From the NCBI GenBank assembly GCA_027451885.1, contig DAIDHX010000006.1, positions 1 to 45,368 on the forward strand: a DNA stretch of 45,368 nt. The letters are read 5' to 3'. A program made the translations under genes and the position numbers. The notes below the pieces were generated by a model. It saw only the letters and a program-made list of their open reading frames with translations, had not been told where the DNA came from and ran no database searches. Shown here one piece after another: positions 1 through 45,368 of the stretch; position 1 is the first letter of the stretch; each line of letters opens with the position of its first letter. The DNA is from Planctomycetales bacterium. GTDB taxonomy: Bacteria > Planctomycetota > Planctomycetia > Isosphaerales > Isosphaeraceae.

Positions 1-458
1 CCGCGGGTCTCGTCCTGCCGATTCGCCATGCGGGAGAGCGGCTCCTTCAGGCACTTCATGAACCAGCTCAGGCTTTGCAGGCGTTCGCGGGCCTTGGCGA
101 CCCAGCCGGGCAGGTTGAGCTTCTGCTCGATCCACGCCTTCGAGACCTTGAGCGGCTGGCGATGCTTGTCTCGCGGCGGGAACAACCGGCCCCAGCGGCG
201 AGCGACTTCCTCGTCGGACCAGGCGAGAGCGGCATCGGGATCAAGGCGAATGAGCAGATGTAAATGGTTATCGAGAATGGAGAAACCGCCGATGGAGACC
301 GAGAAGATGGCAGCGAGCTCCTGGATGCGGTTTTCGATCCAGAGCTTGCGGTGGTGGCGGACGTCGCCGAGCAACGGAGCCCGGCGCACGCATCGAGTAA
401 TGCAGTGATACCAGCGCGTAACGGCGGGGTTGACGAGATGCGCGCGTGCCATCGTCAT
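1..458 (-). CDS. IS200-like / REP-associated-type transposase, 5' part only
   Basis: The gene begins with ATG at 458 and runs off the left edge, so about 152 N-terminal residues are visible (starting MTMARAHLVN). Near residue 60 it has the NHLHLLIRL motif, which matches the HUH (His-hydrophobic-His) metal site of Y1-type single-strand transposases; the N-terminal WYHCITRCVRR stretch also fits this family. The catalytic tyrosine would lie further downstream, outside the window. Proteins of this type are frequent in planctomycete genomes and resemble the domesticated REP-associated transposases more than a complete insertion sequence. I see no second IS gene or IS ends here, so whether it is still mobile is unknown. 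The family call is fairly secure; activity is not. Confidence 0.75.
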   Translation of the reverse strand, partial: MTMARAHLVNPAVTRWYHCITRCVRRAPLLGDVRHHRKLWIENRIQELAAIFSVSIGGFSILDNHLHLLIRLDPDAALAWSDEEVARRWGRLFPPRDKHRQPLKVSKAWIEQKLNLPGWVAKARERLQSLSWFMKCLKEPLSRMANRQDETR

Positions 459-571
459 CGGAGCGACTCCTCGGGTGATCGAGGCAGGTTAGCAAGAAGA
501 CCAGGCGAAGTCAAGATGACAACGACTGTCCTAGTAAAAAAGCGTGTTCTACGAAAAGGAACGACCGCGCC

Positions 572-601
572 TGTCCTACATATATGTGTCCTACATATAT
601 G
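572..601. repeat. 15-bp direct tandem repeat next to the transposase
   Basis: The unit TGTCCTACATATATG occurs twice head to tail (572-586 and 587-601). Each unit contains the palindrome CATATATG. The related word TGTCCTA is also seen at about 528. The repeat lies in the gap upstream of the transposase gene; no gene is visible between 459 and about 880. Its role is unknown. Confidence 0.85.
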
Positions 602-879
602 AGGCGTGGGTGCGGCGGGAAGACCCAGGCATCGGGCGCGTCATCGGGCGTCACGATTGGGATGTTCGCGAGAATCCGCAGTCTCTGCGCAGTCCGATCC
701 AGTCGAGCGGAAAATGGGAGGTTCTTGATTCGAGCTACGACAACGTGCGTTAGATTCATGATGAGAAGAACCTGGAACGGCGTCTGAGCCGTCCGTCTTT
801 CACCTTCCACGACTCACGCAAAGCACCTCGGCGATTCCCGAGTCGATGAATCCTTAAAGCCGATGCGGGGCGGGTCTGA

Positions 880-2560
880 GTACTTCGCCTGCGCTTGGTG
901 TTTGTATTGTGACCGGCTGTACGCCGGCGTTGAGGGGCGGACCAGGTATCGCAATGATCACGCCTGTTCTGCTAAGCATGTCTGTCCTGCTAAGCACGAG
1001 AGGGCGGACCTGGCACGAATGCACGCGCGAGCGGACGCGTCTTGCTCGTATGAGAGACCCAGTCGAAGGCGTCGTTTCCGCAGTCGACGAAGCGAACCAA
1101 AGCGCGCCAGGAACCGAACCCAGGCGTGTCAAAAAGTGATGCCAAGACTTGTCAGAAATTGGTGCCACAACCGCTGCGCAAAATCCAGCGAAGGCTATCT
1201 ATAACATAAAGCCATAAAACGAGAACCGTCGACTGCGAACCGAACCCATTGCGCCCGCGCGGACCGAACCCATTACACCCGCGGAGCGAACCGAATCACA
1301 TGCGCAGAGGGGAGTTAATCACATACACGGAGCGAAACCTGTGCTCTGACCGACTGGGCGCCGGCGTTGAGGGGTGGACCAGGTATCGCAATGACCACGC
1401 CCGTCCTGCTAAGCACGAGCACGAGAGGGCGGACCTGGCACGAATGCACGCACTTGCTCGCGCTGCGTGCTCGTATCGGAGGCGCGGTCGAGGGTGTTCT
1501 TTTCACGCCGAAAGAGCGAACCCAGACGCGTCAGAAAGTGATGCCAAAGCTCGTCAGAAAATGAGGCCACAACCGCTGCGCAAAATCGATCTGAGGCTCG
1601 CCAGAATATGAGGCCATGAAATGAGAACCGTCGATTACGAACCGAACCCATTGTGCCCGCGCGGACCGAACCCACCGCGCGGAAAAGGCGAACTCGGTAC
1701 GCCGCGGCGAACCGAACCCAATCGCGCCAGGAAACGAACCCAGACGCGTCAGGAGTCGAACCCAAGCCCGTAAGAAAGTGGGGCCACGACCGCGGCGCAG
1801 AATCGAGCTCTTGGTCGCCAGAATATGAGGCCATGAAACGAGAACCGTCGATTACGAACCGAACCCATTGCGCCCGCGCGGACCGAACCCATTACACCCG
1901 CGGAGCGAACCGAATCACATGCGCAGAGGGGAGTTAATCACATACACGGAGCGAAACCTGTGCTCTGACCGGCTGGGCGCAGGCGTTGAGGGGCGGACCT
2001 GGCACGAATACGTACACTTGCTGACGCTGCGTACTCGTATTGGGACCGGCTGAGCGCCGGCGTTGAGGGGCGGACCTGACACGAGTGCATGCGCTGTCGC
2101 ACGCGTCGTGGTCGTATGGCTAACGCTGTCGAGGGAGTTGTTTCCACGCCGAAGGAGCGAACCCAGTAGCGTCAGAAACTGAAGCCGAAGCGTGTCAGAA
2201 AATGGTGCCACAAGCGCTGCGCAAATCCGAGTTCAAGCTCGACATAACATGAATTCATTAAACGAGAAATGTCGACTGCGAACCGAACCCATTGCGCCCG
2301 TGCGGAGCGAAGCCATTGTGCCCGTGCGGACCGAACCCACCGCGCGGAAAAGGCGAACTCGGTTCGCCGCGGCGATCCGAACCCAGCGCGCTGAGAAAGC
2401 GAAACCATCGAGCGGCGATGAATCGAACCCGGCGCGCCCGCGTCGCGAGCCTAAGCACATGCAGAGAGAGAGGTTAAGTCGATGCGCGAAGCGAAGCCAA
2501 CTGCGTCGGCGAAGCGAAGCCAAACAGGGGCGACAGAGCGAACCCACCACACCCAGCGTG
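880..2560. repeat. Block of long imperfect repeats (about 620-bp period), non-coding
   Basis: This 1.7-kb block is built from recurring modules. Positions 1236-1352 and 1855-1971 read as identical over 117 bp, an offset of 619; other parts recur with a similar offset (for example CGCGCCAGGAA at about 1103 and 1723). One module begins GACCGGCTGGGCGCCGGCG and occurs in variants at about 911, 1349, 1965 and 2045. A second is built on CGAACCGAACCCA and occurs at about 1236, 1640, 1855 and 2278. A third contains CAGAAA with GGCCACAACCGCTGCGC and occurs in variants at about 1155, 1553, 1772 and 2196. The open frames through the block are low-complexity, appear in several frames at once and carry no domain, so I do not call genes here. 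The block sits between the transposase and a broken hydrolase, which fits an accessory, slowly decaying segment. Confidence 0.8.
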
Positions 2561-2739
2561 GGAGGTGATGGTGAGATTGGGATACGGCGATTGCTCGATC
2601 ATAGGGCCGGTTTTCGGCTGGGCGGGTCGTGCCGGGACGGCGGAAGTGATCGATCAGGGGGGGCCGCGGAGATGCGGCTTCGCTTGTCTGCCTCCGTTGC
2701 CCTCAGTCGCGCCAGGGATTCTCAAAGATGCGGATGTGT

Positions 2740-3055
2740 GCTCGCCTCTCGATCGGCTGCGTGGGCCGGCCTGGACCTGGTGTCATTGGTTGTTTTGTAT
2801 CATTTGGAGGGAATTGCCCCTGTTCGCGCCTTCGAAACGATTCCTGCGAACGTCCCGGTTTTGATCCTGGCCGGCGAGAATGGCCGGAGGGTTCATCTCG
2901 CCGAGGCCAGCGCGATTTACGAACGCGTTTTCAGGCCACCCGCAGCTCGTGATGATCCCGGGCGCGGGTCATGGAGACCTCCTGCGCGATACTCTCGCGA
3001 TCACGACGCGGGCGCTTCCTGAATTCCTGAGCCTGGCGTCTCGTGAACGCGAGGA
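2740..3055 (+). pseudogene. C-terminal relic of an alpha/beta hydrolase, frameshifted
   Basis: Two reading frames join into one recognisable alpha/beta-hydrolase C-terminus. The first frame gives NVPVLILAGENGRRV followed by ASAIYERVF, the usual strand before the acidic residue region. The second frame continues SGHPQLVMIPGAGH and DLLRD, where the GAGH histidine matches the catalytic His of the family. The switch falls at a run of four T at 2928-2931, so a one-base gain would explain the break. No N-terminal part with a nucleophile elbow is found upstream; the repeat block starts there instead. The remnant is too short to be an active enzyme. What the intact parent acted on cannot be told. Confidence 0.55.
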
Positions 3056-3397
3056 GAGTGGCGCAAGGAGACCAGGGCGTCCTTCGAGGTCGGTGCGACC
3101 TGGAGGCGCAGAACGGCTTCGAGCGGGGGCATTCGAGGTCGGTCCCCTCTTGATTCAGGGGATCTGCCGCTCTAAAAAGCTAAAGGTGTGACGATGGATT
3201 ACGGTGCGAAACGCGTCGGTGCCATCGTCGCGGCCGGCCCTCCGAGCGACCTTGGCGAATGGCCGGTTCTTCCGTGTCGCGGTTGTTCTTCGGACAATCG
3301 AGTGGTCCGGACGCCGCGGCGGCTGCGATGCTCGAACGTGCCGCGTTGCCGCGGCGCGAATGGCTCTCTCTTCACGCAAAACGGACTCGCCCCCTCC
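3056..3397. other. Gap upstream of the sdh operon
   Basis: About 340 bp lie between the hydrolase relic and sdhC. The word TTCGAGGTCGGT occurs twice (about 3091 and 3133). The frame of sdhC stays open upstream to 3188, but that extension is cysteine- and arginine-rich and unlike SdhC, so I treat it as untranslated. The sdh promoter is expected here; I cannot point to convincing -35/-10 boxes. Confidence 0.4.
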
Positions 3398-3877
3398 ATG
3401 CCATCCACAGAGGCTCATCGGCCCCCTCAAGCCTACCACCGCGGCACCCTGGCGCGGTTTGTCGAGGGATTTCGTTATGGCGGCGGCATCGGCCAGTGGG
3501 CCTGGCTGCTGCACCGGGTCACGGGGATCGGCATTCTGCTCTTCCTGGTGATCCATATCGTCGACACGTTCCTGGTCGTCGCTCTGCCGGCCGAATACGA
3601 CTTCACGGTCGATATTTACGGCGGCGTCTTCAACGGCGTCTATTTCGCCCCGCTACGATTCGCCTTCCGTTTCGCCGAGCTAGGGCTCATCGCCTGCGTG
3701 CTATTTCACGCGGTCAACGGCGTGCGGGTCGTGCTCTTCGACTTCTGGCCTGGCTCGGTGGACTTCCAACGCCAGGCATTCTGGGCCGTACTGGCGGTCT
3801 TTGCGGTGATCATGGTGCCCGTGACCTTCGTTGTGCTGGGCGCGCTTCTGGGCCCGCCCCTGCACGCGGTTCGTTAA
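3398..3877 (+). CDS. sdhC: Succinate dehydrogenase cytochrome b subunit
   Basis: This 159-residue membrane protein anchors succinate dehydrogenase (complex II) and helps bind heme b and quinone. Start MPSTEAHR at 3398 was chosen because the conserved part begins soon after; the open frame continues 70 codons upstream without family similarity. There are three membrane segments, roughly residues 43-63, 88-112 and 127-150. The WLLHRVTG motif (His39, Arg40) at the first helix and FHAVNGVR (His104) at the second match heme and quinone positions of the family. It is followed after 52 bp by sdhD, then sdhA and sdhB, which confirms the assignment. Confidence 0.9.
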   Translation: MPSTEAHRPPQAYHRGTLARFVEGFRYGGGIGQWAWLLHRVTGIGILLFLVIHIVDTFLVVALPAEYDFTVDIYGGVFNGVYFAPLRFAFRFAELGLIACVLFHAVNGVRVVLFDFWPGSVDFQRQAFWAVLAVFAVIMVPVTFVVLGALLGPPLHAVR

Positions 3878-3929
3878 CTCCAGTGTGTTTCGCGGCGAAC
3901 AGCGATCATTCGGGCAAGGTGGAACGACG

Positions 3930-4415
3930 ATGGCAAGACATCTGAAGCCGGCGGGAGGATTCGAGCTCTTCGCCTGGTTCTTCATGAGGATTTCGGGACT
4001 CGTGCTCGTGTTTCTCGCACTCGGGCACCTGTTCATTACCCACATTTTGAATAATGTTGAAAACATTAACTATGAGTTCGTTGCGGATCGCTGGGCAGCG
4101 CCTCGAACGGGCTTTATCTGGCGGCTATGGGATCTTGCGATGATCAACCTGGCCGTGCTCCACGGGGGGAACGGGCTCAGGCAGATTCTTGATGAATATG
4201 TGATCCGGCGGAGCCGGCGGGTGCTTACGCATACACTGATCTGGTCGGGTGCGGCGATCCTGATGGTGCTTGGCACCTACGCGATCGTGATGTTCGAGAA
4301 GGATCAGGCGTACATCAATCAAAAACACGCGCTCGAGAAGGGGCAGGTGGTCTCGGCCGGGCGGGGCCAGGAGCCATCCCAGGCGTTGCAGCCGCTCGCG
4401 GCGACTCGGCCCTAG
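3930..4415 (+). CDS. sdhD: Succinate dehydrogenase membrane anchor subunit
   Basis: A 161-residue second hydrophobic subunit of complex II. I chose ATG at 3930 ([10 protein letters not shown]) because the frame upstream overlaps the end of sdhC and has no family similarity. Three membrane segments are visible at about residues 12-38, 64-84 and 100-122. Conserved features are RISG (Arg20) in helix one and [14 protein letters not shown] (His78, Asp88, Tyr90) in helix two, where His78 is the likely heme b ligand. The tail after residue 125 is polar and low in complexity. sdhA starts 47 bp downstream. Family membership is secure from both motif and context. Confidence 0.88.
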
Positions 4416-4462
4416 GGCGTCCTGGCTCATTCAAGGCTTCGATCTTCCTCATTGGCAGGGTC

Positions 4463-6316
4463 ATGAATACATATCATCGTTTTGATTGCTTGATCGTGGG
4501 TGCTGGGGGCGCGGGTCTGATGGCCGCGCTCGAGGCGAGCCGGCGGGTGGGCACGGCGGTCGTGAGCAAGCTTTATCCCACGCGCTCGCACACGGGGGCA
4601 GCGCAGGGGGGTATCGCGGCGGCGCTTGCCAACCTGGAAGACGATTCGTGGGAAAACCACGCCTATGACACGATCAAGGGGGGGGACTTCCTGGTCGACC
4701 AGACGGCCGCGGAAATTCTGTGCCGCGAGGCCGTTGAGTGCATCTACGACCTTGAGCACATGGGTCTCCCCTTTGACCGCACCGTGGATGGCCGGATCTC
4801 GCAACGGCGGTTCGGGGGGCATACCAAGCCCAACCCCAAGTATGATCCGTCCGCGCCCGCTGGGACCGAGGCCGCCAAGCCCCGCATTCCCGTCATGCGA
4901 TCCTGCCACTCCGCGGACCGCACCGGGCACATGATTTTGCAGACGCTTTACCAGCAGTGTATCAAGCAGGGGGTGGCGTTCTTCGATGAATTTCACATGC
5001 TCGACCTCATTCTCGAGGACGGCGAGTGCAGGGGGATCGTTGCGATCGAGATCGCCACGGGTGCGCTGCATGTGTTTCATGCCAAGAGCGTACTGCTCGC
5101 GACCGGCGGCTTTGGGCGGATGTTCAAGGTTTCATCGAATGCCTACGCCTTGACCGGCGATGGACCCGCGATCGCCTATCGCCACGGCATGCCGCTCGAG
5201 GACATGGAGTTCTACCAGTTCCATCCCACGGGCATCTATCGCCTGGGAATCCTCCTGAGCGAGGCTTGCCGTGGCGACGGCGGGATCATGTTCAACGGCC
5301 AGGGCGAGCGGTTCATGGAGCGTTACGCCCCCAACCTGAAGGATCTGGCCAGCCGCGACGTTTGCTCGCGCTCGATTTACCAGGAGGTTCGCGCGGGGCG
5401 CGGGATCGGAGGCAAGGACTACGTCCATCTCGACATCCGTGCCGAGACCATGAACAAGTACAAGTCGAGCCCGCTCCATCCCGATCAGAACGTGGACAGC
5501 CACTGGGTTGAAAAGCGCCTGCCTGACATCATCGAATTCGCCCGCACGTACCTGGGCGTTGATCCGATCAAGGAGCCGATGCCGATCCAGCCGACCGCGC
5601 ACTATGCGATGGGAGGTTTGCCGACGGATCTCGATGGCCGGGTGCACCGCAACGCCCGTGATGTGGTGCCGGGCCTGTATTCGGCCGGTGAGAGCGCATG
5701 CCTTTCCGTTCATGGAGCGAACCGGTTGGGCACGAATAGCCTGGTTGATCTGGTGGTCTACGGTAGGCGCTCGGGACGGGCGATGGCGGACTACGCCAGC
5801 CGCGTGGAATTCCACTCGATTCCCGCACATCCCGAGGCGGCGGCGAAAGCCGCGATCGACGACCTGCTTGGCCGCCCGCGAACCGAGCCCTGGGCCAGGC
5901 TGCGGGACGAGATGCAGGCCACGATGATGGATCATTGCGGCGTCTTCCGCACCGAGGAAACACTTGTGAAGGCGCGGGACGACATTGCGAATCTGAAGCA
6001 GCGCTACCAGCGGCTTGGCGTGCAGGACAAGGGCTCGGTTTTCAATACTGGGTTGCTCGAGATTCTGGAGCTTGGCAACCTGCTCGACCTGGCCGAGGCG
6101 ACCGTTGCGTCCGCGCTCGCGCGCCGCGAAAGCCGCGGCGCACATTCGCGCGAGGATTTTCCCAATCGTGACGACAACGCCTTCTTCAAGCACTCGCTGG
6201 CTTTTGCGAACGGCCAGGAAGGCGCCCGCGTTGAGTACAAGGACGTCGACGTGATCCACGTCGAGAAAGACGGCGAACGGGTTCCGAAATATCCCCTGGA
6301 AGTGCGAAAATATTGA
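4463..6316 (+). CDS. sdhA: Succinate dehydrogenase flavoprotein subunit
   Basis: This 617-residue subunit oxidises succinate to fumarate with a covalently bound FAD. The N-terminus carries the dinucleotide-binding motif GAGGAG (about residues 13-18) and SHTGAAQGG, where His43 is the expected FAD attachment site. QFHPTGI, HYAMGG and [11 protein letters not shown] follow, the last being the substrate and capping region. The C-terminal domain ends with the usual VEYKDV and [10 protein letters not shown] type sequence. Length is normal for the family (about 580-650). A purine-rich GGCAGGG stands just upstream of the ATG. It lies in the sdhCDAB operon and works with SdhB at the cytoplasmic face. 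Confidence 0.97.
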
Positions 6317-6372
6317 TCGGTCGTGAGACACGCGGCGCACGGCCTCGACTCTTGCACAAGGGATCTCGATCG

Positions 6373-7119
6373 ATGGCGGATACCATGGCGGCGGATGCAG
6401 GCACGCGGCGGCTCACGGTGCGGATCAAGCGTTACGATCCGGAACAGGGGGGCGAGCCGCGCTGGCAGGAATTCCAGGTGGATGCCCATCCCATGGATCG
6501 CGTGCTCGACGTGCTGCTTTCCATCAAATGGAATCAGGACGAGGCGCTTGGTCTCAGGCGTTCCTGCGCGCACGGTGTGTGCGGCTCGGACGCGATGCGG
6601 ATCAACGGCAAGAACGGCCTGGCGTGCAAGTTGCTCGTGAACACGCTTCAAGGCGACGTTCTCACGGTCGAGCCGATCCTGGGCTTGCCTGTGATCAAGG
6701 ATCTGATCGTCGACATGAAGCCGTTTTTCGATCACTACAAGTCGGTGATGCCGTATCTGGTGAATGACGACCCGCCGCCGACGACCGAGCGGCTGCAGTC
6801 TCCCGAGGAACGCGCGCGCTTCGATGAGACCACCAAGTGCATCCTGTGCGCGTGCTGCACCACGGCCTGCCCGCCCTTCTGGGGCAATGAAAAGTATGTG
6901 GGGCCGGCGGCGATTGTGAATGCCCACCGTTTTATCTTTGACTCGCGCGACCAGGCTGCGGCGGAGCGGCTTGAAATCCTGAACGACGGCGAAGGCGTGT
7001 GGCGCTGCCGGACCGTTTTCAACTGCACAAGCGCATGCCCGCGGGATATCCACGTCACGAAGGCGATCCAGGAAGTCAAACACGCGATGCTCACGGGCAG
7101 CACGAGCCTGAACGATTGA
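6373..7119 (+). CDS. sdhB: Succinate dehydrogenase iron-sulfur subunit
   Basis: A 248-residue protein that passes electrons from the SdhA flavin to quinone. ATG at 6373 (MADTMAADAG) is preceded by AAGGGATC; a possible TTG further upstream overlaps the sdhA stop and is less likely. The [2Fe-2S] ligands are in CAHGVCGSD (Cys65, Cys70, Asp73) with Cys85. The C-terminal half holds CILCACCTTACP (Cys156, Cys159, Cys162, Cys166) and NCTSACP (Cys218, Cys222) with Cys212, giving the [4Fe-4S] and [3Fe-4S] clusters. All expected ligands are present. It closes the sdhCDAB operon. Confidence 0.96.
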   Translation: MADTMAADAGTRRLTVRIKRYDPEQGGEPRWQEFQVDAHPMDRVLDVLLSIKWNQDEALGLRRSCAHGVCGSDAMRINGKNGLACKLLVNTLQGDVLTVEPILGLPVIKDLIVDMKPFFDHYKSVMPYLVNDDPPPTTERLQSPEERARFDETTKCILCACCTTACPPFWGNEKYVGPAAIVNAHRFIFDSRDQAAAERLEILNDGEGVWRCRTVFNCTSACPRDIHVTKAIQEVKHAMLTGSTSLND

Positions 7120-7159
7120 CCGCGGGCGGCGTGTGTGCTCATCGAGGAGGCGATGCGCG

Positions 7160-8845
7160 ATGAGGATCCGGTACAGGGGATTGTTGTGGGCGTCGATCGC
7201 GTGCGGGCTGATCGCCGCCACGAGCATCGCGGCTCCAGTCCACCCCGCCAGGGCCCAGGAATCCAGGGGATCTGCCTCGCCTGCCGCGCTCGCCGGCCGC
7301 TTGCGCGAGGTCATGAAGTCCCCGGGCTTTGAGAATGCGCACTGGGGAATCCTCGTGGTCGACGCCAGGTCGGGTGAGACGCTCTTCGAGCAAGATCCGG
7401 ATCAGCTTTTCGCTCCCGCCTCGACCACCAAGCTTTTCAGTGTTGCGGCCGCGCTGGTGGAGTTCGGGCCGGACCATCGCTTCCGGACTCCGATCGTCCG
7501 CCGGGGGCTTCTCGACGACGATGGTTTGCTGCACGGCGATCTCATTCTGATCGCCAGCGGCGACCTCTGCATGGGCGGGCGCACCGGACCCAACGGCAGT
7601 CTTCTCTTTCAGGATGACGATCACACCTATGCCGGGGGCAATTATGACAGCAAGGTTGTTTCCAGCGATCCGCTTGCCGGGCTCGACCACCTTGCGCGTG
7701 AGGTGAAGGCCAGCGGAATCAAACGTGTTTCGGGCGACGTTCTCATCGACGACCGCCTTTTCAATCCAGAACCGACGACCGGCAGCGGGCCGAGGATCGC
7801 CTCGCCCATCACCATTAACGACAATGTCATCGACGTGCTCGTGAAGCCGGCCCAGAAGGAGGGCGAGGCGGCCTCGGTTTCGATTCATCCCCAAACGGGC
7901 TTCGTCGCGGTCGACGCCCAGGTGGAGACGGGCCCGAAAGATGCCCAGCCGAGGCTGAACGTGCTTTCGGCCGGTCCCAGGCGTTACGTGGTGCGCGGGC
8001 GGCTGCCGGTCGGGATGGATCCGGTCGTGAAGATCATTGAGATTGAAGATCCGTCCTCGTTCGCGCGTGCCTTGCTGATTGAGTCGCTACGGCGTCACGG
8101 AGTGGTTGTGGCAGCGTCGCCGCTCGGAGTGAATCGCCGCGCACTTCTGCCGGAGCGGAAGGCGACCGGCGAACTTGTCAAGTCTGCGGAGTACGTGTCG
8201 CCGCCGTTTCGCGAGAATGCTCGGGTCATTCTGAAGGTCAGCCACAACTTGCACGCCAGTACGCTGCCGTTACTGATCGCCGCGAAATACGGCGAGCGTA
8301 CCCTTGAGCAGGGGCTGCGGCGCGAGGGCCAAATCTTGCGGAAGCTGGGGATTGCTCCCGGCACTGTTGCGTTTGGCGGCGGCGCGGGGGGCTCCCGCGC
8401 GGACATGGTGTCGCCCAGGGCGGCCGTTACTCTGCTGCGGGCGATGGCCGCTCGACCTGAATACAGCGTCTACGAGGCTGCTCTGCCGATTCTTGGCCGC
8501 GATGGCACGCTCGCCAAGGCGGTTCCGAGCGACAGCCCAGCACGGGGCCACGCACATGCCAAGACAGGCACATATTTTGTTGAAAACACGCTAGATTCCA
8601 ACATCGTGCTCACCAGTAAGGCGCTTGCCGGCTACCTTGAAACGGCCTCCGGGCGCTCGCTGGTGGTTGCTGCTTTCATCAACAACGTCGTCCTGGACGC
8701 ACCTCGGCCGGATCGGACGATTTCACAGGCCACCGCGGCGGCGGGGCGCTTGCTCGGCAAGATTTGCGAGGTGCTTTACGAAGATGGGCCGAGTCGAGGC
8801 ACAGTCGCGCCCGCGAAGGGCAGCAGCGGGAGCGTGTCCCGCTAG
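7160..8845 (+). CDS. dacB: PBP4-type D-alanyl-D-alanine carboxypeptidase/endopeptidase
   Basis: A 561-residue penicillin-binding protein of peptidase family S13, which trims or cleaves peptidoglycan peptides in the periplasm. The start at 7160 (MRIRYRGLLW) follows GAGGAGG by 9 nt. A signal peptide is clear, with cleavage expected after PARAQ near residue 33. The three active-site motifs are present: STTK (Ser88-Lys91), SHN (Ser361) and KTG (Lys468). The large insert between the first two motifs is typical of this class. The gene follows sdhB by 40 bp on the same strand and could be co-transcribed. It supports a peptidoglycan wall in this organism. Confidence 0.92.
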   Translation: MRIRYRGLLWASIACGLIAATSIAAPVHPARAQESRGSASPAALAGRLREVMKSPGFENAHWGILVVDARSGETLFEQDPDQLFAPASTTKLFSVAAALVEFGPDHRFRTPIVRRGLLDDDGLLHGDLILIASGDLCMGGRTGPNGSLLFQDDDHTYAGGNYDSKVVSSDPLAGLDHLAREVKASGIKRVSGDVLIDDRLFNPEPTTGSGPRIASPITINDNVIDVLVKPAQKEGEAASVSIHPQTGFVAVDAQVETGPKDAQPRLNVLSAGPRRYVVRGRLPVGMDPVVKIIEIEDPSSFARALLIESLRRHGVVVAASPLGVNRRALLPERKATGELVKSAEYVSPPFRENARVILKVSHNLHASTLPLLIAAKYGERTLEQGLRREGQILRKLGIAPGTVAFGGGAGGSRADMVSPRAAVTLLRAMAARPEYSVYEAALPILGRDGTLAKAVPSDSPARGHAHAKTGTYFVENTLDSNIVLTSKALAGYLETASGRSLVVAAFINNVVLDAPRPDRTISQATAAAGRLLGKICEVLYEDGPSRGTVAPAKGSSGSVSR

Positions 8846-8874
8846 CAAGCGTGCTGGATCACGCCATTCGTCAA

Positions 8875-10812
8875 TCAGCCCCCCCCGACCTGGTCTTCTT
8901 TCTCAGCACGCGCGTCGATCGAACGCATGGCCGCTCGAAAACGCTCGAGGTTCGGCAGAGTTTCAGCCTGCTGCGCGAGGTCGTGCTCCTCGCGCTCGTC
9001 GGAGAGCGCGAAGAGCCGTTCGGTCCCGTCTCGTTCCCGCATGTAGACCATACCTTCCGAGATCAGTGATCGTGGCGGGTTTGGAGCAGGTTGGCTGCTA
9101 TCCTCATCATCCACGGTTTCCGAGAGGAGCATGGCGTCGGACTGAGCTGGCTCGCCGGCTGAGGGATCCCAGAATCGGGCGAGCGACCGGCCCGGAAATG
9201 GAGCATCCTCGGCGACACCCGCCAGCTCGACAATGGTGGCGGGGAGCTCGGCCAAACTTGCAGGTTCGGCGACCACGCTCCCGCACGGTACGCGCCCGGA
9301 GATCACCAGAGGCACCCGCATCACCTGGCTGTGGAGGCTGCGCCCATGTTCAAACTGGCCGTGCTCTCCGAAATGCTCGCCGTGATCGGAAGTGACCACG
9401 ACGATCGTGTTGTCGAGGAGTCCGCGCTTTGCGAGCGCATCGAAGAGCTCTCCCAGGCGACGATCGAGGGCGGAGATGCATTCTTCGTAACGGTCACGCA
9501 CCCGCTCGAGCACGCTCGTTGCCAGTTCTGACTTGTTCAGTCGATGCCACTCGCGGAGCTGGTTGAGCTCATTTTCGTCCGCGGTCGCCTGCGCGAATCC
9601 AGCCTGGGCGCCTGGAGGTGGGATATAAGGATCATGCGCGTCATAGTAATTTACGAACGCGAAGAAAGGCCGTCCCGCGGGCCGGTCATCGAGCCAGTCG
9701 AGGAGGTGCTGGTTGATCTGAGCAGCGTCCTTCCGCAAGAAGAACGCCGTGGGCCTGTCCCGCGCGATCAGGCTGGGTACCAGGCTCTGGAGCAAAACGC
9801 GCCCGAACATCGAGCTCCGAAGGAACTCCACGGGACCTGTTGCGTTGCTCTCGTAATGCTCGAAACCACGATCGAGCCCGAAGTAGGGGCTGCCGAACAT
9901 CGGGTTTGCGAAGAATCCGGCCGTTGCGTAGCCTCGGCTCGCGAGATACTCGGCCAGGGTTGGTGCTTCGTCGTCGAGAGGCCGATCGAGTCGAGCGGAC
10001 AGCTCGTAGGGCCAGCGACCTGTAAACATGGACGCGTGGGCGGGGAGGGTCCATGCGGCCGGTGTTCGCGCCTGGTCGAAGCGGACGCCCGTCTGTGCGA
10101 GCTTTTCGAGTTCGACGGAGGTTGGGCGCTCGCGACCGTAGAGCGAAAGGCTCTCCGCCCGCACAGTGTCGAGCACGATGAACAGCACATTGGGCGAAGT
10201 GGCGGACACGGGCGCCACACCTTTGGCCGCGGGATGGTGCTGTCTCGCGTTCAGGCCGGCAATTCCAAACCAGGCCGCGGCCGCCATCGCGGGGGCGAGG
10301 ACAATCACGCGGTAAAGCCTGCCTCCGCGGCGAGCGATGCGCGTGAAAATCGGAGCGAGCTGGAGCGCTGCCCCGACGGCAAGCGCGGCGTAGGCGACGT
10401 TGCTCAAGCCTCGATAAGCAAGCAGCAACGTATACGCGCCCGATCCGCACAGACAGAAGATGCCCAGCGACCGTGTCCAGCTCTTCCCAGATACAACCGC
10501 CAGGGTCTCGAAGATGATCCCGATCAGTCCAAACAGCAGGGCATCGGCCAGCGGCACCATCCACCAGGCGTGTGGATTCAAGTGAATGGCGCCCAGTGCC
10601 TCGGGAGTTACGAACCTGCGTCTGCCTTCCCCAAGCGCGAGCTCGCACAGGCCGACGAAAACACCGCCCGACAAGGCGAGCAAGAAAAGCGAGGAGCCAG
10701 GGCGCCCCAGATTTCCCTGTCGCTCGGCGAGCGCGGAGCGCGTTCGCTGCAACCGCGTGATCCGAGCAACAAGGGGCAAGGCGTGTCCCTTGCGATTCAC
10801 GACCATGGACAT
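8875..10812 (-). CDS. Membrane-anchored sulfatase-family hydrolase with Thr at the nucleophile site
   Basis: A 645-residue alkaline-phosphatase-superfamily protein. The N-terminal 190 residues hold about five membrane segments (roughly 40-60, 84-104, 113-132, 137-153, 168-186); the catalytic domain follows. PNVLFIVLDTVRAESL (Asp215) supplies metal ligands and VTSDHGEHFGEHG the second metal site. At the position of the formylglycine Cys/Ser the sequence is TLPAHASMFTG (Thr255). The C-x-P-x-R sulfatase signature is therefore absent, and Thr could act as in phosphoethanolamine or glycerol-phosphate transferases of this superfamily. Substrate is unknown. The gene is 15 bp downstream of a small membrane protein gene and converges with dacB with 29 bp between. 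Confidence 0.82.
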   Translation of the reverse strand: MSMVVNRKGHALPLVARITRLQRTRSALAERQGNLGRPGSSLFLLALSGGVFVGLCELALGEGRRRFVTPEALGAIHLNPHAWWMVPLADALLFGLIGIIFETLAVVSGKSWTRSLGIFCLCGSGAYTLLLAYRGLSNVAYAALAVGAALQLAPIFTRIARRGGRLYRVIVLAPAMAAAAWFGIAGLNARQHHPAAKGVAPVSATSPNVLFIVLDTVRAESLSLYGRERPTSVELEKLAQTGVRFDQARTPAAWTLPAHASMFTGRWPYELSARLDRPLDDEAPTLAEYLASRGYATAGFFANPMFGSPYFGLDRGFEHYESNATGPVEFLRSSMFGRVLLQSLVPSLIARDRPTAFFLRKDAAQINQHLLDWLDDRPAGRPFFAFVNYYDAHDPYIPPPGAQAGFAQATADENELNQLREWHRLNKSELATSVLERVRDRYEECISALDRRLGELFDALAKRGLLDNTIVVVTSDHGEHFGEHGQFEHGRSLHSQVMRVPLVISGRVPCGSVVAEPASLAELPATIVELAGVAEDAPFPGRSLARFWDPSAGEPAQSDAMLLSETVDDEDSSQPAPNPPRSLISEGMVYMRERDGTERLFALSDEREEHDLAQQAETLPNLERFRAAMRSIDARAEKEDQVGGG

Positions 10813-10827
10813 TGACCGCCCCCTGAC

Positions 10828-11091
10828 TCAGGACCGCTGGACGTCCGCGCCCTCGTGCGCGGGCGCAATGGAACACGAGCTGGTCGTTCTGGCCTGATTC
10901 CCAGCGTAATGCGGCCTTGGCACCAGGCGCCTGATCCGCCGCCGCACGACCCCCCGCAGCAAGCGTCGAACCACACGCGCCGAACGCGATCCCAACATCA
11001 TCACAACGCCCATGATCGTCGCCAGAATCGATGTCGCCGGTAGCAATGTCTCTGGCGAAAGATATGCATAGACAAGAATGGAAAAGTTCAT
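10828..11091 (-). CDS. Small single-pass membrane protein next to the sulfatase-family gene
   Basis: An 87-residue protein starting MNFSILVYAYLSPETLLPAT. The ATG at 11091 was chosen over 11094 because GAGGAGGG (about 11098-11105) lies 5-6 nt from it, a strong ribosome-binding site. A hydrophobic stretch at about residues 12-34 is followed by an arginine-rich, positively charged tail. I believe short proteins with a similar YAYLxPETxLP start occur beside sulfatase or phosphodiesterase-type genes in other planctomycetes, but this is from memory. The stop lies 15 bp before the sulfatase-family start, so the two are probably one transcript. Function unknown. Confidence 0.7.
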   Translation of the reverse strand: MNFSILVYAYLSPETLLPATSILATIMGVVMMLGSRSARVVRRLLRGVVRRRIRRLVPRPHYAGNQARTTSSCSIAPAHEGADVQRS

Positions 11092-11256
11092 CATAACCCT
11101 CCTCGGACTGAAGATGTGAGAAGCTCGATCCGCTGGAGGAATGACTCGGCACGAGTTCATTTCATTTGGCAGCGAGCCAGCAAGGATCGCTTGCAATTCC
11201 AGCGCGGATCGGGACCGAGGGAGAGATCGTCCCCGGTGAGACGATCCAGGAAAGCT

Positions 11257-11625
11257 CTAACATCTCCAGCAACATGTGCTGGAAGGAGTCTTCAAGAAGG
11301 CGATAGACGTGCCTGGAGGCGGCAAATTGCTCGAGCACCAGACGCCCTGGATTACCACGGGGAGTAACTCGCTGGATTCCGTGGTGCGCCTGTAATCAAG
11401 CTGGGCAAGTCTGTCCGTGAGACGGACCTGGCTGATGGGCGGCTCGCACGACTCCGTGGGCGACTGGCCAGAATTACGCGTCGATTCCCGCTGCGGACCT
11501 GCTGGAAAAAGAACGCTCACCCCATCGAGCGATGAGAGGCTGTGCGCATCGGGAATAATCCCTTGAAAGAGGGATGCACCGAGTACGATCAGAACCCGGA
11601 ATTCATTCCCGTGCTGCCGACGCAT
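11257..11625 (-). CDS. Small hypothetical, possibly secreted protein
   Basis: A 122-residue open frame starting MRRQHGNEFRV, with GGGAGG 7 nt upstream of the ATG at 11625. The start looks like a short signal peptide (about residues 9-25, LIVLGASLFQGIIPDAHS). The rest is polar with four scattered cysteines, two of them adjacent near the C-terminus (CCWRC), and shows no domain I recognise. It is on the same strand as the small membrane protein and sulfatase-family gene, 165 bp upstream. The good ribosome site and leader support a gene, but composition alone does not prove it. Confidence 0.4.
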   Translation of the reverse strand: MRRQHGNEFRVLIVLGASLFQGIIPDAHSLSSLDGVSVLFPAGPQRESTRNSGQSPTESCEPPISQVRLTDRLAQLDYRRTTESSELLPVVIQGVWCSSNLPPPGTSIAFLKTPSSTCCWRC

Positions 11626-11786
11626 GACCGAACCTCCCATCCGTTGGAGGAATCGTGATTGAGCGACCGTGCAGCGAGAAAGGTAGGACAATCAATCCTG
11701 ACCGTCCAGTGCGAAACGTTACTGATGCAGTTAAGATTTGTCAAACATCTTCAAGCGACCGATGACACGGCGATGGCACAATCACA

Positions 11787-13712
11787 TCAATTTCCGCCGG
11801 GGCGTTCGATTGAGCCGAGATGTGTTGTTGTGGCGATCAGCACGTGCGGGCCTGGGGGCTGATTGGCGGGCGGATCGACGCGCTGGGCCTGGGTTTGGCG
11901 GGAGGGAGTCGTCAGCGCCTGGGTCAGGTCCTGGGGTACTCGACTCACATGGAGCTCGTGGGTTGGATAGGGCAGGACGATCTCCTCGCGTGAGAAACGA
12001 TCCTGAACGGCCTTGTACAGGCGATGCTTGGTCTTGCTCGAGAGTCCTGGCTCGGCGACGTAAACCGAGAGTGAGAAAACCAGGGCGAAGTCGCCGAATT
12101 CGTCGAGATGGGCGCCCGGCGCGGGATTTGAGAGCACATCGACATCGGCCTGGGCGATCTCGAGGAGCAGCTCGACGATGCGATCCGGGTCGTTGCCGTA
12201 GGCGACGCCGACCTTGAGCAACACGCGGACGATCTTGTCCTTGTGGGTCCAGTTCACCAGGTTTCCTGTGATGAATTCGCGATTGGGGACGATCATGCAC
12301 TGGTTGTCGGCGTTAATGATGGTGGTGGCGCGAATGTTGATGCGGTCGACCTTGCCTGAGGTGCCGCCGACGGTGACCACGTCGCCAATCCGAATGGGGC
12401 GCTCGAGCAAGAGAATAATGCCGCAGACGAAATTGGAAACAACCTCCTGGAGGCCGAATCCAAGTCCGACGCCGAGGGCGGCGAGAACGACGCCGATTTT
12501 GGCCATGTCGAGGTGGATGGCGCCCAGGGCGATGATGAGGGCGAGCCCGATCGCGAGATAACGGCACAGGGTGACGATTGCGAAACGGACGCCCGGATCG
12601 TCGGGCATGCGCCGAAACAGAGTTACTGAGAAGAACGTGTTCATGTAACGCCAGGCGGTGGCGCCCAGGAGAAGTACAATGACAGCGTGACACACGTTGC
12701 CGAGAGTGACGGGGGTTTGCTCGTCGATCCACCAGAGCGGCTGATCGAGCAGGAAGCGCGCGAGCGCAGCGTTGAGATCCCAGACCCACGCCACGGCCAG
12801 GAGAGCGAAGACGCCTGTCACGCCGGCCGCCAGCCGGTGCAGGCCGAGCGCGAGATCATCGAGCGCGTCATCCTCTTCGGTGCTCGAGTCGGTGGGGGTG
12901 ACGAGAACTTCCTGGCTTGACCAGGCGCCTCGCGTGCGTGTCGCGCCTCCGAATGCGACCGCGGTTGTAAGCGCCTTGGCCCACGATCGGCTTGGGCTGG
13001 TCCAGCGCCAGGCGTGTTCATCGATTGTGCGTTTGAGGGCGTGGTGCAAGCCCACGGCGAGCGCGAGTACGGCGGTGGTTTGAAAGCCGCCAATCGCCAG
13101 GCGCCGCGCGGTGAAGCTGTATCCCCGGATTTCGAGCACGGCCACGAATGCAATTCCCACAAGCACCACGCTCGCGACCAGCCTGCGCTTGCGCCCCAGC
13201 CAGGCAAGACCGCGCGCCAGGGTGGAATTGCGCTCGACCCCGGGCGCCGCCGCTGTCGAGCTGAGCCATTCAATCAGCGCGGAGTTCGGGCGCAGGAGTC
13301 GAACGCATGCACACCATACAAGAAGCTCATATGTCAAAATTAACATTCGGCCAAAAGTTGGCGCGGACACTGCGCGTTCCTCAGGCGCAAGCAACCCGTG
13401 ATCGATCAGATACACAGGCGCAACGAACAAAGCCGCGGCGGCGACGAGAAACCGGCCCGCCCGGCCGAACTGCCGCGCCACGCGCAGCGGCAGGTCGAAC
13501 TGGCTTACGAGCAGCCCAGAAGGCCGCGTTACGAGCCGAATGGTCTCGCTTGCAAATAGCGCGATCGCGAGCACCCAGCAAACCGCGGAGCCGAGCGCAC
13601 CGCAACTTCTGGGCCAGGGACCTGAGCGGAAAACAAAGGCCGCCAGCACCAGATAGAGCGGCCAGATCATCGCCGCCAGAATTCCAAGAAAAGCCGACTT
13701 CGCAGCTCGCAT
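11787..13712 (-). CDS. MscS-domain mechanosensitive channel, C-terminal half of an MscK-type channel
   Basis: A 641-residue membrane protein. I chose ATG at 13712 (MRAAKSAFLG), which follows GAGGAGGG by about 9 nt. Some eight or nine membrane helices precede the MscS core. The pore helix is AALGVGLGFGLQEVVSNF (about residues 400-417), followed by ERPIRIGDVVTVGG and PNREFITGNLVNW, the conserved beta-domain signatures. The C-terminus ends in a proline- and threonine-rich tail. MscS-type channels open on membrane tension to release solutes during hypo-osmotic shock. The large periplasmic coiled-coil part usual in MscK/MscM is encoded separately by the gene 73 bp upstream in another frame. Channel identity is secure; whether the two products assemble is inferred. 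Confidence 0.88.
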   Translation of the reverse strand: MRAAKSAFLGILAAMIWPLYLVLAAFVFRSGPWPRSCGALGSAVCWVLAIALFASETIRLVTRPSGLLVSQFDLPLRVARQFGRAGRFLVAAAALFVAPVYLIDHGLLAPEERAVSAPTFGRMLILTYELLVWCACVRLLRPNSALIEWLSSTAAAPGVERNSTLARGLAWLGRKRRLVASVVLVGIAFVAVLEIRGYSFTARRLAIGGFQTTAVLALAVGLHHALKRTIDEHAWRWTSPSRSWAKALTTAVAFGGATRTRGAWSSQEVLVTPTDSSTEEDDALDDLALGLHRLAAGVTGVFALLAVAWVWDLNAALARFLLDQPLWWIDEQTPVTLGNVCHAVIVLLLGATAWRYMNTFFSVTLFRRMPDDPGVRFAIVTLCRYLAIGLALIIALGAIHLDMAKIGVVLAALGVGLGFGLQEVVSNFVCGIILLLERPIRIGDVVTVGGTSGKVDRINIRATTIINADNQCMIVPNREFITGNLVNWTHKDKIVRVLLKVGVAYGNDPDRIVELLLEIAQADVDVLSNPAPGAHLDEFGDFALVFSLSVYVAEPGLSSKTKHRLYKAVQDRFSREEIVLPYPTHELHVSRVPQDLTQALTTPSRQTQAQRVDPPANQPPGPHVLIATTTHLGSIERPGGN

Positions 13713-13785
13713 GCTCGAACCGCCCTCCTCGCTTCTGGGATCGCGGACATCCCGCGTCTCATGATTTGAACAACCGGTGCGTTGT

Positions 13786-15738
13786 TCACACGCCGGTTTG
13801 CTGTCCAGGTTCACTGGGTTCGCCGTGGGGGAAGTACTGCACCACGATCGCTTGCTCGGAACGTGCGATGGCGAGCACGAGAAGTTTGCGCAGGCGCAGG
13901 AGTCCGAGCGGCAGCATGCCAAGCGCGAGCGCGGCGACCACGAATTCTCCGGACGGCCTTCCCCAAAGCTTGGGGTTCACGGCCTCGGCCGCGACTCCCA
14001 GAATGCCTGCCGCAACGCGCTCGGCGTCGCGCGCTAGCCTGGCCGTCACCCAGACGCCGATCGGCTCCTGGTCGCGCACCCAGAAGATGTGGGTGCGGAT
14101 AAAGCCGTCCTCGTCCTCGAGAACCCGCAGTCTGCGTGAGACCTGGGCCAGAGTTTGGTTGGCGCGGTCGGAGAGTTTCTCGAGAACCTGGCGTTCGCGC
14201 AGGAGCAGGGCTCGATGCTTTTCTTCGAGCTCGGCCCAAACGGCCTCACCCTCGGAACGCCGGGCCGAGGGGGGATGTTCGCGGGCGAAATCGAGCTCGA
14301 ACTGGTCGTGGAGCGAATCTTGCAGGAGCTCGAGTTCGACGGTTGAGAGCAGATCCTCGTAATACTGGACGTGCATCTCGGCGGTTGCGAGCTCGTTTTT
14401 CACGATGCGGTCGCGCTCGGGTCCGATCCGGCGGAAGTCGTTGTTGAGGCGGATGGCGTCGAGGCGGCTCACGCGGCCGTCGTCGAGGAGCTCGCGGATG
14501 TGAGCGAAATCGGCCTCGGCCCGATCGGCCAGGTCGCGCTGTTCATGCAGAGAAGGGGAGGGCGAAGTTGCAAGCGACTGCTCATGGCGTACCACCACCG
14601 CTTCGAGCGCCAGGAGCTCCGCGGTGCGTCTGGCGCGGAAGCGTGCGATCGGATCGCTTGAGCGCCGAGCCACCGCGTCCTGATCTTGCGCGGCACGCTC
14701 GAGCGCGCGGCGACGATCCTCCGCCGCAAAGCGGTATCGCTTGCGCGCTTGATCCAGTGTGAGCTGGGAGAGCTTGAGCTTTGCCTGATCCCGCGCGATC
14801 TCCCAGTCGCGGATATCGACGCGCTTGTTCTCGTTCGCAATCTCGGCCTCGAGCGCGGCGAGCCGAATCCGCTCCAACCGCGCTTCCCATTCCGCGTTCT
14901 TGAACCGCTCCATCGCGAGCCGCTGTTCCAGCTTGCTGGGGGACGACGCCTGTGCATCCTTGAGCTCCTTGCGCTTGGCATCAAGCGCAACACATCGCTG
15001 ATAGATCTTGTCTCGCTCGCGCTGTCTTGCCTCCCTGCGCGTATCCAGCTTGGACTGATCCCCGGCCTCGCCATCGAGCCGATTGTGGATGTCCTTGATC
15101 TCCGCCTGGATCGCGTCCATCATCTCCTTCATTTCCAGAGTGCTGGAGGATGACTCGTCTCGCGATGCGTCGCGAAAGCGCGGCGGCAAAAGTCCATCGG
15201 GATCGGTCTTCGCAAGCTCGAGCCGGCGATTGATCTCGCCGAGCTCCGCCTTCACTGCCGCGCGCTCGGCCGCGGGCGTTGTTGCGGGATTTCGCTGCGT
15301 AGTGAGATCCTTCTGTGCCTGGTCCACAAGATCGAGCAGTCTCAGTCGCTCCTTGAGCAGATCGCCAAGCGCCTTGGCGAACGCCGCGTCTCGCCCCTTT
15401 TCCCGCGCTGAAACCGCCGCGGTTGCAGACTCGCCCCTCGTCGATACCGGCGAGGATGCCTTCTCGAGCCCTCCCAGCAAGGCCCGGGCTTCATCTCGCG
15501 CTGCCTGCGGCTCGATTCCCATGTCAACCGCGGGCGCTGTTTCCTCGGGAGACGAAGGCGAATTCGCGCTCCTGACGCCAGGCGCGATTCGAGCTGCGGC
15601 TTTGGGTTGCTGCGCAAAGACAGGTTGCTGTGCAAAGACAGGCAAGTCGCCGAAAACAACCGCCGCCGAACACACAACGCACACATGCAACACGCTCACG
15701 CGTGAGAGCCGGTTGCCTGTGCCTTCCGTGGCAAGCAT
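13786..15738 (-). CDS. Periplasmic coiled-coil protein, N-terminal half of an MscK-type channel
   Basis: A 650-residue protein. ATG at 15738 was chosen because GGAGGGA precedes it by 8 nt and a signal peptide follows (ending near VFAQQ); earlier starts would bury that leader. Most of the protein (about 100-560) is charged, heptad-like coiled coil rich in E, R, K, A and L, as in the periplasmic domain of large MscS channels. IFWVRDQEPIG near residue 565 resembles the segment that precedes the first helix in that family. One membrane helix (GEFVVAALALGMLPLGLL) lies close to the C-terminus, and the protein stops after about 35 more residues. The channel part follows as a separate gene in a different frame. 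Confidence 0.78.
   Translation of the reverse strand: MLATEGTGNRLSRVSVLHVCVVCSAAVVFGDLPVFAQQPVFAQQPKAAARIAPGVRSANSPSSPEETAPAVDMGIEPQAARDEARALLGGLEKASSPVSTRGESATAAVSAREKGRDAAFAKALGDLLKERLRLLDLVDQAQKDLTTQRNPATTPAAERAAVKAELGEINRRLELAKTDPDGLLPPRFRDASRDESSSSTLEMKEMMDAIQAEIKDIHNRLDGEAGDQSKLDTRREARQRERDKIYQRCVALDAKRKELKDAQASSPSKLEQRLAMERFKNAEWEARLERIRLAALEAEIANENKRVDIRDWEIARDQAKLKLSQLTLDQARKRYRFAAEDRRRALERAAQDQDAVARRSSDPIARFRARRTAELLALEAVVVRHEQSLATSPSPSLHEQRDLADRAEADFAHIRELLDDGRVSRLDAIRLNNDFRRIGPERDRIVKNELATAEMHVQYYEDLLSTVELELLQDSLHDQFELDFAREHPPSARRSEGEAVWAELEEKHRALLLRERQVLEKLSDRANQTLAQVSRRLRVLEDEDGFIRTHIFWVRDQEPIGVWVTARLARDAERVAAGILGVAAEAVNPKLWGRPSGEFVVAALALGMLPLGLLRLRKLLVLAIARSEQAIVVQYFPHGEPSEPGQQTGV
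15605..15640. repeat. 18-bp tandem duplication inside a signal peptide region
   Basis: Two near-identical 18-bp units (15605-15622 and 15623-15640, one mismatch seen) encode VFAQQP twice in the leader of the coiled-coil channel protein. Each copy contains a possible signal-peptidase site after VFA. Replication slippage is the simplest explanation. Confidence 0.85.
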
Positions 15739-16318
15739 GGCGTGATCCCTCCAGGACGTGCTGAGCTTCTTCCAGGCTCGGGGTCGTAAGGTAGCCCCCG
15801 CGTCCAACCCCGGCAAGCCGAGATTCCCACATGCATTCCTAACCATTTTGGTACAAGGCGGATTCATCGTTCTGAATCGCCAGAACCCTCGGGGCGACTG
15901 CCGGAGTGCTCATCGGGAATTGTTGGAACATCATGAAGGGCAAATGGTTATAGATCGAAAACGGGACTGGCGAAGAGCTGGCCTGGGCAGGAGTGAGGGG
16001 CTTGACCATGCTCCGTTTGGCTCTATGATGAATGCGTCGAGTCAAGATCGTTTTGGTTCGAGATTCTGACGCTTCAGTCATCGCGACTTACGTGTCGCGG
16101 GTTTGGCGATCGCAGAATTTTCTGTCCGCGTCCTGGAACTCCGGCCTCTCGCACCCTCCTTGAAGTGCGTCAGTAATTTCGGATCGTGTTCATAATGCCA
16201 GTGTGGTTCGAGCTCGGGTGTTCCGAGCGGCGGGTTCACGGGGTTCGTCGAGTCGAGAGAATCGGAGTCCAGGCGAGATGGCGGACACGATTTGTTCGAG
16301 CGGGGTGCGAGGATGAGA
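15739..16318. other. Divergent intergenic region between the channel genes and the cobB-like/cyd operon
   Basis: About 580 bp separate two divergent transcription units, so promoters for both are expected here. The stretch is less GC-rich in places (for example around 15835-15960). I see no open frame with a credible start, no RNA gene and no strong inverted repeat. Confidence 0.5.
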
Positions 16319-17722
16319 ATGCTCCCGCGACTCGGCCTGGCGTCGCCGGCATCTGGCCCGGAACCATCGCTTGCCAGCCTTGCGCTGCTTGCCGGTTTGA
16401 CGGCTGCGGGGCGGCGAGTGCAGCATTTTCGGTCGCGGGCGTGCCCGCTTGCGGCTGAGGTTGTGGGTCAGGCGACGGGCCTGCCGGGCCGTCATCTGGA
16501 TGCGTGGCTGATGACGGAGCGGTTTTGCCGGGGGATCTTTGCCCGGGCGGCCGCGAGCTGCGATCTGGCGATTGTCGAGGGATCGCTCGAATCTCCCACA
16601 GTGACGACCTCGCTGCACTGCGATCGCCCGGGCGACCTGGAACCGATTGCGGATTTCCTCGACCTGCCGCTGGTGGCGATTGTCTCTTGCCGGGGCCGCA
16701 AGGCGGAATCGTTCCATCTGCCGCGTTTGCCCGAAGGGGTTGAGGCGATCCTGCTCGACGAGGTTGAGGGGGACGAGCAGGCGGTGGCTCTCAAGCGGCT
16801 GGTTCGACTGGCGACGGGGGTTCCGGTCATCGGGGCTGTGGAATCGCTTCCCGATGCGCGCGAGGCGCTGCAGGATCTGCGTCATGAGCAGCTCTTTCCC
16901 GAAGGATGGCTCGATCGTCTGGCGAAGAGCTTCCTGAAACACGCGGATCTGGCTGCGATCGAGGCTCTGGCGGCCAGCCGTCCTCCACTTGAGCTTCCGG
17001 CCCCCCCCGCGCTTGCCGCGGGTTGCGGCCGTCAGGGTCGAATTCGGGTGGCGTTCGCCAGGGACGAGATCTTTGGCCGCTACTTCCCCGATACCCTGGA
17101 CGCACTCGAGGAGCTGGGAGCGCAGCTTGTCGAGTTTTCTCCCTTGCGCGATGAGTCCTTGCCGGGCGATGTGGATCTCGTCCTGATCGGTTGCGGCTGC
17201 CCGGATCAGGAGATCGCAGCGCTTTCCTCGAACCTGAGCATGATCGGCGCGCTGCGCGTGCATGTGTGTCGCGGCCGGCGGATCTATGCCGAAGGCGGCG
17301 GCGCGGCTTACCTGGCTCGTACGGTCGGCGTGCGCGGACGCACCTACCCCTGTGCGGGGATTCTGCCGTTTCACGCCGAGCTCGAGGATCTTCCCGAGCC
17401 TCCCGTCCCCGTTGTTCGCAGCCTGCTCCACGACTGCTGGCTCGGCGACAAGGGCACAACGGTGCGCGGCTATCGCAGCGGCCGCTGGCGGATCTCGCCC
17501 AGCACAAGCGGTCTTGATTGCCCCGCCTGCCACGGCACCCTCTCGGCCGAGGGCGATTGGTTCTTTCACCATCACGCGGTGGGCAGCCTCATGCACCTTT
17601 ACCTGCCCGCGCTGCCAGACGTGGCCTCCGCCTTCGCAGGCCCGCATTCGCCGTCGCTCAGGCGGCCGCTGCCAAGCAGAATCCGAGGCGCCGATGCAAC
17701 GCCCCGGCCCCACGACGATTGA
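16319..17722 (+). CDS. CobB/CbiA-like protein lacking the P-loop and the glutaminase cysteine
   Basis: A 467-residue protein with the layout of cobyrinate a,c-diamide synthase. The N-terminal domain keeps family landmarks such as GLPGRHLDAWLM and CDLAIVEGSLESP. The C-terminal domain matches the class I glutamine amidotransferase part (IRVAFARDEIFGRYFPDTLD, then FSPLRDE). However, the ATP-binding GxGKT motif is missing at the N-terminus, and the nucleophile position reads YAEGGGAAYL, with Gly326 where the family has Cys. A CPACH motif (Cys401-His405) near the C-terminus has the form of a c-type heme site but may be chance or a metal site. ATG at 16319 follows GAGGA by 5 nt; 16313 is the alternative. 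cydA starts 36 bp downstream, suggesting an operon and a role other than cobalamin synthesis. Confidence 0.75.
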   Translation: MLPRLGLASPASGPEPSLASLALLAGLTAAGRRVQHFRSRACPLAAEVVGQATGLPGRHLDAWLMTERFCRGIFARAAASCDLAIVEGSLESPTVTTSLHCDRPGDLEPIADFLDLPLVAIVSCRGRKAESFHLPRLPEGVEAILLDEVEGDEQAVALKRLVRLATGVPVIGAVESLPDAREALQDLRHEQLFPEGWLDRLAKSFLKHADLAAIEALAASRPPLELPAPPALAAGCGRQGRIRVAFARDEIFGRYFPDTLDALEELGAQLVEFSPLRDESLPGDVDLVLIGCGCPDQEIAALSSNLSMIGALRVHVCRGRRIYAEGGGAAYLARTVGVRGRTYPCAGILPFHAELEDLPEPPVPVVRSLLHDCWLGDKGTTVRGYRSGRWRISPSTSGLDCPACHGTLSAEGDWFFHHHAVGSLMHLYLPALPDVASAFAGPHSPSLRRPLPSRIRGADATPRPHDD

Positions 17723-17758
17723 CCCAGCCTCGAACCCATTCGATCAGGTTCAATCACC

Positions 17759-19087
17759 ATGGATCAGGTTTTCTGGCATCGAATTCAGTTCATAATTACA
17801 GTAACATATCATTATTTGTTCCCGCAGCTCACCATGGGTCTCGCCCTGCTCATCGTGGTGATGAAGGGGCTTTCGCTCAAGAACCGGGACGCGCTTTACA
17901 ACGAGTCCGCGCGATTCTGGGCGCGCATCTTTGGGCTCAATTTCGCCATGGGGGTTGTGACTGGCATTCCGCTGGAGTTCCAGTTTGGCACCAACTGGTC
18001 GCGGTTTTCCGACTATGCGGGGGATGTGATCGGCCAGACGCTTGCCATGGAGGGGGTCTTTGCGTTCTTTCTTGAATCCGCGTTTCTCGGTCTTTTTCTC
18101 TATGGAGAGAGGAAGCTAAGCGCGCGTGGGCATTTCGCGGCTGCGTTTGCGCTGTTCCTGGGCTCCTGGATTTCGGGCTACTTCATTATTGCAACCAATG
18201 CATTTATGCAGCATCCGGTGGGATACACGCTGGGGGAGGATGGCCGGCTTCATCTGGCGGATTTCGCCGCGTTTGTTCTGAATCCCTGGGCGCTTTGGCA
18301 ATATGCTCACAACATGGCGGCCTCGGTGCTCACCGCGGGGTTCGTGGTGGCCGCGGTGGGGGCGTACTGGTCGCTCATGGGCAAGCATGCCCGGCATGCG
18401 CGCGTGAATTTGCGGCTTGGGATGATCACGGCGGCGGTCTCCAGCGTTTTGCTGGTGTTTCCCACCGGGGACGAGCACGGCAAAATGGTCGCGCGGCATC
18501 AACCCGCGACCCTGGCCGCGATGGAAGGGGTGTTTCAGGGTGGGCCGTTTGCCGAGCTTGCGATCATCGGCCAGCCCGACGTCGCGGCGCGGAAGCTGGA
18601 AAACCCGATCGTTCTCCCCGGCATGCTCAGCTTTCTGGCCTATGGCACGTTTGGGAGCGTGGTGCAGGGGATCGATGATTTTCCCGAAGCCGATCGCCCC
18701 GGGAACATCGAACTTTTGTACTACGCGTATCACATCATGGCCGGCCTGGGCACGCTTTTCATGCTCACGGCGGCGGTGGGCGGCTTCTTGCTCTGGAAGG
18801 GCAGGCTCGAGCGCACGCGCTGGATGCTCTGGATCTTGCTGCTCGCGTTTCCTTTTCCGTACATCGCCACGACCGCCGGCTGGTGGACGGCGGAGCTTGG
18901 CCGCCAGCCCTGGATCGTTTACGGGCTCCTGCGAACCGAGGCAGGCGGCTCCAGCAGCGTGCACCCGGGCAACGTCGTCTTCTCGATCCTCGGGTTCTCC
19001 GGTCTCTATATTTTGCTTTCATTTTTATTCGTTGATCACTTGAGACGACAGATCGTCGCCGGTCCCGAGCCGTCTGGATCGCATTAG
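17759..19087 (+). CDS. cydA: Cytochrome bd ubiquinol oxidase subunit I
   Basis: This 442-residue membrane subunit oxidises quinol and carries the hemes of the bd-type terminal oxidase. Expected ligands are visible: His18 (TYHYLFPQLT), His184 (QYAHNMAASV) and Met327 (HIMAGLG). Glu98 and Glu106 (MEGVFAFFLES) match the conserved proton-path acids, and the GRQPW motif lies near residue 380. The protein is about 80 residues shorter than the E. coli subunit, consistent with the short Q-loop form often called CIO. cydB follows after 9 bp. The bd oxidase usually supports growth at low oxygen or under inhibitors of heme-copper oxidases. Confidence 0.95.
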   Translation: MDQVFWHRIQFIITVTYHYLFPQLTMGLALLIVVMKGLSLKNRDALYNESARFWARIFGLNFAMGVVTGIPLEFQFGTNWSRFSDYAGDVIGQTLAMEGVFAFFLESAFLGLFLYGERKLSARGHFAAAFALFLGSWISGYFIIATNAFMQHPVGYTLGEDGRLHLADFAAFVLNPWALWQYAHNMAASVLTAGFVVAAVGAYWSLMGKHARHARVNLRLGMITAAVSSVLLVFPTGDEHGKMVARHQPATLAAMEGVFQGGPFAELAIIGQPDVAARKLENPIVLPGMLSFLAYGTFGSVVQGIDDFPEADRPGNIELLYYAYHIMAGLGTLFMLTAAVGGFLLWKGRLERTRWMLWILLLAFPFPYIATTAGWWTAELGRQPWIVYGLLRTEAGGSSSVHPGNVVFSILGFSGLYILLSFLFVDHLRRQIVAGPEPSGSH

Positions 19088-19096
19088 GATTCATCG

Positions 19097-20143
19097 ATGG
19101 AAGCACTTTGGTTTGCGATCGCGTCGCTGATGCTGGCTGCGTACGCGATTCTGGACGGTTTTGATTTTGGCGCAGGGGTGCTGCACCGTGTTGTCGCGCG
19201 CACGGATGAGGAGCGCAAGGTTGTGCTCGCGGCGATTGGTCCGGTGTGGGACGGCAACGAGGTCTGGCTCATTGCGGCTGGCGGCGTGCTGTTCATGGCA
19301 TTTCCGCGGGCGTATTCGGCGGCGTTTAGCGGGTTTTACATGCCGCTCATGATGGTGCTCTGGCTGCTGATTCTGCGTGGGATCTCGATTGAGTTTCGCC
19401 TGCATGCGGATAACCCGATTGGGCGTGAGCTCTGGGACAGTGTGTTTTCGCTTGCCTCGGCGTTGCTTGCGATTGTGCTGGGCGCGGCGATCGGCAATGT
19501 GGCCCGGGGCGTGCCGGTCGACGCGAATGGAGAGTTCGTTGCGCCCTTGTTCACCAATTTTCTGGCGAGCGGCCGATGCGGCGTGCTTGACTGGTACACG
19601 GTGCTGGTGGGACTGTTTGCGCTCATCTTGCTAGCCGCGCATGGCGCACTCTATCTGGCGTGGAAGACAGCGGGTCCTGTCCACGATCGGGCCTGGCGGC
19701 TTGCGGGAGTTCTCTGGCGTGTCGTCGTCCCTTTGTGGCTTGCCGCGACGGCCGCCACATCCTGGGTTCAGTGGGAGATTTTCGCGAATCTGATCGCCCG
19801 GCCGTGGTCCTGGTTGCTCGTGGCGGTGATGGTTGCGGGGCTTGTGGGAGTGGTCCAGTTCATGAGGCAGGGGCGTGAGCTGGCGGCGTTTTTGTCGTCC
19901 TGCGGGTTCATGCTGGGGGTCCTGGGCGCGACGATGGCGGGAAACTACCCCTACTGGCTGCGATCGACGCTCGACCCAGCGTACGGGCTCACGGCGGCGG
20001 GCACGGCGGCAAGCGCGCACGGACTCAGGCTTGCGCTGGCGTGGTGGATCCCGGGCATCCTGCTTGCCGTGGGGTATTTTTGCTATCTCTTCCGCTCGAT
20101 GCGCGGCAAGGTCAACCAGGAAATCCCCGCGCAGAGGGTTTGA
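19097..20143 (+). CDS. cydB: Cytochrome bd ubiquinol oxidase subunit II
   Basis: A 348-residue, eight- to nine-helix subunit that pairs with CydA. The start MEALWFAIASLMLAAYAILD followed by GFDFGAGVLH is diagnostic, as are GPVWDGNEVWLI, FPRAYSAAFSGFYMPLM and RGISIEFR. Near the C-terminus AGNYPYWLRSTL also fits. Length is slightly below that of E. coli (379). It is co-transcribed with cydA, and its stop lies 31 bp from the stop of the converging HEAT/TPR gene. No cydX or cydCD gene is seen nearby. Confidence 0.95.
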   Translation: MEALWFAIASLMLAAYAILDGFDFGAGVLHRVVARTDEERKVVLAAIGPVWDGNEVWLIAAGGVLFMAFPRAYSAAFSGFYMPLMMVLWLLILRGISIEFRLHADNPIGRELWDSVFSLASALLAIVLGAAIGNVARGVPVDANGEFVAPLFTNFLASGRCGVLDWYTVLVGLFALILLAAHGALYLAWKTAGPVHDRAWRLAGVLWRVVVPLWLAATAATSWVQWEIFANLIARPWSWLLVAVMVAGLVGVVQFMRQGRELAAFLSSCGFMLGVLGATMAGNYPYWLRSTLDPAYGLTAAGTAASAHGLRLALAWWIPGILLAVGYFCYLFRSMRGKVNQEIPAQRV

Positions 20144-20174
20144 GACCGGCAGACTTGAAGATCCGCTCGTGTAT

Positions 20175-20837
20175 TTAAGGCTCGATGTCTGCTTCGAGCG
20201 CCTTGACGGATTCGCGCAGGGTCTCGGAATAGGGCTGGAGCTTGACGGCCAGGCGCAGGGTGTCGAGGGCCTCGCGTGGGCGATTCAGCCCGAGCTGGCA
20301 GCGGGCCAGGCCCGAGAGTGCGCCAAAGTGCACCGGGTTGCGCTTGACGGTCTCACGGCAGTCGCGAGCGCTTTCGGCGAGCCGGCCTTGAAGGTAGTAG
20401 GCGATGGCGCGCTGGTTGTATGCCTCCGCGAAATCGGGCGCCTGAGCGATCAACCTGGTTGCCAGGCCGATCGCATCATCGAGCCGCCCAGCGCCGATCA
20501 TTTCTCTGACCCCTTCGAGCGTGGCGTTGTGCTCGGGAGTATCCGCGCGGAACCAGACGGCCCAGAGCGCTTCTTCGGCCATTTCGCGGACGGTGGGGTC
20601 CTGGTCGCGGAGCGCCTTGCCGAGCATGGAGTTCGCGGTTTCAAATCGCCCCTCGAGACCAAGGCCAAGCACTGCGGCCCTGCGTGCGGCGGGATCGGGC
20701 GAGTCGCTCAGGATTCGTTCGAGGGTGCCTGCGTTGTAACGCGCCTGCAAGCGGCCGCGAAACGCTTCGAGATCGCGGTCGGCGAGAAACATCCTGTAGT
20801 AGTCGACCAGCAGCATCCCGCTGTTCAAAGCACCCAT
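20175..20837 (-). CDS. HEAT- and TPR-repeat protein
   Basis: A 220-residue soluble protein. I chose ATG at 20837 (MGALNSGMLLVDYYRMFLAD), with GGAGGGTAA 6 nt upstream; the frame is open further upstream but that part looks like untranslated, arginine-rich sequence. Residues about 35-100 form a HEAT-like segment (ARRAAVLGLGLEGRFE, then DPTVREMAEEALW). Residues about 115-215 form TPR units with typical spacing (AGRLDDAIGLATRLIAQAPD, GRLAESARDCRETVKRNP, NRPREALDTLRLAVKLQP). Such repeats act as protein-protein scaffolds; no catalytic motif is present. No partner can be deduced from context. Confidence 0.78.
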   Translation of the reverse strand: MGALNSGMLLVDYYRMFLADRDLEAFRGRLQARYNAGTLERILSDSPDPAARRAAVLGLGLEGRFETANSMLGKALRDQDPTVREMAEEALWAVWFRADTPEHNATLEGVREMIGAGRLDDAIGLATRLIAQAPDFAEAYNQRAIAYYLQGRLAESARDCRETVKRNPVHFGALSGLARCQLGLNRPREALDTLRLAVKLQPYSETLRESVKALEADIEP

Positions 20838-21197
20838 GATCTTACCCTCCGAGCCTGCTCGCGACCCGTTGGGCTCCCGGGGTCCCGCCGCTCCTGGCCC
20901 AGCCAGGACGAGACTCACCAGCAACCCGCAAGACGCTGCGCGAAGGAGACGAACTGACCGCGAAACACCGGTTGGCGCGTTCCAGAGCGCGGACCGTGCA
21001 AACCGGAGTCGACCCTTCACGGTGCACCGACTCAAGATTCCGAGTCGCAACCCGCAATACATGATTCGAGTCGCTTGCCCGCAAGTGACGCCCAAAGTCG
21101 GCGAGACGATGCGAGTTTGTCTACGTTTTGAACGATCCGAGGAATCCTGCGGCGTGTGTAACCGAAGACCGCGGCGTGTCTCGTACCAGGGTGAAGT
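20838..21197. other. Gap between birA and the HEAT/TPR gene
   Basis: About 360 bp without a convincing gene. The frame of the downstream HEAT/TPR gene is open across most of it but encodes basic, domain-free sequence. I see no clear hairpin-plus-T terminator for the birA end. Confidence 0.4.
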
Positions 21198-22301
21198 TTA
21201 GCACTCGCGCGGCGGTGACGCCACGTCTTTCCGCCCGCCGTGCTGAGTTCCGGTGATTGCAGGCATCGTCTCCGGATCGGTCTGCCGGAGGTCGAGAATC
21301 CGCGTGGCGGGGATCGTTCGATCGGTGACAGGCTGAGCATTGTCGTGGAGTGGCCGAATCGTGGCGCCTGCGCTCAGATCCAGGTCGATGAGCCGGCCGC
21401 GTTCGAGCCCCTCCGGTGTGAGGATGTCCACAGCCGCGCCTCGATGCTCGAGCCGCGCGTTCCAGGCCGCGCTGAGCTCGCCAGGACCGCGGTTGAGACA
21501 GTTGAGGTACCAGGCGTCGATTCGCTGGATCAAGGCCTGGGCGACTTGCGAGCGATCAAGCTCGTTGCCGAGCTCGAGGGCCAGCGAGGTCGCGCGGGCG
21601 CGGAGCTCCGGGGGGGCGGAGTCGAGTCCAGAGTTGACGTTGAGGCCGATGCCCAGCACGCAGCTCCCCGCGGTTCCGCGCTCAACGAGCACGCCGGCGA
21701 TTTTGCGGCCGGCGACGCGCACGTCATTCGGCCATTTGATGGTTGGCGCACAGGGCGAGATCTGAGCAACCACCTCGGCGGTGGCGACAGCGGCGAGCGC
21801 GGTGAGCCAGCCCAGGCTTTCCTGTGCGGCCACGGCGGCTTCTGGGAACCTCGGCGGAAAGAGCAACACGGACATCAGGATCGAGGAGCAGGGGGGCGCA
21901 AGCCAGGCTCGTCCCCGCCGGCCGCGCCCCTCGGTCTGTTCCTCGGCCAGGATCACGAGGCCGTCGTTGGAGCGTGAGCCGCTGGCGCGGATCGCCAGGT
22001 CGTTGGTGCTCCGGACGCGCGCCCAGACGGCGACTCTGCGGCCGACAAGCTTTGTTCCAAGCTGGTGCTCGATCTGATCGGGGCAAAGCCGCCGGGCGTG
22101 GCCGCGATAGGCCGCGGAGCTGGCGGTGCGCTCGATCTGGAAGCCGAATTGGACGAGGGCCTGGAGTTCGCGCGCAAGGACATCGGGCGCGCGGCCCAGG
22201 CTGGCCAGATTGACGAAGTTGCCCTGAGCTTCGCGGAGCTGATCCAGAAGCCCGATGTTGAGCACCGGCGGTTGAGAGGGAAAGAAGCGCTCGGCGATCA
22301 C
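21198..22301 (-). CDS. birA: Biotin--[acetyl-CoA-carboxylase] ligase
   Basis: A 367-residue enzyme that activates biotin with ATP and attaches it to carboxyl-carrier proteins. Residues about 17-57 look like a winged-helix segment, so it could also be a class II BirA that binds DNA. The biotin/ATP loop GRGRRGR is at 125-131, KWPNDV at 189-194 and the lysine of GRKIAGVLVE at 200. The C-terminal SH3-like part is present (WNARLEHRGAAVDI), followed by an unusual tail of about 60 residues without family similarity. The start is GTG at 22301, overlapping the nadC stop as GTGA, so translation is probably coupled. It belongs to the nadC operon. Confidence 0.92.
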   Translation of the reverse strand: MIAERFFPSQPPVLNIGLLDQLREAQGNFVNLASLGRAPDVLARELQALVQFGFQIERTASSAAYRGHARRLCPDQIEHQLGTKLVGRRVAVWARVRSTNDLAIRASGSRSNDGLVILAEEQTEGRGRRGRAWLAPPCSSILMSVLLFPPRFPEAAVAAQESLGWLTALAAVATAEVVAQISPCAPTIKWPNDVRVAGRKIAGVLVERGTAGSCVLGIGLNVNSGLDSAPPELRARATSLALELGNELDRSQVAQALIQRIDAWYLNCLNRGPGELSAAWNARLEHRGAAVDILTPEGLERGRLIDLDLSAGATIRPLHDNAQPVTDRTIPATRILDLRQTDPETMPAITGTQHGGRKDVASPPREC

Positions 22302-23251
22302 GGGGCGGGTTCCGCGCCGCCGAGTTCAAAATCCAGAGCGACATCGAGCGCAGGAGCGGAATGGGTGAGGGCTCCGACACTGATGCGATCAGCGCCCGCG
22401 GCGGCGAAATCCGCGACGGTATGCAGGTTGACGCCGCCCGAGGCTTCGAGCAGCACCGTCGGCGCGAGACGATCGCGGACGGCGGCGGCCTCTCGGATCT
22501 GGGCCGGTGAAAAGTTGTCGAGCAAAACCACGTCGGGAGCGTGCGGCAAGACGCGCCCCAGTTGCTCGAGGGTATCGACCTCGATTGTGACCAGCGAACC
22601 GGCGGGCGCGCTGGCGCGGGCGGCCTTGAGCGCGGCGGAGTGGATCTCCTCGCCCGCCGCTTGAGATGCCAGCCAGGCCAGATGGTTGTCCTTGATCAGC
22701 ACGGCATCGTAAAGGCCCATGCGGTGGTTGCAGCCGCCTCCCTGCCGGACAGCGTATTTCTCAAGCAAGCGCAGGCCGGGGGTGGTTTTGCGCGTGTCCA
22801 GAATCCGGGCATGTCCTCCCGCTGCGCGCGCGGCCTCGACATATTGCCGCGTCAACGTCGCCACGCCCGAGAGTCGGCCCAGGAAATTGAGCGCGAGTCG
22901 TTCAACGGCGAGAATCGACCGCGCCTGGCCCTCGACCCGGGCAATCACATCGCCTGGATTGACGTGATCGCCGTCGGCGAGAACGGGGCGCCAACCTGTT
23001 CGCAGCTCGAAGTGGTCCATCAGGCGTGCAACGATCGGCACGCCCGCGAGCACTCCCCGCGCCCGGGCCACGAATGCGGCCCGGCAGCGCGCGCGCGCGC
23101 TCAGGAGCGCGGCGGAGGTCACGTCGCCCGTGGTGCCCAGATCTTCCTCGAGGGCGATCGGCAAAAGCGCCGCGAACGCTCGCTCCTCCGCAGCGCCGAA
23201 ACCAATCGCTCGCGCCGTCCCAGCGCCGCACTCCACAATCGGCTCAGCCAT
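22298..23251 (-). CDS. nadC: Nicotinate-nucleotide pyrophosphorylase (carboxylating)
   Basis: A 317-residue quinolinate phosphoribosyltransferase making nicotinate mononucleotide from quinolinate and PRPP in de novo NAD synthesis. Family signatures are all present: EEDLGTTGDVTS (35-46), ERLALNFLGRLSG (117-129), DTRKTTPGLR (152-161), RQGGGCNHRMGLYD (169-182) and KDNH (187-190). The active-site Arg, Lys and His residues of these motifs are intact. The gene starts 6 bp after the stop of the lipoprotein gene and overlaps birA by 4 bp, so the three are one transcription unit. nadA and nadB are not in the window. Confidence 0.95.
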   Translation of the reverse strand: MAEPIVECGAGTARAIGFGAAEERAFAALLPIALEEDLGTTGDVTSAALLSARARCRAAFVARARGVLAGVPIVARLMDHFELRTGWRPVLADGDHVNPGDVIARVEGQARSILAVERLALNFLGRLSGVATLTRQYVEAARAAGGHARILDTRKTTPGLRLLEKYAVRQGGGCNHRMGLYDAVLIKDNHLAWLASQAAGEEIHSAALKAARASAPAGSLVTIEVDTLEQLGRVLPHAPDVVLLDNFSPAQIREAAAVRDRLAPTVLLEASGGVNLHTVADFAAAGADRISVGALTHSAPALDVALDFELGGAEPAP

Positions 23252-23257
23252 GATCGC

Positions 23258-24430
23258 TCACTTCGATTTGGGAAGCGCGTTGCTCCCCCTGGACTGGGCA
23301 CGGTAAAACGACTGCATCTTCGGCAGCCCGGCGTCTTGCGACGATTCAAATACCTCGATATTGCCTTCAATCCTCGCGGGATTGCTCACCCCCGGCTTGC
23401 CGCTCGCTGCCACCGAAATCGCCTTGCGAATCAGCCGCGTCGGCGTGAATTCCGCGATCGCCGCCAGATCACCCGACCGGACGTTGGGCACCAGGTGGGT
23501 ATCGAACGAATAACCGGCGAGCGTAAACGGCCGCTCCTCGACGAGCTGATTGTTAATCTGATGGCTCGCGGTCATCGCCGGCTCATCAAGGGCGATCGCG
23601 ATCGCGGGCCTGGAATCGCTCTTCAGCTTATCCTTGAGCAGCCGCATTCCCTCTTCCGCCTTCATGGCGAAGCGGACCTCCGAGATGGTCTTGATCCCGA
23701 TGCTCTGGCATGCCGCCTTGATTGCGGCGATCCGATCCTCCAGAAAGGGATCGCTCACGGTGTTAATCACCAGGATCGCGCCTGCGCTCGGATCAAGCCC
23801 TGCGTTCTTGGCGTTGCGGCTGGCGGCGGTGACCAGGCGTGCGGCGGATTCCTTGAAGGAGGGGGGAACGACAAGACTCAAGCGCCCCTCCGCGGGCCTG
23901 GCCTGGGCCGATTCGAATCCGGTGAGCGCGCGATAGAGCACGAAGACCGGAATCTCACGGGTGGCATCGGCGACGGCCTGGGCCAGCCGCGGGTCCGCCG
24001 GATCTGAAGGTTCCAGGACGATCGCGAGCGGTTTGCGGCTTGCGGCTTCACGGACCAGCTCCGCCTGCCTTGAGGACAGATCGGTCTGCGGCAGCATGGT
24101 CACGCGGAGACGGGCGTGATCGAGCCCGGCCTGCGTGCGAGCCGCGGTCGTGAACGTGTCGGATTCATCGGGCTCATGGCGATCGAGAACGAGCTCAATG
24201 GTGCGGGCTTCGGGCGAAGCGACATCCAACCCGGGCGTGCTCAGCGGTGGGTTGAGGTTGTCTCTGTCACTGGCAAGGTCGGGTGGCGGCGGCACGGCGA
24301 AGGGATCTGAGTTGCATCCGGCGGCCAGGAACAGCACAAAAGCGATTGCCGCGCGCGGCGCTCGCGCTCGCGACCAGGGATGGCCTCCCGGGGTTGAAAA
24401 TGCCTTTTTCGTAGTGAGAATCGTGCACAT
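23258..24430 (-). CDS. Lipoprotein with a periplasmic-binding-protein-like domain
   Basis: A 390-residue protein with a lipobox FLAAGC, so Cys39 is the likely lipidated residue. ATG at 24430 follows GAGGAG by 5 nt. After a proline-rich spacer, residues about 65-370 resemble the sugar-binding fold of ABC-transporter substrate-binding proteins (periplasmic_binding_4 type). Landmarks are RKPLAIVLEPSDP, EIPVFVLYR, GAILVINTVSDPF, and PAIAIALDEPAMTA. No permease or ATPase gene is adjacent; instead nadC and birA follow directly. It may be an orphan sensor or scavenging protein. Fold assignment is moderate and the ligand is unknown. Confidence 0.75.
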   Translation of the reverse strand: MCTILTTKKAFSTPGGHPWSRARAPRAAIAFVLFLAAGCNSDPFAVPPPPDLASDRDNLNPPLSTPGLDVASPEARTIELVLDRHEPDESDTFTTAARTQAGLDHARLRVTMLPQTDLSSRQAELVREAASRKPLAIVLEPSDPADPRLAQAVADATREIPVFVLYRALTGFESAQARPAEGRLSLVVPPSFKESAARLVTAASRNAKNAGLDPSAGAILVINTVSDPFLEDRIAAIKAACQSIGIKTISEVRFAMKAEEGMRLLKDKLKSDSRPAIAIALDEPAMTASHQINNQLVEERPFTLAGYSFDTHLVPNVRSGDLAAIAEFTPTRLIRKAISVAASGKPGVSNPARIEGNIEVFESSQDAGLPKMQSFYRAQSRGSNALPKSK

Positions 24431-24517
24431 ACCCGCTCCTCGAGACTCGACCAAGAAAACTGATGAATTCCCGAACGAGCGACCGTTCGGCTGGATGATC
24501 CGAGAATGGAAACCCGA

Positions 24518-26572
24518 CTAACCGCGGCGGCTCTTGCTGCGTCCGCGTGCTTTGGCGCGTGCGCTTTTGCCCTGGGGTGAGGCCGCCGGTCGAGCGGGTC
24601 CGTCGCCGCGTTCTGCGCGTAACTCCATGATTTTATCGCGGAGCGCGGCCGCGCGTTCGAAATCGAGCTGATCCGCGGCGGCCAGCATTTCGGCCTCGAG
24701 CGCCTCGAGATACTCGTCTCCCTGGGCCTCGGTCTCACCCCGGCCGACCGCCTTGCGAGCAACCGTTCGAGCCTCGATCTCTTCCTCGATCCCGCGCCGA
24801 ATCGCCTTCTTGATGGTCTCCGGCGTGATCCCGTGCGTCTCGTTGTATTCAAGTTGAAGCCGCCTGCGCCGCTCCGTCTCGTCGATCGCCCGCTTCATCG
24901 AGGGAGTCGTCCTGTCCGCGTAGAGCACAACCTCGGCGTTGACGTGCCGCGCGGATCGCCCAATCGTCTGGATCAGCGAGGTCTCGCTCCGCAGGAACCC
25001 TTCCTTGTCGGCGTCCATGATGCAGACAAGCGAAACTTCGGGCAAGTCGAGCCCCTCGCGGAGCAGGTTCACCCCAACCAGGACGTCGAACGCGCCTTCG
25101 CGGAGCTCGCGCAAGATGGTGACGCGCTCAAAGGCGTCGAGCTCTGAATGCAGCCACTTGCAGCGCAGGCCTTGCTCCTTGAGATAGCGCGAAAGCTCCT
25201 CGGCCAGCCGCTTCGTGAGCGTGGTGACGAGCGCACGCTCGCCCCGTTCCACGCGAATCTTGACCTCGCCGACGAGCGCGGGAACCTGGCCCCGAGCCGG
25301 CTCGACACGCACCACCGGGTCCACAAGCCCTGTCGGCCGGATCACCTGCTCCACGACCTCGCCGCCGGACATCGTGGTCTCATAATCCCCCGGTGTCGCC
25401 GACACATAAAGCCGAAACGCGCTCCGCTTCTCCCATTCATCGATCCGGAGCGGCCGGTTATCAAGCGCGCTTGGCAGCCGGAAGCCGTGCTCCACCAGCG
25501 TGCTCTTGCGACTGAAGTCGCCGGCGAACATGCCCCGTACCTGCGGGATCGTCACGTGCGACTCGTCAATGATCATCAGGCTGTCATCGGGGAAGAAATC
25601 GAGCAACGTCGTGGGCGTTTCTCCGGGAGCGCGGCCCGAAAGGTGCCGGGAATAGTTCTCAATCCCGGAGCAGAACCCAACCTCAAGCAACATCTCCATG
25701 TCGTAGCGCGTGCGTGCGCCCAGACGCTGGGCTTCCAGAAGCTTGCCCTGCTCCTTGAGCTCGCGGAGCCGCTGTTCCAGCTCCTCGCCAATTCCTGCCA
25801 CCGCCCCCTGAACACGCTCCGCGGGCAGCACATAATGCTTGGCCGGATACACATAGAGCTCGTCGTGGAGCGAGAGCACCGTCCCCGTGAGCGGGTCGAT
25901 CACCGCCAGACGCTCCACCTCGTCCCCAAATAGCTCGATGCGGTACGCAACCTCCTCGTACGCCGCCCAGACCTCGACCACGTCCCCACGCGCCCGGAAC
26001 TTGCCCCGCTCGAACGCAATGTCGTTGCGGTCGTACTGAATGTCCACCAGCCGCAAAAGCAGCTCGTCACGGTCGACCACATCGCCGATCTTGAGCCGGA
26101 CCATCATCTTGCGATAGTCCTCCGGCGACCCCAGGCCGTAAATCGAGGAAACGCTGGCCACAACCACCACGTCGTCCCGGCTCACCAAAGCGCTCGTGCA
26201 CGCCAGACGCAGACGCTCAATCTCCTGATTGATCGCCGCATCCTTCTCGATATAGATGTCGCGCTGGGGAATATAGGCCTCAGGCTGATAATAGTCGTAA
26301 TAGCTCACAAAGTATCGAACCGCGTTCTTTGGGAAAAACTCGCGGAATTCACTGTAAAGCTGAGCCGCGAGCGTCTTGTTATGCGACATCACAAGCGTCG
26401 GGCGGCCATACCGGGCGATCACGTTGGCCATCGTGAAGGTCTTGCCCGAGCCGGTCACACCCATCAGCGTTTGATTCCGCTGCCCCCGTTTGAGGCCGTC
26501 AACCAGCGTCTCGATGGCTTGAGGCTGGTCGCCGCCGGGCTCGAACGGGCTTTCGAGCTGAAAAACGCTCAT
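24518..26572 (-). CDS. uvrB: UvrABC excinuclease subunit B
   Basis: A 684-residue DNA-repair helicase-like protein that verifies damage delivered by UvrA and recruits UvrC. The Walker A motif GVTGSGKT is at residues 38-45. The damage-probing beta-hairpin region [20 protein letters not shown] is at 91-110. Further signatures are [25 protein letters not shown] and [11 protein letters not shown]. The C-terminal UVR coiled coil that contacts UvrC ([20 protein letters not shown]) is present, followed by a basic tail. It is the first gene of a minus-strand run that continues 87 bp later with the lipoprotein, nadC and birA. uvrA and uvrC are not in the window. Confidence 0.97.
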
Positions 26573-26967
26573 CGTCGCTGGGACTCCATCCAGGGTGATG
26601 CCTGCACGCCCTGATTATCTCCGCGCGCAGCCCCGATCGCCAAGTTGTTCCACCAAAGCTGGCGAATCGGCGTCTCAAGAGCGGCATTCGTGGGACTCGA
26701 ACGCCGGGCTCGATTCGTCCCGCGAGAGGGCGTTTTCGCAACGCCAGGCCGCGCCCTGTCGAGTCTGGGCAACGTCTTTTGCCCAATCAAGGCAACATTG
26801 ATCCCTAAATAATTAGGTCGAACTAGACTTCCATGGCGGCCAGTCGCCGCGTGGGTCGAGGGGAAGCACGTGTCTCACGGGAGGCATGAATCGCGCTTTC
26901 GACCGCGGAAATCGGAAAAGACAAAACGCAAAACATCAAAGGAATGTGCACATGGAGAACGCTTTCA
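26573..26967. promoter_or_regulatory. Divergent region with overlapping inverted repeats (uvrB / PEP-CTERM gene)
   Basis: About 395 bp between divergent genes. GGGCAA at 26767-26772 pairs with TTGCCC at 26779-26784, and the same TTGCC can instead pair with GGCAA at 26791-26795, giving two mutually exclusive small hairpins. Just beyond lies CCTAA-ATAA-TTAGG (26804-26817), a short AT-rich inverted repeat. No LexA-type box was recognised. Function is inferred from position only. Confidence 0.35.
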
Positions 26968-27696
26968 ATGAAGAACTCCGTCTGGAAGCACGGCTGGAAT
27001 CTCTTGCGTGGGTCTGCACTCGCGTGCGCTGCGTGGGCCATGCTCGCGCCGGCGTCGAGGGCCGATAGCCTGAGCTTTAGCGACCACAGCAAGTACCCCG
27101 GCGCCTTTGCCTTCAGTCTGTACGGGCACAATTATGATGCGTCCGGGGGCAGTATCACCGACACCACGTTGAACATCGGAGGAACCACGTACCACCCACA
27201 AGACGTCTACTGCATCGCCGCGACCGTCGATATCCAGGTGCGCGGCAACTACGACGTCACGGTCTCCACGACCGGAGACTACAACGGCAAGTTGATGAAC
27301 AACCCCGGTTCAATCGCCTGGCTGGTGGACAATCTGGCCTCGAGTGCAACCACCGACGTGCAGCAACAGGCGCTTCAGGCCGCGATCTGGACCGAGGTCT
27401 ACGGCGCAGCCAATTTCGTGCTCAACACCAGGAAGAATAGCAACACCCTGATCAGCGACTACAACAACGACATGCAAAAGCTGGCCTCGAACGTCGCACC
27501 GATCGACACACTGTACTGGCTCACGCCGTACCGCGTGACGCACCAAGACCATCACGAGCACACGACGATTTACCAGGGGTTGGTGACGCTCAACCCCAAT
27601 GCGATCGTGCCTGAACCGTCGTCGATCATTCTCGGGCTGATCGGTCTCACAGGTCCAGTCGGCCTGGCGCTCCTGCGCCGAAAGGCCGCCGCCTGA
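26968..27696 (+). CDS. PEP-CTERM surface protein with a probable Cys-Gln thioester domain
   Basis: A 242-residue secreted protein. The start at 26968 (MKNSVWKHGW) gives a signal peptide ending near ASRAD; GGAG lies 10 nt upstream. The C-terminus has VPEPSS, a hydrophobic helix and a final RRKAAA, the PEP-CTERM signal recognised by exosortase. The mature part contains VYCIAA (Cys82) and ALQAAIW (Gln137), which match the two landmark motifs of thioester domains that form an internal Cys-Gln bond in surface adhesins. GSIAWLVDNL between them also fits. If so, the protein could attach covalently to surfaces or polymers. The sorting signal is certain; the thioester is inferred from motifs. Confidence 0.8.
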   Translation: MKNSVWKHGWNLLRGSALACAAWAMLAPASRADSLSFSDHSKYPGAFAFSLYGHNYDASGGSITDTTLNIGGTTYHPQDVYCIAATVDIQVRGNYDVTVSTTGDYNGKLMNNPGSIAWLVDNLASSATTDVQQQALQAAIWTEVYGAANFVLNTRKNSNTLISDYNNDMQKLASNVAPIDTLYWLTPYRVTHQDHHEHTTIYQGLVTLNPNAIVPEPSSIILGLIGLTGPVGLALLRRKAAA

Positions 27697-27721
27697 CCGC
27701 ACGATTGGCGATCCCACACCC

Positions 27722-27770
27722 AGACGCCGCGGCCGCTCGCCTTCGAGTGTCCGCGGCGTCTCTCTTTTTT
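27722..27770 (+). terminator. Rho-independent terminator after the first PEP-CTERM gene
   Basis: AGACGCCGCGG at 27722-27732 pairs perfectly with CCGCGGCGTCT at 27751-27761 (11-bp stem, 18-nt loop). CTCTTTTTT follows, with six T at 27765-27770. It lies 26 bp after the stop codon, in the right orientation to end that transcript. Confidence 0.88.
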
Positions 27771-28128
27771 GGCCGAGGACCTCGAGATCCCTGCCTCCGC
27801 GTGGGCATGCCGGCGCCAGGTCATCCGCGGGTCCTGGGTGTCGATCCACATCCCCAGGAATCCTACCTCGATCCGCCGAATCAACTCAGATCGTGTTTTG
27901 TTGTGCCTGAGGAACGCGAGGGATGCTTTTTTTAAGCGTCACGCCACGAACAGGGACGATTGGACTACTCTCTCGATCGCGGCGAATGGACGCACGCACG
28001 GGTTGATGGCGGTCCGACCGTGCCTCACTCTCTGGGACCGCCTCGGAACGTTCAGAATCGCCGTGTGCAGTTAAGCATGCATGTCACTGAACTTGGAATA
28101 GATGGTTCAAACTCTGGAGTGAATGTTC
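27771..28128. other. Gap between the two plus-strand PEP-CTERM genes
   Basis: About 360 bp with no convincing gene. Because a terminator ends the gene before it, the second PEP-CTERM gene must have its own promoter here; the AT-richer stretch around 28070-28120 is the likely place, but I see no clear boxes. Confidence 0.4.
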
Positions 28129-28803
28129 ATGAAGCGTTTTCTGGCACTGATTTCGTTGTCGGCCACGCTGGCGCTGGCTGCGCCCGCACGGGCCGATATT
28201 CTTTACACGTTCGCGAACAGCACTTTCAACGGCAGGAAGGGTACGGAGCAGGATTACACGGCGGGTACGTACACGATCAAAACCTACGGTTACAACTCAA
28301 CGTACACTGCCTCGCCCAAGACGCTCACGCTGGGCAGCGCGACCCGTCTCTACGCGAAGTACACGGCCGGCGATCCTGGCGAGACTGGCCTCGGCATCAA
28401 TAGCGATCCGACAGGCAACCACGAAATCACCACCAATACGAGCGTGAAGCTTGACATGACGAGTGTTCTGTCTGCCAACCCGAACTCATCCGTCACCTTC
28501 ACGATCGGGAGCGTTCAGAGCGGCGAGGGGTTCGCCATCTTCGGCGGCTCGACTTCGCCGAGCGACTTTATCTACCAGAAGACCGGGAGCGGTAGCACGA
28601 CGGTCTACGAGTATACGATTACGGCGGCCCAGGCTGCCGCCGCGGGCGATGTTTTCTACGTGACCGCGACGCACAACAATGTGCTGATCAACACGGTCGA
28701 TGTCGCGGCGGTTCCCGAGCCCTCGTCGGCGATTCTGTCGATCATGGGGCTTGGCTTCCTGGGCGGGGTTCGCTGGCTGCGCAAGCGTTCCCAGAAGGCG
28801 TAA
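28129..28803 (+). CDS. PEP-CTERM domain protein, function unknown
   Basis: A 224-residue secreted protein. ATG at 28129 (MKRFLALISLSATLALAAPA) is 9 nt from GGAG; the ATG at 28123 is too close to it. Signal cleavage is expected after PARAD. The mature part is rich in Thr, Ser, Gly and Tyr and looks all-beta, with no catalytic motif. VPEPSS, a hydrophobic helix and WLRKRSQKA form the PEP-CTERM tail. Such proteins are cut by an exosortase and reach the cell surface or exopolysaccharide matrix; the exosortase gene is not in this window. It lies between two other PEP-CTERM genes. Confidence 0.85.
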   Translation: MKRFLALISLSATLALAAPARADILYTFANSTFNGRKGTEQDYTAGTYTIKTYGYNSTYTASPKTLTLGSATRLYAKYTAGDPGETGLGINSDPTGNHEITTNTSVKLDMTSVLSANPNSSVTFTIGSVQSGEGFAIFGGSTSPSDFIYQKTGSGSTTVYEYTITAAQAAAAGDVFYVTATHNNVLINTVDVAAVPEPSSAILSIMGLGFLGGVRWLRKRSQKA

Positions 28804-28914
28804 CGCGATTCCGAGCCTGGGTTCGTCCTGGGTAGTGGATCGAGCGGCTTGCCAGAATGTTGTTCCTTGCACCCTCGATTGGGCTTTGATGAGCCTGGTC
28901 GGGGGTGATTCGGT

Positions 28915-30273
28915 TTAGGCGGTCTGGGTGCGGCTCTTGCGCACGAGCACGACGCCGGCGAGCGAGGCGACAATCCACGTTGCCCAGGTGGCGGGCTCGG
29001 GGACGGTGGTCATCGGGCCGACGACCTGCGCGCCCAGGCCGCCGAGGGTCGCCTGCTGCGACTGAATCGCCTGGTTGATCGCCAGGGCCGCGGCGGAGCT
29101 AAACGTGGCCGAGGGGTTTTCCATCATCGCCAGGTTTGCCATGCGAGCGTCGACATACTGGCCGGTCTGGTCGTAATTCTCGGGCACGCCAAAGGCCAGC
29201 ATCAGCTCGTGTGAGATATTGTGCGCCACGATCCATTCGAGCTGGTCGACCGACTGGGCGGACTTCACGCTTTGATCGATGAAGCTAAAGCCGTTGCCGC
29301 CGACCTGGGTCATGCCGATCGCCGAGGGGAGCGAGGAGCTCTGCGTGTTCGAGACGAGGCTCAAGGTGTGAAGCGCTGACTGGGTGGGGTCGGTGGTCAG
29401 GTTGATTGGGATCCCGCTCTGAGCGAAGGTTTGCTGCACGCGTGCCAGGATCGCGGCATCGAAGCTTTGCTGTTGCTGTGCGGTCGGCGTGCCGCCGAAG
29501 AGGTTGGCGACCCCCGCGCTTTGATACCAGGGCTGAGCGCCTCCGGTTGTGATCAGGCTCGCCTGGGGATAGGGACCATTACCGAGGTTGATGAAGGCGT
29601 CAAAGGGCCTGGAAGCGGGCGCGACCATGGGAGCGCTCGCGGCGGGGCTAGGCGTGGCGATGGGGGCGATCGAGCTTGCCGTCTGGTTGAAATGAAGAAC
29701 CGGCGTGGAGACGGCCGTCACCACCGGCGCTGGGGCGGCCGGGGCGACAACGACCGGCGCGGGCATGGTGATCGGCGCTGAGGTCACGGCAGGCGCTGAG
29801 GTCACGGCAGGCGCCGAGGTCACGGCAGGCGCACTCATACTCGGAGCGCTCGCGGAATATGCGGCGGTGGGCCAGTTGATCGGAGTCACCGGGGTCACGG
29901 GCGCGATCGTTGGCTGAGGCGAGGGCGAGACGGGCGTCGGCGCGGAAACGGGAGCGATCGTCACACTCGGGCTGCTGGCCGCCGTGGTCGAGACCACGGG
30001 TGGCGACTGCGATCCAGGATTCGAACTCGATCCAGCATTCCCGGCAGGTGCCTCGCCCCAGTGCAGAATTGGTGTGACCGCGTAAGCAGTCGGCTGCCCG
30101 CTCGGCCCACTCCCAGTCGACGCGCCCGGCTGCGACGATCCCGATCCTCCCGCTACCCACGATGACCAGTTCGACCACGCACTCTGCTGCCAGTAAATGG
30201 GATCAGCCTGGCTCACAGAGCCCCAGAAGCCCCACACCGCGGTCGCCAAAATCAGGGGCTTCCAAGCTCGCAT
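28915..30273 (-). CDS. PEP-CTERM protein with low-complexity linker and degenerate HExxH-like motif
   Basis: A 452-residue secreted protein. ATG at 30273 (MRAWKPLILATAVWGFWG) follows AGGAGG by 6 nt. The signal peptide ends near VSQAD. Residues about 50-225 are Pro/Ala/Ser/Thr/Val-rich, including three copies of APAVTS. The C-terminal globular part carries HNISHELMLAFGV (His355, Glu356), which looks like the zinc-protease helix HExxH but has Leu359 in place of the second His. VPEPAT, a hydrophobic helix and RKSRTQTA make the PEP-CTERM tail. It may be a former or unusual metalloprotease, or a purely structural protein. It converges with the preceding PEP-CTERM gene. Confidence 0.8.
   Translation of the reverse strand: MRAWKPLILATAVWGFWGSVSQADPIYWQQSAWSNWSSWVAGGSGSSQPGASTGSGPSGQPTAYAVTPILHWGEAPAGNAGSSSNPGSQSPPVVSTTAASSPSVTIAPVSAPTPVSPSPQPTIAPVTPVTPINWPTAAYSASAPSMSAPAVTSAPAVTSAPAVTSAPITMPAPVVVAPAAPAPVVTAVSTPVLHFNQTASSIAPIATPSPAASAPMVAPASRPFDAFINLGNGPYPQASLITTGGAQPWYQSAGVANLFGGTPTAQQQQSFDAAILARVQQTFAQSGIPINLTTDPTQSALHTLSLVSNTQSSSLPSAIGMTQVGGNGFSFIDQSVKSAQSVDQLEWIVAHNISHELMLAFGVPENYDQTGQYVDARMANLAMMENPSATFSSAAALAINQAIQSQQATLGGLGAQVVGPMTTVPEPATWATWIVASLAGVVLVRKSRTQTA
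29780..29833. repeat. 18-bp minisatellite inside the third PEP-CTERM gene
   Basis: The unit GAGGTCACGGCAGGCGCT is repeated three times in tandem (29780-29797, 29798-29815, 29816-29833) with only the last base differing. On the coding strand it gives APAVTS three times. Copy number may vary by slippage and would change linker length in steps of six residues. Confidence 0.88.
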
Positions 30274-30709
30274 CTCGAACCTCCTGTTCGCTCGCCGCGA
30301 ATCGTCTCCGACGATTCCACGCCTGGAACTGACTTCCATCCAGGTCCCGGAGTCGCACTCAGCCGAGACCCAAACCTTGGATATGAAGGTTACTTACGAG
30401 GGATTGAGGGGAACCAAGCCGGCTTTTTCATGTAGCAAATGCAATGCCGTGAGATCCGATCGATCGCGAATCCATGAGACCGCCTCTTCCGGAGACGACG
30501 TTTGTGACGGAAGTTCCTGTCTTGCATAAGGTTCATCTGCCGCTGAGAGCACCGCCAGGAACTTGAGAGAAAGTTCCCAAAAGCAAATCGGTGCGGGTTC
30601 GCGGATCTTTTTACAAAAGCGGGGGATCGATCGTTACAGAATTGCTCGCGCAGGCAACCGCGGTGCAGGTCGAGAAAACGGGCGAAGACGCCCATGAGGC
30701 CGACCGCGC
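30274..30709. other. Gap upstream of the third PEP-CTERM gene
   Basis: About 435 bp between two minus-strand genes. It should hold the promoter of the PEP-CTERM gene. An AT-richer part (about 30540-30640) is visible. No gene, RNA or strong terminator is seen. Confidence 0.4.
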
Positions 30710-31084
30710 CTAGTATTGCCCGGGGTTTCTGCCGGCACCCAGGATCGCGCATCCTTCCACAACCGTGAGGCCGAGTTCAGCGGCCTTGTCGCGAATCGCA
30801 TCCGATTCCGCGCCAGGATTTAGCCAGATCTCTCCAATGGCCTTTTCGCCAAGCTGGTTGAGAACCGTAAGCCCAATTTCTGGCGGCACATAGAACGAGA
30901 CCCGGTCGATTGACGGGGAGGGAATCCGGTCCAGGCCGGGGTAGCAGGGAAGGCCCTCGACCTCAGATAAGGCGGGGTTGATGGGAAAAACGTTCCAGCC
31001 TGCGTCGCGGTAGGCGCGAACAGCCTTGTTGCCGTATTTCGCGCGATCCGCACTGGCGCCGATGATCGCAACCGTTTGGGGCAC
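30710..31084 (-). CDS. CoA-binding (YccU-type) Rossmann protein
   Basis: A 124-residue single-domain protein. The frame has no ATG near the conserved start; GTG at 31084 (reading MPQTVAIIGASADRAKYG) is preceded by GAGGAG at 9 nt, so I use it. The dinucleotide-type loop VAIIGAS at the N-terminus, VFPINP, EVEGLPCYPGL and the C-terminal EGCAILG are typical of the CoA_binding_2 family, related to the CoA-binding domain of succinyl-CoA synthetase. Members bind CoA, but their physiological role is poorly known. It is divergent from ribBA, with 139 bp between the two starts. Confidence 0.85.
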   Translation of the reverse strand: MPQTVAIIGASADRAKYGNKAVRAYRDAGWNVFPINPALSEVEGLPCYPGLDRIPSPSIDRVSFYVPPEIGLTVLNQLGEKAIGEIWLNPGAESDAIRDKAAELGLTVVEGCAILGAGRNPGQY

Positions 31085-31223
31085 TGCTGGGTTCTCCTCA
31101 CAAAAAGCGGGCGAAACAAAGCGCGTCGTTTGAGACGCAACCCCGTGCGCTGGATAGAATACTCCAGGTTGCCTTTGCTTGTGTCGAACGGCGCCCGTTT
31201 GGTTCTGCTGTGGGGTCGGGCGG

Positions 31224-32468
31224 ATGCACGACGATTTCGCGAAGATTGAATCCGCGCTCGATGCGCTCCGCGAGGGGCGAATCATCATCGTCGTGGATAA
31301 TGAGGATCGAGAGAACGAGGGCGATTTCGTCGCCGCGGCCGAGCGCGTGACGCCTGAGACCGTGGCGTTCATGATCACGCACGGGCGGGGCCAGCTTTGC
31401 ATGCCGATCCTGCCTGACGCCGCGGCGCGGCTGCATCTTGGGCCGATGGTGGAGCACAACACGGCCCCGTACCAGACGCCTTATACCGTGCCGGTCGATC
31501 ATGTTTCGTGCAAGACGGGCATCAGTGCCGCGGAGCGTGCCCGGACGATCCGGGCGATTGTGGATCCCGCAACCCGGCCGGATGATCTGATCCGCCCAGG
31601 CCATCTTTTCCCCCTGGTGGCGAAGGAAGGGGGCGTGCTCCGCCGGGCCGGCCATACCGAAGCGGCCGTGGATCTGGCGCGCATGGCGGGCCTGACGCCG
31701 GCGGGTGTGATTTGCGAGGTCCTCGACGGCACCGGCGTGGCCAGCCGGGAGCGGCTCCGCGCGATCTCCGCGGAGCACAACCTGCCGATGGTCTCGATCG
31801 AGAGCCTGATCCGATATCGCCGCACGCGTGAGAAGCTGGTGTTTCGCGCGGCGGAGTCGGACCTGCCCACGCGTTACGGTCCGGGCCGCATCATCGGTTA
31901 CCGCGTGCAGCACGAGCCGGGCAATGAACCGGTGGCCTTCGTCATGGGGGATCTTGCACACGCCCACGCGCCCCTGGTCCGGCTGCATTCTTCGTGCTTC
32001 ACGGGCGACCTGCTGGATTCGCTCCGCTGCGACTGCGGCGACCAGCTTCACATGGCGCTCGAGATGATCTCGAACGAGGGAGCGGGGGCGCTGATCTATC
32101 TGCCGCAGGAAGGCCGCGGGATCGGACTCATCGAAAAGATTCGCGCCTATGGATTGCAAGACGGCGGTCTTGATACCGTGGCGGCAAACCTGGCGCTCGG
32201 GCATCGCGCGGATCTGCGCGATTACGGGATCGGGCTCCAGATCCTCAAGGATCTCGGGCTTTCGCGGGTTCGGCTGCTCACCAATAATCCCAAGAAGACG
32301 GACGCATTCGTCTACTATGGGTTTGAGCTGACGGTCGTTGACCAGGTGCCGATCGTCGCCCCGGAAGTGGCGGAGCGTCGGCGTTACCTGGACGCGAAGC
32401 GAGACAAACTGGGACATCGATTGCCGCCGCGTGCCGGCGCGGGCTCGAGCGAGGTTGAGCCGGAGTGA
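31224..32468 (+). CDS. ribBA: Bifunctional DHBP synthase / GTP cyclohydrolase II
   Basis: A 414-residue fusion that makes both precursors of riboflavin: the RibB part converts ribulose 5-phosphate to 3,4-dihydroxy-2-butanone 4-phosphate, and the RibA part opens GTP. The RibB signature DNEDRENEGD is at 25-34, followed by FMITHGRGQLC and GHTEAAVDLARMAG. In RibA the zinc cysteines are Cys258, Cys269 and Cys271 (SSCFTGD, RCDCGDQL), with GRGIGL and the C-terminal LTNNPKKT. ATG at 31224 was chosen because the RibB domain begins at once; upstream codons are not family-like. The stop overlaps the GTG start of hpnE, so the two are translationally coupled. Confidence 0.96.
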   Translation: MHDDFAKIESALDALREGRIIIVVDNEDRENEGDFVAAAERVTPETVAFMITHGRGQLCMPILPDAAARLHLGPMVEHNTAPYQTPYTVPVDHVSCKTGISAAERARTIRAIVDPATRPDDLIRPGHLFPLVAKEGGVLRRAGHTEAAVDLARMAGLTPAGVICEVLDGTGVASRERLRAISAEHNLPMVSIESLIRYRRTREKLVFRAAESDLPTRYGPGRIIGYRVQHEPGNEPVAFVMGDLAHAHAPLVRLHSSCFTGDLLDSLRCDCGDQLHMALEMISNEGAGALIYLPQEGRGIGLIEKIRAYGLQDGGLDTVAANLALGHRADLRDYGIGLQILKDLGLSRVRLLTNNPKKTDAFVYYGFELTVVDQVPIVAPEVAERRRYLDAKRDKLGHRLPPRAGAGSSEVEPE

Positions 32469-33901
32469 CGCCAGCGGCATACAAGCCCCCCGCGCCTCGC
32501 GTGGTGATTGTCGGCGGCGGCCTGGCCGGCCTGGCCGCGGCCGCGCGCCTGGTCGGGCGCGGACTGCACATCACCTTGCTCGAAAGCCGACCACGCCTCG
32601 GCGGCCGCGCCAGCTCGTTCGTCGATCCCGTCACCGGTGAACTTGTCGATAATTGCCAACATATCAGCATGGGCTGCTGCACCAATCTCGCCGACTTCTG
32701 CCGCCGCGTGGGGATCGGCCAGGGGCTCAAGCGAGCGCCCGAGATCGTCTTCCTCGATCGAGAAAGACGGGTCGCACGCTTTCGCGCGGGGCCCTGGCCC
32801 GCGCCGTTTCACCTCGCTGGCAGCTTCCTGCGGCTGCCGTTTCTTTCAATCAAGGATAAGCTCGCGATTGCGCGTGGAATGGTCGCGCTTGCACGCGATT
32901 CTCTCGATCTGCCTGGCGAAACCTTCGCCCAGTGGCTCGTTCGCCATGGCCAGACCGAGCCCGCGATCGAGCTCTTCTGGGGGACGATTCTGGTCTCCGC
33001 GCTCAATGAGCGGCTTGACCGCATGGACGTGGCGCACGCCCGCAAGGTGATCCTCGACGGCTTTGTGCGAAATCGCGAGGGCTACACCCCCGAAATCCCG
33101 CTCCTGCCCCTGGGCGAGCTTTATGGCGCTCGGCTCGAGCGCTGGCTCGCCGAGCACGGGGTTGATGTTCGCCTCACCACCGGCCTCGATCAGGTGGAAT
33201 GGGATGATGAAAACGGGCTCACCGGTGTTCGCCTCCGCAAGGGGGAGCATCTGCCAGCCGATTTCGTGATCCTGGCGGTACCCTTCGACCGGGTCCGCGA
33301 GCTGTTGCCCGAATCCAGCGGCGAGTGCGTGCGGCAGCTCGGGCGCGATCTGGCCGCCTCGCCCATCACCGGCGTTCATCTCTGGTTCGATCGCCCCATC
33401 TGCCCCTTCGAGTTCGTCGCCACGCCCGGGCGCTTGATCCAGTGGGTCTTCAATCACACCGCGATCCAGGGGCGGGGCCTGGCAGGCCGCCCCAGCTCCA
33501 CGGGCGAGTATCTCCAGATCGTCATCAGCGCCTCGTACGACCTGCTGGATCTGAACCGGGACCAGATCCGTGCGCGGGTGCTCGACGATCTCGCGCAGAT
33601 CTGGCCCGAAACGCGGCATGCGCAGCTTGTGCGCTCCTGGGTCGTGACCGAACATGGCGCGACATTCGCCGTGCGTCCCGGAGTCGATGCCCTTCGACCC
33701 GCGCAACGGACCAGCCTCGATGGACTGTTTCTCGCCGGCGATTGGACCAGCACCGGCTGGCCGGCCACCATGGAAGGCGCTGTCCGCAGCGGATACATGG
33801 CCGCCGAGGGGGTCCTCCAGGATCTCGATCGGCCGACCCGGCTGGTTCGACCCGATCTGCCCACATCCCGCCTCTCGCGCTGGCTGCTCGCGGAAGGCTA
33901 G
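32465..33901 (+). CDS. hpnE: Hydroxysqualene dehydroxylase, FAD-dependent
   Basis: A 478-residue flavoprotein of the amine-oxidase/phytoene-desaturase superfamily. VVIVGGGLAGLAAAARL (about 13-29) is the FAD Rossmann motif and ESRPRLGGRASSF the second FAD contact. NCQHISMGCCTNLADF and the C-terminal GLFLAGDWTSTGWPATMEGA match HpnE, which reduces hydroxysqualene to squalene in the HpnCDE route to hopanoids. hpnC and hpnD are not adjacent. Translation starts with GTG at 32465 inside the last codons of ribBA (GTGA overlap). A general carotenoid-type desaturase is the alternative, but the length and the N-terminal cysteine-rich motif favour HpnE. Confidence 0.88.
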   Translation: MTPAAYKPPAPRVVIVGGGLAGLAAAARLVGRGLHITLLESRPRLGGRASSFVDPVTGELVDNCQHISMGCCTNLADFCRRVGIGQGLKRAPEIVFLDRERRVARFRAGPWPAPFHLAGSFLRLPFLSIKDKLAIARGMVALARDSLDLPGETFAQWLVRHGQTEPAIELFWGTILVSALNERLDRMDVAHARKVILDGFVRNREGYTPEIPLLPLGELYGARLERWLAEHGVDVRLTTGLDQVEWDDENGLTGVRLRKGEHLPADFVILAVPFDRVRELLPESSGECVRQLGRDLAASPITGVHLWFDRPICPFEFVATPGRLIQWVFNHTAIQGRGLAGRPSSTGEYLQIVISASYDLLDLNRDQIRARVLDDLAQIWPETRHAQLVRSWVVTEHGATFAVRPGVDALRPAQRTSLDGLFLAGDWTSTGWPATMEGAVRSGYMAAEGVLQDLDRPTRLVRPDLPTSRLSRWLLAEG

Positions 33902-33974
33902 CCCGCAGGCTTTCGCCAGGGCGCGCCCGGGCCGCTTTCTCCCTCGGCAAGGGGTTGATCGGCTGCGCGGACAA

Positions 33975-35492
33975 TTAATCAATAAATTCATAAATGTGCA
34001 AACGGTATCGTCTGCTGACCGCAAGCCACACGAGCCTGAGCCGCCCCGCCCGCGCGGACACGTATTCCTCGAGCGGCGACCGGTGCGCGGACTGGTAGGG
34101 ACTCTCATCGACGAGGATGTACGCCACGTGATACCGGGCGATGAGGGCATCGATCGCGGGGGGATCGGCGTCGCGGTTGCCAGGCCGCTCGGCCGTTTCA
34201 ACCTCCAGCCCTTCCCGCCTCGTGCGCCAGTACACATCGCCCGGATGGCGCGAGATCACCGGTCCTGGGCGGTGGGCTTGCTCCCGCAGCCAGGTGCAAG
34301 CGCGCTCGAATTCCCGATCCTCCTCCGCCACGACCCTCGTCTTTCCGCTGCCGATCTGGTACGCGGAATAGGGGATCGAGCCCGCGAGCAAGATCCAGGC
34401 CGCGACCTGGCGCGCCTGGGCGATTCGCATGCGTTTGGACCAAGATCGAGAACCGAGCCGCACGATCGCGGCCAGGCCTTCAAGCGCGCCCCGGAGCAAA
34501 AACGGAACAAGCGGGACCAGGAATCGGCCAGCCTCGGTGTACGGCCAGGCCACAAGCAACGGCAGGGTGCTGGCAAGAACAAGCCCGGCGATGCGCCCAT
34601 CGGCCCTCCTCCAGCCTGCGCGCAGCCCGTAGACCACGACGACTGTGGCTATGCCTGCGCAAACATGTGAACCTATAACGAACCAACGTCCCCGGCCCTG
34701 TGCAACCTCAACGAAGGGTCCGAGGATGGCGTCCGGGATCCGGTCGACGTAGAAGATCAACCGCGAGAGCAACCCAGCGCTCATCGAGAGCAGCGCTTGC
34801 GCGGGCGCGGCCGGCCGCGTGGATCCCGCCGCGTATCCCACCCATGCCGCGTAGAACGCCCAGGGAGCGAGCATCAGAATCACGAGCCCGAGTGTGCGTG
34901 CGATCGTTACCCCGCGGGGCTTGCGCACCGGTTCGAGTACGGTCGCCGCGACCAGGGTGACGCCCACGTAGCGAGTGAGCGTGCAGGCGGCGAGCAAGGC
35001 GGGGCTCCGGAACCTTGTTTGTCGCGCAAGAATCGCCGCCTGTGCAAGCAACAGGTAGAGCGGCTCGGAGAGGATCGCCGATCCCATTCTTCCCCACTGC
35101 CAGTTGATGGCGAGCGCGAGCGCGAGCGCGAGCGCGGTTGAGGGAGCGTATGCGCGGCGAAACCAGAGCCAGGCTGCGACCACGGCCATGATCGTGCAAC
35201 CAGCGGAAAAAACGTGGGCGCTCACCGCGGAGATCCCGGTTGCTTTCCAGCAAAGGGCAAGCGCGGCTGGATAAGCCGGGGGAAAGTGAGCGTAGAGCGG
35301 GTGATCGGGGTGGTCGATCGCGCGGAAGCCCCAGCCGGTCGCGAGTGCCCTGGCGAGCACCGCATACCCCGCCCCATCAAATCGCGGCGGGCGCGACCAG
35401 TTCGCGTTGCCCGCGACCGAGAGAATGCTTGCGGCAAGGATCCAGGCGAGCGGCCTTTTGAGCCTGCGCTTCACAGTTGGCGAATGGATCAT
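33975..35492 (-). CDS. Polytopic membrane glycosyltransferase-like protein (GT-C / PMT_2 type)
   Basis: A 505-residue integral membrane protein. ATG at 35492 (MIHSPTVKRRLKRPLAWILA) was chosen because the first membrane helix follows; the frame is open upstream but basic and domain-free. Ten or so hydrophobic helices fill residues 14-420. RFDGAGYAVLARALATGWG puts an acidic residue (Asp39) in the first periplasmic loop, and YAHFPPAYPAALAL follows, both typical of GT-C enzymes that use polyprenyl-phosphate sugars. A soluble C-terminal part of about 90 residues includes ISRHPGDVYWRTRRE. Donor and acceptor are unknown. It converges with hpnE across 73 bp. Confidence 0.8.
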   Translation of the reverse strand: MIHSPTVKRRLKRPLAWILAASILSVAGNANWSRPPRFDGAGYAVLARALATGWGFRAIDHPDHPLYAHFPPAYPAALALCWKATGISAVSAHVFSAGCTIMAVVAAWLWFRRAYAPSTALALALALAINWQWGRMGSAILSEPLYLLLAQAAILARQTRFRSPALLAACTLTRYVGVTLVAATVLEPVRKPRGVTIARTLGLVILMLAPWAFYAAWVGYAAGSTRPAAPAQALLSMSAGLLSRLIFYVDRIPDAILGPFVEVAQGRGRWFVIGSHVCAGIATVVVVYGLRAGWRRADGRIAGLVLASTLPLLVAWPYTEAGRFLVPLVPFLLRGALEGLAAIVRLGSRSWSKRMRIAQARQVAAWILLAGSIPYSAYQIGSGKTRVVAEEDREFERACTWLREQAHRPGPVISRHPGDVYWRTRREGLEVETAERPGNRDADPPAIDALIARYHVAYILVDESPYQSAHRSPLEEYVSARAGRLRLVWLAVSRRYRLHIYEFID

Positions 35493-35631
35493 GGCGCCCG
35501 CTCCGTCAGCCGCGAGTCCTCGTCCCGGGAAATCGTTAGGGCAAGGAATCGCGGACTGGCGATTGGAGCACGACGAGCGTGGCTTCACAAGCTGTGGCGA
35601 GCGAGCGGTCGGACGGATTCGAGTGCTGGAT

Positions 35632-36627
35632 TTAGAAGCTGGCAGTTGTGCGTGGGCCCTGTCCGGCGGGGCGCCGAGCGGCTGGCTGGGTCGGAAAGCG
35701 GCGATCGGATGGCAGCCGACCAGGCGCCGTCCCCACGCGCCGGAGGCCGCTTCGACGCCGCCGCGTTTCGGCCGCGGTCTGCCGCGCTTCCGCCGCCGGG
35801 GCGTCGTTGCGGGCATCCAGCTTGCGGATCGCACGCAGCTCGATCTTGCGCACCCATTCCCGGGTCACGCCCAGACGGCGGCCGATCTCCTTGAGCGTCA
35901 AAGGCTGCTCGCCGCCCAGCCCATAACGGAGCGCCAGAATCGTGCGCTCCCGGGGATCGAGCAGGTTCATTCGCCGCGCCAGAATCCTGCGCTCATCCTC
36001 GGCTTCAAGCGAAGACTCGGGCCCGTCCGCCGGATCCCGTGACTCGTCGGGCGTCCAATGCGTTGACTCCCCATGCATACCGCTTTCCAGCTTCAACTGA
36101 CGCGCCTGGCACGCCTTCTCCACGAGAACCTTCTGTGCCTCGGTCAAGCCCAGGAATTCCGCGACCTCGCTGAAGATCGGCGCCCGGCCCAGCTCCCGGT
36201 TCAACGTCCGCTCCGCACGCCTCCACTTCGTGAGCAGGCCAACCATGTGCGCAGGCAGACGAATCGTCGACGTGGTGTTGATGAGCGCGTGCCGGATCGA
36301 CTGCTTGATCCAGTGGCTGGCGTAGGTACTGAAACGCGTGCCGTAGCCAGGGTCGTACTCCTCCGTGGCCCGGATCAGACCCAGGTTCCCCTCGCCCACC
36401 AGATCTTCAAGCACCATCCCTCGGCCTGTGTAATCGCGGGCGATCTTGACCACAAGGCGGAGATTCGCCTGGATCATCCGCGTGCGTGCGTCCTTGTCTC
36501 CCCTGGCAATGGCGCCGGCAAGCTCACGCTCCTCCGCCGCCGAGAGCAACGCGTCGTCCTGAATCTCTCGCAAGTAGATATGAAGAGAGCTTGAAGATTC
36601 GTTCATCCGGGTTGAAATCTGGTTCAT
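35632..36627 (-). CDS. Sigma-70 family RNA polymerase sigma factor (group 2-3, RpoD/RpoS-like)
   Basis: A 331-residue factor that redirects RNA polymerase. ATG at 36627 (MNQISTRMNESSSS) is 6 nt from AGGAGAG. Region 1.2 (LHIYLREIQDDALLSAAEE), region 2 (NLRLVVKIARDYTGRGM, GEGNLGLIRATEEYDPGYG, FSTYASHWIKQSI), region 3 and the region 4.2 helix-turn-helix (LTLKEIGRRLGVTREWVRKI) are all present. The long region 1.1 of a housekeeping RpoD is absent. After residue 273 comes a 58-residue Arg/Ala/Pro-rich tail not expected for the family, possibly from loss of an original stop codon. A long intergenic region of 855 bp lies upstream. Confidence 0.93.
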   Translation of the reverse strand: MNQISTRMNESSSSLHIYLREIQDDALLSAAEERELAGAIARGDKDARTRMIQANLRLVVKIARDYTGRGMVLEDLVGEGNLGLIRATEEYDPGYGTRFSTYASHWIKQSIRHALINTTSTIRLPAHMVGLLTKWRRAERTLNRELGRAPIFSEVAEFLGLTEAQKVLVEKACQARQLKLESGMHGESTHWTPDESRDPADGPESSLEAEDERRILARRMNLLDPRERTILALRYGLGGEQPLTLKEIGRRLGVTREWVRKIELRAIRKLDARNDAPAAEARQTAAETRRRRSGLRRVGTAPGRLPSDRRFPTQPAARRPAGQGPRTTASF

Positions 36628-37482
36628 CGTGACTCTCCTGGGACGTCCACCGAACAATGGAGTCAGACACCGTCGTCAACGTCCGCCCGAGCGGCTGTCC
36701 TTTCACGGGAGTCCACATCCTTGTCCGCGAGCCCAGAGACCCCAGCTCCACGCGCCTGGTCACTTGAGCCAAACCCGACTTCCACATCCTTGTCGGGCTC
36801 TTCCTTCGCGCGTCCCGGTCGCCACCCAAACCCCTCATTCGAACTTGTCAGCGGATCAGGCCGTCTAGCCGACCTGGACCGTCCAACCGAGCTCGGCTGT
36901 CATTCCTCAAGCCGCACCCGGATGCCGCCTCCATGACGCTCCTTTTCTGGAGTTGCAGAGGGCATCAGTTTTCGGCGGACTTTTTTCCGCCTCGGCTCAA
37001 AATCCCCGCCGCACACCTCCGGCAAGGAGCCGAAATCGCATCCTTCGGACGAACTTGATTGTGACGTAACGATCTGTGGAGAAACGCTTTGTGGAGATTC
37101 AGGGGGGCAGGATGGAATCGCTCACGCTACGCGTCGGTAGATTCGTTAGAAAACGTTTTACTAAGCCGGTAAATTGAAAAAGCCAACCAGATTCAGGAAG
37201 AAAGGCTGGAATGGGTCGTGGTTCGAAGGTTTAATTAATGGTGGCGTCCGGACGATCTGAATGAGGAAGTGAACGTGGATCGTCGGCGAATGGATGCATT
37301 ATTTTGGCGGCAACGGGGACGGGACGATTCTCCAGGGAGCTGGGCTGGGTCGCCGGCCGGCGACGGGCCGGGGTCCGTTCCGAACCGGCAACCGCGAGCG
37401 GTTGGATACGTGTGCGTGGGGTGGGGATAGCCGAGGATCCGGCGTTCACCGCGATTGACCATCTCCGCGGAAGGCTGTGATC
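36628..37482. promoter_or_regulatory. Long divergent intergenic region between two sigma-factor genes
   Basis: This 855-bp gap has no credible gene. TCCACATCCTTGTC occurs twice (about 36711 and 36781). GGCGGA (36974-36979) can pair with TCCGCC (36986-36991) across a T-rich loop, but no T-run follows on the outside, so I do not call a terminator. The perfect palindrome AAAACGTTTT lies at 37150-37159 in AT-rich sequence and is a candidate operator or promoter part for the ECF-kinase operon. Promoters for both sigma genes should lie here. Confidence 0.4.
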
Positions 37483-38070
37483 ATGGCCCGAGACGAAGCG
37501 CTGAGAACTCTTCTGGTCCGGGTGGGTGAGGGGGACGACGAAGCGGTCCGGGAATTCCTTGCGCGCTACGAGCGTGAGGTCCTGATGATGGTACGTTTTC
37601 GTCTGCCCAGGGCCATTCGCAACCAGTATGAGTCCACCGATTTTGTTCAGGCGGTTTGGAAAAGCATGCTGCCGCAGCTCCGCCGCACATCGATTGGGTT
37701 TGAGAACGAGCGGCATCTCTTGCATTATTTGGCGGGCATGGTGCGCAACAAGATCTTCGAGAAGCACCGCCGCCTGACCTTGACCGAGAAGTACGATATC
37801 GCGCGTGAGGAGCCGCTCTACGTGCGGCGCGGGGAACGCGTGGAAGCGCGCGAGATCGTGGCGCCCGATCCCACGCCCAGTCAGGAGGCTCAGGCCGGCG
37901 AGTGTTTTGAGCAATTAGTGCATAATCGTACACCTATCGAGGCCGAGGTCATTCGTCTCAAGCGAGACGGTCTGAGCTATGCGGAGATCGAGGCGCGAAC
38001 CCGCGTTGGGGAACGGTCGTTGCGGCGGATTGTGGACGCGGCCTGGTTGCGTCTGGAGCGCAAGTCATGA
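37483..38070 (+). CDS. ECF-type RNA polymerase sigma factor
   Basis: A 195-residue extracytoplasmic-function sigma factor. ATG at 37483 (MARDEALRTLL) follows GGAAGG by 8 nt. Region 2 is seen in FLARYEREVLMMVRFRLP and STDFVQAVWKSMLPQL, region 4 in LSYAEIEARTRVGERSLRRI (helix-turn-helix). This is the planctomycete-type ECF lineage that lies beside Ser/Thr kinases rather than an anti-sigma factor. Its TGA overlaps the ATG of the kinase (ATGA at 38067), so both are made together. Phosphorylation by the kinase is a plausible control, by analogy with STK-linked ECF groups, but is not shown by the sequence. Confidence 0.92.
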   Translation: MARDEALRTLLVRVGEGDDEAVREFLARYEREVLMMVRFRLPRAIRNQYESTDFVQAVWKSMLPQLRRTSIGFENERHLLHYLAGMVRNKIFEKHRRLTLTEKYDIAREEPLYVRRGERVEAREIVAPDPTPSQEAQAGECFEQLVHNRTPIEAEVIRLKRDGLSYAEIEARTRVGERSLRRIVDAAWLRLERKS

Positions 38071-41000
38071 GCGAGTTGCCAGCTTCTGGGAGTTCCCAGA
38101 AGCCGCGGCGTTCCTCCGAGTCGAGGAGCGATGCGACTCTGAGCGCACGGCGTCGGGGCGAGCTCCACGACGGCGGCTCGCTGCGCCTGGACCTGCTGCA
38201 CGATTTCACCCTGCGTTTCGAGCAAGGGGAAGGTCCTCGCCTCGACTCGTATCTCGAGCGCCTGCCTGCCGACGACCTGGAGTCGCGGCTCGAGCTCGTC
38301 TACCGCGAGTTCTGCCTGCGCGAGGCGCGTGGCGACGCACCCTCCAGCACGGAGTACGTCGCACGCTTTCCCGGGCTTGAGCCCGACCTGGGACACCTGC
38401 TCACCATCCATCTGGAATGCCCTTCCTCGTTCATGCGCGGGATGATCGACCCAGCCGCGGCAGAGCCGGACTGGCCTCGAGAATCCGACTGGATCGGTCC
38501 CTATCACCTGATCCGCGAGCTTGGTCGCGGAGCCTTCGCACGCGTGTTCCTCGCCGAGCACGTGGATCTCGAGAATCGCCTCGTTGTGCTCAAGATCACC
38601 ACCCGAAAGACCCAGGAGGCCAGGTTGCTGGCGCGGGTGCGCCATGCCCATATCGTGGAGGTTGAGGACCAGTTCCCGGTCAACGACGGCGTGTTCATGG
38701 TGTTGCGGATGCCGTTCTGGGGAGGCGCCACGCTGGCTTCGGTGCTGGAGGCCGGCGGCGATCCGCGGCGAGCGACGACGGGCCGCGAGCTCCTTGAACA
38801 ACTTGATCGGGCGGCCGCCCGCGAGTATCCCTCGGTCTTCACCGAGCTGCCCGCGCGCGAGATCCTGGCCGGTCTGAGCTACGAAAAGGCCGTTGCCTGG
38901 ATCATCGCCCGTCTTGCCGCGGCGCTCGATCATGCCTTTCGCAAGGGCGTGGTTCATGGGGACGTCAAGCCCTCGAACATCATTCTGACGTCCGATGGCA
39001 ATCCCATGCTCCTGGACTTTAACCTGTCCTGGGATTCGGAACCGGGATCGGAGGTCGCGTCGCGTGATCGAGGCGGCACGCTCGCCTACATGGCGCCCGA
39101 ACGACTCGCGCGGTTGCGGGGCGAGGGGGCGGCGGAACCGATCGACCACCATCGGGCGGATCTGTACTCTCTGGGCATGGTGCTGCTGGAAACGCTGGCG
39201 GGCAAGCAGATACTTCGGCGCGAGTCGCGAATGCAGCGGCAAACCGAAGGTTCCAGCCCGGATGCAGCTTCCGCGGGCAAGGAACGCTCGCAGGCCACAA
39301 CGGCTCGTGAGCTCTTCAAGCTTGCGGCGTCCCAGGGTCGGCCGATTTCGAGCGGGCTCAAGGCGATTCTCGAGCGCTGCCTCGACCCGGATCCGCTCGA
39401 GCGCTATGGATACGCGCGCGAGCTCGCCGACGATCTGGATCGTTTCCGCGCGGACCGCCCGCCGGCCTACGCCCATGAATCGCTGCTCCGCGACAGAATC
39501 CCCCGCTGGATGCGCAGGCAAAAACGGGCGCTCTACGCCGCGACGACCTCGGTTGTGATTGGAATGACCCTGGTCGTGATCGTGGCGCGTTCGCTCACGC
39601 TCCAGGCCATGACGGCTCAGGCCCGCTCCAAGCTGGAATGGTATCTCGGTGATCTCCGCGCGGGGGCGTACGGCTTTCAGCGCTCGACCACGCTCGACGC
39701 CCTCGAAGGCGCGGGTGATTCGCAACCCCGGTTCGGCGTTCCCTACGGCGCTGGCCGCAAGTCGTCCGAGACCGCGCACCAGGCCATCCGCGACTATGAG
39801 CTGCTCAGCTCCAACGACTGGCGCAAGCGCGATGATATTCGCATGCTTCCCGAGGCCGACCGCCGCGATCTGGAGCTCTGGCTTCTGGAGCAGACCTATC
39901 GCTATTGCCGTTCGCTCCATGACCGCGCGAATTCGCCCACCGACTGGGAACGCGCGCGGTCGATTCTCGATCACGTCTCCAGCCCGCTCTACCTCACCGC
40001 GTACGAGCAACTGATCCACGAGCTGGATGCCCGGCTCAAGGCTGCGGGCGCGGAGCCTTCGCCTCGCCCGCCAGCGCGTGCCGCTTCCGATGATCAAAAC
40101 GAAGCGGATCTCTATCTCCTGGGCGTGGCCGCGGAGTTCGATGCCGGCCAGTTTGTCTCCGAAATCGCCCATCGCAAGATGGAGGGAGACCTCGAGGGCC
40201 AGGGATCTCCGCCAGCCGAGCCCGAGGAAGCCGGCTCCCGGCGCGCGCTCGAGCGCGCCCTCGGTTTGTACAGGCAATATCTGGTCCGGAATCCGCGGTC
40301 GTTCTGGGGGCACTATCGCGCGGCCTCCACATCCTTTGCGCTCGGCGGCTTCCAGCAGGCCGCGGATCATCTCGCGCCCTGCGTGGCCCGCTGGCCCAGC
40401 AACGCCGCGCTCCATCTGGGCATGGCATCCTGCCTGGCCGAGCTGGGGCGTTACGAAGAAGCCCTGCGAGAATGCGAAACCGCGCGCCTGGCTGTACCTG
40501 ATTACCCCGAGCTCTACCGCTCTCGCGTCTTTATTCTGGCCTCGGCCGGCGTGGCAGACGGGCTCGAGGAAGACATCCAGCGCTTCGAGATCCTGAGCGG
40601 CCTCTTGCCCCGGGAGTTCCTGACCGCGGGGGCGAGCGCCTTGCCGGAACGGCCCGCGGCGGTGGTCTCGGTGCCGCTCTTGCCCAGCTCGCTCGACCCG
40701 CTCCTGGTGCGCTCGAACGCAGATCCCTTGCCGCGGCGCGCGGCCCAGGTCGAAATCAATCCCGACGAGATCAACTTCCGCGGCGAGATCGCCGTGCGCG
40801 TCCGCAGGGCAGGGCGTGGTGATCTGGCTCTCGGCGAATTCACCAAGATCCTCTACCTCGATCCCTCGAACCTCCCCGCGCGGGTCTATCGCAGTCTGTG
40901 CGAGATCGAGGCCAGCCAATTCGACGAAGCATCCCGGGATCTTGACGCCGTCTTCAAGCACCCGGGACTGCTCGCTTATCTGACCAGGGACCCCGCCCTT

Positions 41001-41366
41001 GCGGGCTCGTTTCTTCATGTGTCCGACGCCTATCTGCGGGCCAACAGGGCTTACGAAAGCCGCGTGATCGCGCGGCGGGCGCTCGATCTGGCGATCTCGC
41101 TCAAGCTTAAACGCGGGCGCTTTCATTACACACTCGCGCGTGCGCACGCCTTCGCCGCACGCACCGATCCCCGCCAGCTCAAACCCGCCGCGCGGCAGCT
41201 CCGTTACGCGTTTCTGGCCAATCGTGATATCTATAAACAAGGATATGAACGCGACGTGCTCTTCGATCCCATTCGATCCCGGCTTGATCCGCTGCTCGGC
41301 CACGACACCAAACCAGGCCCCCGCCGGCCCCGAGCCGCCTCAAGGACCCTGGCACAAACCGAGTAG
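38067..41366 (+). CDS. Transmembrane Ser/Thr protein kinase with C-terminal TPR region
   Basis: A 1099-residue Hanks-type kinase. Residues about 40-116 form the N-terminal domain usual in planctomycete kinases (LDSYLERLPADD, SSTEYVARFPGLEPDL). The kinase domain follows: glycine loop LGRGAFARVF (152-161), catalytic Lys176, catalytic loop HGDVKPSN (Asp299, Asn304), metal site DFN (Asp317) instead of DFG, and APE at 343-345. A membrane helix lies at about 488-511. The C-terminal half holds TPR-like units around 728-831 and near 900-1050. The key catalytic residues are kept, so activity is likely. It is translationally coupled to the ECF sigma gene and probably senses or relays an envelope signal to it. 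Confidence 0.9.
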   Translation: MSELPASGSSQKPRRSSESRSDATLSARRRGELHDGGSLRLDLLHDFTLRFEQGEGPRLDSYLERLPADDLESRLELVYREFCLREARGDAPSSTEYVARFPGLEPDLGHLLTIHLECPSSFMRGMIDPAAAEPDWPRESDWIGPYHLIRELGRGAFARVFLAEHVDLENRLVVLKITTRKTQEARLLARVRHAHIVEVEDQFPVNDGVFMVLRMPFWGGATLASVLEAGGDPRRATTGRELLEQLDRAAAREYPSVFTELPAREILAGLSYEKAVAWIIARLAAALDHAFRKGVVHGDVKPSNIILTSDGNPMLLDFNLSWDSEPGSEVASRDRGGTLAYMAPERLARLRGEGAAEPIDHHRADLYSLGMVLLETLAGKQILRRESRMQRQTEGSSPDAASAGKERSQATTARELFKLAASQGRPISSGLKAILERCLDPDPLERYGYARELADDLDRFRADRPPAYAHESLLRDRIPRWMRRQKRALYAATTSVVIGMTLVVIVARSLTLQAMTAQARSKLEWYLGDLRAGAYGFQRSTTLDALEGAGDSQPRFGVPYGAGRKSSETAHQAIRDYELLSSNDWRKRDDIRMLPEADRRDLELWLLEQTYRYCRSLHDRANSPTDWERARSILDHVSSPLYLTAYEQLIHELDARLKAAGAEPSPRPPARAASDDQNEADLYLLGVAAEFDAGQFVSEIAHRKMEGDLEGQGSPPAEPEEAGSRRALERALGLYRQYLVRNPRSFWGHYRAASTSFALGGFQQAADHLAPCVARWPSNAALHLGMASCLAELGRYEEALRECETARLAVPDYPELYRSRVFILASAGVADGLEEDIQRFEILSGLLPREFLTAGASALPERPAAVVSVPLLPSSLDPLLVRSNADPLPRRAAQVEINPDEINFRGEIAVRVRRAGRGDLALGEFTKILYLDPSNLPARVYRSLCEIEASQFDEASRDLDAVFKHPGLLAYLTRDPALAGSFLHVSDAYLRANRAYESRVIARRALDLAISLKLKRGRFHYTLARAHAFAARTDPRQLKPAARQLRYAFLANRDIYKQGYERDVLFDPIRSRLDPLLGHDTKPGPRRPRAASRTLAQTE

Positions 41367-41536
41367 AAGCGGCCGATCAGGGACAGCCGCCGCCATGCCT
41401 CGCCTGGCATCCTGATTCTTCCTCAGTCTATAATCCCGGGAATGGGTTCTTTTTCGCGGCTTGATCCCCCTGCGTGCGGCTCGATCCCGGGCGCCGTCGC
41501 GGCCAGGATCCATCATGGCGGTCATGGAGATCGCGG

Positions 41537-43708
41537 ATGACCCGATCCCGTTGCTCGCTGCGTGTGGCTGGGCTGGATTGCCCGAACGAGGTCGCGGCGA
41601 TCGAATCCGCGCTCGCCAGCCATCCAGGCATCGAGACCCTTTCGTTCGATCTGATCCACGGCGTTCTGACCGTGGATTACGACGCTGACCTCACCGATCC
41701 CGAACGCATGGCCGGGCGCATCCTGTCGCATGCCGGCCTGCGCGCCACGCTCGCGGGCGCGCCCCAGCCGGCGACGAGCTGGTGGGCGCGCAGAGGACGC
41801 ATTGTTCTTACGGCGGGCTCCGGCGTCGCGCTCGCCTGCGCCTTGATTTTCGACTGGTTCGGCGCCCGGCTTGGTCTCGGCGCGCCCGCGGACCATCGGG
41901 CCGCGCTCGCCGCTTATGGACTGGCGATCCTGATCGGCGGGATGGACCTGTTGCCGCGTGCCCTGCGATCGGTGCGCGGGCTCCGGCTCAATATCGACGT
42001 GCTCATGACGCTCGCCGTGATCGCCGCTGCCTGCCTGGGCGACTGGAACGAGGCCGCCACCGTGGCGTTTCTCTACGGCCTCTCGGAAACGCTCGAGGCG
42101 CTCTCTCTCGAGCACGCCAGGCGCACGGTGCGGGCGCTCCTGGACGTGGCGCCCTCCCGCGCGGAACGCTTGAATCCAGACGGCTCGATCGCCGAGGTTC
42201 CCGCCTCCACAATCGCGCGGGGAGATCGCCTGCTCGTGCGCGCAGGCGAGACGATTCCCGTCGACGGCGTGATCGCGGTGGGACGTTCGAGCATCGACGA
42301 AAAGGCACTGACGGGGGAATCCGTGCCGGTCGCCCGCGGCGTCGGCGACCCCATTCACGCGGGCACCATCAATGGCGAGGGAACGCTTGAGATGATCGCG
42401 GATGGCCCAGTCAGTGAGTCGGTGGTCGCACGCGTGATCGACCAGGTGCGATCCGCCCGCTCGGGCCGCGCTGTGGTGGAACGCAGGATCGACCGCTTCG
42501 CCGCGTTCTATACACCGGCCGTGCTCGCGCTCGCGATCCTGGTCGCACTCGCTCCCCTGGCGCTCACACTGGCGCAAGACAGCGCAGCGGTCGATCGGGC
42601 GCTTGTCCGCCAGTGGGGCGAACGCGGTCTTGTCATCCTCGTGATCGCCTGCCCCTGCGCGCTGGTGATCGCCACGCCAGTGGCCGTGGTTTCGGGCCTG
42701 GCCGCCGCTGCCAGGCGCGGTGTTCTGGTGCGCGGAGGCGAATACCTCGAACGCGTCGGCCGGCTCACGGTGATGGCCTTTGATAAGACCGGCACGCTGA
42801 CCAGCGGGCGCCCCGACGTCGTGGAGGTTGTTCCCACGCATGGGTCGGGCGGCAAGGACAGGCTGCTTTCGATCGCCGCCGCCCTCGGGGATCGCGGCGG
42901 CCACGTGCTGGGGAAGGCCATCGCCCGCCACGCCCGCGACCTGCGCATCAGCGTCCCCGTGGCCGACGACTACAGGGCCGTGCCCGGTTTGGGCGCGCTC
43001 GGGCGTGTGGAAACCGTCGAATACCATCTGGGTAGCCACCGTTATATCGATGAAATCGGCATGTGTGGGCCTGGCTTTCATGATCAGCTTGGCCAGGCTG
43101 AGGAATCGGTCGGCTCGGCGGTTGCGGTCTCGGCGCCCTCGGGGCCGCTGGGCTACATCCGACTGGCCGACCAGGTGCGCCCGGAAGCCTCACGCGTGAT
43201 CGCGGAGCTCCAGGCGCTTGGTCTGCGCACGGTCATGCTCACGGGCGACAATGCCCGCACCGCCGCGGCCGTGGCCGGCGAGCTTGGCGTGCATGAACAA
43301 CGCGCAGGGCTTTCTCCGGAAGACAAGGTCAAGGCTCTGTCTGAAATCGACGCCGAGCATGGCATGACCGGCATGGTCGGCGACGGCGTCAACGACGCTC
43401 CCGCCCTGGCCGCGGCCCGTGTCAGCATTGCGATCGGAGGGGCATCCAGCGGGGCAGCGCTTGAGTCGGCCGATGTCATCCTGCTCGCCGAGGATCTGGG
43501 CCGGCTCCCCTGGCTCGTTCGCCATGGCCGCAAGGTCCTGGGCAGAATCCACCAGAACATCGCCATCGCCCTGGTTCTCAAGGGTGCGGTGCTCGTTGCC
43601 GCGGTTCTTGGCCTGGCCAACTTGTGGATGGCCGTGGCCTCCGATGTGGGCGCGAGCCTCGTCGTCGTTGCCAACGCCCTGCGCTTGCTGCACGATTCCG
43701 AGTCCTGA
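41537..43708 (+). CDS. Heavy-metal-translocating P1B-type ATPase (Zn/Cd/Pb class)
   Basis: A 723-residue metal pump. ATG at 41537 follows GGAG by 7 nt. An N-terminal metal-binding domain has GLDCPNE (Cys15) rather than CxxC. Core motifs are TGES (259-262), the membrane CPC (Cys372-Cys374), DKTGTLT (Asp416) and GDGVNDAP near 615-622. The last helices contain LKGAVLV and ASDVGASLVVVANALRLL, where the Lys and Asp match the Zn/Cd-type (ZntA-like) signature. The usual HP dipeptide of the nucleotide-binding domain reads His456-Val457 here. Export of Zn, Cd or Pb from the cytoplasm is the likely role. No metal regulator gene is adjacent. Confidence 0.9.
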   Translation: MTRSRCSLRVAGLDCPNEVAAIESALASHPGIETLSFDLIHGVLTVDYDADLTDPERMAGRILSHAGLRATLAGAPQPATSWWARRGRIVLTAGSGVALACALIFDWFGARLGLGAPADHRAALAAYGLAILIGGMDLLPRALRSVRGLRLNIDVLMTLAVIAAACLGDWNEAATVAFLYGLSETLEALSLEHARRTVRALLDVAPSRAERLNPDGSIAEVPASTIARGDRLLVRAGETIPVDGVIAVGRSSIDEKALTGESVPVARGVGDPIHAGTINGEGTLEMIADGPVSESVVARVIDQVRSARSGRAVVERRIDRFAAFYTPAVLALAILVALAPLALTLAQDSAAVDRALVRQWGERGLVILVIACPCALVIATPVAVVSGLAAAARRGVLVRGGEYLERVGRLTVMAFDKTGTLTSGRPDVVEVVPTHGSGGKDRLLSIAAALGDRGGHVLGKAIARHARDLRISVPVADDYRAVPGLGALGRVETVEYHLGSHRYIDEIGMCGPGFHDQLGQAEESVGSAVAVSAPSGPLGYIRLADQVRPEASRVIAELQALGLRTVMLTGDNARTAAAVAGELGVHEQRAGLSPEDKVKALSEIDAEHGMTGMVGDGVNDAPALAAARVSIAIGGASSGAALESADVILLAEDLGRLPWLVRHGRKVLGRIHQNIAIALVLKGAVLVAAVLGLANLWMAVASDVGASLVVVANALRLLHDSES

Positions 43709-43713
43709 CCCAA

Positions 43714-44886
43714 TCACGCCTCGGCTGCGAACGGCTCCACCGGCTTCGGATGAATCGTGCGCTTCGCACGCGCCTGGATCGCTCCAACCTCGGCCTCGAC
43801 CGCCTCGATCTCGGCTTTCGTGGCCAGAACCTCGAGCGTCATGACCGCTTTCCTGCGCCCCTCCGGCGGCAGCGTGATCACACGCCCGCGCGCCTTCTCA
43901 AAGGGACGTGCATTGGGATAATTCGAACCTGGTTCCAGACCCGTCACATAGCCATCCCGTAATCCTCCCGTGTTCTTCCACAGCGTGAACGCCGGCAACT
44001 CCTCGGGCCGATACCGCAGCACCACCGCCCGCTCGCCCTCGCGATCACGCAGCATCGCCAGGCTTTCACCCTGCTCGCTCGCCAGCGGCACGTGATAGAA
44101 AACCTGCTCGCGAAAGCCGGGCGTCGGCCCCCGGTAGGTGTCATACTCCGCGAGCGCAGCCTGGGCCGCCGCGTCTCGCGGCAGCACCTGGAGCGCCGGC
44201 GTGAGCAATCTCGCCCCTTCGTTCAGGAACGGCGGACCAAAATTCCAGTGATACAGAATCTGGAACTCCATGGGATGATCCGCAAGATTGATGAATTCAT
44301 CGCAAACTTGCAGCCGGTTTGAGCCGGGATGTGTGGAAATTCGGGTCTCGAGCCGCACACCCATCCCGAACAGCCGCGTTTCCTCAACCTTGCCCTCGAC
44401 GACGATCTCGTGCGGCGGCCTGGGATCGATGTGTACGGCAACGTGCGTCGCGGGAATATTGGCGATTCGCCCGTGCAATGTTCCCCGCCCAGAACCATCG
44501 CTCGTTTCGAACGGCGGCCCATTGTTTTCGAGCCCACAGCGCGCGAGGAGCTCATCAAAACCCTGGAGCCAGCCCAGGCCGCCGTCGGCCGTGAGATTCA
44601 CAAGCGCGGGATGGATTGGCCCATCGCTGACCGGCGAATCCCAGCCGAGCCGATCCCCCTCGCGCCAGCCGTTCCAGATGCCCATGCCGCGGGTCGGCAG
44701 AATCGAGAAGCGCAAAACCCCATTATCAACCACGACCACGTCGACGCCGTCTCGGCGGCCGCCGCGAAGTCGCTCCTTGGTGACCTTCCACGCGATGGAT
44801 TCGGCGAGCCCAAGCGCGGGGGCGTCCACCGCGAATGACTCAAGCCAGACGTCGCTCGAGACGTCGGTGAGCACGAATGACGGCAT
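43714..44886 (-). CDS. DUF4432 protein, aldose 1-epimerase-like
   Basis: A 390-residue soluble protein of the galactose-mutarotase-like fold. Landmarks are ILPTRGMGIWNGW, GFDELLARCGLENNGPP, TLHGRIANIPA, HPMEFQILYHWNFGPPFL and LEPGSNYPNARPFEKARG. The His and Glu residues in these motifs sit where mutarotases bind sugar. Members of the family are thought to act on sugars, but the substrate is not established. The C-terminus is a charged helix (EIEAVEAEVGAIQARAKR). It converges with the metal ATPase gene with only 5 bp between stops, leaving no room for a separate terminator. Nothing nearby suggests a sugar pathway. Confidence 0.87.
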   Translation of the reverse strand: MPSFVLTDVSSDVWLESFAVDAPALGLAESIAWKVTKERLRGGRRDGVDVVVVDNGVLRFSILPTRGMGIWNGWREGDRLGWDSPVSDGPIHPALVNLTADGGLGWLQGFDELLARCGLENNGPPFETSDGSGRGTLHGRIANIPATHVAVHIDPRPPHEIVVEGKVEETRLFGMGVRLETRISTHPGSNRLQVCDEFINLADHPMEFQILYHWNFGPPFLNEGARLLTPALQVLPRDAAAQAALAEYDTYRGPTPGFREQVFYHVPLASEQGESLAMLRDREGERAVVLRYRPEELPAFTLWKNTGGLRDGYVTGLEPGSNYPNARPFEKARGRVITLPPEGRRKAVMTLEVLATKAEIEAVEAEVGAIQARAKRTIHPKPVEPFAAEA

Positions 44887-45134
44887 TTGTGAGTTCCTGG
44901 TCCGGCGTCTCGCGCCCGAGCGCAGGGTCGAGCGGTCCCGCCGACGATGCCATGGTTTATTCTAACACACGCGCGATCATCCCCGACGCGGGTACTGAGA
45001 TCCAGACCCGGCTGCCAGGCCCGAATCGGAAATCCCAGACCGCCTGGGATGGGCGCCGTGAGACCCGCGGCCCACGAGGGCGCGCGTGGGGTGCGCGCCT
45101 CGCAAGGCCGCGGTCAGGACAGCCGCCCCTGGTC

Positions 45135-45368
45135 CTAGGGCCTGTTATGGCGCCTGGCTGCGAACAACCCAGACGTCCAGCCCAGGTCCCCGCTCTCGAG
45201 TGCAGTGTCGATCGCACTGGTCGACCCCGAGCCGCTCGTGAAGCCTGGCACGACTCCCAACGCGCTTGTGGGCTGGTTCCGCGTGGGGGGGGTGAGGAGC
45301 AAGCCGCCAATCGCGCCAATGTCAGCGTTGGGCGGCACCGGAATCGAGCCGCCGGGCGGGGGGGGTGG
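45135..45368 (-). CDS. 3' end of a Pro/Gly/Ser-rich protein, cut by the window edge
   Basis: An open frame enters from the right edge on the minus strand and stops at 45135, giving at least 77 C-terminal residues. They begin with a proline run (PPPPPGGS) and continue with low-complexity sequence (for example IGAIGGLLLTPP, GSGSTSAIDTALESG). No domain is recognised. The composition fits the tail of a secreted or cell-wall protein, but it could also be a chance open frame. No gene is seen in the 248 bp between it and the DUF4432 gene. Confidence 0.4.
   Translation of the reverse strand, partial: PPPPPGGSIPVPPNADIGAIGGLLLTPPTRNQPTSALGVVPGFTSGSGSTSAIDTALESGDLGWTSGLFAARRHNRP

Follow-up and report, generated by a model that had tools for sequence, protein, structure and literature searches.

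A putative pseudo-amidotransferase clade derived from CobB in Planctomycetota, one member of which lies beside a cydAB insertion

We find that the CobB/CbiA-like gene preceding cydA in a planctomycete genome belongs to a clade in which the residues of the ancestral ATP site have been replaced throughout and those of the glutaminase site in nearly every member. Our preferred reading, to which we assign a probability of about 0.55, is that this is a clade of CobB-derived pseudo-amidotransferases whose members would work by binding rather than by amidation. The adjoining cydAB genes are a lineage-specific insertion. The gene was analyzed within the window, a stretch of 45,368 nucleotides from a Planctomycetales bacterium whose genome assembly (6.2 Mb) is 98% complete, and its homologs were followed through the window's own family, its class and the phylum.

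The protein and its two former active sites

The window protein, which we call pseudo-CobB, is read from an open frame starting at 16319, with an in-frame TTG upstream at 16292, and comprises the following parts:

16319 to 17722, plus strand: pseudo-CobB, a CobB/CbiA-like two-domain protein of 467 amino acids (open reading frame; NF002204; PF07685; AlphaFold2)
16319 to 17020, plus strand: N-terminal domain, about residues 1 to 234, counterpart of the ATP-binding synthase domain, in which the P-loop and the Asp motif have been replaced (aligned to true planctomycete CobBs)
17036 to 17650, plus strand: C-terminal class I glutaminase-like domain, about residues 240 to 444 (VIA-align Z 18 to GatD; residue counts)

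An earlier note, made from the DNA sequence alone, had described a CobB-like two-domain protein, and this description holds. The NCBIfam model NF002204 (CobB) matches residues 4 to 428 (E 2.5e-42), with a score of 145 bits that falls below the curated cut-off of 254 bits, and the AlphaFold2 model is full-length, confident and divided into two domains (pLDDT 86.6, pTM 0.85). In Pfam the window protein matches GATase_3 (PF07685) alone, at 44.6 bits against a cut-off of 27 bits. GATase_3 is matched by 30 of 30 aligned clade members, and none of these 30 has a match to the CbiA nucleotide-binding domain, which is recognized in the two true planctomycete CobBs tested. Sequence (PF07685) and predicted class I glutaminase fold together place the protein in the CobB/CobQ-like GATase_3 superfamily.

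A sequence search of solved structures, run with the protein and with a profile, returned no match, and a literature search on the clade found no publication. The C-terminal domain of the model does match solved class I glutaminases (Z up to 18), the best being GatD of MurT/GatD (Z 18.2 over 196 residues, 3.2 A). GatD is related to the glutaminase domain of CobB/CobQ, and its Cys94 and His189 form a catalytic dyad, alanine mutants of both having been assayed (PMC5871853). Whereas GatD is a separate subunit with both residues, pseudo-CobB has Gly for the Cys and carries a fused CobB-type N-terminal domain.

Set against CobB/CbiA, the cobyrinate a,c-diamide synthase, pseudo-CobB has the same two-domain layout, aligns over its full length and retains Gln35, Asp61, Glu87, Asp249, Ser274-Pro275, Glu325, Gly328, Arg383 and His426. 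Unlike CobB/CbiA, it scores below the family cut-off, has lost the P-loop, GPDxID and MGLFDG motifs, and carries Gly326 for Cys, Tyr385 for His and Cys292 for Gly; the P-loop GKT and the glutaminase Cys in ECGG, both marks of the CobB family, are missing. The model for CfbB, the Ni-sirohydrochlorin a,c-diamide synthase, also matches the window protein (E 1e-33), but with 117 bits it stays far short of its cut-off of 560. DsrN, which acts in siroheme amidation, is, like CfbB, a CobB-related amidotransferase working on another tetrapyrrole. CfbB and DsrN are by description active amidotransferases, in contrast to the pseudo-CobB clade, which is without both catalytic sites.

The earlier note had read the P-loop as absent and Gly326 as standing in place of the glutaminase Cys. 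The window protein indeed has EPS at the GKT position and Gly326 within YAEGGGAAYL, and both states recur among the 53 clade members whose residues and surroundings we inspected. The P-loop Lys is missing from all 53, its position being mostly Pro, and is kept by every true CobB covering the site; Gly326 is found in 51 of the 53. At these frequencies the states seen in the window are not products of chance or assembly error. The clade has lost the Asp motifs of its ATP domain as well, and ATP-site positions conserved in true CobBs vary within it, an indication that the protein has ceased to use ATP.

In the alignment the old ATP site is marked by Cys42, His59 and Glu87, and the C-terminal pocket by Cys292, Glu325, Gly326, Tyr385 and His426. 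Cys292 replaces an otherwise invariant Gly in 51/53 members (Ala in L040 and Asp in L122 are the exceptions), all 53 have Tyr385 where true CobBs have His, 50 retain His426, and the full set of Cys42, His59, Glu87, Cys292, Gly326, Tyr385 and His426 occurs in 40. L117 (genome G158) and L121 (genome G187), both from a single other family, keep the glutaminase Cys (AECSG and AECGG) with the P-loop absent and Cys292 present. Since they are placed apart in the tree, the Cys would have been lost more than once or regained, the P-loop loss being common to the whole clade, and the two may represent intermediates or regains. By these residue counts the ATP site is lost throughout and the C-terminal pocket is rebuilt with clade-specific residues, which are held under strong purifying selection.

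The window protein also contains CPACH at residues 401 to 405, which the earlier note had compared to a c-type heme site. The motif is there, and a heme role is not borne out: a CxxCH occurs in just five own-family members (the window protein, its two congeners and two others) and is otherwise unconserved among orthologs, and the predicted N-terminus opens directly in a Rossmann-like strand. We reject a heme c site on this basis.

Descent, selection and the B12 pathway

Orthologs of pseudo-CobB are present in both congeners and in nearly the whole of the window's own family, the carriers amounting to 57 of 248 class genomes: 39 of the 45 own-family genomes and 18 that are spread over other families. 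One genus of the own family (g6; G007, G024, G033, G165) is without the gene in all four sampled genomes. Among 294 genomes sampled across the phylum, the best match outside the class scores 244 bits, which by score alone resembles the true CobBs, as against about 325 bits or more for undivided matches to clade members. By these scores the clade was found to be confined to the window's own class among sampled Planctomycetota.

A tree of the 53 clade members and 11 true CobBs, the latter defined by a P-loop and ECGG, splits the two groups with 100/100 support, and NF002204 scores run from 99 to 172 bits in the clade and from 291 to 523 bits in true CobBs. The tree shows the clade to be monophyletic with respect to the planctomycete CobBs sampled, and its split argues against the clade having arisen by recent decay of a local CobB. 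The loss of both catalytic sites is what a decaying CobB pseudogene would display, but full-length open frames persist in more than 10 planctomycete families, dN/dS between close ortholog pairs is 0.04-0.26 and clade-specific residues have become fixed. We give decay virtually no credence: such purifying selection refutes it and indicates that the altered protein is functional.

In the window genome, at its 98% completeness, we found neither a further CobB nor any CobQ or CobS, and so no sign of the later steps of the B12 pathway. These absences, together with the lost residues, lead us to infer that ATP-dependent amidation of cobyrinate is absent, in keeping with the earlier note's view of a repurposed CobB homolog that should not amidate cobyrinate. 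The protein might instead act as regulatory partner to a true CobB present in that cell, or to B12 synthesis there. Eight of the 57 carriers do have a true CobB above the curated cut-off, and the two genes co-occur with an odds ratio of 5 (p 0.005), an association confounded by family. The remaining 49 have none, and we consider this partnership very improbable and reject it. With most carriers devoid of a true CobB and the window genome devoid of CobB, CobQ and CobS, the window protein would seem neither to make B12 nor to regulate a partner CobB.

Neighboring genes and the cydAB insertion

The surroundings of the gene in the window are as follows:

11787 to 15867, minus strand: divergent pair of an MscS-type mechanosensitive channel and a protein without a Pfam match, the most frequent upstream neighbor in the own family
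17759 to 19087, plus strand: cydA, cytochrome bd oxidase subunit I, a lineage-specific neighbor outside the conserved unit (PF01654, E 5.7e-144)
19097 to 20143, plus strand: cydB, cytochrome bd oxidase subunit II, a lineage-specific neighbor (PF02322, E 3e-81)
20175 to 21095, minus strand: TPR/HEAT-repeat protein at the far edge of the cydAB insertion, directly 3' of pseudo-CobB in relatives without cydAB

The earlier note had placed the gene 36 bp before cydA on the same strand, and had proposed from this that the protein assembles, regulates or supplies a cofactor to the bd oxidase. The position is correct: the stop of pseudo-CobB is separated from cydA by a 36-bp gap, and the two genes may well be co-transcribed in this organism, which in itself says nothing about function. 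The proposal fares differently, as the window copy is the only one of the 53 clade loci inspected, most covered for about 6-7 kb in either direction and some stopping at contig ends, to have cydA or cydB nearby. In eight relatives the midpoints of pseudo-CobB and the TPR gene lie 1.07-1.16 kb apart, as against 3.6 kb in the window, where cydAB stands between them, and at 20 cydAB loci from 19 other genomes we sought pseudo-CobB and found no copy. The cydAB pair beside pseudo-CobB is a lineage-specific insertion and gives no clue to function.

Gene presence and absence agree with this synteny. We did not find cydA in 27 of the 57 carrier genomes, which include both congeners (89% complete, each tentative alone) and G014, G021 and G022, assembled in one to five contigs. 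Over the whole class the two genes do co-occur more often than expected (odds ratio 3.2, p 3e-4). The own family, however, carries this signal, and within it the association is not significant (p = 0.16); outside it, cydA is found in 2 of 18 carriers versus 47 of 185 non-carriers, again without a significant association. Homologs are scattered without a link to cydAB, the pattern that the earlier note had named as speaking against its own proposal, and neither the conserved linkage nor the co-occurrence by which a bd oxidase accessory protein would be recognized is seen. Such a role, rejected on synteny, presence and absence and the cydAB loci of other genomes, has in our estimate scarcely any likelihood.

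The nearest relatives of the window CydA are about 70% identical to it and scattered over several families. The own family holds two clearly different cydAB types (window 17759-20143; L130-L149), with about 65-71% versus about 31-39% identity to the window CydA.

Frequent neighbors in the own family are the divergent mscS-type pair, sdh and dacB upstream, and a TPR-birA-nadC arrangement downstream; in other families they are degP, rnc, pdxJ and dapA (these four, birA and nadC being named by reading the sequences, without a profile search). Two upstream arrangements were noted (window 6002-8845; L038, L074, L075, L076, L078, L129): in several own-family members pseudo-CobB comes directly after dacB (encoding an S13 D-Ala-D-Ala carboxypeptidase) or after the sdh operon, in the same orientation, and elsewhere a divergent mscS-type pair stands between. 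At five loci of other families (L110, L112, L120, L123, L124) a gene for a DegP/HtrA-like protease lies 5' of pseudo-CobB with rnc further upstream, and pdxJ and dapA follow downstream in all of these except L120. We found no functional theme shared by the neighbors of the own and other families, and because the neighbors differ in this way genome context gives no function.

A function in the cell wall might be suggested by analogy, since GatD, the best fold match, amidates peptidoglycan (PMC5871853) and dacB is the immediate upstream gene, in the same orientation, at five loci and lies within 9.1 kb at 16. Against this, other families showed no dacB in the vicinity of pseudo-CobB, the GatD match reflects the common glutaminase fold, and the full-length sequence is closest to CobB. 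We regard a cell-wall role as improbable.

Binding or a new active site

On our preferred reading of the clade as pseudo-amidotransferases, the protein would no longer transfer ammonia to a tetrapyrrole with ATP, and the former glutaminase pocket, with a CobB-specific segment at about residues 247-282, would still bind a small ligand. The protein would then act through this binding, as a sensor, a carrier or a regulatory subunit. If one guesses from ancestry alone, a tetrapyrrole-like ligand comes first. The Cys-keeping members L117 and L121 and the family-dependent neighbors weigh against this explanation, and the non-catalytic status is itself putative, as the fixed Cys292, in the oxyanion-strand motif beside the former nucleophile, might have taken on a catalytic role of its own.

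The corresponding alternative is an ATP-independent enzyme, in which the Cys would have moved from the nucleophile elbow (position 326) to the oxyanion-strand motif (position 292) and would catalyze, with His426, a hydrolase or transferase reaction. The oxyanion residue of class I glutaminases sits on the strand adjoining the nucleophile elbow (PMC5871853), and the near-fixation of Cys292 in place of an invariant Gly and the retention of His426 are consistent with such a shift. However, Cys292 is missing from two members and His426 from three, and the neighbors suggest no reaction. We hold this possibility tentatively, as less likely than a binding or regulatory pseudo-amidotransferase, and view with more doubt still its specific form, in which the CobB pocket has become an ATP-free active site built on Cys292 and His426 whose substrate is possibly a tetrapyrrole.

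Our findings bear on how such genes are read in planctomycete genomes. Their close resemblance to CobB puts members of the clade at risk of being annotated as cobyrinate a,c-diamide synthase, and their hosts would then be credited falsely with a step of B12 synthesis. A misleading lead toward the bd oxidase is now removed. The clade clearly exemplifies a two-site enzyme whose ATP site was lost throughout and whose second pocket was rebuilt and thereafter kept under strong selection, with two members keeping the old Cys.

Follow-up and report, generated by a model that had tools for sequence, protein, structure and literature searches.

A thioester-domain-like protein with an exosortase sorting signal in a planctomycete, and its expected Cys82-Gln203 bond

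PEP-CTERM proteins are exported proteins whose functions are mostly unknown. The gene at 26968-27696 of the window (the whole 45,368-nucleotide stretch analysed, a contig of a Planctomycetales bacterium) encodes one such protein, and the first-pass annotation had reported in it the paired Cys and Gln landmarks of a thioester domain (TED). This raises the question of whether a planctomycete protein carries a TED at all and, if so, which Gln would form the bond. Some Gram-positive bacteria use the reactive bond that such domains form within themselves to link covalently to their targets. At first survey, TEDs were reported as exclusively Gram-positive (PMC4450167). In these domains the thioester links the Cys of a [YFL]C motif to the Gln of a late ΦQζΦΦ motif located on a β-strand (PMC4450167, PMC6194298).

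The features of the gene and its product are collected in Table 1. An alternative, longer start at 26944, yielding 250 residues, is possible from the open reading frame listing; we prefer the start at 26968 because the GGAGAA upstream is well placed as a ribosome-binding site. The YC, IAWLVDN (residues 116-122, between YC at 81-82 and ALQAAIW at 135-141) and ALQAAIW motifs and the PEP-CTERM tail were all found where the first-pass annotation had placed them. The tail scores above the cut-off of TIGR02595 (18.4 bits, cut-off 16) and just below that of PF07589 (19.3 bits, cut-off 20.7). In common with other PEP-CTERM proteins there is a signal peptide, recognised by eye, a C-terminal PEP, a hydrophobic stretch and a basic end, and the genome encodes two exosortases, both on contigs other than that of the window. 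What sets the protein apart from PEP-CTERM proteins is its mature part, which consists of the TED-like domain; none of the NCBIfam PEP-CTERM families scored above cut-off across this part of the 242-residue protein. A UvrB gene lies upstream on the opposite strand. On the 3' side, direct reading reveals what resembles a terminator (27722-27770), an 11-bp inverted repeat without mismatches around an 18-base loop, together with a T-rich run; a terminator scanner reported nothing 3' of the gene, the loop exceeding its limit. Directly downstream, 28123-28803 (plus strand) encodes a second PEP-CTERM protein, which matches Pfam at the tail only and is not TED-like.

Table 1 Features of the gene and its product, in window coordinates
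Feature	Position	Strand	Basis
Gene, 242-aa exported protein with TED-like domain and PEP-CTERM tail	26968..27696	+	ORF reading, relatives
GGAGAA, likely ribosome-binding site for start 26968	26954..26959	+	Direct sequence reading
Predicted signal peptide, residues 1-32	26968..27063	+	By eye: hydrophobic stretch then ASRAD
TED-like domain, about residues 34-212	27067..27603	+	Family profile; Pfam TED 80-161 under cut-off
Cys82, expected thioester Cys, sole Cys in mature part	27211..27213	+	77/78 aligned domains
Gln137 of ALQAAIW, helical TQxxΦW-type Gln, not the expected bond former	27376..27378	+	74/79 domains, literature
Trp141, helical motif	27388..27390	+	77/79 domains
Gln203 in IYQGLV (ΦQζΦΦ type), expected thioester Gln	27574..27576	+	73/74 aligned domains, literature motif
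PEP-CTERM sorting signal, residues 215-238	27610..27681	+	TIGR02595, PF07589

The Pfam TED model (PF08341) matches the window protein over residues 80-161 at 15.3-15.9 bits (E 0.027), below the curated cut-off of 22 bits, and TED at this level and PEP-CTERM are the only Pfam families that match the protein. No other place in its own 6.18-Mb genome is TED-like at E ≤ 1, and a TED search of 14 control genomes at the same threshold yielded zero matches. The closest relative, L029 (41% identity over residues 16-240, E 6.8e-27), scores 23.5 bits, above the cut-off, unlike the window protein. When ten members of the family were scored singly, three exceeded the cut-off (L029 at 23.5, L043 at 25.6 and L087 at 25.7 bits), three fell below it and four had no TED match at E ≤ 1; Pfam already assigns a TED to some relatives of the window protein. 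TED is matched at E ≤ 0.1 by 22 of 36 domains that were collected without the TED model and include the window protein; the best match has 1.1e-7, and the other 14 domains have no match at this threshold. The only further Pfam family in this set is PEP-CTERM, seen with eight of the domains. The YC and ALQAAIW landmarks exceed chance resemblance, and the evidence supports a TED-like domain, with one conserved Cys and no other, in a planctomycete protein sorted by an exosortase.

An AlphaFold model of residues 33-214 computed with four sequences reached a pLDDT of 43.0 and a pTM of 0.51, and one with the relative L047 placed first a pLDDT of 38.5 and a pTM of 0.35; both are too poor for measuring distances. 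The first low-confidence model (pLDDT 43.0) places helices at its residues 81-91, 98-113 and 127-139, an order as expected for a TED, whose fold pairs a β-barrel with a three-helix bundle and brings the Cys and Gln together. Foldseek and VIA-align searches with this model gave weak unrelated matches only, with no TED among them. Sequence searches of the PDB using the window protein and two family profiles likewise yielded no TED, a search with little power, as the TIEpLS20 domain run as a positive control also finds none. A profile-profile comparison with ten class II TED domains produced no alignment.

The class I TEDs (SfbI, CpTIE, PnTIE, Cpa; PF08341; PMC4450167) have in common with the window protein the [YFL]C motif, the helical Q..ΦW and the late ΦQζΦΦ Gln. 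Their Cys-Gln spacing of about 120-150 (129 and 153 in two cases; PMC4450167) is also like that of the window protein, at 121. The latter differs in its planctomycete host, in an exosortase tail that replaces LPXTG, in having no stalk and in its Pfam score below cut-off. Class II TEDs (BaTIE, SaTIE, EfmTIE86, TIEpLS20; PMC6194298, PMC8092201) share the Y/F-C-[IV]-[DE] and late YQxL motifs, but contain an inserted β-sandwich and have spacings of 171-204 (171, 188 and 204 in three cases; PMC6194298, PMC8092201), and the window protein has neither. The class II insertion, which precedes the Gln strand, is about 75 residues long, whereas only 66 residues separate Gln137 from Gln203, and a Cys-Gln spacing of 121 leaves no room for it. 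In the case of TIEpLS20, Cys68 is reported as needed for function, with Gln256 as its modelled partner (PMC8092201); counting from Cys68, the invariant Gln of the class II alignment, in the motif YQRL, is indeed residue 256.

TEDs of Gram-positive TIE proteins sit on isopeptide stalks (PMC4450167). In contrast, a Pfam scan of the window protein reveals the TED-like domain alone, with no isopeptide or ester domain. The pairing of a TED with isopeptide-type domains does recur in giant planctomycete surface proteins that contain the same TED-like domain: SpaA and SdrD_B domains are present in all seven giants scanned, the best SpaA stretch ending 18-50 residues before the TED-like domain in each. 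Isopeptide bonds, known or predicted, are recorded for SdrD_B and for several SpaA families (PMC12617251). The 12 domains labelled as giant fall into one cluster of the tree (FastTree, midpoint root). One such gene, L045 1604-5572, encodes a 1322-residue surface protein of SpaA, TED-like and SdrD_B domains, in which LEDRRLLA stands close to the N-terminus. The product of the adjoining gene (L045 2-1519) reads like a fusion of an exosortase with a CPBP-type protease.

A profile alignment of 79 distinct planctomycete domains was used to compare conservation across 161 columns, for which the median is 27%. The two most conserved columns are Cys82 (77/78) and Gln203 (73/74), followed by Trp141 (77/79) and Gln137 (74/79). 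An alignment made independently with MAFFT from 59 domains agrees, with Cys82 in 58/59, Gln203 in 56 of the 57 with a residue at this place, and Gln137 in 56/59. Exactly one Cys is found per domain in 72 of the 79. The individual motifs of the window protein follow the TED pattern with some departures. Its Cys motif is YCIA, the fourth residue being Ala and not hydrophilic (D/E in most relatives); the helical TQxxΦW motif, between the Cys and the late Gln, is present as LQAAIW with Leu at the Thr place; and the late ΦQζΦΦ motif is present as YQGLV at 202-206, with Gly at ζ, where most relatives have D, G or N. The spacing of 121 lies within the 116-175 range (median 130) of the 72 domains in which both residues are aligned. 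Two members are without the Cys: L123, a paralogue at L090, has Asn at this place and has also lost the Trp, and L149 has no Cys in the domain and a late Gln that lies two positions out of register in the profile alignment.

We consider it likely that the window protein is an exported, exosortase-sorted, stalkless thioester domain with a Cys82-Gln203 thioester, which would act in covalent adhesion or in cross-linking of the matrix. Given the sub-cut-off Pfam score, the poor models, the absence of a TED among the PDB matches, the class II mismatch and the occasional loss of the Cys, we infer the thioester from residue conservation and from kinship via close relatives. Following export, the protein would be cleaved and sorted by an exosortase, and the compact domain presented without a stalk. 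During folding, Cys82 would attack the side chain of Gln203 with release of ammonia, leaving the internal thioester, while two residues of the central helix, Gln137 and Trp141, may pack against the Cys loop and support it. A nucleophile, most likely a lysine amine on an adjacent protein of the surface or matrix, could then open the thioester and become covalently joined to Gln203. Opening by a fibrinogen lysine has been reported for the thioesters of SfbI and FbaB (PMC4450167). Being stalkless, the short protein would more probably serve as a cross-linker of the matrix or envelope than as a long-range adhesin, and its covalent capture of other molecules, as envisaged in the first-pass annotation, is a predicted property; the giants are better placed than the short proteins for reaching targets.

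The expected partner of Cys82 is probably Gln203, and not Gln137 as had been proposed originally. YC and ALQAAIW are genuine TED landmarks, and Gln137 is itself kept in 74 of the 79 domains, as would suit a Cys82-Gln137 bond. However, the Gln of the helical TQxxΦW motif is reported as dispensable for the thioester in characterised TEDs (PMC4450167, PMC6194298), and the mutagenesis described in PMC4450167 found both the helical Gln and the Trp unnecessary. Among the planctomycete domains, five of the 79 have Ala at position 137 (L034, L058, L083, L127, L128); the tree (FastTree, midpoint root, printed without support values) places them on two distinct branches, and all five retain both Cys82 and Gln203. 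We therefore regard a bond to Gln137 as very improbable. The spacing of 55 between Cys82 and Gln137, which had been taken to fit, does fit that between the Cys motif and the helical TQxxΦW motif, but not that of the bond-forming pair, and the Cys82-Gln137 distance is the wrong one for checking the bond.

Two further explanations concern what the conserved residues are for. The TED fold and its motifs could be present while the thioester, or a buried Cys/Gln pair, contributes to stability or matrix packing only and captures no partner. The short proteins have no stalk for reaching targets, and L123 and L149 keep an open frame despite having lost the Cys, both of which suit such a role; these losses are rare, however, and the conservation of the Cys and Gln far exceeds that of the remaining columns, as expected of a reactive bond, making a purely stabilising function rather unlikely in our view. 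It is less probable still, to the point of being distinctly doubtful, that this is an unrelated exported domain that uses its lone Cys otherwise, for example in a disulfide-linked dimer, with the TED likeness arising by convergence of short motifs. The lack of a confident structural match and the failed class II profile comparison are in keeping with such an origin. Against it, 22 of 36 members have a TED match and, apart from the PEP-CTERM tail, no further Pfam match. Both the helical motif and the one with the late Gln are as in a TED, and so are the spacing and the isopeptide-type domains nearby; a disulfide would, moreover, leave the equally conserved Gln203 unexplained.

Extending the Cys82-Gln203 reading to the planctomycetes, both the order of the window and others in the phylum, we tentatively suggest a two-tier system of covalent adhesion outside the Gram-positives, which is quite possible though short of established. 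It would comprise short, exosortase-sorted, stalkless thioester proteins and giant thioester-isopeptide proteins, in which a Cys82-Gln203 (or equivalent) thioester couples the cell or matrix to amine-bearing neighbours. Should this be the case, covalent capture by a stalkless exosortase-sorted planctomycete protein would widen the settings in which thioester chemistry is used, and would provide a testable role for a class of PEP-CTERM proteins. Our literature search, with subscription papers and preprints outside its scope, found no paper on a thioester domain together with planctomycetes or with PEP-CTERM; papers that pair thioesters with PEP-CTERM, or with planctomycetes and adhesins, look unrelated from their listing.

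Relatives were collected first by similarity to the window protein and then by profile, with near-identical copies counted once. The window protein matches 16 of the 45 genomes of its order at E ≤ 0.01, in several of which the match is confined to the PEP-CTERM tail; a domain-only profile matches 30 of the 45 at E ≤ 0.001. Across the phylum, the same profile matches at least 24 of 392 sampled genomes at E ≤ 0.001, a lower bound as at most eight candidates were scored per genome. Tblastn searches of plasmids with the window protein and four other members gave, as far as the TED-like domain is concerned, either no match or matches expected by chance. A Streptomyces match from these searches was rejected, the record having no TED match at E ≤ 1. 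A match of L079 fell on SdrD_B repeats, the query stretch having run beyond the TED-like domain. Viral contigs searched with three queries contained no relatives.

For the family profile (A4), L013, L018, L020, L021 and L022 were left out of loci L007-L028 for want of a profile match, and four domains were omitted as truncated, gapped or degenerate: L028_-97, L086 (= L125), L076 and L090_-181 (= L123). As these four (L028_-97, L125, L076, L123) were already in the 59-domain alignment, 21 of the 25 domains outside A4 are new. The relatives L047 (Isosphaeraceae bacterium) and L048 (Aquisphaera insulae) are apparently further records of the L031 and L030 proteins, which come from genomes of the window's own family. 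Using a crude pattern, a PEP-CTERM-like tail was found on 57 of 64 short members (open reading frame under 450 residues). TED-like genes often occur as two or three neighbouring paralogues per 3-kb stretch, as observed at L010, L014, L011, L007, L087, L089, L066, L028 and L090.
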